Assembly (NCBI RefSeq): GCF_000025325.1
Contig: NC_013747.1
Span: 62,001 to 126,000, forward strand
DNA: 64,000 nucleotides
From: Haloterrigena turkmenica DSM 5511
GTDB lineage: Archaea > Halobacteriota > Halobacteria > Halobacteriales > Natrialbaceae
Direction: 5' to 3'
The position numbers were made by a program, and so were the translations under genes. Numbering within the stretch: position 1 is the first letter of the stretch; every line of letters begins with the position of its first letter. Below are positions 1-64,000 of this stretch, piece after piece. Under the pieces are notes generated by a model. The model worked only from the letters and a program-made list of their open reading frames with translations. It did not search any database and was not told the DNA's origin.

Positions 1-47
1 AGGTACGAATCGGATACTAAACAGCGGGTGGCTGGTAGAACGGTCCA

Positions 48-1025
48 ATGGATACAGCAGCGATTCGCGACAAAACGGTGCTCGTCACCGGCGGCGGCGG
101 GTTTATCGGAAGTCACCTCGTCGAGGCGCTGGCGCCGCACAACGAGGTCCGGGTCCTCGATAACTTCTCCTCGGGCGACCGGCGCCACCTCCCCGACAGC
201 GTGACGGTCGTCGAGGGCGATATCGGCGATCCGATCGCCCTCCAGCGGGCGGCCCGCGGCGTCGACGTCATCTTTCACCACGCGGCGCTCGTCAGCGTCT
301 CCCGCAGCGTCGACGCTCCGCGGCGGAGCAACGAGACGAATCTCGACGCGAGCCTGCTGGTCTTAGAGCAGGCCCGCCAGGAGGACGCCCGCGTCGTCGT
401 CGCCTCGAGCGCCGCGGTGTACGGCCACCCCGACGAACTCCCCGTCTCGGAAACCGCGTCGACCGAACCGACCTCGCCCTACGGCATCCAGAAACTCGCT
501 GTCGACCAGTACGCTCGCCGCTACGCGGATCTCTACGATCTGGAGACGGTCGCGCTGCGGTACTTCAACGCCTACGGACCGCGCCAGCAGGGTCCCTACA
601 GCGGCGTCATCTCGACGTTCCTCGAGCAGGCGCGCGCGGGCGAACCGATTACGATCGAGGGCGACGGCGAACAGACTCGGGACTTCGTTCACGTCAGCGA
701 TATCGTCCGGGCGAATCTCCAGGCGGCGACGACCGATGCGGTCGGCGAGGCCTACAACATCGGCACGGGAAGCCGGACGTCGATCGAGGAGTTGGCGGAG
801 ACTATCACGGACGCGACCGGCTCCGACTCGCCGATCGTCCACCGCGATTCCCGCCCCGGCGACATCAGACACAGCGGCGCGGACATCTCCAAAGCCAGGC
901 GAACGCTCGGGTTCGAGCCGCGCGTGAGCCTCGAGAGCGGGATCCAATCGCTCGTTGACGGGACGCGGCTGCTGCCGGCGGACACCGACGTCGAATCGAG
1001 TCGAGAAGAACGAACCATCAGCTGA
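48..1025 (+). CDS. NAD-dependent sugar epimerase/dehydratase (GalE-like, extended SDR)
   Basis: The 325-residue protein is an extended short-chain dehydrogenase acting on nucleotide sugars. The Rossmann glycine motif GGGGFIGSH sits at about residues 15-23. The catalytic Ser lies near 120 in VVASSAAVYG and the YGIQK (YxxxK) pair is at 145-149. A C-terminal substrate-binding part contains RYFNAYGPRQ and DFVHVSD, typical of UDP-glucose 4-epimerases and related enzymes. Length is normal for the family. Family knowledge supports epimerisation of a UDP-hexose; the exact sugar is not readable. The sugar-acid operon at 10.7-16.1 kb makes a role in surface glycan supply plausible. ATG at 48 is the first start in a fully open frame. 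Confidence 0.93.
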   Translation: MDTAAIRDKTVLVTGGGGFIGSHLVEALAPHNEVRVLDNFSSGDRRHLPDSVTVVEGDIGDPIALQRAARGVDVIFHHAALVSVSRSVDAPRRSNETNLDASLLVLEQARQEDARVVVASSAAVYGHPDELPVSETASTEPTSPYGIQKLAVDQYARRYADLYDLETVALRYFNAYGPRQQGPYSGVISTFLEQARAGEPITIEGDGEQTRDFVHVSDIVRANLQAATTDAVGEAYNIGTGSRTSIEELAETITDATGSDSPIVHRDSRPGDIRHSGADISKARRTLGFEPRVSLESGIQSLVDGTRLLPADTDVESSREERTIS

Positions 1026-1197
1026 AGGCGGCGTGCGGGCTCGCAAACGCTATCAGAAGATTGTTTGGTACCAATTACCAAGGAGTCGTCACCTGTCTCG
1101 AGAGACGATCGAAAACAGAGTTAGTAGCGGATAGAACGGCGTTTCCGTGAGTGTAGGTGAAAGATAACTAACGGAATACGCCGCCTCACGAACGGGT

Positions 1198-1605
1198 ATG
1201 ATCGAGAGTCTCGCCGGCGTCGCCACGGTTCCCGGCCAGAGCGGCGCAACGCCCGTACAGAGTCTCGTCGTCTTCGCCGTCAGCCTGCTGATCGGCGCGA
1301 TCGGCATCTACGTCGGCGCGAAGGTGATCGTCGACGCCGAGGACTACACGTACGCGCTCGTCACGGCGTTGATCGGGGCGGTCGTCTGGGGCGTCGTCGG
1401 GTTCTTCCTCGGTTGGATTCCGCTGCTCGGCCCGCTCCTGGTCTTCGTCGCCTACCTCGCGGTGATCAACGCCCGGTATCCGGGCGGCTGGATCGACGCC
1501 GCCGCGATTACGATCGTCGCCTGGCTGTCGGTCCTGGTCGTCCTCTACGTCCTCGCGCTCATCGGCGTTACCGGGTTCGAGGCCGCCGGCGTGCCGGGCT
1601 TCTAG
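1198..1605 (+). CDS. Small polytopic membrane protein
   Basis: The 135-residue protein is almost entirely hydrophobic, with about four predicted membrane segments (roughly residues 21-43, 52-72, 73-92 and 100-125) separated by short charged or Gly/Pro loops. A WIPLLGPLLVF segment lies between the second and third helices. I recognise no enzymatic motif; conserved haloarchaeal membrane proteins of this size and shape are common and uncharacterised. Acidic codon usage and uninterrupted hydrophobic periodicity support a real gene. It stands alone, about 170 bp after the epimerase. Function unknown. Confidence 0.75.
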   Translation: MIESLAGVATVPGQSGATPVQSLVVFAVSLLIGAIGIYVGAKVIVDAEDYTYALVTALIGAVVWGVVGFFLGWIPLLGPLLVFVAYLAVINARYPGGWIDAAAITIVAWLSVLVVLYVLALIGVTGFEAAGVPGF

Positions 1606-2413
1606 AGCGGACGAGAGCCGCCCGCGCCAGCGTCGTCGCTTGACTGTCCGCTCTCGCGATAAGTGTCCGCCGCCGTTCCGCGCAACCTCGGTCGAGCCCT
1701 CGCGCGAATCACCTCGAGCGCGACTGAATTCCACCGTAGCACTCTCGCGGCACGATACTACTCGTGGCACAGTGGTCCCATAGCTGCATGTTCCGGTCTC
1801 CGTCGCGACTCGCTCGAACTGTCAGGAGACGGGACTGTCTCGAGCACTGCTCGAAAGGAGTGTTCGGACGACCCGCGACGAGTCGTCTCGTCGCACCCTG
1901 TTCGATCGACTCGAGTGAGAGAAACGGCACACGCAGGATCGGTGCGGAGGCGGCCCGAGACTCCGATCGATCGGCGTTCAACTGATTCCGATTCTCGAGA
2001 CAATCACCGAATTGATTGCTTACCGGCTGAATCGGAACGAATCCCGGCTAGTCGTTTCAAACGTCCGACCGAGTTTATTCGAACCCTCGGTCTACGGCTC
2101 TTCGAAGCACCGTTGCGCCTCCCATCGTCGTCAGGTTCGCCGACAGGTTCGGCAGCCGAGATCAGATCGGCTGCGACGGCCGTCCACGGGGGAATCGCGC
2201 GGACCGGCGGGACGCTGGAACAGGCGTGCACCGGGCGTGTAGGGATCGCTAACCGCGGCGGGAACCCTGACGAGCCACCGATCAAACGACCGCATCACCG
2301 ATCGTGAAATACCCTACAGGAACGATAAATGATCGATAAAAAACATTTTGGGGAGCGGTATCGACGGTACAGGGAAACGTGAGCGTGAGCGAATCAAGTC
2401 CCATCCAATCCAC
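1606..2413. other. Non-coding stretch of about 0.8 kb
   Basis: I see no convincing gene here. The open frames on both strands are Arg/Ser-rich and lack the acidic composition of the true genes around them. The last 100 bases become AT-rich (near 2309-2350) and may hold the promoter of the following regulator. Confidence 0.6.
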
Positions 2414-2920
2414 ATGAGCATTCACTTCCGAGTTAGTCTCGCGATGATCGCCGCCTTCGGACCGAGTAGCATCGGCATCGAGCCACCCGTATCAACACCC
2501 TCCCTCGAGTCGCTGGGTGGAGTCACGCCGTTGACTCGGCCACTCCAGATCGAGTGGAGCCCGCACGTCGCGGCGCTTGCGGGCATCGTTGCGCTCGCAC
2601 TCCTGGGCGGCGTCCTCGTTGCCCGTAACCGGTTCGATCAACAGAACGCCTTCGTGGCCGATCCGGAACCGCGCCGCGAGGAGTTTCTCACCGATCGCGA
2701 GCACGTCCAGCAGCTCATCCGCGAGAACGGCGGGCGGATGAAACAGTCGAAGATCGTCAACGACGTCGACTGGTCGAAAGCGAAGGTCAGCCGACTGCTC
2801 GCCGAACTCGAAGAGGAGGGACGCATCACGAAACTCCGGCTCGGCCGCGAAAACCTGGTCTGTTTGCCGGGCCACGAACCAACGGCCTCCCAGTCGCCCG
2901 AGAAGCCGAAAAGCGAATGA
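2414..2920 (+). CDS. Membrane-anchored winged-helix transcriptional regulator
   Basis: From the ATG at 2414 the product is 168 residues. It has a hydrophobic N-terminus, a transmembrane segment around residues 57-75 (VAALAGIVALALLGGVLVA), a charged linker and a C-terminal helix-turn-helix. The HTH region reads as a MarR/IclR-like winged helix: REHVQQLIRENGGRMKQSKIV, then WSKAKVSRLLAELEEEGRI, then a basic wing KLRLGRENLV. Haloarchaea carry many such regulators with a membrane helix and a cytoplasmic wHTH. An upstream ATG at 2348 would add 22 basic residues of unlikely composition, so I prefer the inner start. Target genes are not visible; the surface repeat protein downstream is a possible one. 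Confidence 0.8.
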   Translation: MSIHFRVSLAMIAAFGPSSIGIEPPVSTPSLESLGGVTPLTRPLQIEWSPHVAALAGIVALALLGGVLVARNRFDQQNAFVADPEPRREEFLTDREHVQQLIRENGGRMKQSKIVNDVDWSKAKVSRLLAELEEEGRITKLRLGRENLVCLPGHEPTASQSPEKPKSE

Positions 2921-3073
2921 GAGAGGCGAAGCTATCAACAACCATTGTTTTCCTGAGCCGGCTCGAAGCCGGAATCCGGCTCCTGTGGCCGTAGTTTCCT
3001 GTTACGTGACGAAATGGTTGTGGCGGTTTATGCGGCGAACGGACGGAGTAATCGGTGCCATCACGGCACAGAC

Positions 3074-5281
3074 ATGAACGCACGCAATCAGCTACTTGCG
3101 GTACTCACCGCGTTGATGCTGGTGTGCTCGAGCGGGGCGATGGTCGTCGGTGCGGCACCGACAACCGTCGACGAGCACACTCAGGTCGACGACGATGAGA
3201 CCGACGTACCCGAGGAAGGGAACGACACATCGACAGCCGAGGACACCACCGATAGTGTCGCGGAGGAATCGAACGACAGCGATGCGGAAGAACCGACTGG
3301 GGAGGAAAACCAGTCGGAAGAACTGATCGATGAGGAAGTCGACGGCGAGCAAGACGCCTACGTCAACTTCAGCGATCAGGCGACCGAGGGCGAGACGGTC
3401 GTCATCGATAACGTGACCATGGCGAGCGGTGGATTCGTCGTGATTCACGACAGCAGCCTGCTGGCCGGCGGCGAAAACGTCTTCTCGAGCGTCATCGGGA
3501 CGTCCGCATATCTCGAGGCGGGAACGCACGAGAACGTTGAAGTGACGTTCGACGAACCGCTCACGGAAGACGAGACGCTGATCGCGATGCCCCATCGCGA
3601 CACGAACGCGAACGAGACGTACGATTTCGTCGAAACCGAGGGTGCAGCCGACGCTCCGTACCTGACGGCAGAGGATGATCCGGTCACCGATCAGGCTGTC
3701 GTCACCGTGGGCGAGCCGGCAGCCGAGGAGCCGAACGAGACTGAAGAACCGGTCGACGAGGTACCGGTTGAAGAACCGAACGAGACCGAAGAACCGGTCG
3801 ACGAGGTACCGGTTGAAGAACCGAACGAGACCGAAGAACCGGTCGACGAAGAACCGGTTGAGGTGCCGAACGAGACCGAAGAACCAGTCGAAGAAGAAGA
3901 ACCGGTTGAGGTGCCGAACGAAACTGAAGAGCCAGTCATCGAGGAGCCCAACGAGACCGATGACGGCAGAATAAGCGTCCACATCGAAAACGTGACCGTC
4001 TTCGTGTTCCTCGGAGACCACCCGGACATGCCCGCAGCCAATGAGAGCTACTCCGGGTGCAACACAGACGGAATCTCCGTCGAGAACGGTACCGATACTG
4101 CTAACGAGACCGATACGAGTACCGAAACCGGCGCTGCGACTGAGGGCACGTTCGAGATGGGCGAGCAGCAGATAGACGTCACGCTCGGCCAGGTCACGGT
4201 CGTTCCGGTCAGCCAGCACCAGTCCGGAATGAGTGATCACCATGCCGGAACGGGCGAGTCGGTCCACGAGCAGTCCAACGAGACCGAATCACCGATCGAG
4301 GCACAGCCCGGAGCGGCCGATAACGGCAACGCCGATATCGTCATCGAGCAAGCGACCGTCTTCGTGTTCATCGGGGACACCGGCGAGCTCCCCGAACAGC
4401 CGGTCGAAGAACCGAACGAGACTGAAGAGCCGATCGTTGAGGAACCGAACGAAACCGAAGAGCCAGTTGAGGACGAAGAAACCGGAGAGACGATCATCGA
4501 GGAATCGAACGAGACTGAAGAGCCGGTCGTTGAGGAACCCAACGAGACTGAAGAGCCGGTCGTTGAGGAACCCAACGAGACTGAAGAGCCGGTCGTTGAG
4601 GAACCCAACGAGACTGAAGAGCCGGTCGTTGAGGAACCCAACGAGACTGAAGAGCCGGTCGTTGAGGAACCCAACGAGACTGAAGAGCCGGTCGTTGAGG
4701 AACCCAACGAGACCGAAGAACCGATCGTTGAGGAACCCAACGAAACCGAAGAGCCAGTTGAGGACGAAGAAACCGGAGAGACGATCATCGAGGAATCGAA
4801 CGAGACCGAAGAGCCAGTTGAGGAACCCAACGAAACCGAAGAGCCAGTTGAGGACGAAGAAACCGCTGATTCGTTCACGGTCGAGAACCTTCAGGCTCCC
4901 GCCACCGCCGAGGCCGGTGAGCCGCTCACCGTCACGGCAACGGTCACGAACCCGACGGACGAGGAGCGAACCGAAGCGGTCCAGTTCCGTCTGGACGGTG
5001 ACTTAGTCGAAGCGCAGGAAACGACGCTGGCAGCCGGTGAGACCACTGACGTCGAGTTCGAGGTCGACACGAGCGACATCGAGCCCGGACAGTACGTCCA
5101 CATGGTCCTCACTGACTTCTCCGGCGAGGTCAGCGCGATCGAGATCACCGCGGCGACGAGCGGTGACAGCGACCTCGAGAGTGAAGGTGACCTCGAGAAC
5201 GACACGACCGTCGACGGAGAGACCAACGTCACCGTCAACGAGAGCACCAACGCGACGGCCGGCATCACCGCCGCGAACTGA
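3074..5281 (+). CDS. Secreted acidic repeat glycoprotein with DUF7282-like domain
   Basis: The 735-residue product begins with a Sec-type signal (MNARNQLLAVLTALMLVC followed by SSGAMVVGAA). After an acidic linker comes a DUF7282-like domain (about residues 95-220: YVNFSDQATEGETVVIDNV, HDSSLLAGGENVFSSVIG, LIAMPHRDTN). Then come two arrays of 11-residue EEPNETEEPVV-type repeats, separated by two related segments ending VTVFVFLGD and ATVFVFIGD. The C-terminus (about 610-700) looks like a CARDB-type beta domain (LTVTATVTNPTDEE). Nearly every repeat contains NET, an N-glycosylation sequon, so the stalk is probably a densely glycosylated rod. I see no PGF-CTERM or C-terminal membrane helix, so release or non-covalent attachment is likely. 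The inner ATG is chosen because it starts a clean signal peptide. Function unknown; probably a cell-surface stalk. Confidence 0.88.
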   Translation: MNARNQLLAVLTALMLVCSSGAMVVGAAPTTVDEHTQVDDDETDVPEEGNDTSTAEDTTDSVAEESNDSDAEEPTGEENQSEELIDEEVDGEQDAYVNFSDQATEGETVVIDNVTMASGGFVVIHDSSLLAGGENVFSSVIGTSAYLEAGTHENVEVTFDEPLTEDETLIAMPHRDTNANETYDFVETEGAADAPYLTAEDDPVTDQAVVTVGEPAAEEPNETEEPVDEVPVEEPNETEEPVDEVPVEEPNETEEPVDEEPVEVPNETEEPVEEEEPVEVPNETEEPVIEEPNETDDGRISVHIENVTVFVFLGDHPDMPAANESYSGCNTDGISVENGTDTANETDTSTETGAATEGTFEMGEQQIDVTLGQVTVVPVSQHQSGMSDHHAGTGESVHEQSNETESPIEAQPGAADNGNADIVIEQATVFVFIGDTGELPEQPVEEPNETEEPIVEEPNETEEPVEDEETGETIIEESNETEEPVVEEPNETEEPVVEEPNETEEPVVEEPNETEEPVVEEPNETEEPVVEEPNETEEPVVEEPNETEEPIVEEPNETEEPVEDEETGETIIEESNETEEPVEEPNETEEPVEDEETADSFTVENLQAPATAEAGEPLTVTATVTNPTDEERTEAVQFRLDGDLVEAQETTLAAGETTDVEFEVDTSDIEPGQYVHMVLTDFSGEVSAIEITAATSGDSDLESEGDLENDTTVDGETNVTVNESTNATAGITAAN
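4532..4729 (+). repeat. 33-bp tandem repeat array inside the surface protein
   Basis: A 33-bp unit encoding EEPNETEEPVV occurs as five identical consecutive copies (starting at 4532, 4565, 4598, 4631 and 4664) plus a sixth copy with a few changes at 4697. More diverged copies flank it from about 4405 and up to 4860, and an older array lies at 3725-3955. Identical copies amid diverged ones point to recent expansion by slippage or unequal recombination. The unit is a multiple of three, so length changes keep the frame. Confidence 0.95.
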
Positions 5282-5368
5282 GCTGAGTCGCGCGATGCAG
5301 GCGGCCGCACTTTTTTCGAACGGACGACAGGAGAAGTGACGACGGACCCTTGCAGATCGGCGGGACAA

Positions 5369-5872
5369 TCAGCTGAGCAGACGATACAGGCTGCTCGCGG
5401 CGACGATCAGGAGTACAAGGACACTCGAGAGCACGGGATCGATGCTCGAGATGAGCGGAATGCCGAGGCCGGCGAGCGCGATGATCGCGAGGCCGACGAT
5501 ACAGCAGGCCAGGTGGAGTTGCAGGACCGAGGCCTGCAACTCGCCGTGGCCGTCGATGTACTGCAAGACGTCCTCGAAGTTCGGCCCCGGCGTGATCGTC
5601 TTCGAGTCGGAGTCGTACTCGATGACGGCGTCCTCCTGTAGCTGCGGGAGATGCGTCTGCTGTAGGGAGACGTAGACGCTCTTGTAGAGGTTGTTCGGAA
5701 CGGGGGTCGTATCCGTCTCGCTGGCAGCGATCTCCGAGGCGATATCCGAGACGTCGACCTGTCCGGCCTCTTCAGCGAGCAACTGTACGATCGCTCTCCG
5801 TCTGTCGTTCCCGAGAATGTGAAATACTTCACTTTCCTCGAGCGACTCAGTTCGATTCGTTTGGACAGACAT
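5369..5872 (-). CDS. DUF7344-type winged-helix membrane protein
   Basis: The 167-residue protein has an N-terminal winged-helix domain beginning ESEVFHILGNDRRRAIVQLL. It continues through VYVSLQQTHLPQLQEDAVIEYD, the signature of the haloarchaeal DUF7344 HTH family. Two C-terminal membrane helices follow (about 118-138 and 145-163). Family knowledge suggests a DNA-binding regulator tethered to the membrane; targets are unknown. It is convergent with the surface repeat protein. A paralogue with the same domain order lies at 9772-10305. Confidence 0.85.
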   Translation of the reverse strand: MSVQTNRTESLEESEVFHILGNDRRRAIVQLLAEEAGQVDVSDIASEIAASETDTTPVPNNLYKSVYVSLQQTHLPQLQEDAVIEYDSDSKTITPGPNFEDVLQYIDGHGELQASVLQLHLACCIVGLAIIALAGLGIPLISSIDPVLSSVLVLLIVAASSLYRLLS

Positions 5873-6251
5873 CGATCAGAAAGCGAACGCGTGCTCCACG
5901 AACAGTCCACCACCAGCTACCATGCACGCTTGCCTTTCGCAGACCACTGACTTTAACTTTTGCAGGCTAGGAAGTCGCTGTTCGGCGGCGAGGACACGCG
6001 GCGACGCAGGCTAGCGAGTAAGGCGAGGGTACACCGGGACCGTAATGTCGCACTCGAGGGGCCCAGTCGTATCGTGACACGATCACGTCTCTCTCAGGTA
6101 CGGTCGGTTCGTGTCACCGAGCCACCGACGGAGGAATCGAACGGGTCCACAGTTCGGGAGGGTCCTCCGGCGATAGGACTAGTGATCTCGAGGAACGCGT
6201 CGCCGAAAACAGTCGACCGCGGACGGAACGTCGCAGCCGGAGCCCGGCGCG
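5873..6251. other. Intergenic region without a gene
   Basis: It holds the promoter side of the DUF7344 gene. Just upstream of that gene are the AT-rich bases around 5945-5965 (ACTTTAACTTTTGC). The remainder has only short Arg-rich open frames and no recognisable motif. Confidence 0.5.
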
Positions 6252-6413
6252 TTACTCACCGGGGAGGTGGCCGCCGGACTGCATTTCGCGGTACGTCGTA
6301 CAGGCCGGACACCCGTGGACGATATCACCGTTATCACCGAAAACGCGTGCGAACTGCTGTGTGACGTGGGTGCCGCAGTTTCGACAGCGAGCGCCTGCCG
6401 TCGACGATTCCAT
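6252..6413 (-). CDS. Small zinc-finger protein (DUF7563-like)
   Basis: The preferred product is 53 residues starting MESSTAGARC. It has two cysteine pairs, CRNC and CPAC, separated by THVTQQFARVFGDNGDIVHG, the layout of the haloarchaeal DUF7563 small zinc-finger family (C-x2-C, FxRVF, C-x2-C). Upstream ATGs would extend it by 10 or 22 residues; the shorter form fits the family better. Such proteins are common in haloarchaea, and their function is not established. Confidence rests on the cysteine spacing. Confidence 0.7.
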   Translation of the reverse strand: MESSTAGARCRNCGTHVTQQFARVFGDNGDIVHGCPACTTYREMQSGGHLPGE

Positions 6414-7021
6414 GGGCTTCCAGTCTTGTTGGGTGGATTTCATGGTTGGGGGATGGTGCGCGGACGAGCAGTGGTACACTGCGGCGGTCGCCGTCTCGGT
6501 CCGATCGGCGCGCCGAATTGGGGCGCGTCGAGACGGGCCGATAGCGGCGGATCCGACCGCGAGACCATCGCACTCGTCCGAACGACATCCTATCGAGGGG
6601 AGCAGATACGAATAAAGGACGGAGACCGTTCACCTCTCGAGCGGTTTCGAGAACCGCGAAATACGCAGTTTCCGGCCCCGTAGCGTGCCGTACGGCCCCG
6701 AGAAACCGCCTGGCTGGATTTCGTCCCGACGATTGGGACAGTGAATTCAGATGGCTTTGCCCGCATTCGGCGTTTAAAGACCGTATTGGGCGACTCGAGC
6801 CGGATCGAAATTCATTATTTCGAGGAGGAAACGTCGAGTTTCGGCGTCGAATACTGATATTTCCGCGGAATAAGGTGCATCGTTATAAAATACCACTATC
6901 GCTTACCGATCGTCGTGCTGGAATGTAACGGTGGTGTCCGCGACCGGGATGGACCACGCCCAGTCGATCCGTACCGAACCCTCTCCCGCGAGAGCGAACG
7001 AAGTCGATCTCCACGAACTCA
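6414..7021. other. Intergenic region of about 0.6 kb, AT-rich in its second half
   Basis: No supported gene. From about 6790 the sequence is AT-rich, with a TATA-like GTTATAAAATACC at 6884-6896. It lies too far (about 130 bases) from the next start for a leaderless transcript, so either that transcript has a leader or an unrecognised small RNA or ORF exists here. Confidence 0.45.
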
Positions 7022-7033
7022 GTGAATACGACG

Positions 7034-7366
7034 ATGTCAATGCAAGCAAGCGATACACGAACGGAATCCGCGCCCGACCCGTCCGCCCAGCTCGACGTGC
7101 TCGGCGACGAGTGCGCACGAATGATTCTCGTCGCCACGAGCGACGGTCCGAAGACGGCAAAGGAGCTAACGAAGCGGACGGACAGCTCGTCGGCGACGGT
7201 GTATCGACGGATCAATAACCTCCTCGAGAGCGGACTCCTCTCGGAGTGCGTTCGCTTCGACGACGACGGCTCGCATACGACGGCTTACGAAGCGACGATC
7301 GAAACGCTCGAGGTAGAGATCTGTGCGGACGGGATCGACGTTTCGATGCCGTCCACCGACGAGTGA
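7034..7366 (+). CDS. ArsR-like winged-helix regulator
   Basis: The product is about 110 residues with a central winged helix: LDVLGDECARMILVATSDG, KTAKELTKRTDSSSATVYRR and INNLLESGLLSECVRF. The pattern (AKEL..R...SSATVYRRI..L...GLL) is typical of haloarchaeal ArsR-type regulators. A C-terminal strand region (TTAYEATIETLEVEI) probably dimerises or senses. GTG at 7022, ATG at 7034 and ATG at 7040 are all in frame; I pick 7034 without strong evidence. The protein at 35032-35397 belongs to the same broad type. Targets unknown. Confidence 0.8.
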   Translation: MSMQASDTRTESAPDPSAQLDVLGDECARMILVATSDGPKTAKELTKRTDSSSATVYRRINNLLESGLLSECVRFDDDGSHTTAYEATIETLEVEICADGIDVSMPSTDE

Positions 7367-7608
7367 GTGCGGGCGACGCAATCGATCACAGTGTGGGGGC
7401 TGCCCGACCGAGTAGGTCGACGGGGGCGCCGGGAGGCAAGTGAACGACAGCTGTCGCCCGACGCACAGGTACGGACCGTCTCTCTGGAATGAGAATCGCC
7501 GGAACGTGCACTTTAGTTCCGCGAATATGTCCTGAAAGGAGTTCTAACATCCCTGTATGATACGGATAACAAATATCTACTCAGGGGAATGGTCACTGTG
7601 ATTGAGCA

Positions 7609-7884
7609 ATGCACGATCTGACCGGCTTCCAGCGGGACCTCCTGTACGTGATCGCAGGCGCAGATCAACCGTCAGGACAGACCGTCAAAGACGAAGTCGA
7701 GAAGTACTACAGCTCCGAGATCAATCACGGACGACTGTATCCCAACCTCGATACACTCGTCAACAAGGAACTCGTCGAGAAAGGGGAACTCGACAGGCGG
7801 ACGAACTACTACGCGATCACGGAGACGGGCCACGAGCGAATCCAGGAGCGTCGCGAGTGGGAAGAGCAGTACGTCGATTTCTAG
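7609..7884 (+). CDS. PadR-family transcriptional regulator
   Basis: The 91-residue protein matches the PadR winged-helix core: LTGFQRDLLYVIAGADQPSG, VKDEVEKYYSSEINHGRLYP, LDTLVNKELVEKGELDRR and NYYAITETGHERI. The GRLYPNLDTLV helix is the recognition-helix region and the Tyr-rich strand is the wing. This short, single-domain form is frequent in haloarchaea. A TATA-like stretch (ACAAATATCT, about 7570-7579) lies 30-39 bases upstream of the ATG, suggesting a very short or absent leader. The ligand and regulon cannot be read from sequence. Confidence 0.9.
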   Translation: MHDLTGFQRDLLYVIAGADQPSGQTVKDEVEKYYSSEINHGRLYPNLDTLVNKELVEKGELDRRTNYYAITETGHERIQERREWEEQYVDF

Positions 7885-8104
7885 ACTCCCGAGAGCCGCG
7901 CGTGGGAAGCCGACCAGGGTCTGCCGGTGGTCGGCCTGCAAAAACGTATCACGCACGCGACCGGTATCGACGGCCGAGCTGACCGCCGAGGCGGTAACCC
8001 GACCATAACAAAGCGATTCCCGACAGAGAGAACGAAGCGAGAATGCTCTACGTGTCGTCTCCAAACGGATTACGCCCTCCCGATCAACACCCGGTGGCTA
8101 ACCG

Positions 8105-9091
8105 ATGAGTCACGGAACGAGTCGCCTGACGGGAGTCGGCGTCATCCGCCAGTATCCGTTCGATCTCGCCGTCGTTTCGGTCGCCGCGATACTGGCGTAC
8201 GGAATCGCAACGGCCACGCCGGACGGGAACGCGGTGCGGTTGCTCGTCACCTTCCCGCTGGTGCTCTTCCTCCCGGGGTATGCGCTGGTCTCGGTCCTGT
8301 TCCCGGCGGCCGATCGAAGCGAGCGGGAAGCGACGTCGACGCCGCTCGATCGACAATCCCGCGGCATCGACGTCCTCGAACGACTGGGACTCGCGGTCGC
8401 GCTCTCGCTTGCGGTCGTGCCGATTGTCGGGATCGCCCTGCCGTTTACCCAATGGGGCTTTACGACCGTCTCGACGGCGGCGACGCTCTGTGTCGTCACC
8501 GTCGTGCTCGCCCAGCTCGGCGTCATCAGGCGGTTCCGAACGCCGGCATCTGAGCGGTTTACCGTCTCCCCGCTCGCGTCGCTCGCGCGACTCCGGCGCG
8601 ACGAGAGCGCCGTCGCGACGGCGTCCTCGATACTGGTCGTGCTCGCGATCGGGGCGGCGGCGGGGGCGCTCCTGTTCGGCTTTCTCGTGCCGCCGTCTAC
8701 CGGCGGCTACACCGAACTGGCGCTGTACAGCGACGACGGCGGCGAGGAGCTGGTCGCCGGCAACATCACCGACGAGGTCGCGCCCGGCGAATCCGTCCCG
8801 GTGACCGTCTCGATCACGAATCAGGAAGGCGAGGTGACCGACTACACGGTCGTCGTCCAGGAGCAGGTGATCGAAGACGACAGCGTCGTCGAACGGACGC
8901 GGCTCGAGGACCTCGAGACCACCCTCGACGACGGGACGACGGGGACCGGCGAACTGAGCGTCACGCCGACGGCATCGGAGGGCGAAACCGTCCGGATTAG
9001 CGTCCTCCTGTACGAGGGAGAGCCGCCGGAAGAGCCGACGAACGAGAACGCCGAGGAAGACACCTACTTCTGGGTGACCGTCGAGGAGTAA
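8105..9091 (+). CDS. DUF1616 family membrane protein
   Basis: The 328-residue protein has four to five membrane helices. One pair lies in the first 65 residues (including LLVTFPLVLFLPGYALVSVLF, the DUF1616 hallmark), two more are near 98-140 and one is near 180-200. A soluble beta-rich domain of about 120 residues follows (VTVSITNQEGEVTDYTVVVQ), probably facing outside. DUF1616 proteins occur widely in archaea, often near S-layer or glycan genes. Here the protein sits 1.6 kb before the Wlb-type sugar operon, which makes a surface or glycosylation role plausible but unproven. Confidence 0.87.
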   Translation: MSHGTSRLTGVGVIRQYPFDLAVVSVAAILAYGIATATPDGNAVRLLVTFPLVLFLPGYALVSVLFPAADRSEREATSTPLDRQSRGIDVLERLGLAVALSLAVVPIVGIALPFTQWGFTTVSTAATLCVVTVVLAQLGVIRRFRTPASERFTVSPLASLARLRRDESAVATASSILVVLAIGAAAGALLFGFLVPPSTGGYTELALYSDDGGEELVAGNITDEVAPGESVPVTVSITNQEGEVTDYTVVVQEQVIEDDSVVERTRLEDLETTLDDGTTGTGELSVTPTASEGETVRISVLLYEGEPPEEPTNENAEEDTYFWVTVEE

Positions 9092-9771
9092 CGCGTCTCC
9101 GACGCCGGAGACGCGACGGTCGCGATTCGTCTATCAGTCTCGAGCGCTGATAGCGACGGCACGTCGCTGTGACGGAGCGGTCATCGGACGCTCCGCTCCG
9201 ACCGCACTGCGTCGATCCCGTTTTGACCGGAGCGCGACTGCTTCGGGAGCGTCTCGATAGCCGATCCGGGATGAGTATCTCGAGAGCGAACCGAGACCAC
9301 CAGTCGAGAGCGGCGGCCGGCCGTCGATCGGCGCTGTACGCTCGACGAGAGCTTTTCAGTCACCGTTCGTCCACTGGATCCCTCGCCGTTCGCCGGCGGG
9401 TACTCGCTGGAGCGTCGACGTCCACACTGAGAGACGAGTCAATGAGAAAGAATGAGAGCGCTGTCGAAATGAGGTGGTAATACAGTCTTATACTCGGCAT
9501 CGTGCGTGAGGACGAGAGCGAGCGGTCGTGGTAACGCAACTGGTTGCGCCGGCACAGGGCCGGCGGCCTCGCTGCCGTGAGCAGACGGACGGGAGCGAAT
9601 CGGGTTCGGAGGTCCGAGCGACGGCGCGAGCGAGAAGAGTGAGCGAGAACCGCGACGATGCACCGGGAGACCGGAAGGCCAGCGAGCGCTCCCGGCCGGA
9701 GCGGGACACGCGAGTCTCAGTGGGATCAACTGACGCGTAGAACCAGTCGGGCGGCGTAGGCCTAACGGTCG
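9092..9771. other. Non-coding stretch of about 0.7 kb between convergent genes
   Basis: No gene I can support. Open frames here are Arg/Ser-rich and overlap each other on both strands. I see no repeats or RNA gene. Confidence 0.55.
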
Positions 9772-10305
9772 TCAGCTCGTCAAGCCAAGGGGCAACTCGA
9801 GGTCGGGTCGCCGCGAGACGTGCTGGACCACTGCGAGGGCGAGAACGAGCAAGCAAAGCGTCAGTGCGACGACCGGCGCGGCGGCCGCCGTCAGGGGACC
9901 GATCGAGAGCCACGAGATCACGAGTCCGAGGACGCCTAGCGCCGTTACCGTCACGTACGGCCGGTGCCACTCCCGCTGATCCTCGAGTCGGTGATCGAGG
10001 TAGGGGTCGAAGACGTCCTCGTGGGGGAGGAGATCGATGGTGTGATCGTCGGGGTCCCAGTCGACGATTCCGTGTTCTTCGAGCATCGGCAGGTGAGTCT
10101 GGTAGAGGGAGATGTACACCCGCCGACGCTGCGTGCGCGTTACTTCGTCCGGGTCGACGTCGTTTTCCCAGGCAGCGACCTGTTCGACGAGCGGAGCGAG
10201 ATCGCAGGCGCCGCCCTGCCGCTTGAGATACTGGACGGTCCGTCGCCGACGAGCGTTGCTGAAGACGTCGAACAGTTCGGCCTGTGTCAGTTCGTGTTCA
10301 GACAT
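9772..10305 (-). CDS. DUF7344-type winged-helix membrane protein (paralogue)
   Basis: The 177-residue protein has the same order as the product at 5369-5872. The winged helix starts LTQAELFDVFSNARRRRTVQ and continues RRRVYISLYQTHLPMLEEHG with IVDWDPDDHTIDL, then two membrane helices follow at about 118-138 and 140-162. The shared VYISLYQTHLP(M/Q)L(E/Q)E core marks both as DUF7344 proteins. They are not close copies, so this is an old paralogy. It is divergent from the Wlb-type operon and shares its upstream region, so it could regulate that operon; this is inference from position only. Confidence 0.85.
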   Translation of the reverse strand: MSEHELTQAELFDVFSNARRRRTVQYLKRQGGACDLAPLVEQVAAWENDVDPDEVTRTQRRRVYISLYQTHLPMLEEHGIVDWDPDDHTIDLLPHEDVFDPYLDHRLEDQREWHRPYVTVTALGVLGLVISWLSIGPLTAAAAPVVALTLCLLVLALAVVQHVSRRPDLELPLGLTS

Positions 10306-10726
10306 AGGCGTCCTCGCGTTCCCAAACCGGTTTCCGAATCCGGTTTCCGGGGCTATTCGGATACCTCACGTCACCGAATGGGACGGATTGGCACTTTACT
10401 ATCACTCGGCTACCCGTGCGAAAGGGATTTATACCAGCTTCCGGCTGTGACTGACATCTAAGCCGACATTTCTCCGCGAACTACCGTCCGGATCGACTGA
10501 GCACGGGCGGAGCCACCTCTATCGAGGTGATTTCGCCACGTCGACCACCATCTCGTGTATAGTTCGTGACTACGGCGGCCTCAGGGCAGGGATAACAAAG
10601 CCGTGCTACCGGCTGTATCAGCACGATTGCCCACGCGGGTATCGAGTACTCAACGATGTATCATCCAACACGACAGTTCCGTACTCACGGCACGGTCTCG
10701 AGGAACGGTTCCGGAGGTGAGACGCC
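10306..10726. promoter_or_regulatory. Divergent promoter region between the DUF7344 gene and the sugar operon
   Basis: The 420-base gap contains a tight direct repeat (CCGGTTTCCG at 10330-10339 and again at 10346-10355). A TATA-like GGATTTATACC lies at about 10426-10436. Neither is close enough to the operon start at 10727 to name a promoter firmly. No gene is visible. Confidence 0.4.
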
Positions 10727-11305
10727 GTGAGCGGGTTCGTCCACGGGGAGGATTGCACGGTCGACGACGACGCGACGGTCGGACACGGCGAGTTCGACGA
10801 GCCGACGCGAGTCGGCGACGGCGCGACGATCAGGGCCGGCTCGATCGTCTACGGCGACGTGACGATCGGCGACGAGTTCACGACCGGTCACGACGTCCTG
10901 GTCCGGGAAGGGACGACGATGGGCGACGACGTCCTCGTCGGCACCAAGACGGTCATCGACGGTCAGACGACGATCGGCTCCCACGTCAGCCTCCAGACGA
11001 ACGTCTACATTCCGACCGAGACGACGATCGGGGATAACGTCTTCATCGGGCCGAGCGCGGCCCTGACGAACGACGAGTACCCGATCAGGACGGACAACGG
11101 CCTCGAGGGGCCGACGATCGAGGACGGCGCATCGATCGGGGCGAACGCGACGCTGTTGCCCGGCGTCACTATCGGCGAAAACGCCTTCGTCGCCGCCGGG
11201 GCGGTCGTCACCGAGGACGTCCCGCCGGACACGCTCGCCGTCGGCACGCCGGCGACGGTTCAGGCGTTGCCCGAACCGCTCGAGGGAGCAAACCAGATCG
11301 CATGA
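10727..11305 (+). CDS. Left-handed beta-helix N-acetyltransferase (WlbB-like)
   Basis: The 192-residue protein is built of hexapeptide repeats (for example VGDGATIRAGSIVYGDVTIG and IEDGASIGANATLLPGVTIG) and ends with VAAGAVVTEDVPPDTLAVG, the typical end of sugar O- or N-acetyltransferases. It is first in a five-gene operon with an aminotransferase, so it probably acetylates the amino group that enzyme installs, as WlbB does in making UDP-2,3-diacetamido sugar acids. The start is GTG at 10727, preceded by GGAGGTGA at 714-721 of that kilobase, a strong ribosome-binding site. Its stop overlaps the next start as ATGA. Confidence 0.88.
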   Translation: MSGFVHGEDCTVDDDATVGHGEFDEPTRVGDGATIRAGSIVYGDVTIGDEFTTGHDVLVREGTTMGDDVLVGTKTVIDGQTTIGSHVSLQTNVYIPTETTIGDNVFIGPSAALTNDEYPIRTDNGLEGPTIEDGASIGANATLLPGVTIGENAFVAAGAVVTEDVPPDTLAVGTPATVQALPEPLEGANQIA

Positions 11306-12564
11306 CTGACCCGAACACCGATCCCGACAGCGAAGGGGAGTCCAGAACCGACGCCGATACCGGGCCGGTCACCGAGGCCGACGGTGGCGTCGCCGAGGCC
11401 GAGACCGAGAGCGACGCGTCGGCGCCGGAGCCGAGCGACGAGGGCGCCGAGACCAGCGACTCCGTCTCGATCGCGAACCCGACGCTCAGCGACGACGCCG
11501 TCGAGCGAGTCGAATCGATCCTCGAGAGCGGCATGCTCGCCGACGGGCCGGAAGTCAGAGCCTTCGAGGACGAGTACGCCGCCTACTGCGGCACCGACCG
11601 GGCCGTCGGGACCTCCAACGGGACGACCGCCCTGCACGCGGCCCTCGAGGCGCTTGGCCTCGAGGAGGGCGACGCGGTGCTCACGTCGCCGTTTTCCTTC
11701 GTCGCGAGCGCGAACGCGATCAGACTCGCCGGCGGCAAGCCGGTCTTCGCCGACATCGATCCGGAGACGTACACGCTCGATCCGGACGCCGTCGAAGGGG
11801 TCCTCGAGGAGCGCGACGACGTCGTCGGCCTGCTTCCGGTCCACCTCTACGGGCTTGCGGCCGACATGAAGCGGCTCCGCGAGATCGCCGACGAGCGCGA
11901 CCTGTTCGTGCTCGAGGACGCCTGCCAGGCCCACGGCGCGGCGATCGACCGCGAGCGAGTCGGTTCGTTCGGCGACGCAGCCTGCTTCTCGTTCTACCCG
12001 ACGAAGAACATGACGACCGGCGAGGGCGGGATTATCACGACCGATCGCGACGACCTCGCCGATCGAGCCGCGAGCTTCGTCAACCACGGCCGGGACGTCG
12101 GCGAGGGCGGCAGCTACGAACACGTCGACCTCGGCCACAACTACCGCATGACGAGCCTCGCCGCCGCCATCGGCCGCGAGCAACTCGAGCGGCTGCCCGA
12201 GTTCAACCGGGCGCGTCGGGAAAACGCCGCGTACTACGACGAGCGGCTGGCCGAGCTGCCGGTCGAGACGCCGACGGAACCCGAGGGCTACCGACACGTC
12301 TACCACCAGTACACGATCCGGACCGACGAGCGCGACGAGCTGGCGGCGACGCTCGACGAGCGAGGCGTCGACACCGGGATCTACTACGGGACGCCGATCC
12401 ACCGGCAGCCGGCCTACGAGACGGTGAGTACGGCCGCGGCGACGCTCCCCGAGGCCGAGCGGGCGGCCGAGACCGTGCTCTCGCTGCCGGTGCATCCGAC
12501 CCTCTCGGAGCGCGATCGACGAACCGTCGTCGAAGCAGTAACCGACCACTTCCACTCCCAATGA
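11302..12564 (+). CDS. DegT/DnrJ/EryC1-family PLP sugar aminotransferase (WlbC-like)
   Basis: The 420-residue protein begins with about 53 low-complexity acidic residues, an unusual extension. The aminotransferase fold then starts SVSIANPTLSDDAVERVES. GTSNGTTALHAAL (102-115) contacts the PLP phosphate, and EDACQAHGA (205-213) carries the Asp that pairs with the pyridine nitrogen. SFYPTKNMTTGEGG places the Schiff-base lysine at 235. Family role: transfer of an amino group from glutamate to a 3-keto nucleotide sugar. It overlaps both neighbours by 4 bases. The fit with the adjacent oxidoreductase and acetyltransferase supports a Wlb-type pathway; the exact sugar is inference. Confidence 0.92.
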   Translation: MTDPNTDPDSEGESRTDADTGPVTEADGGVAEAETESDASAPEPSDEGAETSDSVSIANPTLSDDAVERVESILESGMLADGPEVRAFEDEYAAYCGTDRAVGTSNGTTALHAALEALGLEEGDAVLTSPFSFVASANAIRLAGGKPVFADIDPETYTLDPDAVEGVLEERDDVVGLLPVHLYGLAADMKRLREIADERDLFVLEDACQAHGAAIDRERVGSFGDAACFSFYPTKNMTTGEGGIITTDRDDLADRAASFVNHGRDVGEGGSYEHVDLGHNYRMTSLAAAIGREQLERLPEFNRARRENAAYYDERLAELPVETPTEPEGYRHVYHQYTIRTDERDELAATLDERGVDTGIYYGTPIHRQPAYETVSTAAATLPEAERAAETVLSLPVHPTLSERDRRTVVEAVTDHFHSQ

Positions 12565-13544
12565 ACGGAACACCTTCACAACCGATTCGGGCCGGCGTCA
12601 TCGGCGTCGGCTCCATGGGCGAGAACCACGCGCGCGTGTACAGTGAACTACAAAACGTCGACCTCGCCTGCGTCACCGACCACGACGAGGAGCTCGCGCA
12701 GCGAGTCGCCGACGCGTACGCCACCGACGCCGTCGCGTTCGAGACCGCACTCGAGCGCTGTGACGTCGTCACCGTCGCCGTCCCGACGCGGGCCCACTAC
12801 GACGTCGTCTCGGAGTGTCTGAACGCCGGCGTCCACGTTCTGGTCGAAAAACCGATCGCCGAAACGACCGAAGAGGGCCGCGCGCTGGCCGAACTGGCCG
12901 AGGAACGAGGCCTCGTCCTTCAGGTCGGCCACATCGAGCGGTTCAACCCGGCCGTCCAAACGGTGACGGACCTAGTCGAGGACCTCGACGTCATCAGCGT
13001 TGAGGCCGACCGGCTCGGTCCGCCGCTCGATCGGACCGCGCTGGGCAACGTCGTCTTCGACCTGATGGTTCACGATCTCGATATCGTCGCCGCGCTGCTC
13101 GACGACCGGCCCGACTCAGTGACCGCGACGGGAACCGAGGGCGGGCAGTACGCGACGGCGACGCTGGAGTTCGACGACGTCGTCGCCTCGCTGACGGCCA
13201 GTCGCGTCACGCAGAAGAAAGTCCGGACGCTGACCGTCACCGCTCGCGAGTGTCTCGTCGAGGTCGACTATCTGGAGCAGTCGGTGCTGATCCACCGCGA
13301 CTCCTATCCGGAGTACCTCACCGACGACGGAAAGCGTCGGTACCGCCACGAGAGCGTCGTCGAACGTCCCCGCGTCGACAACGGCGAGCCGCTTCGCCAC
13401 GAACTCGAGGCGTTCGTCGAGGCCGCCCGGAACGGATCCGAACCGGTCGTCACCGCCGAAGACGGCATCCGGGCCCTCGAGATAGTCCAGTCGATCGACT
13501 CGCTGGTTACCGAAGAGACCGAGAAACGGGAGGTGGAGGCCTGA
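12561..13544 (+). CDS. Gfo/Idh/MocA-family sugar oxidoreductase (WlbA-like)
   Basis: The 327-residue protein has the N-terminal NAD(P) motif GVIGVGSMGENHARVY (12-27) and the EKPIAET signature with Lys97. A C-terminal alpha/beta domain follows with a conserved HDLD (NVVFDLMVHDLDIV), as in the WlbA/Gfo group. In the Wlb pathway this enzyme oxidises C3 of UDP-GlcNAc uronic acid to give the keto substrate of the aminotransferase. ATGA overlap with the aminotransferase and a one-base stop/start overlap with the following dehydrogenase support translational coupling. Confidence 0.92.
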   Translation: MNGTPSQPIRAGVIGVGSMGENHARVYSELQNVDLACVTDHDEELAQRVADAYATDAVAFETALERCDVVTVAVPTRAHYDVVSECLNAGVHVLVEKPIAETTEEGRALAELAEERGLVLQVGHIERFNPAVQTVTDLVEDLDVISVEADRLGPPLDRTALGNVVFDLMVHDLDIVAALLDDRPDSVTATGTEGGQYATATLEFDDVVASLTASRVTQKKVRTLTVTARECLVEVDYLEQSVLIHRDSYPEYLTDDGKRRYRHESVVERPRVDNGEPLRHELEAFVEAARNGSEPVVTAEDGIRALEIVQSIDSLVTEETEKREVEA

Positions 13545-15055
13545 TGGCCGGCGAGGACTCCGCTGGCGACGAGAGCGACGTTGGGCTCTACGACGCAGAT
13601 ATTGCGCCGGAACGCCAGCGCGAACTGCTCACCGACGGCGAGATTCCGGTCGCCGTCTACGGCCTCGGAAAGATGGGGCTGCCGCTGGCGGGCGTCTACG
13701 CCGAGACGACCGGGAACGTCACCGGCGTCGACATCGACCCCGACGTCGTCGACCGGATCAACGACGGCGAGAGCCACGTCATCGGCGAGCCGGGACTTGA
13801 CGACCTCGTCGCCGAGCAGGTCGACGCCGGTCAGCTCGAGGCGACGACGGACGGCCCCGAGGCGGCCGCGAACGCGCGGATCCACGTGATCATCGTGCCG
13901 ACGCTGCTGGACGACGACGACGATCCGAACCTGGCGACCGTCGAGTCGGTCGTCGACGATATCGCTGCCGGACTAGCGCCGGGCGATCTGGTCATCGCCG
14001 AGTCGACGCTGCCGCCGACGAGCTGTCGAGACGTTATCCAGCCGCATCTGGAACAGGAAAGCGGTCTCGACGGCGACGAGTTCGGACTGGCGTTCTGTCC
14101 GGAGCGGACGTCGAGCGGCCGCGCGCTGGAGGACATCCGCGGCGCGTATCCGAAGGTCGTCGGCGGGATCGATTCGGAGAGCACCCGGGCCGCCGCGGTC
14201 GTCTACGACGAACTCTCGAGCAACGAGGTGCACCCGGTCTCGGACGCGACGACCGCGGAGGCCGTCAAAGTGTTCGAGGGCGTCTACCGGGACGTCAATA
14301 TCGGGCTGGCCAACGAACTGGGTCGGCTGGCCGACGAACTCGGCATCTCGGTCCGCGAAGCGATCGGGACGGCCAACGATCTGCCGATGTGCCAGCTCCA
14401 CGATCCCGGTCCGGGCGTTGGGGGTCACTGCATCCCCTTCTACCCCCACTTCCTGCTCTCGCAGGCCGAAGAGCCGATGGATCTGACGCGGACGGCCCGC
14501 CGACTCAACGACGAGATGCCGGCCGTCACCGTCGGCCGACTCGAGCGGGAGCTCGAGGCGACCGGCGACGACCTCGCGGACGCGTCCGTGGTCGTGCTGG
14601 GAATTACCTACCGTCCCGGCGTCGAGGAGACGCGCGCGTCGCCGGCGATCGGCGTGATCGACGCGCTGCAGGAGGCCGGCGCGGACGTCGCCGGGGTCGA
14701 TCCGCTGGTCGATCCCGCCGACTACGGCGCGCGAGCGGTCGACATCGACGACCTCACAGCGGAGTCGTTCGACGCCGCGGTCGTCGTGACGCCCCACGCC
14801 GAGTTCGAATCGATTCCGTGGGCCGACCTCGAGCCGATGGTCGTCGTCGACGGCCGGGACGCGGTCGACCTCTCGGGAACGCCACACCGGAGATACACCC
14901 TCGGCGGAACGGCGGACGGACGGCCGCCGCGAGACGACGGCGGCGCGGACGCGATCGCGGCGGACGAACGCTCGCTGACCGCCGACGGCGGCACCGACGA
15001 GCGACTGACGGAAACCGGCGGCACCCTCGAGAACCCCGGGGCAGACGATGTATAA
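13544..15055 (+). CDS. Nucleotide-sugar 6-dehydrogenase (UDP-GlcNAc/ManNAc dehydrogenase family)
   Basis: Starting at ATG 13544 the protein is 503 residues. It has the NAD motif VYGLGKMGLPLAGVY (about 39-53), the central helical domain with EAVKVFEGVYRDVNIGLANE, and the catalytic Cys296 in GVGGHCIPFYPH. A C-terminal UDP-binding domain follows (VVVLGITYRPGVEETRASP). Family role: two-step NAD-dependent oxidation of C6 to a carboxylate. About 50 acidic low-complexity residues follow the normal end of the fold. In this operon it would make the uronic acid that the WlbA-like enzyme uses. It overlaps the glycosyltransferase gene by 8 bases. Confidence 0.92.
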   Translation: MAGEDSAGDESDVGLYDADIAPERQRELLTDGEIPVAVYGLGKMGLPLAGVYAETTGNVTGVDIDPDVVDRINDGESHVIGEPGLDDLVAEQVDAGQLEATTDGPEAAANARIHVIIVPTLLDDDDDPNLATVESVVDDIAAGLAPGDLVIAESTLPPTSCRDVIQPHLEQESGLDGDEFGLAFCPERTSSGRALEDIRGAYPKVVGGIDSESTRAAAVVYDELSSNEVHPVSDATTAEAVKVFEGVYRDVNIGLANELGRLADELGISVREAIGTANDLPMCQLHDPGPGVGGHCIPFYPHFLLSQAEEPMDLTRTARRLNDEMPAVTVGRLERELEATGDDLADASVVVLGITYRPGVEETRASPAIGVIDALQEAGADVAGVDPLVDPADYGARAVDIDDLTAESFDAAVVVTPHAEFESIPWADLEPMVVVDGRDAVDLSGTPHRRYTLGGTADGRPPRDDGGADAIAADERSLTADGGTDERLTETGGTLENPGADDV

Positions 15056-16106
15056 GGGCAAACGAATCGGCGTCGTCGTCACGGCCTACGACGAGGAGTC
15101 GTTCGTCGGGACCGTCATCGAGACGGTTCCGGACTTCGTCGACCGGATCTACGCCATCGACGACGCCTCGCCGGACGGCAGTTGGCAGGAGATCCAGCAC
15201 GTCGCCGCGCGGATCAACGAGGACGCCGAGCCCGAGCCGGCGCTCGCGCTGGCCGACGGCGGCGACTCCCGGCGAGTCGTACCGATCCGCCACGAGGAGA
15301 ACCGCGGCTACGGCGCGGCGGTCAAGACGGGGTACAAACACGCCGCCGAGGACGAGATGGACGTCGTCGCCGTGATGAACGGGGACGGCCAGATGGATCC
15401 CGCGATCCTCGATCGGATCATCGATCCGATCGTCGAGGGCGAGGCCGACTACGCGAAGGGGAACCGGCTGCTCCATCCCGAGGACCGCGAGGGGATGTCG
15501 ACGTTTCGGTTCTTCGGCAACGCCCTGCTCACCGGCCTCTCGAAGTTCGCCTCGGGCTACTGGACCGTCGGCGATCCGCAGAACGGCTACACCGCCATCT
15601 CGCGGGAGACGATCGAACGGCTCGACCTCGAGGAGATCACCGATCGGTACGGCTTTCTCAACCACCTGCTGACGCACCTGAACGTCAACGAGTGTCGTGT
15701 CGCGGACGTCTCGATGTCGGCCGTCTACGGCGAGGAAAACAGCAGCATCCGCTACGTCCCGTTCGTGCGGTTCGTCTCGCTGCTGTTGCTCCGGAGTTTC
15801 GTCTGGCGGCTGAAGACCCGCTACGTGGTCGAGAAGTTCCATCCCGCCGTCGTCCTCTACAGCGCCGGTGCCACCGGACTCCTCGGCGGCAGCGCCGGAT
15901 TCGGCAACTCGCTCGTGCGAACCCTCCGCGGAAAGGACGGGTACTCCGGGGCGATCAGCTCGTTCGTGGCCTTCCTGGTCGGCCTGATCGCGCTCGGGTT
16001 CGCGATCTACCTCGACTTCGACGAAAACGAATCACTCGAGACGACCAGATACGAGTACAGCGGCACGAGAACCGAGGTCGAGACGCCCGATCAGTCGATC
16101 GAGTAA
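15048..16106 (+). CDS. Family 2 glycosyltransferase with C-terminal membrane segments
   Basis: The 352-residue protein opens with a GT-A fold (GKRIGVVVTAYDEESFVGTV, YAIDDASPDGSW, MNGDGQMDP). The middle resembles dolichyl-phosphate hexose synthases (NRLLHPEDREGMSTFRFFGN, DPQNGYTAISRETIERL). Hydrophobic segments near residues 225-240, 265-285 and 305-325 should anchor it to the cytoplasmic membrane face. As last gene of the sugar operon it probably transfers the finished sugar to a polyprenyl carrier or lipid-linked glycan, as Agl enzymes do in archaeal N-glycosylation. Donor and acceptor are not readable. Confidence 0.9.
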   Translation: MYKGKRIGVVVTAYDEESFVGTVIETVPDFVDRIYAIDDASPDGSWQEIQHVAARINEDAEPEPALALADGGDSRRVVPIRHEENRGYGAAVKTGYKHAAEDEMDVVAVMNGDGQMDPAILDRIIDPIVEGEADYAKGNRLLHPEDREGMSTFRFFGNALLTGLSKFASGYWTVGDPQNGYTAISRETIERLDLEEITDRYGFLNHLLTHLNVNECRVADVSMSAVYGEENSSIRYVPFVRFVSLLLLRSFVWRLKTRYVVEKFHPAVVLYSAGATGLLGGSAGFGNSLVRTLRGKDGYSGAISSFVAFLVGLIALGFAIYLDFDENESLETTRYEYSGTRTEVETPDQSIE

Positions 16107-16297
16107 CGAACGATATCGTCGTCCTCGCACGCCGGACATCTGACCGTGTCCGCCGAGACGGTCGTTCCGCAGGTGCGACACTCGTAGATGACCGTCGGCG
16201 ACGGGTCGCTCTCGCCGCTTTGCTGTGTCGTCGCGGGTGACTCGGTGGTGGGCTCCGATCCGGTAAAGAGACCGGAGAGCAGGCGAGAGAGTGACAT
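16091..16297 (-). CDS. Small zinc-ribbon protein
   Basis: The 68-residue protein has a variable Ser/Thr-rich N-terminus and a C-terminal zinc ribbon: YECRTCGTTV, then VRCPACEDDDIVRY, a C-x2-C plus C-x2-C layout. Haloarchaea encode many such stand-alone ribbons of unknown role. It is convergent with the glycosyltransferase gene and its 3' end overlaps that gene by 16 bases. Composition and cysteine spacing argue for a real gene. No partner is evident. Confidence 0.75.
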   Translation of the reverse strand: MSLSRLLSGLFTGSEPTTESPATTQQSGESDPSPTVIYECRTCGTTVSADTVRCPACEDDDIVRYSID

Positions 16298-16489
16298 AGA
16301 ACTCAGTTACCAGTGCTTCTTTCGATTCGGGCATAAGTGTTTCGCGATCGGCTGTCTAGTCAAGCACCACGACCATCACTCATAGATGAAAATAGCGATT
16401 GAAACGGGAATAGAAGCGCATATTTCACCAAATCCAATCGTTAGTTAGGTGGGAAAGTTTATGCATGTCTACTCTACTTCATCCGGTAT

Positions 16490-16915
16490 ATGGAACGGAA
16501 GTCTGCGACCCGCGACGCACAGTCCACCGGCGACGATCGATCGGTCGCGGTCGATCCGGCCGATCAACCGCCCGCAGCGGCAACGGCCGAACCGACGACA
16601 GCGACGATCGCCGCGACCGCTCGAGATGCCGACTCGTCGGCGAACGCGCTGACGATCATCGGGCACGGCACCCCCTCGAGTTTCGAAATTACGGTCGACG
16701 GGACGATCGAACTGGTCGACGACGACAGCGAGTCGGCGACCGTCCTCTCGGGATCGACCCTCGAGGGGACGATCGAATCCGGGACGCTCCGGTTCCGGTT
16801 TACCGGCGACCTCGTGGACGTGACGCTCGTCGACCGTCGGATCACGGGCCTGTCCCCGACCGCCGTCCCGAACGTCCACGTGGACTACGCCGCCCCCGAG
16901 GAGTCACGGTCGTAG
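16490..16915 (+). CDS. Hypothetical beta-rich protein
   Basis: The 141-residue protein has a disordered Ala/Thr/Asp-rich first third, then a repeating beta pattern (ALTIIGHGTPSSFEITVDG, IELVDDDSESATVLSGSTLE, LRFRFTGDLVDVTLVDRR). I recognise similar regularity in haloarchaeal surface and extracellular proteins, but there is no signal peptide, so it is probably cytoplasmic or mis-started. No family assignment. The acidic composition is typical of real haloarchaeal genes. Confidence 0.6.
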   Translation: MERKSATRDAQSTGDDRSVAVDPADQPPAAATAEPTTATIAATARDADSSANALTIIGHGTPSSFEITVDGTIELVDDDSESATVLSGSTLEGTIESGTLRFRFTGDLVDVTLVDRRITGLSPTAVPNVHVDYAAPEESRS

Positions 16916-17013
16916 CTCGCCCGGTCTCGAGCGTGACAGTGCGATGCAACAGTATCTTGTAGCCCGACTGCGTTTTTCCGGCCAACGCGATCGTATTCAC
17001 GGGGAGAACCAGC

Positions 17014-17394
17014 ATGACCGAACCGAACGCGAACGACGGTGATGAGGAACCGGGCGCAACCACCCCGAACGCGGACGACGGTGACGGGGTACCTGACGCG
17101 AACACCCCGGACGCAGACGAGGGCGACGAGGAGCCGGACGTCGCCGCCGACTGGATGGACCCCGTCGACGACAGAATCCTCGAGTTGATGCGAGAGAGCT
17201 ACATTTTCGATCCCGACCACATCGAAACGGAAGGCGTCTGCCGCGCGCCCCACGCCGCATACCGCTGTCGAGAGCTTAGCAAGCGCGGCCTGCTGGTGAA
17301 ACAGGCCATCGGAATGTACGACATCACGGAGTTGGGAGAGCGATACCTCGAGGGTGAGGTCGATCCGAGCGATCTCGAGCCCGAGGACGAGTGA
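17014..17394 (+). CDS. PhiH1-repressor-like winged-helix protein with acidic repeat N-terminus
   Basis: The 126-residue protein ends in a winged helix: ADWMDPVDDRILELMRESY, APHAAYRCRELSKRGLLVKQ and IGMYDITELGERYLEGEV. This is the pattern of the haloarchaeal phiH1-repressor-like family (ADWM..DDRILE, Y...RC..L...GLL, Y.ITE.G..YL.GE). The first 45 residues are three imperfect 14-residue acidic repeats (N-A-D-D-G-D-E-E-P-x-A-x-T-P type) encoded by a 42-bp tandem repeat. The family has chromosomal members as well as phage ones, so this alone is not evidence of a provirus. Confidence 0.8.
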   Translation: MTEPNANDGDEEPGATTPNADDGDGVPDANTPDADEGDEEPDVAADWMDPVDDRILELMRESYIFDPDHIETEGVCRAPHAAYRCRELSKRGLLVKQAIGMYDITELGERYLEGEVDPSDLEPEDE

Positions 17395-17456
17395 CGCGCG
17401 GCTGACGGGTGGCGCGAGGGCGCGGTGACGCACGGACGCCCTCGCAGAAGCCGGAG

Positions 17457-17807
17457 CTACGCCGCGTCGACGGCCTCGGGAACGTCATCCTCGAGCATCG
17501 CGACGACGTCGTCGGCGCCGACGAACCCCTCGGCGCGGCGATCGATCTCCTCGCCGTCGGAAAACAGGATCAGCGTCGGCACCGAGCGGATCTCGAATCG
17601 CTCGACGAGTCCGATATCGTCTCCAGGGTTGATCAACGCGACCGGTATCCCGGTCGCACGGGCGACGTTGCCCAGAACCGGTTCCATCGCCTGGCACAGC
17701 GAACAGCCGCTGGTGTAGAACTCGACGAGGGCAACGTCGTGGCGCTCGAGGAAGGCGTCGAGGTCGTCGCCGGTCTCGAGGTGCGTCGGTTTGGTCGGGT
17801 CGTCCAT
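17457..17807 (-). CDS. Thioredoxin-family protein
   Basis: From ATG at 17807 the product is 116 residues. It has a single thioredoxin fold: DVALVEFYTSGCSLCQAMEP with the active-site pair C35-S-L-C38, then INPGDDIGLVERFEIRSVPT with the cis-proline before VPTLILF. CSLC differs from the usual CGPC, suggesting a different redox potential. Upstream in-frame extension is Arg/Ser-rich and unlikely. It has no signal peptide, so it acts in the cytoplasm as a disulfide reductant or oxidant. Confidence 0.92.
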   Translation of the reverse strand: MDDPTKPTHLETGDDLDAFLERHDVALVEFYTSGCSLCQAMEPVLGNVARATGIPVALINPGDDIGLVERFEIRSVPTLILFSDGEEIDRRAEGFVGADDVVAMLEDDVPEAVDAA

Positions 17808-18136
17808 ACCGGTCCTATCGGCTTCGCGCTGAAATCGGTGACGTCGGCGAACGACGGGACGCGTCAGCGGAGAGATCCGACGCGATGAACGGACTCGCCG
17901 CCGATCTACTCGGATGAATTCGTTTGAAGCGTTCCGGGAGCGCGGCCTCGAGGCGACCGCGCCGACGGATGTCGTCGGTCCTCGTAGCCGCTCCGCAGCC
18001 GCCGCCGACGCGGCGGTTTTCGAACCGAGAGGATCGCACCGTTTCGCACGAAATCGTCCGTATACAGATGACGACTCGCGTGGACGATTCGAACCGTAAC
18101 CGATGGCTTTACGCGCCGGCTTCGTCGGATCAGTCG

Positions 18137-18472
18137 ATGACTCGGCCCGCAACCACCGACGAGAGTCCGTTAGTACCCCGGAAATCGACCTTGTTCTGCT
18201 GGGAGTGCGACCACGCGAATCCGATCGACGGCGACTGGGTTCGTCGGACGCGGGACCGACACGTCGAATACGACTGCCCCGTCTGCGAGACGACGCTTAC
18301 GAAGCGGCCGCTTCCCGACGACGAGTCGGCCGATCGATCGACCGCTCGACCGACCGCGACGTGGCAGCGAACGATTCGAACCACGATCCAGGTCTGGCGA
18401 GCGACCATCGACATCGGACTGACCGGCGTCGCGGCGATATCGGTCACGCCGGGCGAGCGACTGCGACGCTGA
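18137..18472 (+). CDS. Conserved haloarchaeal zinc-ribbon protein (DUF8106-like)
   Basis: The preferred product is 111 residues. Its core STLFCWECDHANPIDGDWVR and VEYDCPVCETTLTKRPLPD carries two C-x2-C pairs of a zinc ribbon, followed by a Ser/Pro linker and a C-terminal amphipathic helix (IRTTIQVWRATIDIGLTGV). I recall similar haloarchaeal proteins grouped as DUF8106, but I am not certain of the number. An in-frame ATG at 18068 would add 23 residues. Function unknown. Confidence 0.72.
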   Translation: MTRPATTDESPLVPRKSTLFCWECDHANPIDGDWVRRTRDRHVEYDCPVCETTLTKRPLPDDESADRSTARPTATWQRTIRTTIQVWRATIDIGLTGVAAISVTPGERLRR

Positions 18473-18790
18473 CGTCGATCGAACTCGGTCGGCTACCGCC
18501 GTGAGTCGCAGTCGTTCTCCTACCACTCACGTGCGGCCACAGCGTGGCGTCTCGATCGCTGTCGGATAGGTGTCCCGGTCAGTGTCGGTCTCCGCTCCGT
18601 TCGTCACGGACGCTCGGTAGCCTCTACACGACTATTCAGTTTACCCCGACGTTTTTCGGTCGTTGTCAGTCGTAACCCCTGATACACCCTTTACTAAACC
18701 ACATTCGTCTATTTTTACTCCGCTATAGTAGTATTCGCCAACATCATTAGAACTTTAGTGCTATGATCCAATGCACTATTCGAGCAGAAG
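18473..18790. promoter_or_regulatory. Upstream region of glnA
   Basis: This 318-base region contains no gene. Its last 150 bases are AT-rich. Candidate promoter elements include CTATAGTAGTATTC near 18723-18736 and TTAGAACTTTAGTGC near 18747-18761. Neither is a clear TATA/BRE pair, so I do not name a start site. A regulated promoter is expected because glutamine synthetase is nitrogen-controlled in haloarchaea. Confidence 0.4.
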
Positions 18791-20146
18791 ATGACAAGCG
18801 GAAATCTCACGTCCGCGGAAGAGGAGGTACTGAACGAGATCGAAGAACAGGATATCGACTTCCTTCGACTGCAGTTTACCGACATTCTGGGGACGGTGAA
18901 GAACGTCTCCGTGCCGGCCCGCCAGGCCGAGAAGGCCTTCACCGAGGGCATCTACTTCGACGGCTCCTCGATCGAGGGCTTCGTCCGCATTCAGGAATCG
19001 GACATGCGTCTGGTTCCCGACCCGGACACGTTCGCCGTCCTGCCCTGGAGACAGCGCGAGGACGGGGCCTCCGCCCGGATGATCTGTGACGTCTACAACA
19101 CCTCGACGGGCGAGCCCTTCGAGGGCGACCCGCGCAACGTCCTCAAAGGGGCCATCGAGCGCGCCAACGACATGGGCTACGACGTCAACTTCGCGCCCGA
19201 GCCGGAGTTCTTCATGTTCGAGGAGGACGAGGACGGCCACGCGACGACCGAGACCGCCGACCACGGCGGCTACTTCGACCTCGCACCGAAAGACCTCGCC
19301 AGCGACGTCCGCCGCGACATCATCTACGGCCTCGAGGACATGGGCTTCGAGATCGAAGCCAGCCACCACGAGGTCGCTCGCGGCCAGTACGAGATCAACT
19401 TCGAGTATGACGACGCGCTCGCGACCGCGGACAACGTCGCCACCTTCCGTACCGTCGTTCGTGCCATCGCCGCCGAACACGACCTGCACGCGACGTTCAT
19501 GCCCAAGCCGATCCCGAAGATCAACGGCTCGGGGATGCACACGCACATGTCGCTGATGACCGAGGACGGCGAGAACGCCTTCCACGACGAGGACGACGAG
19601 TTCAACCTCTCCGACACCGCCCACTCCTACCTCGCGGGCGTCCTCGAGCACGCGCCGGCGATCACGGCGGTCGCGAACCCGACGGTCAACAGCTACAAGC
19701 GCCTGGTGCCGGGCTACGAGGCGCCGGTCTACGTCGCCTGGTCGGACCGCAACCGCTCGGCGCTGGTCCGCAAGCCGGCCGCCCGCGTCCCCGCGGCCTC
19801 GCGCATCGAGCTGCGCTCCCCGGATCCCTCGTGTAACCCGTACCTCGCCTTCGCCGTCATGATCCACGCCGGTCTCGACGGCATCGAACAGGACCTCGAG
19901 TGTCCCGACCCGGTCCGGGAGAACATCTACGAGTTCGACGAACAGAAACGCGAGGAGTACGGCATCGAGACGCTGCCGTCGAACCTCGGCGAAGCCGTCG
20001 AGGCCTTAGAAGAGGACGAAGTCATCTACAACGCGCTCGGCGAGCACGTCGCGCCGAAGTTCGTCGAGGCCAAGCGCCAGGAGTTCGAGGAGTACCTCGT
20101 CGACGTCTCCCAGTGGGAACTCGACCGCTACCTCGAGCAGTACTGA
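18791..20146 (+). CDS. glnA: Glutamine synthetase, type I
   Basis: The 451-residue enzyme makes glutamine from glutamate, ammonia and ATP in the cytoplasm. The beta-grasp domain begins [40 protein letters not shown] is the family signature. [13 protein letters not shown] carries metal-binding glutamates, and [17 protein letters not shown] is the ATP-binding signature. [18 protein letters not shown] lies in the glutamate and active-site region. Length is typical for the GSI-alpha type. I do not see the adenylylation-site sequence of GSI-beta (the region near residues 360-395 differs), consistent with regulation by other means. The gene is monocistronic. Confidence 0.98.
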
Positions 20147-20422
20147 CGACCGTCATCGGCCCTCAGTTTCGTTCCGCTTGTTTTTCTCGGGTTGTCTCGA
20201 GCGCGTGTCGCTGTTGCAGTCGTCGGTGTCCGAGCGGTCTCGAGGACAGTAGTGGATTCGAGCGGAGAGATCCGTCTCGAGCGTCGGCTGTACACCTCAC
20301 CTGGTTTTCGCGAGAATGGGGACGTGAGTATCGACTCGAGGCTGGGTTCGAGAGCGACCCGTCGGAGAAACCCACCAGACGTCACGAAATCGAGATCGTA
20401 ACGACGGGCCACGACGTCCTGC

Positions 20423-20656
20423 TCAGTTCGCGACGACGTACTCCTCACCGCGCCGTTCGATCAGGTCTTCGCTCGAGAGCGTGTTCAGCAGACTCAGGAT
20501 CGAGAGCTGTTTCATCGCCAGCAGGTCGCCCAGATCGTCGGCCGTCGCGCCGCCCGTCGCCTCGAGACAGAGGTAGACGAGTTTCGCCTGCGCGGAGTCG
20601 AGCTCGTCGGGAATCGGTTCGATCCGGGGCTCCGATCGCTGCTTCTGTGAACTCAT
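20423..20656 (-). CDS. Small winged-helix (TrmB/MarR-like) regulator
   Basis: From ATG at 20656 the product is 77 residues: ELDSAQAKLVYLCLEATGGA, TADDLGDLLAMKQLSILSLL and NTLSSEDLIERRGEEYVVAN. This is a minimal winged helix resembling the N-terminal DNA-binding part of TrmB-type regulators. The inner ATG is preferred because a TATA-like element lies 27-34 bases upstream of it, giving a leaderless transcript. An inverted repeat overlaps that TATA box, suggesting autoregulation. Targets unknown. Confidence 0.8.
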   Translation of the reverse strand: MSSQKQRSEPRIEPIPDELDSAQAKLVYLCLEATGGATADDLGDLLAMKQLSILSLLNTLSSEDLIERRGEEYVVAN

Positions 20657-20682
20657 TGTCACCAGGGCCGTCCCCATTCGTG

Positions 20683-20704
20683 TATATAAATCCACACGTG
20701 GATT
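20683..20704 (-). promoter_or_regulatory. TATA box with overlapping inverted repeat, probable operator
   Basis: The plus-strand sequence TATATAAA (20683-20690) reads TTTATATA on the minus strand, 27-34 bases before the ATG at 20656. It is fused to the inverted repeat AATCCAC-AC-GTGGATT (20689-20704, 7-bp arms, 2-bp spacer). A protein bound there would cover the TATA/BRE region. Confidence 0.65.
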
Positions 20705-20901
20705 GTGTATATATCGAGTAAAGGAGTACAGTACAGGGTTCGATATAATTTCGTCGAGCGGGAAATATGGTTGGTGATGGCAAACATGATGATCGACAAC
20801 CGAGGCGACTCCGAATCGGTGCGGCCAAGCCCGATCCGTCGAGGAACGGGTCGGAACCGACGGGGGTTTTACGGGTGTCGACCCACTTTCGAGACGACCC
20901 G

Positions 20902-21276
20902 ATGACGAACGATCGCGATCGCCCGACGCTGCCGTCCGATCTCGACCGCGACGCCAGGGAGGCGCTGGCGCGACTCGAGGATCGAGACGCCGACGACCTC
21001 CGCGCTATCGCCGCCTATCTCGAGGAACTCGCGGAGTGGACGGAATCGGCCGCGGACGATTCGGACGAACGAGCGGAGACGGATCCGGCTGCGAGCGACC
21101 GCAGCGGCGATGCCGGTGACGAGATCGGCGACGACCACGAGTACCCCAAGGACGTCCCGGATCGAGCGACGGTTACGGTCAAGGAAATCGCCGGCACGAC
21201 CTACTACTACTACCAGTGGCGTGACGGAGACCGGATCGAGTCGAAGACGGTCCAACGAAAGAACGGCAGTTGGTGA
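20902..21276 (+). CDS. Hypothetical protein with Tyr-rich beta motif
   Basis: The 124-residue product has an N-terminal helical part (DLDRDAREALARLEDRDADD, LRAIAAYLEELAEWTESAAD), an acidic linker and a C-terminal TVTVKEIAGTTYYYYQWRDG followed by DRIESKTVQRKNGSW. The YYYYQWRDGxxIxSKTV element resembles the short beta motif of DUF6788-like proteins (YYY..YR.GGKVKS.Y). The start at 20902 is chosen because upstream residues lose haloarchaeal composition. Function unknown. Confidence 0.7.
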   Translation: MTNDRDRPTLPSDLDRDAREALARLEDRDADDLRAIAAYLEELAEWTESAADDSDERAETDPAASDRSGDAGDEIGDDHEYPKDVPDRATVTVKEIAGTTYYYYQWRDGDRIESKTVQRKNGSW

Positions 21277-21373
21277 GAGCGAGATATTCCGCCCCGCGAA
21301 ACGGCGTCCGGTTTCGGCGGCGCCACGTGTTCGCCGGGGAACAATTATGTGGGCCCGAAAAGAACGATCGGAT

Positions 21374-21733
21374 ATGCTCGACGTGTTCTTCGGTTTCCTC
21401 TCGCTCGTCCTCGTGGTCGGCGGCGTCTTCTGTGCCTCCGAGACGCGCTCGTACACCGACGAGCAGCAGGCTCGAGCGCCGCGACTCTGGCGGGCGTACG
21501 CCGCCAGCGGCGCGTTCTGCTGTCTCGTCGGCGTCGGCAGCCTCGCGTGGCTCCTGACTGGTGGCACAGTCTGGGCGGTGAGCGGCATCGCGAGCCTCAC
21601 CGCCGCACTTCCCTGTTTCGTCCAGGCTCTGTACCACCGAACGGCGGATATCGACCGCAGTCCGCTGAGCGAGCAGCTCGCCGAACTCGTCGCCCGGAAA
21701 CTCAATTTCCCCGACCCAACCCAGCGGGCCTGA
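21374..21733 (+). CDS. Small membrane protein, three helices
   Basis: The 119-residue product has a first helix at MLDVFFGFLSLVLVVGGVFC and a second at YAASGAFCCLVGVGSLAWLL. A third lies at VWAVSGIASLTAALPCFVQA, and a charged C-terminal tail follows. There are four Cys residues within or next to the membrane segments. An ATG 27 bases upstream (21347) is also in frame. No family recognised; function unknown. Confidence 0.65.
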   Translation: MLDVFFGFLSLVLVVGGVFCASETRSYTDEQQARAPRLWRAYAASGAFCCLVGVGSLAWLLTGGTVWAVSGIASLTAALPCFVQALYHRTADIDRSPLSEQLAELVARKLNFPDPTQRA

Positions 21734-21816
21734 GCCGCCGGTCGGTCGCCGGGACCGATCGCAGACGTATACCTCTCAGTTCAGGTTCCACTCCTTGTCG
21801 TCGATTCGGACGCGCG

Positions 21817-22068
21817 TCAGTTCGTCTCGATCGCCCAGTAGCCGGAACTCGAAGCCCCGTCGTCGCGCTCGTACTGGAGATTCAGCGTCGTCACGTCCGC
21901 AGTGACTTCCTCGGTGTAAGAGGGGCCCTCGTCCCGCGATTCCGGCGGCTCGAGGTCGTGGTTCTCGTAGGCGACGCGAGTCGATTCCTCGATCACGTCG
22001 TCGGCGTAGACGTCGGCATCGATCCCGTTCGTCCCCGTCTCGCGCAACTCGAGCCGGTACGTTCGCAT
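21817..22068 (-). CDS. Small conserved-looking hypothetical protein
   Basis: The preferred start at 22068 gives 83 residues beginning MRTYRLELRETGTNGIDADV. The sequence is acidic with regular beta character (EEVTADVTTLNLQYERDDG, SGYWAIETN). It follows the rpa1-rpap1-rpe operon in the same direction with an 82-base gap and might be co-transcribed. I do not recognise the family. Confidence 0.65.
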   Translation of the reverse strand: MRTYRLELRETGTNGIDADVYADDVIEESTRVAYENHDLEPPESRDEGPSYTEEVTADVTTLNLQYERDDGASSSGYWAIETN

Positions 22069-22150
22069 GGGCAGACGTCCCGTTCGCACGGTCCCGTGTT
22101 GGTGATCGGCCTACATGCGCTGGCGGTGTCGCGGCCGACTCTGGGAGCGA

Positions 22151-23032
22151 CTACACCGAGTCGTACGGCCCGAGCCGCGTCCCGTCGAGCAGATACGCTT
22201 CGCCGTCGACCAGTCCCGCAGGCAGGAACGGAGAGAGAAACGACTGATTCGCCAGATTCACCCACGTGCCGCCGACGAGGTCGTTGAACGCGGGAACGAC
22301 GACGACCCGCGGCGACTGGGGCGGCGCGTCGTCCCCCTTGAGCCACGAGACCCCCGCGTACTCGGGACGCTCGCGGAACGGGGCCGGCTCGAGCCGGCCG
22401 CGCAGCCACGTCCGTTCGACGCGGCTGCCGCCGACCTCGTCCTCGAGGCGGACGCAGGGGTGTTCGTGGCCCAGACAGACGACGTCGCACTCGAGCACCT
22501 CGGGGGCGGGCCACGTGTGGCCGTGACAGACGCCGACGGCGCCGTCGCCGAGCGCGACGCCGGCGCCGGGCGTGACCGTCACGGCTTCGGGGTCGAAGTC
22601 GAGAGCGGCGATTTCGCGTTCGCTCTCGGGGGTAAGCCAGTCCTCGATCCCGCCGTCGTGGTTGCCCTTCACCACCGTCACCGACAACGAGGGCGGGAAC
22701 GCCTCGAAGAGCACCTCGAGTTCGCCGCGCTCGGCGCCGCCCGGGTCGCCGATCGAGTGCATCAGATCGCCGAGGACGACGAGGCGGTCGGGGTCGGTGC
22801 GCTCGAGTAGCTGGAGCAACCGCTCTCGGCGCTCGGGTGCGTGGCTGGGCACGTCGACGCCACGTTCGTAGCGCAGGCCGGCCTCGTAGCCGGCGTGGTA
22901 GTCGGCGACGAGCAGGACGCGCTCGGTTCCAACGGTGGCGGTCGCGGCCGGTTCGCCGGGGACGGGCTCGACGCGGGGCGGTGCCGAACCGCGAGGCGCG
23001 TCGGGAACGGAACGGCGGCGCTCGTCGGACAT
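22151..23032 (-). CDS. rpe: RPA-associated metallophosphoesterase
   Basis: The 293-residue protein is a calcineurin-like phosphoesterase. Metal ligands are visible in order: D44-Y-H46, GD89LMH, GNH125D126, H170-G-H172 and GH189EH191. The first 30 residues are a variable, basic and Pro-rich extension. In Haloferax volcanii an orthologous phosphoesterase gene forms an operon with rpa1 and rpap1, and this arrangement is conserved here (10-base gap after rpap1, same strand). The substrate is unknown; a role with ssDNA-binding proteins in repair is the family context. Confidence 0.9.
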   Translation of the reverse strand: MSDERRRSVPDAPRGSAPPRVEPVPGEPAATATVGTERVLLVADYHAGYEAGLRYERGVDVPSHAPERRERLLQLLERTDPDRLVVLGDLMHSIGDPGGAERGELEVLFEAFPPSLSVTVVKGNHDGGIEDWLTPESEREIAALDFDPEAVTVTPGAGVALGDGAVGVCHGHTWPAPEVLECDVVCLGHEHPCVRLEDEVGGSRVERTWLRGRLEPAPFRERPEYAGVSWLKGDDAPPQSPRVVVVPAFNDLVGGTWVNLANQSFLSPFLPAGLVDGEAYLLDGTRLGPYDSV

Positions 23033-23042
23033 CAGTCGTCGC

Positions 23043-24896
23043 TCAGATCGCCTTCAGGGTCTCGTCGTTGGGCTCGTAACACTGCCCGCCCATCAGCGCG
23101 TCCTGGATCGCGTCCTCGACCTCGTCCTCGGACGCGCCGGTCTCGTCGGCGACTCGCTCGACGAGTTCGGTCCGGTCGGCGCCGTCGCCGTCGTCCATGT
23201 CCTCCATCGTTTCGACGACGTACTCCTCGAGATCGACGTCCTCGGCGGGTTCCTCGTCCGCGGGTTCGTCGGCCGTGGCCTCTTCGGATCCCCCCTCCGA
23301 CGGTTCGTCGGGTTCCTCGTCTTCGTTCGGTTCCGCGGGTTCCGCGTCGGCCTCGAGTCCCGACGCCGGCGGCGCACCGAGGTCGTCGTCGGCCGACTTG
23401 GTTGCAGCTTCGTCGGACGCGTCGAGTTCATCGGTCGTCGCGGCGTCCGCAGCCGCCTCGCTTTCGGTCTCGAACTCGTCGACGGGCTCGTCGTCGGGTT
23501 CGGGCACGTCGATGTCGGCCTCACCGGGTTCCTCGACCTCCGCGCCGGTCGTGAACTCGGCGCCGAATTCCTCCTCGAGCTGTTCGCGCTCCTCCTCGTC
23601 CATCTCGTACATCCCGCCGTCGTCGACGTCGTCGGCTTCGAAGTCGCCGAGTTCCTCGTCGTCGGCTTCGGTGCCGGTCTCGAGGTCGGCATCGGTCTCG
23701 GTGGAGTCGCTCGTCGTCTCGAAGTCGCCGACGTCCGTCTCGTCGGACGCGGCGGTCGATTCGGCCGGTTCGGAGTCGGAGGTAGTCGGTTCGTCGGAAT
23801 CGGCGACGTCAGCGGTCGCATCTGCTTCGACGTCCGTCACCCCAGTACCGGTGGCAGTCGCCTCAGTGGTCTCAGCGGCCGGCTCGGCGCTCTCAGGAGT
23901 CGACTCCGTCGGTGGCTCCGTCTCCGTCTCGGTCTCGGGCTCGGTTTCCGTCTCGGCGGCGTCCGCCCTGTCGGAGTCGACGTCGACGTCGGCCGACGAG
24001 GACTCGCGGTCGGTGCTCGTCGCCGTCCCCGCGGCGGAACCGGTGCCGGCCGTGGCGGCGGCCGGTTCCGGCTCGGGCACGGATTCGGCTGCGGATTCGG
24101 CCTCGGGGGCAGCGGCCGACTCGAGACCCCCGAGATCGAGGTCGACGAGGTCGGCCAGCGACGCGAACGAGGCGTCGGCGTCGGGACCCGAGCCGTCGGG
24201 CGCGAGCGAGAACGCCTCGACCTGATCGCGCTCGCCCGCGACGACCTCGACGGCCTCGAGGGCGCAGTCGCGCAGGGCCGCGAGGTAGTCCGGCGTCGTC
24301 CCGTAGTGGTCCTGAGAGAGCGGGATCCCCGCCGCGAGGCCCTTGTCGACGCCGGCCTCGAGGAGCGCGTCGGTCAGGGCGTCTCCACTCGCGTCGCTTT
24401 CTGCGGCCGCGGCGTAGGTGCCGACGCGCTCGACAGTCTGCTCGGCCGCGCTGACGACCCAGCGGTCCCGGGTGTCGGCATCGACCGTCGCGATGCTCTC
24501 CGGACGGAGCGAGGTGTAGACCTGATCGGAGTCGTCGGGCTGGAAGGTTCGGGCCTTCCCGGTTACCGCGACGAATTCGGGCGGCTCGAGTTGCTCGAGC
24601 GTCGCGAGTTCGTCGGGCTGGTACTGACCGGCGTAGACGACGAAGGCGCCGGTCGGATCGACGACGCGGGCACGGACCATCTCGTCGTTGACCGCGGTGA
24701 TCTCGGTGAGTGTTCCGACGGTGAAGACGCGGTTGAGCCGCGCGCCGGTCGGCGAGATGACGTAGTTTGGTGCCCGTTCCTCGTCGCTCTCGGCGTAGGA
24801 GAACGACGCGTCGTCGTACTCGGCGGCGAACAGTCGGTAGGCGACTTCGCGTCCCGGAATCTCCTCGTCGTCCTCGCCGTTGCCGTTCGCGCTCAT
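23043..24896 (-). CDS. rpap1: RPA-associated protein with long acidic insertion
   Basis: The 617-residue product starts at ATG 24896, overlapping the rpa1 stop as ATGA. The first 250 residues are the conserved RPAP (COG3390) part: REVAYRLFAAEYDDASFSYA, an OB-like domain VFTVGTLTEITAVNDEMVRA and VYTSLRPESIATVDADTRDR. Residues about 265-555 are extremely acidic low complexity (E/D/T/S/A). The last 60 residues form a folded helical domain (DRTELVERVADETGASEDEV, then EDAIQDALMGGQCYEP) like the RPA-linked C-terminal winged-helix module. Known role: partner of Rpa1 in ssDNA binding. The insertion seems much longer than the conserved core needs and may be an intrinsically disordered tether. Confidence 0.9.
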   Translation of the reverse strand: MSANGNGEDDEEIPGREVAYRLFAAEYDDASFSYAESDEERAPNYVISPTGARLNRVFTVGTLTEITAVNDEMVRARVVDPTGAFVVYAGQYQPDELATLEQLEPPEFVAVTGKARTFQPDDSDQVYTSLRPESIATVDADTRDRWVVSAAEQTVERVGTYAAAAESDASGDALTDALLEAGVDKGLAAGIPLSQDHYGTTPDYLAALRDCALEAVEVVAGERDQVEAFSLAPDGSGPDADASFASLADLVDLDLGGLESAAAPEAESAAESVPEPEPAAATAGTGSAAGTATSTDRESSSADVDVDSDRADAAETETEPETETETEPPTESTPESAEPAAETTEATATGTGVTDVEADATADVADSDEPTTSDSEPAESTAASDETDVGDFETTSDSTETDADLETGTEADDEELGDFEADDVDDGGMYEMDEEEREQLEEEFGAEFTTGAEVEEPGEADIDVPEPDDEPVDEFETESEAAADAATTDELDASDEAATKSADDDLGAPPASGLEADAEPAEPNEDEEPDEPSEGGSEEATADEPADEEPAEDVDLEEYVVETMEDMDDGDGADRTELVERVADETGASEDEVEDAIQDALMGGQCYEPNDETLKAI

Positions 24897-26176
24897 GCTC
24901 TCACCTCCTCGAGGAAGGCGGTCGCACGCGCCTCCGGATCGTCGGCGCTCTCCTCGAAGGTCTCGGCGTCGAGGTTCGCGCCGTACTCGTCGACCGAGAG
25001 GTGGCCGCGCACGCGATACTCCTTTCCGACGATTCGCTCGCGGATCGTGTCGGCGACGACCTCCTGGTCCATGGCCTCGCGAGCCTGTTCTAAGGCGTCC
25101 TCGAGCGTCCCGCCGTAGACATCCTCGGTGAGTTCGTCGTCGAGGACGACGGTGACGGCGCCGGTACCGTCGTCTAAGATTGCCTTCACGCGGAGGTCGT
25201 CGATCCCGTCGACGTCGCCGTGAGTGCGACACTGGCCCTTCTGAATGACGCGGTAGCACTCGGGGCAGCGCTGGATCAGTCCCGATCCGTCGCGGACCGC
25301 GATGGCGTTACCGACGAGTTCGACGTCGTAGATGCCGCCGGTCCGGACGGCCTCGCCGACGTCCATCGTCGTCGAATCGGCCCCGACCTCGATCTCGCGG
25401 TCGAGGGCGGTGACCGTCGAGAACTCCGAGACGTTGACCTCGGGAACCCCGCGGAACTCCTGTACGTAGGCGTTCTCGATTCGGACGGCTCCGCCCTCCT
25501 CGATTTCGGGAGCGGGATCCCAGTTCGTGAAGGGCAGCCGGCCGCTCTCATCGCCGAAGACACCGCTCAGGATTTCGGTCTCGCCGTCGCGGCCGTCGAT
25601 CGTCCGCCGCTCGCACTCGACGACGGCCACCTCGACGTTCACCGCGCGGTCGCCGGTCTGGAGATCGGCTAACTGGGCGTCGCCGCCGATCTCGTCGGCG
25701 TAGGCCGCGGGAATGTCGAGCGACTCGTCCTCGAACGACAGCGAGGTACTCTCGCCGAGGTTGAGTTCGGGTTCGCCGTCCCACTCGCGGACGCCCGCGT
25801 TGCCCGCGGTGATCGTGTCGCCGGCCGAGAGTCCGAAGTCCTCCCAGGCGGTGTAGTCGATCGCGCCGGTCCCGTCGGCCAGTCGGCCTTCGACGATGAC
25901 GTGATCCGAGCCCTGGTAGCGGATCGATCGCTTGCCGGACGTTAGGACCACGCCCGTTACGGTGACGTTGCCGTCTTCGGGCGTGATTTCGGCGATATCC
26001 TTGCTCGAGGGAGCGCCGCCGCCGCTCGAGCCGTCGCCGTACTTCCGGCGCAGGCTCTGTTTGGCCTCGTCGACTGGAACGCTGTACTCCACCAAGTTCT
26101 GCAGGTCGGATTTGACCTCCTCTTTGTCGACACCGAGGTCGGAGGCGAGATCCTCGGCATGATCATCGAGTTCCAT
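24893..26176 (-). CDS. rpa1: Replication protein A, ssDNA-binding protein
   Basis: From ATG 26176 the protein is 427 residues, similar in length to haloarchaeal Rpa1. After a helical N-terminus (MELDDHAEDLASDLGVDKEE) there are three OB folds: VTVTGVVLTSGKRSIRYQGS (about 85-160), VEVAVVECERRTIDGRDGET (about 180-270), and a third with the zinc finger C-P-E-C...C-x2-H (RCPECYRVIQKGQCRTHG, about 303-320) leading into AILDDGTGAVTVVLDDEL. It coats ssDNA in replication, repair and recombination. It is first in the rpa1-rpap1-rpe operon. Confidence 0.95.
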   Translation of the reverse strand: MELDDHAEDLASDLGVDKEEVKSDLQNLVEYSVPVDEAKQSLRRKYGDGSSGGGAPSSKDIAEITPEDGNVTVTGVVLTSGKRSIRYQGSDHVIVEGRLADGTGAIDYTAWEDFGLSAGDTITAGNAGVREWDGEPELNLGESTSLSFEDESLDIPAAYADEIGGDAQLADLQTGDRAVNVEVAVVECERRTIDGRDGETEILSGVFGDESGRLPFTNWDPAPEIEEGGAVRIENAYVQEFRGVPEVNVSEFSTVTALDREIEVGADSTTMDVGEAVRTGGIYDVELVGNAIAVRDGSGLIQRCPECYRVIQKGQCRTHGDVDGIDDLRVKAILDDGTGAVTVVLDDELTEDVYGGTLEDALEQAREAMDQEVVADTIRERIVGKEYRVRGHLSVDEYGANLDAETFEESADDPEARATAFLEEVRA

Positions 26177-26352
26177 CACTCGCAGTTCGAACGGGACCGT
26201 AAAAAGCGTTCCCGAGCGGAGCCCATATCGGACGCCTCGGACTCGAGACACCGCGGGTCGCCAGCCGCGCTAGTCGCGAGTCGTAAGCCGGCAGTAGCTG
26301 CAGGTCACGAGCCGGCAGTAGCTTCATTTCGATACTCGAGGAACGGAGTCGT

Positions 26353-26562
26353 ATGAACCGCGCTGGCGCAGCGTTGGGCGGCGCGGCGTTCGTCGTCGCC
26401 CTCTTCGGCGGGCTCGTCGTCATTCGGATCCTGACACGAGCGCTGTACGCCGCCGTCCTGTTCGGCGAAACCGTCGCCACGTTCGCCTTCGCCCTGCTGA
26501 TCGGCTACCTCGTCTACCGGATCCTCCTCGGATCGAGCGATGACCCCCGTCGCCTCGAGTGA
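26353..26562 (+). CDS. Small two-helix membrane protein
   Basis: The 69-residue product consists of two hydrophobic helices (GAALGGAAFVVALFGGLVVI and TVATFAFALLIGYLVYRILL) with a short charged tail. It diverges from rpa1. Codon use and hydrophobic regularity support a gene; function unknown. Between it and rpa1 there is a duplicated GCCGGCAGTAGCT (26287-26299 and 26312-26324). Confidence 0.65.
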   Translation: MNRAGAALGGAAFVVALFGGLVVIRILTRALYAAVLFGETVATFAFALLIGYLVYRILLGSSDDPRRLE

Positions 26563-26640
26563 CCCGTCCGAACGCCTTCGGTCGGCGGGTTTCAGCAATC
26601 GTGAACGTTTTCCCCCAGCAACCGCGATGTCGAGGTACTC

Positions 26641-27525
26641 GTGAGCACGCTCGGAGAGGTCGTAATGATCGCAACGCTGGCCGGCGCGGCGACCGGGATC
26701 GGCGCGCTGCCGGTGTACGTGACCGAGCGGATCAGCCACCGCTTCTACGACGCCGCGCTCGGCCTCGCGGCCGGGATCATGTTTGGCGCGGCCGTCTTCG
26801 CGCTGGTCGTACCCGGCCTCGAGTTCGGCTCGCTGTGGGAGGTCGTCGGCGGCGTCCTCCTGGGGAGCGTCTTCCTGCTGGCCGCGAACCGACTCATTCC
26901 CCACATCCACCTGCTCATCACGGGCGAAGCGAACGGGACCTACCCGCCGATCTCGGGGTCGGAAGTCGAACTCGAGGCCAAGCCGAAGTCGCCGTCCGGC
27001 GGAGGGACCTCCGACGCGAGGACAGCCGACGGCGCGGACGCGCACGACGAGGACGACGTTCCCGCGCCGGACGACGACTTCCGACAGGCGGCCCTCGTCG
27101 GCAGCGCGATCACCATCCACAACGTCCCGGAGGGGCTGGCGATCGGCATCGCCTTCGCGGGCGGCCTCGAGAGCGTCGGGATCGCGCTGGCGATCGCGAT
27201 CGCGGTCCAGAACGTCCCCGACGGCTTCGCGATGGCGATTCCAGCGAGTCGGACCGGCCTCTCGAAGCCGAAGACGATCCTCTACACGACGCTCTCCGGA
27301 GCGGTCCCGGAACCGGCCGCGGCCGCGCTCGGCTTCGCCCTCGTCGCGGTCGTCACCGGGCTCTTCCCGGTGGCGGCCGGCTTCGCTGCCGGAACGATGC
27401 TCGCGGTCATCTTCCGGGAGATGATCCCCGCGAGCCACGGCCACGGCTACGCCGACGAGGCCACGCTGACGTTCGTCGTCGGCTTCGTCGTGATGGTCAT
27501 CGTCGACGTCGGGCTCGCGGTCTAA
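26641..27525 (+). CDS. ZIP-family divalent metal transporter
   Basis: The 294-residue protein starts at GTG 26641. It has seven to eight membrane helices. The metal site helix IV contains HNVPEGLAIGIAFAGG (His160, Pro163, Glu164 by position) and the next helix NVPDGFAMAIPASR, the ZIP hallmark pair. EMIPASHGHGYADE near the end contributes another His-rich segment. Between helices III and IV is an acidic His-containing loop (about 105-150). Family role: uptake of Zn or other divalent cations across the cytoplasmic membrane. Exact metal not readable. Confidence 0.93.
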   Translation: MSTLGEVVMIATLAGAATGIGALPVYVTERISHRFYDAALGLAAGIMFGAAVFALVVPGLEFGSLWEVVGGVLLGSVFLLAANRLIPHIHLLITGEANGTYPPISGSEVELEAKPKSPSGGGTSDARTADGADAHDEDDVPAPDDDFRQAALVGSAITIHNVPEGLAIGIAFAGGLESVGIALAIAIAVQNVPDGFAMAIPASRTGLSKPKTILYTTLSGAVPEPAAAALGFALVAVVTGLFPVAAGFAAGTMLAVIFREMIPASHGHGYADEATLTFVVGFVVMVIVDVGLAV

Positions 27526-27559
27526 ATCGGCCGAGACCCGGCATCTTCCGGGAATTGCC

Positions 27560-27569
27560 TTATAATACT
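27560..27569 (+). promoter_or_regulatory. TATA-like element before the halocyanin gene
   Basis: TTATAATACT lies 25-34 bases upstream of the ATG at 27594, the spacing expected for a leaderless or nearly leaderless haloarchaeal transcript. Confidence 0.55.
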
Positions 27570-27593
27570 TGTCAACATATCACAGAGGGATCC

Positions 27594-28241
27594 ATGTCTC
27601 GAGACGATCCGCGGTCACGACGGAAAGTGCTTCAACTCGGCGGAAGCACGGCCGTAGCGGCCATTCTCGCCGGCTGTGGCGGCGGCGGGGGTCCCGGTGG
27701 AAACGACAGCGAGGAAAATGAATCGGGTAACGGTGAGGAGGGGACGAACGAGTCGGCGGGCGGCAACGAAACGAACGAAACGGAAGGCGGCAACGAAACG
27801 AACGAAACGGAAGGCGGCAACGAAACGAACGAAACAGAGGGTGGCAACGAAACAAACGAATCGGAAGGCGGCAACGAAACGAACGAGTCGGAAGGCGGCG
27901 GTGGCAGCGGAGCGCTGGAACCCGGTGAGATCGGACTCGGCGGCCAGACGCAGGCCTGGCAGGGCGCCATCCCCGAACAGATCGCCGGCGAGGAGAATCC
28001 GACGCTTACCCTCCAAGAGGGGGAGGCCTACGAGATCACGTGGGAGAACATGGACGGCGCCGGCCACAACATCCAGATTCTCGACGACAATGACGAGGTC
28101 GTCGACGACTACGAGACCGAGATCATGTCGGAGGAAGGTGAGACCCAGACGCTCGAGATCGACGAGGTAACCAGCGAAATGGCACAGTACGTCTGCGAAC
28201 CCCACCAAGCGACGATGAACGGCGATATCGAAGTCCAGTAA
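27594..28241 (+). CDS. Halocyanin-like blue copper lipoprotein (Tat-exported)
   Basis: The 215-residue product begins with a twin-arginine signal (SRRKVLQLGGSTAVAAI) and a lipobox LAGC with Cys28 as lipidation site. A flexible linker of Gly-Gly-Asn-Glu-Thr repeats (about residues 55-102) carries many N-glycosylation sequons. The C-terminal plastocyanin fold shows all four type-1 copper ligands: His158 in GAGHNIQIL and Cys201, His204, Met208 in CEPHQATM. It should sit on the outer membrane face as a mobile electron carrier. The upstream in-frame sequence is a shadow of the ZIP gene, so ATG 27594 is the start. Confidence 0.94.
   Translation: MSRDDPRSRRKVLQLGGSTAVAAILAGCGGGGGPGGNDSEENESGNGEEGTNESAGGNETNETEGGNETNETEGGNETNETEGGNETNESEGGNETNESEGGGGSGALEPGEIGLGGQTQAWQGAIPEQIAGEENPTLTLQEGEAYEITWENMDGAGHNIQILDDNDEVVDDYETEIMSEEGETQTLEIDEVTSEMAQYVCEPHQATMNGDIEVQ
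27768..27900 (+). repeat. 24-bp tandem repeat encoding GGNETNE(T/S)E
   Basis: About five to six copies of a 24-bp unit, some identical, encode the glycine-rich sequon linker of the halocyanin. It resembles in principle the NET repeats of the protein at 3074-5281 but has a different unit length and sequence. Confidence 0.85.
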
Positions 28242-28361
28242 TCGATCGACAGAGCGGTCGTGACCGACGACAGTCGCGACCGGCGAAACGACTGTCGAGT
28301 CGCTCGAGCACGGCACGGTCAGTACACGGTGTTTCTTTACGGTCCGCCACGCAGGAGGCCT

Positions 28362-29024
28362 ATGCACGTCGTCGTCAACGCCGCTACGAGCGCGGACGGC
28401 AAACTCTCCTCGCGGCGCCGCGAGCAGATCGCGATCAGCGGCGAGGCGGACTTCGAGCGCGTCGACCGCCTCCGAGCCTACAGCGACGCCGTCGTCGTCG
28501 GCGTCGGCACCGTCCTCGCCGACGATCCGCACCTGACGGTGAAGGACGAGTCGCTGTGTGACGAACGCCTCGAGCGGGGCGAGCCGAAACAGCCGGCCCG
28601 CGTCGTCGTCGATTCGAAAGGGCGCACCCCGACCGACGCCGCGGTGCTGGACGACGCGGCGACGACCTACGTCTGCCTGAGCGAGGCCGCCCCCGTCGGT
28701 TCGCGGATGGACCTGGTCGACCACGCGGAGCTCGTGACCGCCGGCAACGACCGGGTCGACCTCCTGCGGGCGTTCGCGGCGCTCGAGGAGCAAGGCCTCG
28801 AGCGGATCATGGTCGAGGGCGGCGGCGAGCTCATCTTCTCGCTGTTCGAGGCCGGACTGGTCGACGAGTTGCGGCTGTTCGTCGGCCCGAAAGTAATCGG
28901 CGGCCGCGACGCGCCGACGCTGGCCGACGGCGAGGGGTTCGTCGAGGAGTTTCCGCTGTTGCATCTCGAGGATCTCGAGCGACTGGACGACGGGGCCTTG
29001 CTGCGGTGGACGGTAGAGGACTGA
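28362..29024 (+). CDS. 2,5-diamino-6-ribosylaminopyrimidinone 5'-phosphate reductase (ArfC-type)
   Basis: The 220-residue protein is a RibD C-terminal-domain reductase. It opens MHVVVNAATSADGKLSSRRR, has the cofactor-binding segment SDAVVVGVGTVLADDPHLTV and VVVDSKGRTP, and ends with IMVEGGGELIFSLFEAGLVD and PKVIGGRDAPTLADGEG. In archaea this stand-alone enzyme reduces the ribose of the riboflavin intermediate with NADPH. A GCAGGAGG motif just before the start is a good ribosome-binding site. Family length is about 220 residues, so it is complete. Confidence 0.93.
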   Translation: MHVVVNAATSADGKLSSRRREQIAISGEADFERVDRLRAYSDAVVVGVGTVLADDPHLTVKDESLCDERLERGEPKQPARVVVDSKGRTPTDAAVLDDAATTYVCLSEAAPVGSRMDLVDHAELVTAGNDRVDLLRAFAALEEQGLERIMVEGGGELIFSLFEAGLVDELRLFVGPKVIGGRDAPTLADGEGFVEEFPLLHLEDLERLDDGALLRWTVED

Positions 29025-29234
29025 GTGCTGGCTCCCGGTCGTCGCACTCCAGTTTTCGTGTGTCGTTTCGCACAGGGAGGTCCTCGGGGGGAGGGGGACC
29101 CGGGAGCGTCCGGAAAGAAACAGGATCATCGTGATAGTGACAGCAACCGATCACGACTCGAGAGGTCCGATTTCGGATCAATAACTTAGGAAAACCGCTG
29201 TGTGAGAGGGAACGAATACTACCCAACAGGGAGG

Positions 29235-30008
29235 TTACTCAAACTCCGGCTCTCGATCCTCCACGAACGCCTCCATCCCCTCGCGCTGATCCGGCGTTCC
29301 GAAGAGACTCGCGAAGGCCCGCTTCTCGTACTGGAGTCCACTGGTCTGTGACCCCTCGTAGCGCTGATTGAGCGCCTGTTTCGCGGCGCGCATCGCGACG
29401 GCCGGCTTCGCGGCGATCCGCGAGGCCAGTTCGTCGACGGTCTCCTCGAGGGCGTCGTCGGCCACCACTTCGCCGAACAGGCCCGCCTCCGCCGCGGATT
29501 CAGCATCCAATCGCTCGCCGAGGAAGATCATCCGGCGGGCGGTCTCGTCACCGACGAGTTCCGGCAGGCGCTGGGTCGCGCCCCAGCCCGGGATGATGCC
29601 GAGGTCAATCTCGGTGTTACCGATGACGGCCGATTCGCTGGCGACCCGAAGGTCGCAGGCGATGGCCATCTCGCAGCCGCCGCCGAACGCGTAGCCGTTG
29701 ACCGCGGCGATCGTGGGCGCCGGGAACGCCGCCAGCGCGTCGGCGACGTCGTGACCGAGAGCGCCCCATTCCTGAGCTTCAGCGGTCGAGAGATCCTGCA
29801 TGTAGCCGATGTCCGCGCCGGCGATGAACGCGTCGTCGCCGGCGCCGGTCAGAACGAGCGCGTGGGCGTCGTCGTCCGCGGCCTCGGTGATGGCCTCGCC
29901 CATCGCCTCGAGAGTCTCGACGTTCAGGGCGTTGAGCGCCTCGGGTCGGTCGACCGTTATCGTTGCCACGTCTCCGTCCCACTCGAGTTCGACGGTCTGC
30001 CAGGACAT
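29235..30008 (-). CDS. Enoyl-CoA hydratase/isomerase family protein
   Basis: The 257-residue protein starts MSWQTVELEWDGDVATITVD and has the crotonase fold. The oxyanion hole regions ALVLTGAGDDAFIAGADIGY and VNGYAFGGGCEMAIACDLRV are intact. The two glutamates expected for hydratase activity are at TEIDLGIIPGWGATQRLPEL; one is clear, and the second position reads Asp/Glu-like but needs alignment. Family role: hydration of trans-2-enoyl-CoA in fatty-acid degradation. It stands alone. The upstream in-frame extension was rejected for lack of family similarity. Confidence 0.93.
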   Translation of the reverse strand: MSWQTVELEWDGDVATITVDRPEALNALNVETLEAMGEAITEAADDDAHALVLTGAGDDAFIAGADIGYMQDLSTAEAQEWGALGHDVADALAAFPAPTIAAVNGYAFGGGCEMAIACDLRVASESAVIGNTEIDLGIIPGWGATQRLPELVGDETARRMIFLGERLDAESAAEAGLFGEVVADDALEETVDELASRIAAKPAVAMRAAKQALNQRYEGSQTSGLQYEKRAFASLFGTPDQREGMEAFVEDREPEFE

Positions 30009-30137
30009 ACGCCGGGATTCATCGGCCCCGGTGAAATCCCTTGGCACCGCGGAAGTCTCGGTCCGCAAGCGCGAACGAAAGCGACCGTCGAGTCCGGACC
30101 CGTCACATCTTTCCTCGAGCGCGCCCTACTCGAGTCC

Positions 30138-30680
30138 ATGGAACGAGCCACGTTCGGCGGCGGATGTTTCTGGTGTGTCGAAGCGGCGTTCAAGGAACTC
30201 GAGGGGGTCCAGTCGGTCACCTCCGGCTACGCCGGCGGCCATACCGAGGACCCGACGTACAAGGCGGTCTGTTCCGGAAAGACGGGCCACGCGGAAGTGG
30301 TCCAGATCGAGTACGATCCCGACGCGATCGCCTACGTAGACCTGCTCGAGGTCTTCTTTACGATCCACGACCCGACCACGAAGGACCGCGAGGGCCCGGA
30401 CGTCGGCAGCCAGTACCGGTCGGCGATCTACGCCCACGACGACGACCAGCTCGAGACCGCCGAGGCGTTCGCCGAGGAACTCGAGAACGAGGGCCTCTAC
30501 GACGGGATCGTTACCGAGATCGAGCCGCTCGAGACGTTCTACGAGGCCGAGGAGCACCACCAGGACTACTTCGAGAAGAATCCCAACGACGCCTACTGTA
30601 CGATGCACGCGGCCCCGAAAGTCGAGAAAGTTCGGGAGAAGTTCGCCGAGAACGTCGAGGGCGAACCGACGTCGGCGTAA
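30138..30680 (+). CDS. msrA: Peptide methionine sulfoxide reductase A
   Basis: The 180-residue enzyme shows the MsrA signature GGGCFWCVEAAF (catalytic Cys10, second Cys13) and VTSGYAGGHTEDPTYKAVCS. GHAEVVQIEYDP and EEHHQDYFEKNPNDAYC follow, with the resolving Cys in AYCTMHAAPK. It repairs oxidised Met-S-sulfoxide in the cytoplasm with thioredoxin. Start ATG 30138 gives the standard length. It diverges from the enoyl-CoA hydratase gene. Confidence 0.96.
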   Translation: MERATFGGGCFWCVEAAFKELEGVQSVTSGYAGGHTEDPTYKAVCSGKTGHAEVVQIEYDPDAIAYVDLLEVFFTIHDPTTKDREGPDVGSQYRSAIYAHDDDQLETAEAFAEELENEGLYDGIVTEIEPLETFYEAEEHHQDYFEKNPNDAYCTMHAAPKVEKVREKFAENVEGEPTSA

Positions 30681-31353
30681 CGGTCGCGACGCCGAACCGA
30701 CGCTCGGTACTCGAGTCGCGAAGCGGCTAGAAGGTCGGAAAAGACCCTCTCTCCGGACAACTTCGAAGCCAATTGCTGTGTCCGCATTTTGTGTCCGTAA
30801 CCTGACCCACCCCCCCCCCCACACTCACCAGCGACTGTGTTCTCGCGGCAGGCCGGCTGCGATAGAATCGTCCCGAGAGCAGCCGCCCGGAGTCCAATTT
30901 GGAAAACGACCACTGAAGAGCTCCTCCCCGAGTCCCAAAATCAACAATCAACCCTATAGGAGGTTTTCCAAACATTCGTTCCAAAATATCCACCTACATA
31001 TAGGTATTGCTCGGTCAAAAACCTTTATTATTGGATAGACCATAGCCATAATCGAGGTGGTGATGATAACAGATACCGAGACGAACGATAACCACGACGT
31101 ACCCATCGTGGTCCTGTGACACTGTACCTCTGTGGATCCCACGACACGCCGGTACCCAACCCTGACACCATGCTACAATCCTCGGCTGTCACTATTTCTT
31201 CGGACGCGCCAGTAGCTGCCGTACAACGGCTGTAGTCGCCGCGTGGTGGCGTCTCCCTCGAGACCCGACGCCACCACAGCGCGGCTGCCTCGGCCTGTAT
31301 TCACTCGAAGGGTCCAGATTGAATACCCCTCTCGGCGTCCGTTCCGACGGATC
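30681..31353. other. AT-rich intergenic region with an 11-C tract
   Basis: The region contains a run of 11 C (30810-30820), rare outside phase-variable loci. An AT-rich block at 30940-31050 and a possible micro-ORF with a ribosome-binding site (31063-31119) follow. No larger gene is supported on either strand. Confidence 0.5.
31063..31119 (+). other. Possible 18-codon micro-ORF
   Basis: ATG at 31063 is preceded by GAGGTG and by TATA-like TTTATTATT near 31023-31031. It encodes MITDTETNDNHDVPIVVL and stops. The sequence has the acidic haloarchaeal bias. It could be a small protein, a leader peptide, or the surviving start of a lost gene. Weak evidence. Confidence 0.25.
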
Positions 31354-31779
31354 ATGTCAATCGGCAAACTCGGCCCCGAAAACGTTGTCACGACTAGCCC
31401 CGACAGCAACCTCGAGGAGGCCACGCAGACGCTCGAGAACGAAAACGTCGGCGCGCTCGTCGTCACCGAGGACGACGAGCCGGTGGGGATGCTCACCGAC
31501 CGCGACGCCGCGCTCGCGATCCACGATCACGACGACGTCGGCTCGCTCTCGGTCGAGGAGATCATGGCGGAGGACCCGGCGACGGTCCACGAAGACGACG
31601 ATCCGCTCGCGATTTCGGAAGCGATCAAAGAGCGCAACGTGCGCCGGTTCCCGATCGTCGACGACGACGGCGAACTGGCCGGGATCGCGACGCTGGACGA
31701 CCTGATCGCGACAATTGGCGAGGAGCTCGACAACGTCGCCGATACGATCGAAGCCCAGTCGCCCGACTACAGTCCGTAG
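31354..31779 (+). CDS. Tandem CBS-domain protein
   Basis: The 141-residue protein consists of two CBS motifs: VVTTSPDSNLEEATQTLENE with GMLTDRDAALAI, and DPATVHEDDDPLAISEAIKE with RRFPIVDDDGELAGIATLDD. Together they form one Bateman module that typically binds adenosine nucleotides. There is no catalytic domain, so it is a stand-alone sensor or regulator, a common class in archaea. The partner is unknown. Confidence 0.93.
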   Translation: MSIGKLGPENVVTTSPDSNLEEATQTLENENVGALVVTEDDEPVGMLTDRDAALAIHDHDDVGSLSVEEIMAEDPATVHEDDDPLAISEAIKERNVRRFPIVDDDGELAGIATLDDLIATIGEELDNVADTIEAQSPDYSP

Positions 31780-31872
31780 CGGCCCTCGTTTTTTCCGTCC
31801 CGACGCCGCGCGTCGCTCCGTCCGCCGTCCGGACGGTGAAAGGTACCTCCCGCTCCAGCACGTGGTCCGACT

Positions 31873-33147
31873 ATGAACAGTCGATCGACCCATCCGGACG
31901 TCCTCGTCATCGGCGGCGGCGCGACCGGCACGGGACTCGCCAGGGACCTCGCGCTGCGGGGCGTAGACGTGACGCTGGCCGAACGCGACGGGCTCTCGGC
32001 GGGCGCCTCCGGGCGCTCGCACGGCCTGCTGCACAGCGGCGCCCGCTACGCCGAGAGCGATCCCGAGGGCGCCCGCGAGTGCCTCGAGGAGAATCGCATC
32101 CTCCGCGATATCGGCGGCGCGTGCGTCCGCGAGACCCGCGGGCTGTTCGTCCAGTTGGCCGAGGACGATCCGGACTACTTCGAGGCAAAGCGCGCGGCCT
32201 GCGAGGACGTCGGAATTTCGGTCGACGTGATCGGCGGCGAGACGGCTCGAGACGCGGTTCCGGGACTCAGCGACGAGGTCGAACGCGCGATGTGGGTCCC
32301 CGACGCGGTCGTCGTCCCGTCGCGGCTGGTCGCGGCCAACGCGGCGGCCGCACGCGACCGCGGCGCCGACATCCTGCCGCACGCGCCCGTCACCGACATG
32401 ACCGTCGACGACGGCCGAATCGCGTCGGTCTCGCTCGGCGGCGACGCCGGGAGGACCATCGAACCGACCTACGTCGTGAACGCGACGGGCGCCCACGCCG
32501 GCCGAACCGCGGCGATGGCCGGCGTCACCGTTCCGATGCGCCCGACGCGGGGCGTCATGGTCTCGGTCGACTACGACGGCCTCGAGCCCGTGCTCAACCG
32601 CTGTCGCGATCCGGCAGACGGCGACATCGTCGTCCCCCACGAGGACGAGGCCGTGCTGGGAACGACGAGCGTTCCGGTCGACGATCCGGACGACTACGAG
32701 CGGGCCGACTGGGAGGTCGAGCGAACGATCGAGGAGTGTGCGACGATCCTCCCGGCCGCCACCGAGGCGGAACGGATCCGGACGTGGTGGGGCGTGCGGC
32801 CGCTGTACGAACCCGAGGAGGACGCTCGAGGCGGGCGCGGGATTTCGCGGGGCTTCCATCTGCTCGATCACGCCGCCGACGGGAGCGATGAATCGTCCCC
32901 ACCGGCGCTGGGGTCCGACGGCGTCGACAACTTCGCCAGCATCGTCGGCGGAAAGCTGACGACCTACCGTCGGATGGCCGAGGCGACCGCGGATCTCGTC
33001 TGCGAACGACTGGGCGTCGACGCCGAGTCGACCACGGCGACGACCGAACTCCCGGGCGCGTCGGAGCCGTCGACGCTCGACGAGTACGTTCGCGAGTTCG
33101 ACGGGCAGGGGCCGACGGACGCGGATCTCGTCGGCGCCGGTCGCTGA
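31873..33147 (+). CDS. FAD-dependent oxidoreductase, GlpA-like but short
   Basis: The 424-residue protein has a DAO/GlpA fold: VLVIGGGATGTGLARDLALR (FAD dinucleotide motif), GASGRSHGLLHSGARYAESD, VPDAVVVPSRLVAANAAAAR, WWGVRPLYEPEE and FASIVGGKLTTYRRMAEATA. These match the catalytic subunit of anaerobic glycerol-3-phosphate dehydrogenase. GlpA proteins usually continue past about 500 residues with an iron-sulfur-linked C-terminal domain. Here the chain ends soon after LPGASEPSTLDEYVREFDGQ, so that domain is missing. No glpB, glpC or glycerol kinase is nearby. It may be a paralogue with another alpha-hydroxy substrate. Confidence 0.85.
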   Translation: MNSRSTHPDVLVIGGGATGTGLARDLALRGVDVTLAERDGLSAGASGRSHGLLHSGARYAESDPEGARECLEENRILRDIGGACVRETRGLFVQLAEDDPDYFEAKRAACEDVGISVDVIGGETARDAVPGLSDEVERAMWVPDAVVVPSRLVAANAAAARDRGADILPHAPVTDMTVDDGRIASVSLGGDAGRTIEPTYVVNATGAHAGRTAAMAGVTVPMRPTRGVMVSVDYDGLEPVLNRCRDPADGDIVVPHEDEAVLGTTSVPVDDPDDYERADWEVERTIEECATILPAATEAERIRTWWGVRPLYEPEEDARGGRGISRGFHLLDHAADGSDESSPPALGSDGVDNFASIVGGKLTTYRRMAEATADLVCERLGVDAESTTATTELPGASEPSTLDEYVREFDGQGPTDADLVGAGR

Positions 33148-33181
33148 CACGTCGGTATCGGCCGCGACCTAGAGAATCGCG

Positions 33182-34879
33182 TCAGCGACCGCCGACGAGT
33201 CCGCGCGTGACCGTCCGCAACGACTGCGTCACTTCCGCTGGATGCGGGAGTCCGAGCCGGTAGCGAACCCGGTCCTCCCGTTTGAGCGGGTCGAACACGA
33301 CGGGTTCCTCGAGATCCCAGATTCGCGCCGGCGACGCGCGGACGCCGCGGCGCTCGAGGACGGCGTTGGCCGCGCGGCGACCGGCCTCGTTGGCCGATTC
33401 CATGGAGGCCAGATCCGAATTCGTTCGGACGTAATCGCCGGCCAGCGCGAGGTTCGGAACACCGACGTCGGCCGGCGGTCGGTTTCGCAGCGAGCCGACG
33501 GTGTTGATCAACAGCGGCGAGCGATTCTCGACGCCGGTGACGACGGCGTCGCCGTCTTCCCGTTGCGTCTCCGACGCAACGCTGGTCTCGACGATCGCCG
33601 GATCGAGGAACCAGTCGACGAGCATCTCGTCTCGCAGCCGCTCGTCGGAGCCGTTCAGGTGGGTTTTCAGCTGTTCCCAGACCTCCGCGGCGATCTCCTC
33701 ACGGCTGCACCGTCTGGCTGGCTTTTCGTACAGGATCCCCGGCGTCTCCCAGTCGGAGGCGATCACCGAGAGGACGCCCGCGACCTCGTCGTCGCGGTCC
33801 TCAAGGTCGTACTCCGAACCCGACCAGAACTGGCGCTGCGAGATCGACGTCAGCGCCCACGGGGCGTCGGCGTAGACCTGGTGGCCCCGCGACAGCGCGA
33901 CGTCTTCGGTCAGGTAGAACTGAATCCCGTTCATCCAGGCGGTGTCGAGGCGCTCGATCCGACCGAGTGCGGGCGCGGTTCGCGTCAGTTCGGGGGTGAG
34001 CAGCTGAGGTGCGACATCGACGGGAACGGCGAGGACGTAGTCGTCGGCCTCGATCCGCTCGGCGGCGTCTCCACCGGAGTCGCGCTCGGAGCCGACGACG
34101 GCGTCGGTGACGCGGCGACCGTCGGCCTCGAGTCGCCGAATCGGCGCGTTCGGCCGAAATTCGACGCCGAGGGACTCGAGATGGCGTACCCACGGGTCGA
34201 TCCAGGCCTCGCTGGTCGGCGCGTTCAGCACCCGCTCGGTGGGGCGGGTCGGATCGAGTTGGCCGAACAGCAACTGCAGGTAGATCGTGCCGATCGTCCT
34301 GGCGCTGCCGACCTGCGGCCGCAACGCGACGAGCGCCTGCGTCGCGTAGGCGAGCCGGTCGCGAAGCGCCTGCGAGCGGTTCTCGGCGTCGATGAACTCC
34401 CACCACGAGATGTCGTCGAACTCCTCGATTCGACGCCGCTCGCAGGCGGACAGGAAGTACAGGAGCCGCTCGAGCAGAAAGCGGACGTCGTCGGCGGGCA
34501 GGTCCTCGGCGAACGCCGGGCGCAGCGCCTCGAGCCAGCCCCGTACCGTGTCCGGCGTTCGGGTCTCGGCGATCCGCCCCGGTCCGGTCGTGCTCGCGAC
34601 GAGGGTTGCTTCGGTCTCGACGAGGTTGTCCGCGACGGTGCCGTCGCCGTCCGGGATGCGGTCCATCGTGTCGATGACGTGGCGGTAGAACGCGGGGAAA
34701 AACCGGAAGCCGTGTTCGCCGTGCAACGGCGTCGGCCCGTCGTCGATCGGAATCGACCGTGCCTTGCCGCCGAAGCGGTCAGTGGCCTCGAAGACGGTCA
34801 CCTCGAGCCCCCGCTCAGCGAGTTCCTGGGCCGCGGTGAGACCGCCGATTCCGCCGCCGAGTACGGCAACGTCTGGCAT
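33182..34879 (-). CDS. FAD-dependent amine-oxidase/phytoene-desaturase-like oxidoreductase
   Basis: The 565-residue protein opens VAVLGGGIGGLTAAQELAER with ATDRFGGKARS. This is the FAD-binding pattern of the phytoene desaturase, hydroxysqualene dehydroxylase and amine oxidase superfamily. GEHGFRFFPAFYRHVIDTMD follows. The C-terminal FAD segment is VPNLALAGDYVRTNSDLASM with ESANEAGRRAANAVL. Substrate is likely an isoprenoid or carotenoid-like lipid by family, but this is not proven and no carotenoid gene is adjacent. Convergent with the GlpA-like gene. Confidence 0.88.
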   Translation of the reverse strand: MPDVAVLGGGIGGLTAAQELAERGLEVTVFEATDRFGGKARSIPIDDGPTPLHGEHGFRFFPAFYRHVIDTMDRIPDGDGTVADNLVETEATLVASTTGPGRIAETRTPDTVRGWLEALRPAFAEDLPADDVRFLLERLLYFLSACERRRIEEFDDISWWEFIDAENRSQALRDRLAYATQALVALRPQVGSARTIGTIYLQLLFGQLDPTRPTERVLNAPTSEAWIDPWVRHLESLGVEFRPNAPIRRLEADGRRVTDAVVGSERDSGGDAAERIEADDYVLAVPVDVAPQLLTPELTRTAPALGRIERLDTAWMNGIQFYLTEDVALSRGHQVYADAPWALTSISQRQFWSGSEYDLEDRDDEVAGVLSVIASDWETPGILYEKPARRCSREEIAAEVWEQLKTHLNGSDERLRDEMLVDWFLDPAIVETSVASETQREDGDAVVTGVENRSPLLINTVGSLRNRPPADVGVPNLALAGDYVRTNSDLASMESANEAGRRAANAVLERRGVRASPARIWDLEEPVVFDPLKREDRVRYRLGLPHPAEVTQSLRTVTRGLVGGR

Positions 34880-35031
34880 CGAACCTACTGGGACCGCCAG
34901 CGGAGTAAGCGGCGTCCCTAACGACGGTGGGTCGACGGCGGCGACGGGTGGAGGTCCCGCGTCGTTCCGCGAGCCGTCGCTAGCCCGTCAAACGGGATCA
35001 GAATCGAGACTGGAAGCCGGCGCGTTCAAAC

Positions 35032-35397
35032 TCAAAACTCCTCGCGCACGTTCGACCAGATGCCGAGCGACTGATCGTTCGAACAGTCGATATCGACCCG
35101 GAACTCGTGGTCGTCGTCGAGGCTGATTCCGATGTGATCGAACGTCGCCACGTACCGCGACGCGTGGTGGCGGCCCCGCCGAACGCCGACGGTTTCGCTG
35201 GCGAGTCCGGCGTCGGTCAGCCGATCGAGTTTGCGATAGGTCGTCGAGAGGGGGAGATCGACCGCCTCGGCGATCTCGGGAACGGTCTTGGGTGCCTCGA
35301 GAATCGCGATGATCTCCCGACAGTCAGCATCGTCCAGTACGGCCACGACGCCCGCGAGATCGGCGGCGTCGTCGGACGATGAGAACTCGAGTGGCAT
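35032..35397 (-). CDS. Winged-helix (ArsR-like) regulator
   Basis: The 121-residue protein has ADLAGVVAVLDDADCREIIA, then TVPEIAEAVDLPLSTTYRKL and DRLTDAGLASETVGVRRGRH, a standard ArsR-like winged helix with a basic wing. It ends with a beta part YVATFDHIGISLDDDHEFRV similar to that of the regulator at 7034-7366. It is divergent from cobA, with about 120 bases between starts, so it may share or control that promoter region. Ligand unknown. Confidence 0.85.
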   Translation of the reverse strand: MPLEFSSSDDAADLAGVVAVLDDADCREIIAILEAPKTVPEIAEAVDLPLSTTYRKLDRLTDAGLASETVGVRRGRHHASRYVATFDHIGISLDDDHEFRVDIDCSNDQSLGIWSNVREEF

Positions 35398-35520
35398 AGA
35401 CTGCGACCACGTTAGGAGCGAAGCCTAAAGACACGTTTGGTCCCGAAAGCACCGGACGTGTCGGCCCCGAGTCGTGACGGGTGGGCCAACTACATGTAGG
35501 ATCGGCCCGACGGGCCGCGT

Positions 35521-36207
35521 ATGAGCGACGAGACGCCCGACTCGACGGTCGAGAACACGCCGGGGCAGGGACGAACGCCCGAACCGGAACGGATCGAACC
35601 CGCGGCTCCCGAGGAGTTCGGCCTCGTACAGGTCTGGTGGGGCGACGGGAAGGGGAAGACGACGGCCACGCTCGGCATGGGGATGCGCGCCGCGGGCCAC
35701 GGCTACCGCGTCCACATGCTCCAATTTATGAAGGGCGGCGCCTCGAGCGTCGACGCCGTCCGCGGCGAGTACAACGCCATCGCGGCGCTGCCGGGGATCA
35801 GTTACGAGAACCTCGGCCACTACGGCTGGCACGGGATGGAAGACGGCAGCGACGAGGAAGACCACGCGGCCCAGGCCCAGGCGGGCCTCGACCGCGCTCA
35901 CGAGTTACTCGAGGCGGCCGGGGAGGCCGATCTCGAGGCCCCGATCGGCCTCGACGCGGAGCCGGAGGCGGGAATGCACATGCTAATTCTCGACGAGGTG
36001 CTCTACGCCGCGGATCGCGGCCTGCTCTCGGAGGATGACGTCCACGGCCTCATCGGCGCGAAACCCGACGGCCTCGAGTTGGTGCTCTCTGGGAGCCACG
36101 CGGAGCCGGCGTACCTCGAGGACCGCGCCGATCTCGTCACGAACGTTCGCAAAGTGAAACATCCGATCGACGACGGCCAGCGGGCCCGGCGCGGAACCGA
36201 GTTCTGA
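35521..36207 (+). CDS. cobA: Cob(I)alamin / cobyrinic acid a,c-diamide adenosyltransferase (CobA/CobO type)
   Basis: The 228-residue protein has an acidic N-terminus and a P-loop GDGKGKTT (41-48), followed by GMGMRAAGHGYRVHMLQFMK, EAGMHMLILDEVLYAADRGL and VLSGSHAEPAYLEDRADLVT. This is the CobA/BtuR family, which transfers the adenosyl group of ATP to cobalt of corrinoids. It acts in adenosylcobalamin synthesis or salvage in the cytoplasm. Cobyric acid synthase lies 7 kb away on the same strand, beyond the origin locus. Confidence 0.94.
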   Translation: MSDETPDSTVENTPGQGRTPEPERIEPAAPEEFGLVQVWWGDGKGKTTATLGMGMRAAGHGYRVHMLQFMKGGASSVDAVRGEYNAIAALPGISYENLGHYGWHGMEDGSDEEDHAAQAQAGLDRAHELLEAAGEADLEAPIGLDAEPEAGMHMLILDEVLYAADRGLLSEDDVHGLIGAKPDGLELVLSGSHAEPAYLEDRADLVTNVRKVKHPIDDGQRARRGTEF

Positions 36208-36329
36208 GCGATAGCGGCGATTCTGCGCGAAAGCGACGGTCGCTCGAACGAACGTCCGCTTCGTCGATCCTGTTACTATTCACCTACCAACACAATTATC
36301 ATCAATTCCTGAGAACGTATCGACGTTCA

Positions 36330-37109
36330 ATGGGTGCAATTCGGGTAGACGGACTGGGCAAGTCCTACGGAGCCGTCGAGGCGGTGGCCGACATGAGCTT
36401 CACCGTCGAGTGCGGGGAGTTGTACGGGTTTCTCGGCCCGAACGGTGCCGGGAAGACGACCACGATCCGGACGCTGACGGGCCAGATACAGCCGGACGCG
36501 GGGACGGTTCGGGTTCTCGAGACCGATCCGGCGACCGAGCCGACCGAGACCCGGGAACGAGTCGGGATCCTGCCGGAGCAACAGTCGCCGCCGAGTTTCC
36601 TCACGCCGCGCGAGTACCTCGAGTTCGTCGGCGACGTCCGCAACCTCGATTCCGACCGGGTCGCCGAGCGGACGGCCGACTGGGCTCAGCGCCTGGGTTT
36701 CGAGAACAAACTCGACACGCTGCACACGGACCTCTCACGGGGCCAACAGCAGAAGGTAATGATCACGCAGGCGTTCCTCCACGAGCCCGACGTGGTCTTC
36801 ATCGACGAGCCGCTGGCGAACCTCGACCCGCTGGTCCAGGAGCAGGTCAAGCGGTTTCTCGTCTCCTACGCCGCCGGCGACAACGCCGTCTTCGTCTCAA
36901 CGCACAACATCGACGTCGCCGAGGAGATCTGTACGCGGGTCGGCATCGTCGCCGACGGTCGGATCGTGACCGAGCGGTCGCTCAGCGGAGACGGCGGCGT
37001 TGAGGACGGCGAGCACGACAGCGACGAATCGCTACTCGAGGTGTTCCTCGAGCGTGTCGAACGCGAGGACGCCCGAGACCTGCCCTCGCTCGAGCGGATC
37101 GACGCATGA
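36330..37109 (+). CDS. ABC transporter ATP-binding protein
   Basis: The 259-residue ATPase has Walker A GPNGAGKTT (36-44), signature LSRGQQQKVMI (about 135-146), Walker B VVFIDEPLANLDP and a His switch in VFVSTHNID. It resembles ABC-2 type exporters' nucleotide-binding subunits. The stop overlaps the permease start as ATGA, so both form one two-gene operon. The substrate is unknown. Confidence 0.95.
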   Translation: MGAIRVDGLGKSYGAVEAVADMSFTVECGELYGFLGPNGAGKTTTIRTLTGQIQPDAGTVRVLETDPATEPTETRERVGILPEQQSPPSFLTPREYLEFVGDVRNLDSDRVAERTADWAQRLGFENKLDTLHTDLSRGQQQKVMITQAFLHEPDVVFIDEPLANLDPLVQEQVKRFLVSYAAGDNAVFVSTHNIDVAEEICTRVGIVADGRIVTERSLSGDGGVEDGEHDSDESLLEVFLERVEREDARDLPSLERIDA

Positions 37110-38575
37110 GCGGGACAGCGACGACCGATCGATCGGGCCCCTCGGCGCGGCGGCTGCTCGGCGTGCTCTTCCGCGAGGAGTGGCGGCTCCACACCCAGCT
37201 GTTCGGCGGCTGGCGGTTCGCGCTCTTCCCGGAAGTCATCGCCGTGCTCGCGGTGGGTGCGACGGTGGCGTTGCGGGAGACGGGGACTGCGGACGGAACG
37301 ATCCTGATAGGGCTTCACGTCCTCGCGCTCGGTTTCGGCCTCTACAGCGGGACCGCCGGGTTCGCGGGTTCGGATATGCTCGAGAACGTGTTCGGCGAGC
37401 TCTCGTTGCTCCTCTCGTCGTCGACGACGCTCCCGCTGTCCCGACGGCGCCTGCTGGGCGTCTTTCTGCTGAAGGACGCGCTGTTCTACGCGGTCGCGTT
37501 CGTCCTGCCGATGGCGCTCTCGAACGCCGTACTGGCCGACCGTCTCGCGGGGGCGCCAGTCGCGGTGGGAGCGCTGTGGCTCTCGCTGTCACTGGTGTTC
37601 GCCGCCGGGATGGCCCTGACCGTCGCGCTGATCGCGGTCCGGACCCGCGGCGTGCCGACGTGGGCGATTACCGGTGCGACCGTCGTCGTCGCCGGCGCGG
37701 CGTGGCTGACGGGAACCGGCGGGGCCGTCTGGAACGCGTTCGTGCCGATCGAGGGGGAACCAGCCAGTGCGCTCGGACTGGCGGTCGGAACCGGAGTCGT
37801 CGGCGCGGCGTCGCTCGCCCTGTACGATCCGACCTACGGCCGGCCGTCGCGGACCGCCAGCGATCGGTTCGCCAGCCTCAGCGACGCGTTGCCGGACGAG
37901 GTTGTCGGCGCCGACAGCGCGCTCGTCTCGAAAACGCTGCTCGATCTGGCCCGTTCCTCGGGCGGCGTCATGAAGCCGTTCGTCTCCGCAGCCATCCTGC
38001 TGGCGCTGGTCGCCGCGCTCGTCGGCGTCGTCGACTCGATCACCGGGATCGCACCGGCACCGGGCGTCTTCTTCGGCGGCGTGCTGGGGCTGACCGCATT
38101 TACCACGTACAACTGGCTGACCCAGTTCGACTCGCTCGAGGCCTACCTCGCCTATCCCGTCTCGATCGACGACGTCTTCCGGGCGAAACGGATCGCATTC
38201 GTCCTCGTCGGCGCGCCGACGGTCGCGGTGCCGTACCTCGCGGCCGTGCTCTGGTTCGAGGCGACGCTGGTCGACGCAGTCGTCGGCGCGATCTTGCTCG
38301 CGGGCTACGCGCTGTACTACTACGGGCTGACCGTCTACATCGCCGGCTTCGATCCCAACGAGTTCCTCTTCGACGCCGTGCGGTTCTCGCTGTTCACCCT
38401 CGGCGTCGCTGTCGCACTCGTGCCGACGCTCGTCGCCGGGTTCGTCGTGGTGCCGCCTACCGGGGCCGTCGCGGCGGCGCTGGGTGTTGGTGGGGTCGGA
38501 TTCGGTGTCGTCGGGTTGGTTCTCTCGAGTCGGGCCGGACCGCGGTGGGAGCAGCGGTCTCGAGATGGCGACTGA
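37106..38575 (+). CDS. ABC transporter permease
   Basis: The 489-residue protein has about ten to twelve membrane helices, for example FGGWRFALFPEVIAVLAVGA, GVFLLKDALFYAVAFVLPMA, LGVAVALVPTLVAGFVVVPP and VGGVGFGVVGLVLSSRAGPR. It is translationally coupled to the upstream ATPase and should form the membrane part of an ABC-2 type exporter. No substrate clue. It is the last gene before the origin-associated non-coding DNA; its stop is only about 40 bases before the first ORB-like half site. Confidence 0.9.
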   Translation: MSGTATTDRSGPSARRLLGVLFREEWRLHTQLFGGWRFALFPEVIAVLAVGATVALRETGTADGTILIGLHVLALGFGLYSGTAGFAGSDMLENVFGELSLLLSSSTTLPLSRRRLLGVFLLKDALFYAVAFVLPMALSNAVLADRLAGAPVAVGALWLSLSLVFAAGMALTVALIAVRTRGVPTWAITGATVVVAGAAWLTGTGGAVWNAFVPIEGEPASALGLAVGTGVVGAASLALYDPTYGRPSRTASDRFASLSDALPDEVVGADSALVSKTLLDLARSSGGVMKPFVSAAILLALVAALVGVVDSITGIAPAPGVFFGGVLGLTAFTTYNWLTQFDSLEAYLAYPVSIDDVFRAKRIAFVLVGAPTVAVPYLAAVLWFEATLVDAVVGAILLAGYALYYYGLTVYIAGFDPNEFLFDAVRFSLFTLGVAVALVPTLVAGFVVVPPTGAVAAALGVGGVGFGVVGLVLSSRAGPRWEQRSRDGD

Positions 38576-38613
38576 AAGCGAGGGAGCTGTCAACAGCGGA
38601 GACCGGGTATACC

Positions 38614-38756
38614 GTTTTTGCAAGTGAACAGCCGGGACTCGAGACACCCCACCATTGCACGTGAAGCCGCCGGATTCAGGCTGCAGCTATCTGAAAAACG
38701 GTAGTCGAAGTACGTCTCGATAGCGCCTCCGAGACACCCCACTGCTTCATGTGAAG
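38614..38756 (+). repeat. T-class ORB-like sites, left end of origin locus (three copies)
   Basis: A half site TTTTTGCAAGTGAAC (38615-38629) is followed by two full variants, GACACCCCAC...GTGAAG at 38643-38666 and 38733-38756. They share the GTGAAG end of the T class, but the conserved half reads ACACCCCAC instead of ACACACCAC. Confidence 0.75.
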
Positions 38757-38931
38757 AACGCAATTTGAGTCGGTACTGTGGACGATTTCTACAACGTTGC
38801 TTCGTGAGAGACTGCGAGAAGAAAACAGCTGTGGGAACGATTCGGATAGCGGAATCGTCCGTCTGGATGCTGCCTGTCACTTCGCGAGAAGACTCTCTTG
38901 ACGGAACTACGACGCAGATATCCTTCCCCTC

Positions 38932-39072
38932 CCTCCACTGTTTCCGGAGCTTTCGGTTCTCGAAAGGGTACAAAAAGCTCCCACTCACACACCACTGTTT
39001 CCGAAGCTTCTGTTCCCAAAATGGCATGGAAAGCTACCGCCCACACACCACTGTTTCCGGAGCTTTCGGTTC
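38932..39072 (+). repeat. F-class repeat array, copy A (three units)
   Basis: Three units containing CACTGTTTCCGGAGCTTT or a near variant have their TTTCCG cores at 38941, 38998 and 39054, spaced 57 and 56 bp. The second and third begin with ACACACCAC, as in the other ORB classes. Single relatives occur at 39305-39327 and 40084-40105. Confidence 0.85.
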
Positions 39073-39151
39073 GCGAGGACGATTTGCCAGCGTAGAGTGG
39101 GCAGACAGGACATCGGTTTGCTCTCCTCGAGTCCGAAATCCTCCGGGAACG

Positions 39152-39175
39152 GACACCCCACTGATTCAAGTGAAG
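39152..39175 (+). repeat. T-class ORB-like site
   Basis: GACACCCCACTGATTCAAGT followed by GAAG; counterpart of 42433-42456 in copy B. Confidence 0.75.
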
Positions 39176-39546
39176 ATCTGCAGTTAAGAGACCGAACACT
39201 CACTGAGCGCAATATCGTATGAAAAAACGTTTGAACGGGTGGTGGGTGGGTAGCCTCTGTTACGCCACTGCTTTCGAAGAATCGACAGAATTCGAGGTGC
39301 CACTTACACACCATTATTTCCGGAGCTATCTCGAAGGCAGTTCGTCGCGTAAAGTAAGCAACCGATATCTCGTTTTCTGATCTTTTAGTTTGAACTTCTC
39401 GAGAGCGATCGAATACTAGACCGTTCACTAACTTCAGAAACAGTCGTGTGTGAGGGTCGCCTGTCTCCGTTCTCTCGAGAACCGAACGCTCCGGCCGTGG
39501 TGAATCGCGATAGGGCGTTGGATTATGAGATGAGCGGATAACGTCT

Positions 39547-39579
39547 ACACTGGAGCCCCCCGTACACTGGAACCGGGGT
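39547..39579 (+). repeat. G-class ORB-like pair A (TACACTGGA twice, with G-string)
   Basis: TACACTGGA at 39547 and TACACTGGAA at 39564 are followed by CCGGGG. A matching pair is at 42863-42897. The TACACTGGAA core plus a run of G is reminiscent of haloarchaeal ORBs that carry a G-string. Confidence 0.75.
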
Positions 39580-39681
39580 TCTCATGGCTCATGGCGTGTC
39601 AGGGTAGTCAATCAACGGAGTCTGATCTCACTTGAGTCGACTATTGATTCGAAGTTGGGGAACACTCCCCATCAGAGACAG

Positions 39682-39765
39682 TATCGTAGCCACTGAAAGT
39701 CAATGCACATCTGATCGCAGGATGTCGTTGCGATTAGTGTGTAAATCGTTTCAGTGGCTACGATA
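39682..39765. mobile_element. 84-bp MITE-like palindromic insertion
   Basis: Perfect 17-bp terminal inverted repeats TATCGTAGCCACTGAAA (39682-39698) and its reverse complement (39749-39765) enclose 50 bases. No coding capacity and no obvious target-site duplication were seen. The size and perfect termini suggest a miniature inverted-repeat element mobilised by a transposase elsewhere. Confidence 0.75.
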
Positions 39766-39906
39766 GCCAACTCGGACGCAGTATCGCTGCAAGTGAAGAC
39801 AGAAACTAAGTGGTGTCTACCGCCCGAATATCTCAAGTTTCCGCGTCCGACCTACGAACGATCCATACTCGTTGAAGGGTAGTTTTCGTTCCAAGTCGAC
39901 ACAGAG

Positions 39907-40172
39907 ACACACCATCCTTGCAAGTGAAACTGAGAGATATCAGGTCCCACTCTCGAGGAGTATCGCTGGCAGAGGATTCTAATGAGGCTAATGAGACACA
40001 CCACTCTTGCAAGTGAAGACGGGAAGCAAAAGACCTGATAGCGACGATTCCACCGGATAGATCAATAACTGAGATACCACCAAGACACCACTATTTCCGA
40101 TGCTATTTCGAGCACTAATCGAAGAGTCGAGAACGATTTGCTGGGAGAGACACACCACTTTTGCAAGTGAAG
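39907..40172 (+). repeat. T-class ORBs downstream of orc1/cdc6 (three copies)
   Basis: Full sites at 39907-39929, 39996-40018 and 40150-40172 have the form ACACACCAC (ACACACCAT in the first) joined to TTGCAAGTGAA. All three point the same way. They lie in the 300 bases after the stop of the orc gene. Confidence 0.88.
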
Positions 40173-40211
40173 TCAGACAAGATGTTGCATCCCAGTATTC
40201 GACGTAACGGA

Positions 40212-41438
40212 TCAGGAGATATCGTTCATGTCTGCGATATCGCGAATGACTTTGATTTCCCGATCGAGATACAGCACATCAGCCATCGCTTCGATAGCGC
40301 TAGTGAAGGGAACATTGAGACTATAACTATAATAGTTTCCACGGGACCCGCTGCGGTTCTCTGCTGCCGAGAGGATCCCAAGCATACGGAGGTCAGAGAG
40401 GTGATTATAAACTGATCGCTGTGCGAGAGAATCTGTTTCAGAGGACTCACAGAGGTCGAGATACTCCTGGTAAATCTCTCGAGTACGACACGGAGTCTCA
40501 TCCTTTGCTGCCTTAGAGATCACTGCGAGAAGTGTAAGGCGACCGTGAGTTGTGAGTTCTCGCATGCCCTCTTCGACGCGTTCCTGTTCAAGTTTCGAGC
40601 GTGCGGCCTCAACGTGATCCTCTCGGATACTATCGGCGTCCGTGCTTTCCGCGATTTCGCCGGCAAGCCGGAGGAGATCGAGTGCTTGACGCGCACTCCC
40701 GCTGTCGCGAGCGGCAAGTGCAGCACAAAGCTCGAGAACGCCGTTTTCGTACGCATCGTCTGCGATCGCGATATCTGCTCGAGAGGCGAGGATATTCCCT
40801 AATTCAGCGGCATCGTACGGAGGAAACTGGAGTTCTCGTTCACAGAGCGTGTCTTGAACTCGAGGATCGAGCTGCTCGCGAAATTTGAAATCGTTGCTAA
40901 TACCGATGACACCGACTCGCGTTGTCTCGAGATAGCCGTTCGATCGAGCTCGTGGGAGTTCATAGAGGAGTTCGTCTCGATCACCGATGGAGTCGATCTC
41001 GTCGAGAACGATGAGGATCGTTCCGCCGATAGCGTCAAGTTCGTCGTAAAGTTTCGAGAAGACCGTCTGCTGCGGATAGCCGGTCGAGCTGATTTCACTG
41101 CCGGATGGACGAAGTTCGTTGACCAGCCGAACTGCTACCTGATAGGAGGAGTTCAGTGTTTTACAGTTGATCGAAATAACAGAGAGATCGACGTCATCGT
41201 ACCGTTCAATATCGGTCTGGAGTTCCTCAAGGAGGTACTCAGTGACAGCAGTCTTCCCGACGCCCGTATTTCCGTAGATGAAGATATTGTTCGGTTCCCA
41301 CCCATCTACGACCGGCTGGAGCGCGTCTGTGTACGCAGCGATTTCTTCATCTCGTTCTTCGATCTCCGGTGGCTGGTACGATTCACCCAGTGCGTCTTTG
41401 TTTCGGAATATCGTTCTCTTACGTTCGAACCGACTCAT
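40212..41438 (-). CDS. orc1/cdc6: Orc1/Cdc6 replication initiator (origin A)
   Basis: From ATG 41438 the protein is 408 residues. AAA+ motifs: Walker A GNTGVGKTAVTEYL, Walker B ILIVLDEIDSIGDRDELLYE, sensor-1 region GVIGISNDFKFREQLDPRVQ and sensor-2 region ALAARDSGSARQALDLLRLA. The C-terminal winged helix (about 300-385: LAQRSVYNHLSDLRMLGILS, SGSRGNYYSYSL) binds origin DNA. A TTG at 41453 is possible but the ATG is preferred: TTTTATATTA (minus strand, 41459-41468) lies about 21-30 bases upstream. T-class ORBs just upstream suggest it binds them and represses itself. It initiates replication and recruits MCM. Confidence 0.95.
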   Translation of the reverse strand: MSRFERKRTIFRNKDALGESYQPPEIEERDEEIAAYTDALQPVVDGWEPNNIFIYGNTGVGKTAVTEYLLEELQTDIERYDDVDLSVISINCKTLNSSYQVAVRLVNELRPSGSEISSTGYPQQTVFSKLYDELDAIGGTILIVLDEIDSIGDRDELLYELPRARSNGYLETTRVGVIGISNDFKFREQLDPRVQDTLCERELQFPPYDAAELGNILASRADIAIADDAYENGVLELCAALAARDSGSARQALDLLRLAGEIAESTDADSIREDHVEAARSKLEQERVEEGMRELTTHGRLTLLAVISKAAKDETPCRTREIYQEYLDLCESSETDSLAQRSVYNHLSDLRMLGILSAAENRSGSRGNYYSYSLNVPFTSAIEAMADVLYLDREIKVIRDIADMNDIS

Positions 41439-41458
41439 GTGTAATGAATTCAACTAAG

Positions 41459-41527
41459 GTAATATAAAACCACTCTTTCATCTGGTTCAAGTGAAGAACA
41501 GAGACACACCACTCTTGCAAGTGAAGC
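41459..41527 (-). promoter_or_regulatory. orc1/cdc6 (A) promoter with two T-class ORBs
   Basis: The minus-strand TATA box (41459-41468) is adjacent to a longer ORB variant (41467-41496, AAACCACT...GTTCAAGTGAAG) and a canonical T-class ORB at 41504-41526. Initiator binding here would block TBP/TFB access, so autoregulation is likely. Confidence 0.7.
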
Positions 41528-41555
41528 CATTGACGCAGTATCCACCGAAGACAAC

Positions 41556-41700
41556 ACACCACTATTACATCCAATCAGCGCACATATTATATAATATACA
41601 TGTATAGATTAGAGTAACATAATCATACGAGCGACCCGGTTATTCTCCGATTGGTCCATCTGAATTTTTACTTGTAATAGTAATGTGGCTGAATAGTTCG
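41556..41700. other. AT-rich candidate unwinding element of origin A
   Basis: Between the promoter ORB (41504-41526) and the inverted ORB (41908-41930) lies CATATTATATAATATACATG and further AT-rich DNA to about 41700. CCAATC at 41571 and GATTGG at 41649 form a short inverted repeat around it. This is the expected layout of a haloarchaeal duplex-unwinding element. Confidence 0.7.
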
Positions 41701-41907
41701 AAGCCATAGCAGTTGGAACCAGTTACCGACGTAGCCGCCGAAATCTACACCATCGACGATCAATTCGACTGATTATGCAGATAGGAAATTTCCTAATCTG
41801 AGTTCTGACCGTCATTATCGGTGGAAATCCTCGTAATTACGCTGGAAAGCCCCTTCCCCCTCCCACTGAGTGTTACGACGACGGGTATCACATCCCATTC
41901 AGAACGG

Positions 41908-41930
41908 CTTCACTTGCAAAAGTGGTGTGT
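41908..41930 (-). repeat. Inverted T-class ORB, right border of origin A core
   Basis: CTTCACTTGCAAAAGTGGTG followed by TGT, the exact reverse complement of the T-class consensus. It faces the sites at 41467-41526. Confidence 0.88.
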
Positions 41931-42009
41931 GAGTGTTGGTCTGAATCCCCATCCGCTCGAATCGACTATCGATATCGCGGAGACCGACTCTTTAGATGCT
42001 ACATCGAAG

Positions 42010-42533
42010 AGACACCCCACCGTTACATGTGAAGCCGCCGGATTTGAGTCGGTACTGTGGACGATTTCTACAACGTAGCTTTGTGAGAGACTGCGAGCAG
42101 AAAACGACTGTGGGAGCGGTTCAGATAGCGGAACCGTCTCTCTGGATGCTGCTACTACTTCGTGAGAAGACTCCCCTGACGGAACTGCGACACGGATATC
42201 CCCTCCCTCCCTCCACTGTTTCCGGAGCTTTTGGCCCTCCAGAACGGCGCGAAAAGATACCAGCCACACACCACTATTTCCGAAGCTTTTGTTCTCAGAA
42301 GGATACAGAAAGACGCCAATCCACACACACACTGTTTCCGGAACTTTCGATTCGCGAAGACAGTTTGCCAGTGTAGAGTGGACAGACACGACATCGGTTT
42401 GCTCTCCTCGAGTCTGAAATCCTTCGGGAACAGACACCCCACGGATTCAAGTGAAGATCTGCAGTTGAGAGGCTACATACCCACTACACGTAATATTAGA
42501 AAAGATGTGAAAACGTTTGGATGGGTGGTGTCT
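42010..42533 (+). repeat. Duplicated block, copy B
   Basis: Diverged direct copy of 38641-39243. It begins with an ORB variant (42012-42034), holds the second F-class array and ends with an ORB variant (42433-42456) plus a related AT-rich tail (AAAACGTTTGGATGGGTGGT). Confidence 0.9.
42210..42353 (+). repeat. F-class repeat array, copy B (three units)
   Basis: TTTCCG cores at 42219, 42277 and 42335 give a regular 58-bp spacing. Units read CACTGTTTCCGGAGCTTT, CACTATTTCCGAAGCTTT and CACTGTTTCCGGAACTTT. The regular spacing recalls iterons. Confidence 0.85.
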
Positions 42534-42648
42534 CTCTCATCAGTGAGCAATTAGAGGGGAACCCTAGTGTTGCCAAGCGAGATCGTTAGAAGAGACTTTC
42601 GCTAGACAGTGGTTGGTCCGTGCTTCGTAAGAGGACAAAAATCGATAG

Positions 42649-42858
42649 GGGGAAGTCTCACAGCGAATAGTACGAGAGAAACTTAACGATCTCTCCCACC
42701 AGAAGATCCTGTCTCAGTCCCGTCGCGGTCGTGGACAGGGCCACGGGATGTCGAACTTCTATTCGATTTTAATCGATCCCGAGCTCGCGATCGAAGCGTT
42801 TGCAGAAGACCCACATCTCGAGAGCGTCGCGGAAATTCTCCGCGAGATGAACAGATAA
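42649..42858 (+). pseudogene. Decayed Orc1/Cdc6 C-terminal fragment
   Basis: The frame ending at TAA 42856-42858 reads back 69 codons: GEVSQRIVREKLNDLSHQKI, LSQSRRGRGQGHGMSNFYSI, LIDPELAIEAFAEDPHLESV and AEILREMNR. The first half aligns with the winged-helix end of the intact Orc at 40212-41438 (AQRSVYNHLSDLRMLGILS...GNYYSYSL). Upstream the frame is broken by TAG and TAA, and no AAA+ domain remains. This is a truncated initiator gene in the orientation opposite to the intact one. G-class ORB-like sites start 5 bases after its stop. Confidence 0.8.
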
Positions 42859-42862
42859 CGTC

Positions 42863-42897
42863 TACACTGGAATACCCCCGTACACTGGAACTGGGGG
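42863..42897 (+). repeat. G-class ORB-like pair B
   Basis: TACACTGGAA at 42863-42872 and 42881-42890 followed by GGGGG; counterpart of 39547-39579. A third single TACACTGGAA is at 43076-43085. Confidence 0.75.
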
Positions 42898-43149
42898 TTC
42901 TCGTGCTTCATAATCTCTCAGGGTGCAGTGACAAGAACTGTGGAAGCCGTTCGCTCGAGTCGACGACCGATTCGATATGCGAGTAGAACTGCTCAACCGC
43001 CCGAGAAAGCGAACTCACCACTTGAATATGAATCCAGCAGGTTGAGCGGTATCTACCGGTCGAATGTATCGGGCTTACACTGGAACCCCCTCCCTCTCCC
43101 CCACCCCGGATCTGTCGGATAGCGAACGTCGGTGGGCACTCGGAAACGG

Positions 43150-43174
43150 TTTCACTTGCAGCGCTGGTGTGTGT
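43150..43174 (-). repeat. Inverted T-class ORB, right end of the locus
   Basis: TTTCACTTGCAGCGCTGGTG followed by TGTGT. It is the outermost site on the right and faces the direct sites on the left. Confidence 0.8.
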
Positions 43175-43244
43175 CTGTGTTCGATTCCACTCGTTACCAG
43201 AATATCCGTGAGTGCCGAGTATGTCACTGCTCTGTGGTTGGAGA

Positions 43245-43268
43245 ACCCTCCCTGCTTCACGGAGGGGT
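43245..43268. other. Short hairpin near the cbiP start
   Basis: ACCCTCC and GGAGGGGT flank a 9-base loop, an imperfect stem. It could be a terminator-like or leader structure, or a scar of an IS200/IS605-type element end; there is not enough to decide. Confidence 0.3.
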
Positions 43269-43390
43269 ATCGAACACCACCGTGGCGAGAAAGTCGACCT
43301 CGAGAGGGGCTCGCCGCTGGAATCGGACGACGAGTAGCGAACCGAACCGATAGGACGATACCGAACGCCGCGCGAATGAGACCCACACGA

Positions 43391-45007
43391 ATGACCAGAA
43401 CGCTGCTCGTCGCCGGAACCGCGAGCCACGTCGGCAAGTCGACGGTCGCCGCCGGCCTCTGTCGGTTGCTCGCCGACCGCGAGGTCGACATCGCCCCCTT
43501 CAAGGGCCAGAACATGAGCAACAACGCTCGAGTGGTCGTCCGGCCCGAGGGCGCAGAGCCGGGAGAACTCGCGACCGAAAACGAGGACGGAACCGAAACG
43601 GACGCCGACCGCTGGGGCGAGATCGGCGTCTCGCAGTTCGTGCAGGCTCGAGCGGCCCGCATCACCCCTACGACCGACTGCAACCCGGTCCTGCTCAAAC
43701 CCCGCGGCGACGGGGAGAGTCAGCTGGTTCTGCAGGGTCGGGCCCACGAACACGTCCCGGCCAGCCGGTACTACGAGGAGTTCTGGGACGAGGCCCGCGA
43801 GGCCGCCGAGGAGTCCTACAGACGGCTTGCGGCCGACCACGAGGTGATCGTCGCAGAGGGCGCCGGCAGCATCGGCGAGATCAACCTCCACGATCGGGAC
43901 CTCGCGAACGTCGAGACCGCCGCGTTCGCCGACGCCGATATCCTCCTGCTGGTCGACATCGAGCGCGGCGGGGCCTTCGCCAGCCTCTACGGCACCATCG
44001 AGCTCCTGCCGGACTCGCTGCGCGAGCGGGTCGTCGGCGCGGTCATCACCAAGTTCCGCGGCGACCGGTCGCTGCTCGAGCCCGGTATCGAGGAGATCGA
44101 GTCGAAGACCGGCGTGCCGGTTCTGGGCGTGCTACCATACGACGACCCCGGCCTGCCCGAGGAGGACAGCGTCGGCTTGCCGTCGCGGAGCGAGCGCGGC
44201 GTGCTGGGCGACGACGACGGCGTTCCCGACGAACGCCGACTCACGATCGCCGTCCCCCGACTCCCCCGGATTTCGAACGCGACGGACCTCGAGGCGCTGG
44301 CCGCGGAGCCGGGCGTCTCGGTCGCGTTCGTGCCGGTCGAAGCGGGGCCGACGGCCGAGGAGCGAGCGATCAGTACCGATCCCCTCGCGGCCGTCGACGC
44401 CGACGCGGTCGTCGTACCGGGCACCAAGAACACGGTCGACGATCTACTGGCGCTCCACGAGGCCGGCTTCGCCGACGCGCTCGCAGCGTTCGACGGGCCG
44501 ATCGTCGGCGTCTGCGGCGGCTACCAGCTACTCGGGGAACGGATTACGAACGCGGATCTCGAGGGGACCGGCGACGATGCCGTCGTCGAGGGCCTCGGGC
44601 TGTTGCCAGTCGAAACGCGGTTCGAGGGGACCAAGCGGTTAGAGCAGACGACGGTTCCCGTCGACGGCGAGGCGTCGCCGCTGCTGGCCGGCGCCGACGG
44701 CACCGCGTCGGGCTACGAGATCCACGCCGGACGAACGCGAGTACTCGAGGGAGAAACCGAAGAAATCGCCCGCCCGCTCGGCGACTCGAGTGCGGCCCGC
44801 GGACGGGTGCTCGGGACGTACCTCCACGGCCTGTTCGACAACGAGGCGGTCCGAACGGCGTTTCTCGAGGCCGTCGCGTCGGAGGCGGGAATCGACCGCC
44901 CGCGTCGCAACGGTGAGACGACCGGATCGACGCCGTACGACCGCGCTGCGGCACTGGTCGGCGAGCACATCGCTCTCGAGGCGCTCGGCCCGCCGTTCGA
45001 CTCGTGA
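43391..45007 (+). CDS. cbiP: Cobyric acid synthase, glutamine-hydrolysing
   Basis: From ATG 43391 the product is 538 residues. The N-terminal synthase domain begins [20 protein letters not shown] with [13 protein letters not shown], and [15 protein letters not shown] follows. The C-terminal class I glutaminase has the nucleophile Cys375 in [17 protein letters not shown] and the His of [10 protein letters not shown]. It amidates four side-chain carboxylates of adenosylcobyrinic diamide. About 35 acidic residues ([17 protein letters not shown] region) are inserted compared with bacterial enzymes. ATG 43376, five codons upstream, is also possible. Confidence 0.95.
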
Positions 45008-45091
45008 GTCTGGGCACGGATAATCGAGCGAATCGCTACGGACGGCGGCGATGACGGGGCGACGTCGACACAACGACGGCGTCGCGTCGGG

Positions 45092-45481
45092 TTACGTCGG
45101 CTCCGAACGGTAGGTTCCGAGCAGCTCCTCGAGGATGATACACTCCTGGTCGGTCGACTCATAGTGGGTGTCGATGAACCGCTCGGCGGCCTCGTAGTCG
45201 CCTCGAAGCCCGTGTTTGCGCACGGTGATCACGGCGTCGAGGAAGAAGGTTCCACCGTCGGCACCCAGCGCCTTCGCGTGATCCTCCTCGGAGATGTCGA
45301 GTTCGGTCTTGATCTCGTCGAAGTTGAACGTCTTCACATCGTGATCGTTGTTGAGCAGCGTGAGCACGTACTCCGCGGAGAAGCGATAGAACTCGGATTT
45401 GCTCTCGAACATACCGTCGTCGACCAGTTCGTCGATCGCCTCGACGACCTCGTCCGGGTACCTGACGGTATCTTTGGCCAT
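45092..45481 (-). CDS. Ribbon-helix-helix (CopG-like) regulator
   Basis: The 129-residue protein starts AKDTVRYPDEVVEAIDELVD with GMFESKSEFYRFSAEYVL, a ribbon-helix-helix DNA-binding domain. A helical C-terminal domain of about 80 residues follows (FNFDEIKTELDISEEDHAKA, GGTFFLDAVITVRKHGLRGD, YEAAERFIDTHY). RHH proteins bind DNA as dimers through the N-terminal strand. The C-terminal part is probably a sensory or oligomerisation module. It is divergent from the membrane protein at 45632. Targets unknown. Confidence 0.85.
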   Translation of the reverse strand: MAKDTVRYPDEVVEAIDELVDDGMFESKSEFYRFSAEYVLTLLNNDHDVKTFNFDEIKTELDISEEDHAKALGADGGTFFLDAVITVRKHGLRGDYEAAERFIDTHYESTDQECIILEELLGTYRSEPT

Positions 45482-45631
45482 ACCGTTATGATGTTCGCTG
45501 CGGACTAATGATTGTTTCGAAGAATTGTGTCTGCATTTACAGGAGCTGGCGACGAACTCGCGGTTCGTATCGAATCTCGAAACGGGACGAACGTTAAAGG
45601 ACGCAGGACGGATTCCTCCGGACGAACAGCT

Positions 45632-46393
45632 GTGATCGACGTGTCCCTCGGGTTCATCCTCAGTTCCCTCCCCTGGTGGTTAGCGGCGCCGTTGGTCCAG
45701 CTCGCGGTGCTCGTCGTCGGCATGGCGTTAGACGAGACCTACGTCAACCGGACGACGGTCCTGATGGGCGCGCTCGCGACGCACATCCACATCTTCGTCG
45801 CCGGCGAGGCCGGCCTGCTAGTCTCCATTTACGCCGACGCGGGGCTGGCCGTCGGCGCCTACGGCTTGTACGCCTACGTCGTCGACGGCTACGTCGCCAC
45901 CTGGTTTCGGCTGCTCGCCTACTACGTCTACTCGCCGCTGTCGGTCTTTCTCGTCATTCTGACCGCCGGCCCCACCGTAATCGGCCTCGAACCGCTGGTC
46001 GTTCTCGCGCTGGCCGGGGCGGGGTACGCCAACTACCAGTTCCGGGAGTACCTCCGGCCCGATCAGCCCTTCTACTTCGGCCCGCGGACCCAAGAGGAGT
46101 TCGAGGCCGTCCTCGAGACCGAAGTCGCCGCGGGATCGCCGGTCGACGCCGAAGCCGCCGATACTGAAACCGCCGATAGTGACGTCGCCGATCCCGGGGC
46201 AGCCGCCGGCGAAACAGCGCCGGGAACGGCCGCCGCGGGAACCACCTCGAGCCCTACTAGTACCGCCTCGAGTCCCGCCGGTACCGAGCCCGCCGAAGAC
46301 GGGGCGGAGTTCGACCATCCGGGCGCCGAACCGGCCGCCGCGTCCGACTCGAGCGAGCGCGGGATCCTGCCGAAGTTCATGCGCCGGCTCTAG
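45632..46393 (+). CDS. Polytopic membrane protein with disordered tail
   Basis: From GTG 45632 the protein is 253 residues, with about five membrane helices in the first 150. These include LGFILSSLPWWLAAPLVQLA, IFVAGEAGLLVSIYADAGLA and VIGLEPLVVLALAGAGYANY. After YQFREYLRPDQPFYFGPRTQ comes a low-complexity Ala/Thr/Glu tail ending SSERGILPKFMRRL. No transporter or enzyme motif recognised. The earlier in-frame ATG at 45512 would add 40 basic residues unlike the rest. Confidence 0.75.
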   Translation: MIDVSLGFILSSLPWWLAAPLVQLAVLVVGMALDETYVNRTTVLMGALATHIHIFVAGEAGLLVSIYADAGLAVGAYGLYAYVVDGYVATWFRLLAYYVYSPLSVFLVILTAGPTVIGLEPLVVLALAGAGYANYQFREYLRPDQPFYFGPRTQEEFEAVLETEVAAGSPVDAEAADTETADSDVADPGAAAGETAPGTAAAGTTSSPTSTASSPAGTEPAEDGAEFDHPGAEPAAASDSSERGILPKFMRRL

Positions 46394-46771
46394 CGAGTTC
46401 GAGCGGGTTCTCGCTGAGTCGGGACAGTAGCGAACGCTGCGTAGCAGAGGCGTAGTTCTGGTCACTAGCACGGTTTAGAATGTGTGCACCGTCTAGAATG
46501 TGTAAGCGGTGTTCGTGCTGCCGATACTTCATCGCGAGCGCGAGCGGATGAATCGTCCGAGACGGCCAGACGAGAGCGAACACTATCGTCGAGAGACGGG
46601 TAGGAGAGCAACGCCTCGAGACACCGATCGCAGCGGTCGTCGAACGCGGCAGTCGCTGTGCGGACCTCGTAACCGTTCGGGATATCCAGTACCAGTACGC
46701 TTTTATTCCGTGGAGATCTTTTACCGAAATGACGCTTTCAGGCGCTTGCGAAATCCACGTCCCCTCATCGA
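46394..46771. other. Intergenic region with a paired 10-11-bp direct repeat
   Basis: TTTAGAATGTGTGCACCG and GTCTAGAATGTGTAAGC (about 46473-46507) share TAGAATGTGT twice at a 20-22 bp interval, about two helical turns, a possible regulator site. ACGCTTTTATTCC near 46698-46710 is a TATA-like element about 60 bases before the next start. No gene seen. Confidence 0.45.
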
Positions 46772-48910
46772 ATGTCCCCCGAGAACCGTCCCGGCCCGAT
46801 CATACACCTCTCGACGTCTCACTCGGAGTCGCTCCAAGAACGGCTTCGCGAAGCGACGCCATCTGACGTTCGCTCGATGCCACCGACGACTCACGAGGAC
46901 GATCTCGAGGCCGTCTCCGACGGGAGAGACGAGTCGAGGGCGAAAGACGAGTCCGACGCGGAGCCGTCGGTTCCCGTCGGGATCGTCCTCGAACTCGAGT
47001 CTCCCGAACGGGTACGGACTGCCCTGGAGCGACTGTCCGGAGCGTGGCTGGACGCGCCGACGGTCGTCGCTCCGCCGACCGGCAGTGAAGCGCTCGCGGC
47101 GGCGGCGCTGCGGGGCGACGCCGACGAGTACGCGCCCCTCGACGGCGACGGGGATCCGGTCGAGCGAATCCTCGACGCGATTCGACCGCCTCGCGGGACG
47201 GCCGACGAGGCAGCCAGCGCCCACGAGAGCGACGGCGAACCGACGGCGGCGAACGGTGCAGGCCCGGCAGTGGGCGCCTCCACAGCCCCGGTCGAGAGAC
47301 AGCCGTCGACGGAATCGACCGGCGAGTACCACCGCATCCTCGCGAACGAGTTACCCGACGAGGCCTTCGTCATCGCCGCCGACGGCACCTACCTCGAGGC
47401 GAAGGTCCGGCCCGACGCCGCCGATCTCTACACGACGACGGCCGACGAACTGCCCGGGAAGACACTCATGGAGGTGTTTCCCGACGACGACGCCGAGGAG
47501 TTACAGGCGTGTATCGATCGAACGCTCCGGACCGGCGATATACAGTCGATCGAATATGCGGCGAAGACGACCGACGGCCGCCGACGGTACGAGGGGCGGG
47601 TCGTCCCGATCGACGAACCGATCGACGGCCGGAAGGCCGTCGTCTGGCTCGCCAGAGACATTACTGAGCGGATCCAGCGAGAGCGGGAACTGCGATCGCG
47701 ACGGGACGAACTCGAGACGCTCAACAGGATCAGCGCGGTCGTCGGACGGGTGATCGATACGCTGGTCGAGGCCCCCTCCCGGGAGGCCATCGAACGGGAG
47801 GTCTGCGACCAGCTCGTCGAGTCGGAACTGTACTGCGGGGCCTGGATCACCGAGCGAACGGGCGAGGGAACCCTCGCCTTCCGAACCGGCGCCGGCGACG
47901 TAGACGCGCACCTCGACTGCGCGAACGAACTCGAGGAGGGCCACGAGTGTCTGGTCCAGCAGGCCGTCGAGACCGGCGAGATCCAAACGGAGACGAAGAT
48001 TCCGACGAGCGATTCGATACCCGAACCGCTTCGGGCGGCCGCCCGGGCGGACGGCGTCCGATCCGCGATCGCCGCTCCGATCAGTCACAACGACTCGGTC
48101 TACGGCGTGCTGACGGTCCTCGCGGGCCGCGAAGACGCCTTCGGAGAGAGCGAGCGATCCGGATTCGGCCTGCTCGGCGAGACGATCGGCTTTACGATCA
48201 TGGCCGTCAAGAACCGCCAGCTGCTGTTTTCCGACACGGTCGTCGAACTCGAGTTCCGGATCGACGGCGGCGATACCTTCTCGTTCGACCTCTCCGAGCG
48301 GTACGACTGTACCGTCTCGCTCGAGTGGGCCGGGACGACGACGGACGGCCGTACCGTCCAGTACGTCACGATCGACGGCCTCGACGGCGAGACCGTCCTC
48401 GAGGAGGCCGACGCCCACCCGTCGATCGAGAACTGTCGGCTCATTCACGACGGCTGCGAGAGCTGCACGGTCGAGATGCGCCTCGCGAAGTCGGGGGTCC
48501 GGACGCTCGCGAACCACGGCGCGACGTTCCGCGAGGTCACCGTCGACGACGGCGTGGGAACCTGTCTGATCGAGGTCTCCCAGGACGCGAACGTCCGCGA
48601 GATCGCGAAGGCGTTGACCGTGATCTACGAGAACACCGAACTCGTCGCGCGCCGCGAGATCGACCGTCCGGTTCGAACCGCCGCCCAGCGGCGGGATCGC
48701 GTCTTCGATCAACTGACCGATCGACAGCTGACGACGCTGCGACTCGCCTACTACAGCGGCTTCTTCGAGTGGCCCCGCGAGAGCACCGGCGAAGAGATCG
48801 CCGAGGCGATGGACGTCTCGCCGCCGACGATGCACCAGCACCTCCGGAAAGGGATGAAGGCGGTCCTCGAGGAGTTCTTCGAAGCCGGCGGCGGCCCGGA
48901 GCTGAACTGA
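46772..48910 (+). CDS. Bat-like (bacterio-opsin activator family) PAS-GAF-HTH regulator
   Basis: The 712-residue protein has a disordered acidic N-terminus of about 185 residues. A PAS domain follows (about 186-310: YHRILANELPDEAFVIAADG, VVWLARDITERIQRERE), then a GAF domain (about 325-490: CDQLVESELYCGAWITERTG, AIAAPISHNDSVYGVLTVLA). Next is the Bat-type beta domain (about 495-630), and the end is an HTH_10 motif (LTDRQLTTLRLAYYSGFFEW, STGEEIAEAMDVSPPTMHQH). This is the standard order of Bat-family regulators that sense redox or light signals. There is no histidine kinase. Targets unknown. Confidence 0.93.
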   Translation: MSPENRPGPIIHLSTSHSESLQERLREATPSDVRSMPPTTHEDDLEAVSDGRDESRAKDESDAEPSVPVGIVLELESPERVRTALERLSGAWLDAPTVVAPPTGSEALAAAALRGDADEYAPLDGDGDPVERILDAIRPPRGTADEAASAHESDGEPTAANGAGPAVGASTAPVERQPSTESTGEYHRILANELPDEAFVIAADGTYLEAKVRPDAADLYTTTADELPGKTLMEVFPDDDAEELQACIDRTLRTGDIQSIEYAAKTTDGRRRYEGRVVPIDEPIDGRKAVVWLARDITERIQRERELRSRRDELETLNRISAVVGRVIDTLVEAPSREAIEREVCDQLVESELYCGAWITERTGEGTLAFRTGAGDVDAHLDCANELEEGHECLVQQAVETGEIQTETKIPTSDSIPEPLRAAARADGVRSAIAAPISHNDSVYGVLTVLAGREDAFGESERSGFGLLGETIGFTIMAVKNRQLLFSDTVVELEFRIDGGDTFSFDLSERYDCTVSLEWAGTTTDGRTVQYVTIDGLDGETVLEEADAHPSIENCRLIHDGCESCTVEMRLAKSGVRTLANHGATFREVTVDDGVGTCLIEVSQDANVREIAKALTVIYENTELVARREIDRPVRTAAQRRDRVFDQLTDRQLTTLRLAYYSGFFEWPRESTGEEIAEAMDVSPPTMHQHLRKGMKAVLEEFFEAGGGPELN

Positions 48911-49149
48911 GCGGCAGTCGACCGGCGGACCGCTCGGCAAGATCGGCGGTCGGTCACCACGTTCGTTCACCGGAAACTCGGTGTGTCGAGCCGAAATCCG
49001 ACCTTGCGGTCGAAAGGTACCGGTACGGAGCAGAGACGGCATGTCGACCGTCACTCGACCGGAGGTACCCACCGGTCATCGACGCGCTCACTGCGTAGGC
49101 CCCACCGGAAGTCGAGGACGAATACGTCACGAATGTCGATACTCACGAG

Positions 49150-49551
49150 ATGGTAAAGGAGATCCATATGAACCCGAGCGACGATGCGAGCGCGTCGCCG
49201 TCCTCCAACTGCGATGGGAACGACGAGCAGTCCGACGGCAAGCAGCCGCTGTTCAGGGGAGGGTGCAACGACGTGACAGCGAACGTGCCGATCGAAGGAC
49301 TCTACGAGGGGTCGAACGGTCGCTACTACACCGACTGTCAGCTCAGGCGGCGGCTTCGGACCGACCGCTGGGCGCCGTGCATTCGACAGCGCGATCCGGA
49401 CCGACGACTGGTGGAAACGCGCGACGGCTCGCTGCTGTTGCTGACGCCGACCGACGACCTCCCCGCGTGGGCCGAGCTCCGAATCGACGACCGTGGCGCT
49501 CGCGTCGTCGACACGCGGCGGCCGGTCCCGAACGGGTCGCTGCCGAAGTAG
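49150..49551 (+). CDS. Hypothetical protein
   Basis: The 133-residue product (or 127 from ATG 49168) has an acidic Ser/Asp-rich start, then GGCNDVTANVPIEGLYEGSN, YYTDCQLRRRLRTDRWAPCI and DGSLLLLTPTDDLPAWAELR. There are several Cys and a compact beta pattern in the second half. I do not recognise a family. Composition suggests a real haloarchaeal gene. Confidence 0.55.
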   Translation: MVKEIHMNPSDDASASPSSNCDGNDEQSDGKQPLFRGGCNDVTANVPIEGLYEGSNGRYYTDCQLRRRLRTDRWAPCIRQRDPDRRLVETRDGSLLLLTPTDDLPAWAELRIDDRGARVVDTRRPVPNGSLPK

Positions 49552-49647
49552 TCGCCGCCAGCGATTTTGACAGCTGCGGCGGGTCACCGATAAGCGGCGA
49601 ATATGTGAACCGATAGGAACTGGCCGTCGGCCGCGAGAGCCGTCGGT

Positions 49648-50412
49648 GTGAAGCGACGCGTGTTTCTCGGGGCCGTCGGCTCGCTTACCTCCGTCGGCAC
49701 GTTAGCGTATACGACTCGAGAGCCGGTCGAAACCCTCGAGATCCGCGTCTGGCTCTCGAGGGGCGCCGCGGCGTACGACGGCGTCGGCGAGCGGATTCGA
49801 GAGTACCTCGAGCGGATCTGCGATCTCGAGTACTGGACGCTCGAGTGCTCGGTCGGCGGCACCGTCGACGTCTCGACCGAAGACGGGGCGCGCGTCACGA
49901 GCAGCGGGGAGTGGCCGCTGATGCTCGCGGCGGGCGCGGTGGGAGCGCACGCGGTCACCCCCGTCGCCGACGTCAACCTGCTCGTCACGGACGGACAGAT
50001 GCGACGGACGCCGACCGGATACGGACTCCCGCACGTCGCGTCGGTCGGCGGCGCCCGGCACGTCGCCTCGCTCGAGTCGTTCGACGACCTCCTCTCGAGG
50101 CCGGCGGCGAACGCCGAGCGGGGTATCGTGCCGAAGGAACCGGCGACGCGCTCGATGCAGGTGCTCGTCCACGAGATCGGCCACGCGCTCGGGCTGGATC
50201 ACGAACACGGGATCTCCTTCCGGGACGGCAACGCGATCGTCGCGACGCCGATGCTGAGCAGCTACGCCTGGAACGGCGACGCTGACGTCGAACGCTCGGC
50301 GTGCGGACGATCGTATCCGGAGCCAGCGGATGGCCCGCGAAAGCTCAGTCTGGCGTTCTCCTCGTGTGCGCGACGCGAACTCGCCGCGTACAGCGGCAGC
50401 AGGGTCGGATAG
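49648..50412 (+). CDS. Zinc metalloprotease, matrixin-like (metzincin motif)
   Basis: The 254-residue protein starts at GTG 49648 with MKRRVFLGAVGSLTSVGTLA, an RR-containing signal resembling Tat, so export is likely. HEIGHALGLDHEHG supplies the zinc ligands His175, His179 and His185 with the catalytic Glu176. A downstream Met-turn candidate is the Met of ATPMLSSYAW. Families M10/M12-like predatory or processing proteases fit. It is likely extracellular or surface anchored; substrate unknown. There is no clear propeptide. Confidence 0.88.
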   Translation: MKRRVFLGAVGSLTSVGTLAYTTREPVETLEIRVWLSRGAAAYDGVGERIREYLERICDLEYWTLECSVGGTVDVSTEDGARVTSSGEWPLMLAAGAVGAHAVTPVADVNLLVTDGQMRRTPTGYGLPHVASVGGARHVASLESFDDLLSRPAANAERGIVPKEPATRSMQVLVHEIGHALGLDHEHGISFRDGNAIVATPMLSSYAWNGDADVERSACGRSYPEPADGPRKLSLAFSSCARRELAAYSGSRVG

Positions 50413-50596
50413 GCGAGGATAAGCAAGGATAGATGAGGAGAGGAGAGGATAACAGCAACGCGGAAACCGAAGATCGTCTCCGACCGTCCTCGAGGTCGGC
50501 CACCGACAACGATCGACCGCCGGCTCTCGGCGGTACAACGCCACGCTACTCGCAGCTTCGAGACGGATCGTCCGGACGAACCGGGGCAGAAACGGA

Positions 50597-50950
50597 TTAC
50601 TCGTCGTCGTCGCTCTCGTCCTCGCCGCGGACGAAACTCGCCTGTGGGTCCCCGTTGTCGTCGACCCCGCCGGCGCTCGGGCCTTCGATGAGCGCGTCGA
50701 AGTCGTCAACCTCGTCGTACTGATCGCGATAGACGAGCGCCGCCTTTCCGGTCGACGTAATCTCGTACAGCCCGGACCGCTCGGCAGGACCGATTTTGCG
50801 AACCAGTCCGTAATCTTCGAGTACCGGTAATCGAGTGTTGATGTTCTTACGACTCTTCCCCGTGTGTTCGGCGAGATTCGTTGCGACGTTCCGGCCTTTC
50901 TCCTCGAGCGCCTCAAGGATCAAGAAATCAGTAGGTTGACGCAGTTTCAC
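50597..50950 (-). CDS. Winged-helix regulator, phiH1-repressor-like
   Basis: The 117-residue protein begins MKLRQPTDFLILEALEEKGR, followed by NVATNLAEHTGKSRKNINTR and LPVLEDYGLVRKIGPAERSG with LYEITSTGKAAL. This is a complete winged helix with an acidic disordered tail. It belongs to the same broad family as the protein at 17014-17394 but lacks repeats. An AT-rich promoter region lies upstream (50960-51060, TATATTTCC). Target unknown. Confidence 0.87.
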   Translation of the reverse strand: MKLRQPTDFLILEALEEKGRNVATNLAEHTGKSRKNINTRLPVLEDYGLVRKIGPAERSGLYEITSTGKAALVYRDQYDEVDDFDALIEGPSAGGVDDNGDPQASFVRGEDESDDDE

Positions 50951-51210
50951 TATCGTTCACTCTCGGGATGAACTATATTTCCAGTGGTAACTAATACTTT
51001 CGGCTTTCCCGTTTGGGTTATCAGTTCCAAAGGATACTGAAAACAGAATATAGAGCCGAATAATTGAACGCATTCGAACATATTAGCGTCGACTTACACG
51101 GCTTTCGTTTCAAACCATCTGATTGTCAGTCGGCCTACATTCGTGCGAGAGTCGGTAGTCGCCACGACCGCGGAAATGAACCGTACGGGAGCGGGTCGGC
51201 CGGTCGGTCG

Positions 51211-52095
51211 TCAGGTTCGGAACGGCCCGTCGATCGATCCGCTAGCGCCGATCGCAGATTCGGCCGGCGCACTCGCCTTCGAGACGCTCCGCTCGAGCGT
51301 TTCGGTCGCGATCGATTCGAGCCACTCGAGGAACCGCGCGACGGCGTCCGGCGAGTCGAGCCGATAGGACGCGGCCGACGGCTCGTCGCCGCCGACGCGT
51401 ATCCCGATCCCGTCGGGTTCGACGGTCCGAAACGCCGATTCGTCGGTCACGTCGTCGCCGATATAGAGCGGGACGGCCCCCGGCGGCATATCAGCCGCGA
51501 TTAACGCGACCGCGTTCCCCTTCCCCCACGGGATCGACGGCCCGATTTCGAGGATGCGCTTCCCGGACGACACCTCGAGGGCGTCGCCGCCGAAGCGGTC
51601 GACCACCGCGTGCGTCCGCCGCTGGACGGTCGGCCGCATCGCCGGCGGCACGGACCGGTAGTGTACCGTCCCCGTCAATCGCTTGTTTTCGATCCGGGCG
51701 TTCGGGATCGGCTCGAGGACCGACTCGAGGATCCCGCACACCTCGTCGATGCGCGCCGCGCGTTTGCGCGCGACCGGGTGGACGGCGAGCGAGTCGTTTC
51801 GCTCGAGTTCGAGCCCGTGATTGCCAGCGTAGATCGACGGGCCGTCGATGCGGTCGCGAACGTCGGCCAGCGCGCGGCCGCTGACGATCGCCGTCGAGAC
51901 CGACGGATCGGCCGCCAGCGACGCGACCGCCGCCTCGTTTTCCGCCGTCGGCGCCGCCGCGTCGGGATCCTCGACGATCGGCGCGAGCGTGCCGTCGAAG
52001 TCCAGACAGCAACACAGCCTCGTGCCGGCGTCGAGTCGCGAACGGATCCGGTCCCGCGCCTCGTCAACTGGACGGGGAGGGGTTTCGTCCGACAT
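51211..52095 (-). CDS. otsB: Trehalose-6-phosphate phosphatase
   Basis: The 294-residue enzyme is a HAD phosphatase: CCCLDFDGTLAPIVEDPDAA holds the nucleophile Asp pair (DFDGT). Then come AIVSGRALADVRDRIDGPSI, YAGNHGLELERN and a C-terminal YIGDDVTDESAFRTV (metal-binding GDD). It converts trehalose-6-phosphate to trehalose, an osmolyte. GTG at 52098 would make a GTGA overlap with otsA; ATG 52095 overlaps the otsA stop by one base. Either way the pair is translationally coupled. Confidence 0.95.
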   Translation of the reverse strand: MSDETPPRPVDEARDRIRSRLDAGTRLCCCLDFDGTLAPIVEDPDAAAPTAENEAAVASLAADPSVSTAIVSGRALADVRDRIDGPSIYAGNHGLELERNDSLAVHPVARKRAARIDEVCGILESVLEPIPNARIENKRLTGTVHYRSVPPAMRPTVQRRTHAVVDRFGGDALEVSSGKRILEIGPSIPWGKGNAVALIAADMPPGAVPLYIGDDVTDESAFRTVEPDGIGIRVGGDEPSAASYRLDSPDAVARFLEWLESIATETLERSVSKASAPAESAIGASGSIDGPFRT

Positions 52096-53849
52096 CACAC
52101 TGTCGAGGGGTGTTCGTTCGTGTCCCCGTCCAAACTTGACCGAGAGTCCGATCGAGAGTCGCCTCCGCGGTCGGTGCTCCGGCCTGCGTCGGTATCCGAA
52201 CCGGCGTCGGAATCAGGGTCGCGATCGGAATCGGCGTCGGAGCCGCGAGCCCCGCCGCCGCGTCGTTCGTCGGCGTGGATCCGGCGAATCCAGTCGAACT
52301 GGGTCTCCATCCACCACTCGAGGTCACCGTCGAAGACCCGGTTCCGGAGCGTGTTCATCCGGTGTTGGCGCTCGCGGGGCGCCATCGTAACCGCCGCCTC
52401 GAGTTGCGACGCGAAGCCGTCGACGTCGGTCGGATCGATCGTCAGCGCGTGCGACCCGAGCCGATCGTGGGCCCCGGTTCCCTCGCTCAGGACGAGCACA
52501 CCGTCCCCGTCGACGTTCGCGGCGACGTACTCCTGGGCGACCAGGTTCATCCCGTCGACTAGCGGGCTCACGACCATCAGGTCGGCGCGGCGGTAGAGCC
52601 CGGACAGTTCCTCGTTCGAGAGGTAGTCTTCGGTGTAGACGATCGGCTCCCAGTCGTCGGTTCCGAACCGCCGGTTGATCCGCGTCACTTCGCTCCTGAC
52701 GAGGTTGCCGTGGCGCTGGTAGGCGTCGATATCGGTCCGGGACGGCGTCGCCGTCTGGAGGAACGTAAACTCGCCGTGCCACCCCGGATTTCGCTCGAGG
52801 AACCGTTCGATCGCCGCCAGCCGTTCGGGGATCCCCTTCGAGTAATCGAGGCGATCGACGCCGAGCCCGATGACGTTCTCGCGGGAGATGTCGTAGCGGT
52901 CGAACAGCGACGAGAGCTGGTCCGATTCGACCGATCGCGCGTTCCCGTCGTGAGTCGGCGCGTCGACGCCCATCGGCGTCGCGACGACCCGCGTCGTTCC
53001 CCCGTCGTAGGCGACGGTCCGCTGGATTCGATCGACGTCGGCCCCCGGCAGGTATCGCTCGACGCAGTCGAGGAACTGTTCGACGTAGCGGTCGATGTGA
53101 AAGCCGAGCAAGTCGTTGCCGAGCAGGCCCTCGAGGATCGCCCGCCCGCCCGGGCAGTGCTGGAACGAGGCCGGCGTCGGCCACGGAATGTGCCAGAACT
53201 GGGCGACGGTCGTCGATCGGGGAACCGACTCCCGGATCATCCGCGGCGCGAGACCGAAGTGATAGTCCTGCACCCAGACCACGGAGTCGGGCTCGGCGTG
53301 TTCGGCCACCGCGTCGGCGAAGCGCTCGTTGACCGTCCGGTACCACTCGAAATCGTTCGACCGGTTCTCGACGAGATCGACGAAGCCGTGACAGAGCGGC
53401 CAGAGCACGCGATTGCTGAACCCGTAGTAGTAGGAGTCGACCGCCTCCTCCGAGAGATCGATCCGCTGGAGGGTGTACGACTCGTCGTCCGGCGGCACCG
53501 CGATACAGCCGTCGTCGTCGGCGACGTCGAAGTCGGCCTCGCCGTCGCCCCAGGCGATCCAGGTTCCCTCGGAGGCCTGGACCACGGGATCGAGACCGGC
53601 CGTCAGGCCGCCGGTCGGTTCGTCGACCGTAATCGACGATGTGCCGGTCGATCGGTCGTCGCTATCGGCGTCCTCGAACGCCGAATCGTACTCGTGGCGG
53701 TACGGCTGGCGGTTCGAAACAACGATTAGAGAACCGGGACAGACGGACCCGTCAGACCGCGAATCCGCGGTCGAGCGGCCGTATCCGTCGGCCCGTAACT
53801 GACGATTGCTCGGATGCGTCGACGGCAACCGCGCATCGGTAAATCGCAT
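52095..53849 (-). CDS. otsA: Trehalose-6-phosphate synthase
   Basis: The 584-residue GT20 enzyme has a 40-residue basic/Ser-rich start, then SLIVVSNRQPYRHE and PTGGLTAGLDPVVQASEGTW. The acceptor region is WVQDYHFGLAPRMIRESVPR and WHIPWPTPASFQHCPGG. GVDRLDYSKGIPERLAAIER contacts the UDP-glucose phosphates. The region SPLVDGMNLVAQEYVAANVD is the C-terminal nucleotide-sugar site. It makes trehalose-6-phosphate from a nucleotide glucose and glucose-6-phosphate. The last about 60 residues are a Ser/Asp-rich disordered tail. Compatible-solute synthesis is expected in a halophile. Confidence 0.95.
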   Translation of the reverse strand: MRFTDARLPSTHPSNRQLRADGYGRSTADSRSDGSVCPGSLIVVSNRQPYRHEYDSAFEDADSDDRSTGTSSITVDEPTGGLTAGLDPVVQASEGTWIAWGDGEADFDVADDDGCIAVPPDDESYTLQRIDLSEEAVDSYYYGFSNRVLWPLCHGFVDLVENRSNDFEWYRTVNERFADAVAEHAEPDSVVWVQDYHFGLAPRMIRESVPRSTTVAQFWHIPWPTPASFQHCPGGRAILEGLLGNDLLGFHIDRYVEQFLDCVERYLPGADVDRIQRTVAYDGGTTRVVATPMGVDAPTHDGNARSVESDQLSSLFDRYDISRENVIGLGVDRLDYSKGIPERLAAIERFLERNPGWHGEFTFLQTATPSRTDIDAYQRHGNLVRSEVTRINRRFGTDDWEPIVYTEDYLSNEELSGLYRRADLMVVSPLVDGMNLVAQEYVAANVDGDGVLVLSEGTGAHDRLGSHALTIDPTDVDGFASQLEAAVTMAPRERQHRMNTLRNRVFDGDLEWWMETQFDWIRRIHADERRGGGARGSDADSDRDPDSDAGSDTDAGRSTDRGGDSRSDSRSSLDGDTNEHPSTV

Positions 53850-54079
53850 TCGCTGCTATTGACAACCTCGTCGCGGGTCGGTCCGCGGCCTGCAACCGCA
53901 TGGAAGCCATATACGCGCTGCTACCTATCGATATCCGTTGACGGGCGCTGCACGGCGATTTCGGGCCGGTCGCGGCCGGTATCGATTCGCGTCGCTCCCC
54001 CATCTCGAGAGCGCCGGTTCGAGACCGAGGTCGCCGTTCCGACCGAACGTTCTTTCCCCGGCCGACCGAATCCTCGCGT

Positions 54080-55273
54080 ATGCGATCCCCGTTCAAACGC
54101 CGTCTCGAGGCGTGTCAACGCCGACTCGAGCGCACCGACGCCGCGCTGGCCGTCCTCGTTCCGGGCCCGAATCTCACCTACCTGACCGGCTTCGAGGAAT
54201 CACCGTCGGAGCGACACCTGCTGCTGTTCGTCCCGCAGGTCGGCGATCCGGTCGTCGTCGCGCCGGCGATGTACGACGCCCAGCTCCGGACGCTGCCGAT
54301 CGAAACGCTCGCGGTACGGCTGTGGGACGACGATGACGACCCGCTCGAGGAAATCGAGGCGGTGCTGGCGGAGCTACTGCCGGCGGACGACGAGCGATCC
54401 GGCTCGTCTCGGGACGACGCGCCGACGATTCTCGTCGACGACCGCATGTGGGCGACGTTCACACAGGACCTGCGGGAGTGCGCGCCGGCGGCGACGTTCG
54501 ACCTCGCCAGTCGTGTCCTCGAGGACCTCCGGATCCGGAAGGACGACGTCGAACTCGCGGCGCTCCGGCGGGCCGGCGAGATCGCGGACCGCGTCTCGCT
54601 CGAGATCCGTTCCCGTGGAACCGAGCTGGTCGGGCGAACGGAAGCGGAACTGGCGAACGAGATCGAGGGGCTGCTCGCCGAGTACGGCGGCGGCGAGCCG
54701 GCGTTCGAGACGATCGTTGCGTCGGGACCCAACGGCGCCCGACCCCACCACCACAGCGGCGACCGGGAGATCGAGCGCGGCGACCCGATCGTCCTGGATT
54801 TCGGGGCGTTCGTCGACGCCGACCTCGAGGACGGGACGGGCCGCTATCCCGGCGACCAGACGCGGACGATCGTCGTCGGCGACGAGCCCGCAGACGAGTA
54901 CGAGCGGTACGATCGGGTACACGAGGTCGTCCGCGAGGCCCAGCAGCTCGCCGTCGAGACCGTCGAACCCGGCGTGACGGCCGGCGCGGTCGATCGGGCG
55001 GCGCGATCGGTCATCGAGGACGCCGGCTACGGCGACGAATTCGTCCACCGAACCGGTCACGGCGTCGGCCTCGAGGTCCACGAACCGCCCTACATCGTCG
55101 CGGACAACGACCGCGAACTCGAGCCCGGGATGGTCTTCTCCGTCGAACCGGGGATCTACCTCGAGGGCGAGTTCGGCGTCCGGATCGAAGACCTGGTCGT
55201 CGTCACCGAGGACGGCGCTGAGCGGCTGAACGAGTCGTCCCGCGGGTGGGAGACCGGCGAAATCCACTCGTAG
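54080..55273 (+). CDS. M24-family Xaa-Pro aminopeptidase/dipeptidase
   Basis: The 397-residue protein has a creatinase-like N-terminal domain (MRSPFKRRLEACQRRLERTD, LAVLVPGPNLTYLTGFEESP) and a pita-bread catalytic domain. Metal ligands appear in order: IVLDFGAFVDADLEDGTGRYPGDQTRT region (two Asp), HRTGHGVGLEVHEPP (His), and VEPGIYLEGEFGVRIED (two Glu). Family role: cleavage of Xaa-Pro bonds in peptides in the cytoplasm. It is the last gene before origin B; two ORB-like sites lie right after its stop. Confidence 0.94.
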   Translation: MRSPFKRRLEACQRRLERTDAALAVLVPGPNLTYLTGFEESPSERHLLLFVPQVGDPVVVAPAMYDAQLRTLPIETLAVRLWDDDDDPLEEIEAVLAELLPADDERSGSSRDDAPTILVDDRMWATFTQDLRECAPAATFDLASRVLEDLRIRKDDVELAALRRAGEIADRVSLEIRSRGTELVGRTEAELANEIEGLLAEYGGGEPAFETIVASGPNGARPHHHSGDREIERGDPIVLDFGAFVDADLEDGTGRYPGDQTRTIVVGDEPADEYERYDRVHEVVREAQQLAVETVEPGVTAGAVDRAARSVIEDAGYGDEFVHRTGHGVGLEVHEPPYIVADNDRELEPGMVFSVEPGIYLEGEFGVRIEDLVVVTEDGAERLNESSRGWETGEIHS

Positions 55274-55277
55274 CAGC

Positions 55278-55344
55278 GGACACCGGGTTTCCGGTGAATC
55301 CACCGCCAAAAGACGCCGGAACGGACACCGGGCTTCCGGTGAAC
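55278..55344 (+). repeat. C-class ORB-like pair downstream of orc1/cdc6 (B)
   Basis: GGACACCGGGTTTCCGGTGA at 55278-55297 and GGACACCGGGCTTCCGGTGA at 55323-55342. They share TTCCGGTGAA with the C class but differ in the first half (ACACCGGG rather than ACACACCAC). The 45-bp spacing is regular. Confidence 0.7.
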
Positions 55345-55408
55345 GACCTCGAGAAAGAGCGAACGATTCCGCTCGTCGATCGCGAGGGTCGAGTCGAACA
55401 GCGGGGCA

Positions 55409-56614
55409 CTACGCGTCGTCGGTCTCGACGAGCACCTTCCGGACGACGTCCGGGTCCTCGAGCAGTTGGTGTTCGGTGTAGCTCCCCTCGGCGCTGCCGC
55501 CGCTCTGGCGGGACTGCTCGATGATGTCGAGGAAGGCGTGTTCCTTCAGGAGGTCGCGGACGCGGCGCAAGGAGAGCGTGTCCGACCCCTCCTGTCGACA
55601 GATCTCCTCGTAGACGTCGAAGATCTTAGTCGTTCGAAAGCCGTCCTCGTCGGGCGTGTTGAGCGCGAGGACCGCGAGAGCTTGCAGGACGTACCGAGAA
55701 TGGGGCGTCGAGCCCCGAATGAGTTCCCGGAACCGATCGGTCTCGGCGCGTTCGCGGGCCTGCACGACGTACTCCTCGCGAACCGTCTCGCTGCCGTTCG
55801 ATTGGGCGATCTCGCCGGCGTAGCGAAGGATGTCGATCGCCTTCCGCGCGTCGCCGTGTTCCCGTGCTGCGAGGGCGGCGGCTCGAGGGATGACCGAGGG
55901 CTCGAGGACGCCGTCCTTGAACGCGTCGCTGCGGGCCTGCATGATGTCCCGTAGCTGGTTGGCGTCGTAGGGCGGGAAGACGAACTCCCGCTCGCAGAGG
56001 CTGGACTTGACCCGCTCGTCCATTCGGTCTTTGTACTTGATCTTGTTGCTGATTCCGATGACGCCGATCTTGCAGTCATCGAGTTTGCCGGCCTCGCCCG
56101 CGCGCGAGAGTTGCATGAGGATGTCGTCGTCGTCGAGCTTATCGACCTCGTCCAAGATGATGAGGACGACCTCGTACTGGGAGTCCAGCACCGTCCAGAG
56201 GCGCTTATAGTAGGTCGACGTGCTGAGCCCCTTGTCGGGAATCTTGATATCGGTCCGCTCGGGATCGTTCAGCGAGTAGGCGATCGTCTGGACCGCCTGC
56301 GTCTCCGTGCTGTCCTGGGCGCAGTCGACGTAGGCGAACTCCGCGGTGACGCCCTCCTCCGTCGCGACGCGGACCAGCCGTTCGGAGATGTGTTTCGCAC
56401 AGAGAGACTTCCCCGTGCCCGTCTTCCCGTAGATGAGCAGGTTGCTCGGACTCTGCCCGAAGATCGCCGGGTTGACGGCGTTGGCGAGATCGGAGATCTC
56501 GTCGTCCCGGCCGACGATCCGCCCCTCCTCCGGGAGGTGATTGATCTCGAGCAGCTCCTTGTTCTCGAAGATCGGGTCGTCACGGGTAAACAGGTCGTCG
56601 CCGGAACTCGACAT
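55409..56614 (-). CDS. orc1/cdc6: Orc1/Cdc6 replication initiator (origin B)
   Basis: From ATG 56614 the protein is 401 residues. It has Walker A GKTGTGKSLCAKHI, Walker B VVLIILDEVDKLDDDDILMQ, sensor-1 IGVIGISNKIKYKDRMDERV and a sensor-2 region REHGDARKAIDILRYAGEIA. The C-terminal winged helix is SLRRVRDLLKEHAFLDIIEQ with GSAEGSYTEHQLLEDPDVVR. It is clearly diverged from the Orc at 40212-41438, so this is not a recent duplication. The five-codon longer start at 56629 is unlikely because it would overlap the ORB at the promoter. It should initiate at the C-class ORBs upstream. Confidence 0.96.
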   Translation of the reverse strand: MSSSGDDLFTRDDPIFENKELLEINHLPEEGRIVGRDDEISDLANAVNPAIFGQSPSNLLIYGKTGTGKSLCAKHISERLVRVATEEGVTAEFAYVDCAQDSTETQAVQTIAYSLNDPERTDIKIPDKGLSTSTYYKRLWTVLDSQYEVVLIILDEVDKLDDDDILMQLSRAGEAGKLDDCKIGVIGISNKIKYKDRMDERVKSSLCEREFVFPPYDANQLRDIMQARSDAFKDGVLEPSVIPRAAALAAREHGDARKAIDILRYAGEIAQSNGSETVREEYVVQARERAETDRFRELIRGSTPHSRYVLQALAVLALNTPDEDGFRTTKIFDVYEEICRQEGSDTLSLRRVRDLLKEHAFLDIIEQSRQSGGSAEGSYTEHQLLEDPDVVRKVLVETDDA

Positions 56615-56622
56615 GATCGTAG

Positions 56623-56655
56623 ACACCACGTTTCCGGTGAAACGTCTTTATTGTT
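56623..56655 (-). promoter_or_regulatory. orc1/cdc6 (B) promoter overlapped by a C-class ORB
   Basis: ACACCACGTTTCCGGTGAAA (56623-56642) starts 9 bases before the ATG. The TATA-like CAATAAAG (minus strand, about 56646-56653) lies just behind it. The ORB would therefore cover the transcription start, a classic arrangement for initiator autorepression. Confidence 0.7.
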
Positions 56656-56762
56656 TGGACTCGAGGTGGCTCCGTCGCTCATAACGGTGAATTACGGGGA
56701 GAAGAGAGGGTTTTGAGCGAATATATAATAATTGGGGTAGCGGAATTGGCGGGAGAAGACAC

Positions 56763-56788
56763 ACACACCACGTTTCCGGTGAAAGGGG
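56763..56788 (+). repeat. C-class ORB
   Basis: ACACACCACGTTTCCGGTGA then AAGGGG, including a short G-string. Same direction as the promoter ORB. A partial copy, ATTTCCGGTGAAAG, is at 57141-57154. Confidence 0.9.
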
Positions 56789-57179
56789 AAAATCGGGGGA
56801 TGGGGGTTCCAGTTGAAACGGGGGTTATTTCATCGGAAACCCGGAGTGGTGTCGAACTCATGGCGGACAGGAGTCGACTAGAGTAGTCACTATATCGGGG
56901 TAGTAGCGGAAGTACAGCCGCTATGTAGGGAGTATCGGGTAGTCGCTACTCTCGTTACGCTTGCATTTGTGGAACTCTCCGATCGTGACGTTCTCTCGAG
57001 TCAGATCACTGGTTCTCGATGTGACTCGAGAAAGGACCAAGAAGGGTAGACACGAGTAGGCAGTCGAAACCATCCATAGGAAGGGTTCTATCGACGCTTC
57101 AGAGAAATCTTCCGTGGCAGAGGGAGAGAGCGACAGAAGGATTTCCGGTGAAAGAGTTGTTGCCGACTCACGTCGGCTT

Positions 57180-57410
57180 CCTTTTTTGGTTCTACTCAAT
57201 GGACTTTTTGCCGTGTAGTATTTTATATCTAATGATAAAGCGAGGAGAAACTCTAGGATTAGAGAACCACTCAATGGGAATTAAGAATATTGTCTGGAAA
57301 CGGTTCTGTGTGGGTTTTCTTCTATGGAGATGGATTAATACTGTCGAGATGGCAATCTTCTCTCTCGTTATCGGTGTTTTCTCTTTCCAGAAATCGCTGC
57401 AGTTCTGAGT
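57180..57410. other. AT-rich candidate unwinding element of origin B
   Basis: Between the direct ORBs (56623-57154) and the inverted ORBs (from 57434) the sequence drops sharply in GC, with TATTTTATATCTAATGATAA near 57218-57237 and many A/T runs. The 86-codon open frame across it is low in acidic residues and rich in Phe/Ile/Lys, so I treat it as non-coding. Confidence 0.75.
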
Positions 57411-57433
57411 CCGGTCCCCCTCCTTCGGACCCC

Positions 57434-57890
57434 GTTTCACCGGAAACGTGGTGTGTGTGTCTTCGCTCTCCCTCCCACCCCACCCCCCCTCTCACCCTGT
57501 TTCACCGGAAACGTGGTGTGCGCGCGCTAGCAACAGGACCTGTCGTCACGGATCGCCGCTGTTCACGTTTCCGATCCGTAATCCGAAGCAATACGCATCC
57601 TTGAACGACCCAATCGATCCGAGCCAGTTCGAGCCGGGTCGGTTCGAGCCGCGATGTCACTACTTAATTGGATATCAATCTCCGCTACTCACGCATTCAC
57701 CGGAAACGTGGTGTGTTCGTGGAGTGGATGGCGCGACCGACCGTCCGTTTGCCTCTCCACGATCGTCTCCCGTCGCATCGTCCGTATTCACCGGAAACAT
57801 GGTGTGTCTCTGCGAGGCTGACCACGGCGCGACACCGCACCGAGAGTCAACGGTTCAGCGACGTGTAATTTCACCGGAAACGTGGTGTGT
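57434..57890 (-). repeat. Five inverted C-class ORBs of origin B
   Basis: Sites at 57434-57458, 57499-57520, 57695-57717, 57786-57808 and 57868-57890 all read TTCACCGGAAACGTGGTGTG (one has ACATGG in place of ACGTGG). They are the reverse complement of the ORBs on the orc side, and flank the AT-rich core on its right. Confidence 0.92.
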
Positions 57891-57947
57891 GGGCTATCGA
57901 GCGGCGACTACTCGCGTCGGGACGTCGGTCGACGCCGCCGCCGTCGT

Positions 57948-58124
57948 TCAGTAGTAATAGAGTTCGAGTTCGTGACCGCAGTTCCGACACGCCGTCTCCC
58001 GACCCTGGAGACGGTTCGTAGTGTGATCGTCGTGGATTCCCGGCCCCGGTGGGACGGATGCGTCGACCGTTGCCTCACACTCGGGACAACCGATACGCAT
58101 CTCTGAGCGGTCTGATTGCGACAT
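57948..58124 (-). CDS. Small zinc-ribbon protein (58 residues)
   Basis: Minus-strand frame from ATG 58124 to TGA 57948-57950 encodes MSQSDRSEMRIGCPECEATV, DASVPPGPGIHDDHTTNRLQ and GRETACRNCGHELELYYY. The CPEC and CRNC pairs form a zinc ribbon with a tyrosine-rich end. A TATA-like GGTATAACTATG (minus strand, about 58152-58163) lies 28-39 bases upstream. The gene sits directly beside the ORBs of origin B. Its function is unknown. Confidence 0.8.
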   Translation of the reverse strand: MSQSDRSEMRIGCPECEATVDASVPPGPGIHDDHTTNRLQGRETACRNCGHELELYYY

Positions 58125-58272
58125 AGCTCTGGATTTGGGGGGAATTCCGCATAGTTATACCACCCATATACGATTTCAGCGTCGGATTTGAATCGTTTCA
58201 CCGGTGTAGGATCGAATTTACACGAAATGAACGGTTCGGAACGGATCGCAGTCGGTCCGTCAGCCGATCGCG

Positions 58273-59388
58273 TCAGGACACGGTATACCGCACGTCGTCG
58301 AAGTCGAAAAACGCGGTTTCGTAGCCGTCGTGGCGCGCCACCTGCGGCGGTCGGTCGACGGCGACGGTGAGTTCGTCACCGCTCTCGAGGGCCTCGAGAT
58401 CGAGTCCGTAGTGGTGGCCAAACTCGGGATCGATCGTCTCTGCGAGCGACTCACCCTCGAGGACGGTCGTTCCGTCGCGCTCGACCGTAGCGCGCAGCGT
58501 CGCGGACGGGAGGCTCACGTCGTTGTACGGCGTTCGGGGACAGACGACGAGATAGTCGCCGTCGCCGGCCACCCGTTCGGCGCTCGCCCGGATCGCGGTG
58601 ATCTTCGCGTCCGCGCTGCGTTCGGTTCCGAGCCGGTCGCCGGGAAGCTCCGCGACCGGCGGCCCGTCGGATGTCGGGGCGTGTCCGGGTTCGCCGTCGC
58701 CGTGCCCGCCATCCCCGTGCCCGTCGTGTCCACTGGGGTCCATCAGTGTGTGGGCCTCGCGGGCGCCCCGCCGCTCCTCGTCGACCATGTTGAACTCGAG
58801 GTCGTGGATGTCCGAGCGCTCGAACTCGAACTCGACCTCGAGCGTGCTCGTCTCCTCGAACCGACCCTCGAACGCGCCGGTTCGGTCGGTCGTGACCGGA
58901 CCGACCCGGACGCGGGCGGTGTAGGCGCCTTCTTCGGGGAGCGTGACGTTGTCGCCGTAGTGGGTCCCCATCCGCTGGGAGAGCATCGACCACGGCGTCA
59001 GCTGCTCGACGACCTCGCCGTCCTCACGCTGGAGTTCGAGGTCGGTATTCACCGGAAGGATGGTGTCCGTTTCCTCGTCCCAGACGGTCAGCATGAGGTG
59101 CATGCTGTCGTCGGTGTCCACGTCGACCCGCTGGGTGTCGCCGGAGACAGTCCAGAACCGGTGGGGGATCGTATAGGAGAGTTCGACGGCGTACTCGCCG
59201 TCGCTCGCGCGACCGTAGTGGCCCATCTCCTCTTTGCCCGCGGGCAGATAGACCGCGTCGGGGCGATCCTCCACGAGCGGCGGGTTGTCCCAGGCCGACT
59301 CCTCTTCGAAACCCAGACGCTCGAGACAGCCGGCGATAGCGGCGGTGCCGGCGACGGCCGTACCACGGAGAAAGGCCCGACGGTTCAT
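58273..59388 (-). CDS. Tat lipoprotein of the iron-transporter (Tp34/P19-like) type
   Basis: From ATG 59388 the product is 371 residues. The signal MNRRAFLRGTAVAGTAAIAG followed by C is a Tat signal plus lipobox. The body has AVELSYTIPHRFWTVSGDTQ, DDSMHLMLTVWDEETDTILP, PWSMLSQRMGTHYGDNVTLP and YTARVRVGPVTTDRTGAFEG, which match the Fe2+-binding periplasmic Tp34/P19-like family; a His/Gly-rich stretch (HDGHGDGGHGDGEPGHAP) may bind metal. The C-terminal 120 residues are a second beta domain (DYLVVCPRTPYNDVSLPSAT). It is divergent from the Sco1 operon, suggesting linked metal and redox handling. Metal identity is inference. Confidence 0.85.
   Translation of the reverse strand: MNRRAFLRGTAVAGTAAIAGCLERLGFEEESAWDNPPLVEDRPDAVYLPAGKEEMGHYGRASDGEYAVELSYTIPHRFWTVSGDTQRVDVDTDDSMHLMLTVWDEETDTILPVNTDLELQREDGEVVEQLTPWSMLSQRMGTHYGDNVTLPEEGAYTARVRVGPVTTDRTGAFEGRFEETSTLEVEFEFERSDIHDLEFNMVDEERRGAREAHTLMDPSGHDGHGDGGHGDGEPGHAPTSDGPPVAELPGDRLGTERSADAKITAIRASAERVAGDGDYLVVCPRTPYNDVSLPSATLRATVERDGTTVLEGESLAETIDPEFGHHYGLDLEALESGDELTVAVDRPPQVARHDGYETAFFDFDDVRYTVS
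59047..59069 (-). repeat. ORB-like sequence inside the iron-transporter gene
   Basis: ATTCACCGGAAGGATGGTGT then CCG, which matches the C-class ORB in about 18 of the first 20 positions. It lies 1.2 kb outside origin B, within coding sequence. It may be chance or a remote initiator-binding site. Confidence 0.4.
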
Positions 59389-59666
59389 TGGTCCCGTCTT
59401 GGGGTAGCAGCGACAAAACCCCTGTTGGTTCACCGCTCGAATCGCGGGATTCGAGGCTTTTCGACGGCACATCACCCTCACTTATTGTTTCATACGCGCG
59501 TATCGGTCGGCTCGTCAGCGTCGTCCGCGGTATCGATCAGCCCGTCGGCGTCGGTCGATCCGCCGCCGGCGTGTCGCGTTGATCCGTGTCCATCCGCGCG
59601 TCGTCGTGCGCCGTATTCGGTGAGTGAACCAACGAACCTTTGATTGCGCGCTGCTACGTCCCTCGT
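59389..59666. promoter_or_regulatory. Divergent promoter region, iron-transporter gene and Sco1 operon
   Basis: The 278-base gap separates the two divergent starts. TTATTGTTTCATACGCG near 59480-59496 is the most AT-rich spot. GTGAACCAACGAACCTTTGA at about 59621-59640 precedes the Sco1 start. No gene seen. Confidence 0.4.
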
Positions 59667-60473
59667 ATGGAACGGCGGACATATCTCGGGTCACTCGGAG
59701 TCGCAGGTTTCGCGGGTATCGCCGGCTGTCTCAACAGTTTGGGTCTCGGAGACAGCAACACGGCCCTCCAACCGGCCGACGATCATCCGTCCGATCCCAG
59801 CTATCCGAGCCACGGTGATGAGTTCCCGTCGTTTTCGATCCCCGACCCGGTCGCCGGAACGACCGTCTCGCTCGAGGACTTCGTCGGCGAGCGCTCCTTC
59901 CTGCTGACGTACTTCTACACCTCGTGTCCGGACGGCGTCTGTCCGGCGCTGTTGACGCGACTGCAGTGGGTCCAGGAAGACGCCGCCGACCGCGACTACG
60001 CGGACGATATCGCCCTGCTCGCGTTCACGTTCGATCCCGAAAACGACACCGCCGAGGCGTTGAAAGACCACGCCGAGGGACAACACCTCGACTACGAGGC
60101 CGACAACTTCCACTTCCTCCGCCCCGAGACTAACAAGGAGGCGAAACAGATCATGGAAGAGAAGTTCGGCATGCCAATCACGACCGCCGACGAAGCGGAC
60201 GACGGCAACGAAAGCTCCGAGGACGACAGTCATGACGGCAACGAGAGTCACGACGACGGCGGCCACAGCGGCAATGAGAGCCACGACGGCAACGAGAGCC
60301 ACGGCGACGGCGCCCACGCCGGTCACACTCAAATCATCCACAGCAAACGGATCACGCTCGTCAACGAGGACGGCTACGTCGAGCGCGCCTATCCGAAAGC
60401 CGTCCAGTCCGAAATGGCTGTGACCAAGGACCAACTCCTCGAGGACGTCGGTACGGTCGTCGGGGTGGAGTGA
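59667..60473 (+). CDS. Sco1/SenC-family copper/redox lipoprotein with His-rich insertion
   Basis: The 268-residue protein has a lipobox (GFAGIAGC at about residue 21) and the thioredoxin-like Sco fold: FPSFSIPDPVAGTTVSLEDF, YFYTSCPDGVCPALLTRLQW with Cu-binding Cys-x4-Cys, and the later His in IIHSKRITLVNEDG. An insertion at about 178-225 is rich in His, Asp, Gly and Asn-Glu-Ser (DDSHDGNESHDDGGHSGNES), a possible metal store with N-glycosylation sites. Sco proteins load copper into cytochrome oxidase CuA. It overlaps the next gene if the GTG start of the latter is used. Confidence 0.92.
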   Translation: MERRTYLGSLGVAGFAGIAGCLNSLGLGDSNTALQPADDHPSDPSYPSHGDEFPSFSIPDPVAGTTVSLEDFVGERSFLLTYFYTSCPDGVCPALLTRLQWVQEDAADRDYADDIALLAFTFDPENDTAEALKDHAEGQHLDYEADNFHFLRPETNKEAKQIMEEKFGMPITTADEADDGNESSEDDSHDGNESHDDGGHSGNESHDGNESHGDGAHAGHTQIIHSKRITLVNEDGYVERAYPKAVQSEMAVTKDQLLEDVGTVVGVE

Positions 60474-60475
60474 GG

Positions 60476-61030
60476 ATGCGCCGGCGAGAACTCCTCGCTG
60501 GGCTGGGTAGCGCGGGCGTAGTCGTCGGTGGCGGCGCCGCCGCGGTGTACGGACTCCCGTCGGTCGATCGCCTCCTCGACGAGAACGAGGACGACTCGCG
60601 CGAGCCGATCGAGATCGAGACGATCGACGCGCCCGGGAGCGACGCCGGAACGGTTCCGATCCCCGACCTGGGTCGCGTGACGTTCGTCGATTTCTTCGGC
60701 ACCTGGTGTGGCCCCTGTATCGAACAGATGCCCGCGCTCGGCGAGGCCGCCGCGCAGTTCGGCGACGAAGTCCTGTTCTGTTCGGTCACCAACGAGTCGA
60801 TCTCCGAGGCGGAGCTCGCCGACTGGTGGGACGAGCACGGCGGGAGCTGGACGGTGGGTATCGATCCCGCGGCCGAACTCTCCTCGGAATATCCCGGTGG
60901 CGTGCCCCGGGCCGTCGCCATCGATGACGGAGGATCGGTTCAGTGGTCGAGTACGGGGACCAAGAGCGCCGACGAACTCGTCGCCGGGATCGAACAGGCG
61001 ATCGCGGAAAGCGACGTCGAATCGGCATGA
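60476..61030 (+). CDS. TlpA/ResA-like thioredoxin, Tat-exported
   Basis: The 184-residue product starts with RRRELLAGLGSAGVVVGGGA, a Tat-like signal, then VTFVDFFGTWCGPCIEQMPA with the CGPC redox pair. SWTVGIDPAAELSSEYPGGV with the cis-proline GGVPRAVAI follows. This is a membrane- or cell-surface thioredoxin. A GTG at 60470 would overlap the Sco1 stop (GTGA); I chose ATG 60476. It is between Sco1 and CcdA, which fits a pathway reducing Sco1 or apocytochrome cysteines outside the cell membrane. Confidence 0.92.
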   Translation: MRRRELLAGLGSAGVVVGGGAAAVYGLPSVDRLLDENEDDSREPIEIETIDAPGSDAGTVPIPDLGRVTFVDFFGTWCGPCIEQMPALGEAAAQFGDEVLFCSVTNESISEAELADWWDEHGGSWTVGIDPAAELSSEYPGGVPRAVAIDDGGSVQWSSTGTKSADELVAGIEQAIAESDVESA

Positions 61031-61704
61031 TTCCCGACGCGTCGCTGCTCACGCCGATCGCCTTCGCGCTGACCGCCGGGATCGCGACGTTCTTCTCGCC
61101 GTGTTCGTACCCTCTCTTGCCGGGCTACGTCGGGTTCTACGTGAGTCAGACGGAGGACGACGAGGCCTCCCTTTCCGGTGCGCTCGGTCGCGGTCTCGTC
61201 GCCGGAGTCGGTGTCCTCGGGACGTTCGCTGCGCTTCTGGTCGCCGCCTACTGGATCGGCCACTCGAGGCTCTCGGGGATCGTCCTCTTCGAACCGATCG
61301 TCGGCGCGATCCTGATCGCGTTCGGCGCGTTGATCGTCCTCGATCGGGCGCCCTCGCTTTCGGTGGCGTTACCCAAACGCCGCTCGAGCGTGCTCGGGTT
61401 CGCGGTCTTCGGCGCGGGCTACGCGCTGGCAGCGGCGGGCTGTGTGGCGCCGCTGTTTATCGGCGTCGTCGCGCAGGCGCTCTCGCTTCCGCCGTTCGAG
61501 GCGGCGCTCATCGTCGGCACCTACATCGGCAGCGTCGTCGTGTTGATGGTCTCGCTGACCGTCGCGACGGGAATGGGACTGGTCGCGGGCGCCGGTCGAC
61601 TGGCCGCCCACAGTCGGCTCCTCGAGCGACTCGCGGGCGTCGTCATGATCGTCGCCGGAGTCGGCCAGCTGTACCTCGCCGTCGTTGTCCTCGACGTCAT
61701 CTGA
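61027..61704 (+). CDS. ccdA: CcdA/DsbD-like thiol-disulfide membrane transporter
   Basis: The 225-residue protein has six membrane helices. The two conserved Cys lie in FFSPCSYPLLPG (helix 1) and AAAGCVAPLFIGVVA (helix 4), the CcdA hallmark. It carries electrons from cytoplasmic thioredoxin to outward-facing thioredoxins such as the adjacent TlpA-like protein. ATGA overlap with the previous stop makes a Sco1-TlpA-CcdA operon. Confidence 0.94.
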   Translation: MIPDASLLTPIAFALTAGIATFFSPCSYPLLPGYVGFYVSQTEDDEASLSGALGRGLVAGVGVLGTFAALLVAAYWIGHSRLSGIVLFEPIVGAILIAFGALIVLDRAPSLSVALPKRRSSVLGFAVFGAGYALAAAGCVAPLFIGVVAQALSLPPFEAALIVGTYIGSVVVLMVSLTVATGMGLVAGAGRLAAHSRLLERLAGVVMIVAGVGQLYLAVVVLDVI

Positions 61705-61807
61705 TCGTCGGCGGGGTGGTTCCCCAGTCGCAGCCGTGCTCCGTGACTCGGATGCCATTCACACGCAAGGCGAGCCGTCGTTGCGCTCGTGCCCGTACGC
61801 GGGGAGG

Positions 61808-61945
61808 ATGGATTCCAAACGACCCGACGTTCGATTGGACGACTCGCCCGGCGAAGAAGGGATCGTGACGAAACGGGACGACTCGTCCGCGACGTCTCGC
61901 TCCGATTCGCTGCTCGAACGCCTGCGCAGTCTTTTGCGGCGGTAG
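61808..61945 (+). CDS. Possible 45-residue protein
   Basis: ATG 61808 is preceded by GGGGAGG. The product MDSKRPDVRLDDSPGEEGIV then TKRDDSSATSRSDSLLERLR ends SLLRR. It has acidic haloarchaeal bias and an amphipathic C-terminal helix. No family recognised; it could be a small adaptor or chance. Confidence 0.45.
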   Translation: MDSKRPDVRLDDSPGEEGIVTKRDDSSATSRSDSLLERLRSLLRR

Positions 61946-61953
61946 ACGGACGA

Positions 61954-62172
61954 TTACGGCTCCTCGAGCAATCCGAGATCGTCGGCGGCCAGATCGGCGA
62001 TGCGGTCGGCGATGTCGGGGTCGACGGTCGCAACGTCCTCGCCGTCGTGGAGCTGTGCGTTGTGTCGCTCGACCGCGTCGGCGACGTCCGGCAGCGACAC
62101 GCGCGAGGTCGTCTCGCACTCGGGGCAGACGATCGGTACCTGCGGGTCGTCCGAGTCGTTCGGAGCTGTCAT
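61954..62172 (-). CDS. Small zinc-binding protein
   Basis: From ATG 62172 the product is 72 residues. It has one C-x2-C pair in PIVCPECETTSRVSLPDVAD, a His-containing helix AVERHNAQLHDGEDVATVDP, and a helical acidic end. Cys/Cys plus His/His could form one zinc site. Convergent with the small gene at 61808. Family is conserved-looking but unknown to me. Confidence 0.72.
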   Translation of the reverse strand: MTAPNDSDDPQVPIVCPECETTSRVSLPDVADAVERHNAQLHDGEDVATVDPDIADRIADLAADDLGLLEEP

Positions 62173-62247
62173 GTCCGCTACTCTCGAGCGCACCGTCAAA
62201 ATCGCACTGGTTGGGGGTCGGACGGGAATTGCGCCAGCGGCTCGTCG

Positions 62248-63249
62248 TCAGCCCGTCCGCCGGACGGCGACGAGCGCTGCGGCCGTCAGCGCGACGACGA
62301 CCGCGGGGACGCCGAACCCGGGCATCTCGCTGCTCCCGTCGTCGCTTCCGTCACCGTCCGTCTCGTCCGCGGGCGGCGATTCGGTCTCGTTGTTGGAATC
62401 GCTGGTATTCTTGTCGTCGGTCGCATTGGTGCCGTCGCCGTCGTTCGTACCGTCGTCCACGACGGAGCCGCCGTCGGCACCCGTCACGTCGCTATCGAGC
62501 TGGAGGACGACGATGACCTGGCCGTGCGAGGCGTTCGGCCGGTAGGTCCAGCCGCCGCCGGCCTCCTCGTAGGGCTCGGCGGCTTCGAGCGGGTCGATGT
62601 CGGTCTCCCACGTGTCGTGGGCCTTCTGGATGTAGCCGACGACCTCGATCTTGTCGGCGTGCTCGCCGCTGACTTGCGCCTCGCCGTACTCGATCGTCGC
62701 GTCCTCGGGGTGACCGTGCATCTCGATGGTGTGAGAGTCCATGTAGCCGTCGCCCTGCGGGAGATCGTCGGTCGTGCCGAACTGATCGGCGTCGAGCGGT
62801 CGATCGTAGTGCTCGGTCAGCGGAAGCTGGACAGTCACCGGATCGGCGTGGGAGTGCCACGACGTCGTCTCGCCGGTCGGGATCGTGACGGTCGTGTTGG
62901 GAACCGTTTCGCCGACGATCGGCTCGCCCGCCTCGTTGAGCAGCGTCACGCCGATCTTCCCGGAGCCGTCGCCGAGGTACGGCGACCGGTACTCGTCCCG
63001 CGGGTTGACGTAGCTGACCCAGTCACCGTTGCTGGCCTCGTAGTACAGTTCGCCTTCTTCGGGCGCCGGTTCGACGTACGCCTCTTCCGAGACGTTCTGG
63101 GCCGTGTCGTCCTCCTGTGCGCTCGCGCCGGCGGTCGCGTCCGCCGCGGGAGCACCGCTCGCCGCAGCGGTCATCCCGACCGCGCCGAGCGAGCCGACCA
63201 GCAGGAGCGCGACCAGTCCGGCGGCGACGGCGTTTTTCGACGGAATCAT
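62248..63249 (-). CDS. Secreted PGF-CTERM-anchored surface protein
   Basis: The 333-residue protein starts with a Sec signal (SKNAVAAGLVALLLVGSLGA) and ends with an acidic Asn/Thr-rich linker followed by MPGFGVPAVVVALTAAALVA and VRR, the PGF-CTERM archaeosortase recognition signal. The folded part (about 50-245) has GEPIVGETVPNTTVTIPTGE, SHADPVTVQLPLTEHYDRPL and MDSHTIEMHGHPEDATIEYG, a beta-rich domain with several His. After cleavage by ArtA it should be lipid-anchored on the cell surface. Function unknown. Confidence 0.9.
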   Translation of the reverse strand: MIPSKNAVAAGLVALLLVGSLGAVGMTAAASGAPAADATAGASAQEDDTAQNVSEEAYVEPAPEEGELYYEASNGDWVSYVNPRDEYRSPYLGDGSGKIGVTLLNEAGEPIVGETVPNTTVTIPTGETTSWHSHADPVTVQLPLTEHYDRPLDADQFGTTDDLPQGDGYMDSHTIEMHGHPEDATIEYGEAQVSGEHADKIEVVGYIQKAHDTWETDIDPLEAAEPYEEAGGGWTYRPNASHGQVIVVLQLDSDVTGADGGSVVDDGTNDGDGTNATDDKNTSDSNNETESPPADETDGDGSDDGSSEMPGFGVPAVVVALTAAALVAVRRTG

Positions 63250-63581
63250 GCACCGCCCTCCGCGCGAGTCGCGACCGTCATCGCTCGTTCGTCAGTTGCA
63301 TCTCCGAACACCGGCGATTCGTCCGCTCGAGTCCTCGAGCGGGACCGCCGTGGTGCGTGTAAGCGGGGCCGTGTCATCGAATTCGATTCCCACAGTCATC
63401 GGTTTTTATATGAATTGCGTACCGGAACGTTAGGATTGTATATGTGTCACCTACCGGTCGGTAGTCGGTGATCTCCACGCCGGTACGGCCGCCGAGACGG
63501 GCGATACGGCTGACTGATAGTCTCGATCCGCTTGCGTCCGCGGGCCGAACCGACTTCCGGATCGCGTTCGTACGCTATCAG
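63250..63581. promoter_or_regulatory. Divergent promoter region
   Basis: The 332-base gap separates the divergent surface-protein gene and the partial gene. GGTTTTTATATGAATTGCG at 63400-63418 is an AT-rich TATA-like element. Nothing else recognised. Confidence 0.4.
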
Positions 63582-64000
63582 ATGCGCTTTCGATCCGCCG
63601 CCGGCGAGGCCGACCAATCGACGCGTGAATCGCCACCGGACGCGACCGAATCCGCCTCGAGTACGTCGCCCCTTCGAACGTTCCTGTTCGTCGCCGCCGG
63701 GACCGCCGCCGTCGCGTACGTCCTCTCGCGACTCCGCTCGTCGGGCGACGGCGAGGGGGTCGACGCGTCGCTCGAGACGGTTCGCGATCGGACCGCGGCG
63801 GCCGTTCCGGACGCGGTCGAGGAGCGGGTTGCAGCGGCCGTTCCGACCGAGTCACAGCCGATCCCGATCGGCGGCCGTGAGTCCGAGGAGGACGACGCCG
63901 GCGGTGACGCCGAACCGATCGACGAGTCGGACGTCAACGCCGATCTCGCCGACGAGCCGTCGCCTACCAAGGTCTCCTCGGGGACCAGCGAGGAGATTCA
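63582..64000 (+). CDS. Partial gene, membrane-anchored acidic hypothetical protein
   Basis: ATG 63582 opens a frame that continues to the end of the window (139 codons seen, no stop). It encodes MRFRSAAGEADQSTRESPPD, a single hydrophobic segment LRTFLFVAAGTAAVAYVLSR and an acidic region with PIPIGGRESEEDDAGGDAEP and IDESDVNADLADEPSPTKVS. This pattern recurs in uncharacterised haloarchaeal proteins. The C-terminus is outside the window. Confidence 0.75.
   Translation, partial: MRFRSAAGEADQSTRESPPDATESASSTSPLRTFLFVAAGTAAVAYVLSRLRSSGDGEGVDASLETVRDRTAAAVPDAVEERVAAAVPTESQPIPIGGRESEEDDAGGDAEPIDESDVNADLADEPSPTKVSSGTSEEI

Follow-up and report, generated by a model that had tools for sequence, protein, structure and literature searches.

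The window analysed here comprises 64,000 nucleotides of Haloterrigena turkmenica DSM 5511 and lies on a replicon of 171,943 bp, which we take to be pHTUR04. Within it, a permease gene (37106-38575, + strand) and the cobyric acid synthase gene cbiP (43391-45007, + strand) enclose an intergenic region, referred to here as the origin slot (38576-43390), which is syntenic in five congeners and in genomes G103, G107 and G109. Most of this gap is taken up by duplicated DNA. A first-pass annotation had described two long direct repeats with point differences, and these hold up: in a local alignment, 38731-39244 of the copy A block (38641-39244) and the copy B block (42009-42530) are 84.3% identical over 509 columns, with a score of 544, compared with a top score of 31 among 200 Markov-shuffled versions of copy A. 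The similarity extends beyond the ORBs, as an ORB-free part of the block (38763-38873/42042-42152) is 90% identical. Three classes of ORB recur in both blocks, i.e., P (38644, 38734 and 39153), F (38933, 38990 and 39046) and G (39227, - strand) in copy A, and P (a fused site at 42012, and 42434), F (42211, 42269 and 42327) and G (42513, - strand) in copy B. The indel of about 90 bp that had been noticed between two ORB variants corresponds to 38641-38730, which is present in copy A and in the single block of Haloterrigena sp. KLK7 (G005) and missing from copy B. In copy A and KLK7, two P-class ORBs lie 90 bp apart, whereas copy B has one, whose left part matches the first P ORB of copy A and whose right flank matches the second; judging by this junction, copy B has lost the 90 bp through fusion of two neighbouring P ORBs.

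The repeats form part of a larger duplicated unit of about 1.3 kb, which consists of the block and two further segments, X and Y. A weaker second similarity, also reported at first pass, is real and corresponds to X (39525-39605/42842-42924, 83.5% over 79 columns), and a third homologous stretch, which had escaped that annotation, pairs 39764-39840 plus 41837-41940 with about 43001-43180. X and Y (41837-41940/about 43068-43180) follow in the same order in both halves, and the copies abut directly, with unit one ending at 42008 and unit two beginning at 42009. To the right of its block, copy A continues with an F-ORB segment found in this copy only (39245-39524), of which 39306-39452 is, in inverted orientation, 89% identical to DNA beside the F-type orc of G001. 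It is followed by X (39525-39683), which holds the final codons of an E-type orc relict and E ORBs at 39546 and 39564, by a MITE (39684-39763), by the end of copy A to the left of the cassette (XE, 39764-39840), by the T-type initiator cassette (39841-41836) and by Y (41837-42008), the right end of the first unit, which carries an E-like motif and an inverted T ORB (41908-41930, - strand). X and Y of copy B (42842-43180) contain E ORBs at 42863, 42881 and 43076 and an inverted T-like ORB at 43150 (- strand). The MITE, bounded by 15-bp inverted ends (TCGTAGCCACTGAAA) and a TA duplication, is of IS630/mariner type by its ends, is absent from G002 and has several more copies on the chromosome; it is an insertion separate from the cassette.

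The intact orc and its core do lie between the repeats, as had been proposed, but simple bracketing fails, since Y of copy A lies beyond the orc and abuts copy B. This arrangement places the cassette inside copy A of a tandem duplication. Moreover, XE is joined directly to Y in G002 (L067, 9228-9152 next to 9153-9054), which indicates that 39841-41836 of the window is an insertion inside the first unit. An insertion flanked by a target duplication was rejected, because the repeats are too long and too diverged for it, and because X and Y of a single unit, rather than two separate units, flank the cassette. An assembly error is unlikely, given that the copies differ by 16% and that the genome of H. 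turkmenica DSM 5511 is finished (PMC3035258).

The cassette comprises an orc gene, an AT-rich core and ORBs, i.e., T ORBs at 39907, 39996, 40150 and 41504 and one F-like ORB at 40086. Its intact T-type orc1/cdc6 (40212-41453, - strand) encodes 413 aa from a TTG, although an ATG at 41438 is the likelier start, and all expected domains are present (AAA+ with Walker A GNTGVGKT, Cdc6 lid, winged helix). The inward T ORBs at 41504 (+) and 41908 (-) enclose the most AT-rich 50 bp of the slot (41581-41630, 78% AT), a probable unwinding element. The slot thus combines two features of an orc1/cdc6-adjacent origin of haloarchaea, namely, an intact Orc and inward family-specific ORBs around AT-rich DNA beside the orc. 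It is reasonable to assume that T-Orc binds the inward T ORBs and opens 41581-41630, that the live origin lies there, and that the duplicated blocks would be dispensable for it. Nonetheless, because the P ORBs closely resemble T ORBs, T-Orc may continue to bind within part of the duplicated block. The origin of the cassette itself appears to be foreign. Between the window and G002, the T-orcs agree at 46% of fourfold sites, compared with 83% for the neighbouring genes, a difference which, although weakened by the codon composition of T-orc (GC4 of 0.55 vs. about 0.9), suggests that the cassette and the backbone have had different histories. The replicon carries another orc1/cdc6 (window 55412-56647, - strand), orthologs of which occur on the corresponding plasmid of each of the five congeners; this gene may serve the replicon as a stable initiator while the slot turns over. 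Elsewhere, the window contains 33-, 45- and 27-bp tandem repeats (3680-4875 and 27717-27926), which apparently encode acidic Glu/Asn/Thr-rich stretches, probably of surface proteins.

The ORBs of the slot belong to classes that are found with different initiators in other genomes. T ORBs accompany 20 T-type orcs, which range across many genera from Natrinema to Halocatena. F ORBs are essentially confined to the surroundings of the F-type orc of G001 and to slots with a T-orc (the window, G002 and one weak match at L016), and are also present in KLK7; G ORBs are limited to the G-type orc loci of G003 and G004 (five sites each) and of G103, apart from one or two sites in the window and G002 (in the window, one per block). 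E ORBs lie on both sides of an intact E-type orc in G107 and G109. In pattern searches of the 5.44-Mb H. turkmenica genome, made class by class, all matches to F (seven), T (four), E (two) and G (two) fell within the slot. The other orcs of this genome reach at most 42% identity to the T, F or G type, and the genome contains neither an E-type gene besides the relict nor an orc closely related to that relict. Provided that the specificity of pairing described for haloarchaea (PMC3528665) applies, the F, G and E ORBs have lost their cognate initiators and are orphans, and we infer that they are fossils.

It could be argued that the duplicated ORB arrays are not fossils but are maintained by selection as an iteron-like array for titration of T-Orc and copy control. 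The P ORBs of both blocks are indeed close to T ORBs, and all ORB classes have been kept in both blocks while the spacers drifted. However, F and G ORBs pair with other Orc families, and T-orc loci of other genera have few T ORBs and lack such arrays, so we regard this explanation as rather improbable.

A remnant of a displaced initiator is also still present. The C-terminal relict of an E-type orc1/cdc6 is found in the window, KLK7, G002 and G103. In copy B (42653-42857, + strand; VSQRIVREKL...ILREMNR*), it consists of the last 67 codons and the stop, with no upstream gene; KLK7 retains the same 67 codons and stop, and E ORBs follow in both. The KLK7 relict DNA is 82% identical to the intact E-orc of G109, on the same strand and with the same E ORBs after it. 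About 30-36 codons remain in G002 and the final few codons only in copy A. An E-type initiator appears to be older still and to have left a C-terminal gene stump and ORBs. The earlier proposal that a T-class origin had entered, or come to lie beside, an older F/G-class origin is supported, as the F and G ORBs pair with the orcs of G001 and of G003, G004 and G103 and these relatives carry them in the same gap; it is incomplete, since it omitted the older E type.

The same slot can be followed through the relatives. The five Haloterrigena congeners share the flanks (btuR-ABC-permease on one side, cbiP and a CopG-type regulator on the other) and differ in what lies between. G002 has a T-type orc that is 92% identical to that of the window, G001 an F-type orc (49%), G003 and G004 a G-type orc (53-56%) and KLK7 a single block with no orc and no annotated gene. 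In a different genus, this gap is occupied by an intact E-type orc in G107 and G109 and, in G103, by a G-type orc broken by an insertion together with an E-type stump. In the other genomes of the family that were examined, permease and cbiP are adjacent, spaced without one of these orcs, or apart. The T, F, G and E types fall into distinct branches of a maximum-likelihood tree, in which that of G001 is a long single branch whose exact place is unsure. The same flanking genes therefore enclose non-orthologous initiators, as would be expected for replacement in place. Within the slot, the position of the cassette differs between G002 and the window.

Two side observations concern these genomes. 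About 1 kb inside the G-type orc of G103 (L129, 1872-2900) reads like a transposase gene, IS630-like by eye. A chromosomal orc of 633-668 aa, kept in all congeners (L079 5-2008 on chromosome C1, L099, L102, L103, L105 and L106), matches the query in two pieces separated by about 500 bp, a gap that could hold an intein or an inserted domain.

Direct repeats flanking an orc, and T-orcs at unrelated places in many genera, would also be expected if the long repeats were the ends of a transposon-like, mobile orc cassette. Such a unit is nevertheless very improbable, because the repeats are missing from 19 named orc loci of other records, KLK7 has the block without any cassette, and no transposase or integrase was recognised in the slot. 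A composite transposon flanked by insertion sequences was rejected on similar grounds, as the slot contains no recognisable transposase gene and the repeats do not recur at other orc loci.

The single block of KLK7 is a hybrid of the two window copies. Its left side resembles copy A (98% at 38731-38818; 94% over the 90-bp segment) and its right side copy B (96% from 39011; 95% through the spacer and X). In a change-point test on 92 informative sites, 13 A-like and three B-like sites lie on the left and 10 A-like and 66 B-like sites on the right (permutation p of 5e-5). In a 115-bp zone (38819-38934), KLK7 is equally close to both copies; thus, the exchange was not perfectly clean. KLK7 also has one extra F-ORB unit, with an A-type spacer, an ORB and a B-type spacer in this order, which locates the switch within an F-class ORB, with A and B offset by one unit. 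With its A-like left and B-like right, the KLK7 block is one recombination step away from the window, and the comparison shows the window copies and single-copy KLK7 to be related, in their sequences, as by one reciprocal exchange inside an F-class ORB. The suggestion that the direct repeats would permit excision is thereby supported by a natural single-copy form with an A/B hybrid block. As in Campbell-type integration or excision, the single-copy relative agrees with the outer halves of the copies, their inner halves having diverged, and is itself a left-A/right-B hybrid with one switch (apart from the mixed zone). Unlike in the Campbell type, the crossover falls within an ORB, itself a short repeat, with the copies misaligned by one repeat unit.

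Integration of a circle of approx. 3.2 kb into a KLK7-like plasmid and excision of such a circle from a window-like plasmid would give exactly these sequences. Integration is mildly favoured, since one event suffices and the T-orc differs from its flanks in fourfold-site agreement. The block of G001 diverges just to the right of the exchange point, so it is unusable as an outgroup for this choice, and when a T-orc contig of 4.1 kb (L022) was tested for circularity, its ends did not overlap. Under the competing account, an ancient tandem duplication of the slot in place was followed by entry of the T-orc into one of the copies; these then diverged, and recombination between the repeats later removed the cassette from KLK7. 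We consider this account somewhat less likely than not to be correct, but it is the most serious of the alternatives. The KLK7 block is exactly what recombination between A and B should leave, and the direct abutment of the copies at 42008/42009 also speaks for it. On the other hand, the right halves of A and B differ by 18-19%, compared with about 4% between B and KLK7, which would make the duplication far older than the split, and a slot with two copies occurs in no other congener among the five compared; an extra loss is also required.

Taken together, the locus is probably a palimpsest of replication origins, in which initiator and ORBs have been serially replaced in place. By comparison with the relatives, the permease-cbiP gap would be a fixed origin slot on a replicon common to Haloterrigena and a related genus, where the initiator and its matching ORBs were replaced several times by the non-orthologous E, F, G and T types, and where older ORBs and the E-type gene stump were left behind. 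The leftover binding sites and the stump appear to derive from at least three earlier initiators. In H. turkmenica, the slot DNA is doubled in tandem, with the T cassette (orc, AT-rich core and inward T ORBs) within the first copy, as the alignments indicate. The circle of approx. 3.2 kb, carrying a diverged T-orc origin, would then have integrated beside the old origin, or such a circle left the ancestor of KLK7. The simple model does not account for the differing position of the cassette in G002, which counts against it. A more tentative possibility is that ORBs serve as recombination sites for initiator swaps in archaeal replicons. Exchange within repeated ORBs would add or remove a circle of orc plus core beside the old origin, producing a tandem stage with two origins, of which H. 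turkmenica could be the intermediate and KLK7 the outcome.

The slot can be compared with two previously described situations. As in haloarchaeal orc1/cdc6-ORB pairs, it contains an orc gene, family-specific ORBs and an AT-rich region between inward ORBs (PMC3528665). Wu et al. (2012, PMC3528665) listed pHTUR04 with three orc genes, all with predicted origins, linked one ORB family to one orc family, argued against internal duplication and found just two cases of two kinds of ORB near one orc. In contrast to those pairs, the window slot includes a tandem duplicate and the relict of a gene, and its ORBs belong to four orc families. In a variable region of Haloarcula, gain, loss and disruption of origins have been described for one and the same site of the chromosome (Wu et al. 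2014, PMC4441112). That case shares with ours the turnover of origins at one place; however, it involves a large variable region with transposases, whereas the turnover here is confined to a gap that measures 4.8 kb at most and has conserved genes on either side; fossils of several initiators are kept in it, and the point of exchange can be located within an ORB.

Turnover of archaeal origins is usually deduced from whether entire origins are present or absent. In this case, a single short gap, with flanks still common to the congeners, appears to record at least four successive or alternative initiators, a displaced stump, orphan ORBs and an exchange point inside an ORB. This also carries a warning that ORB-based origin prediction can count fossils. 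For example, the KLK7 plasmid region L066 7286-8844 has no annotated genes and ORBs of several classes, and a matching orc was not found in the KLK7 genome; a search based on ORBs would predict an origin there that may be dead. The comparison with related plasmids suggests that archaea can swap the initiator of a replicon repeatedly at one spot, and how a replicon changes its initiator without losing replication would be directly testable in these cultivable species.
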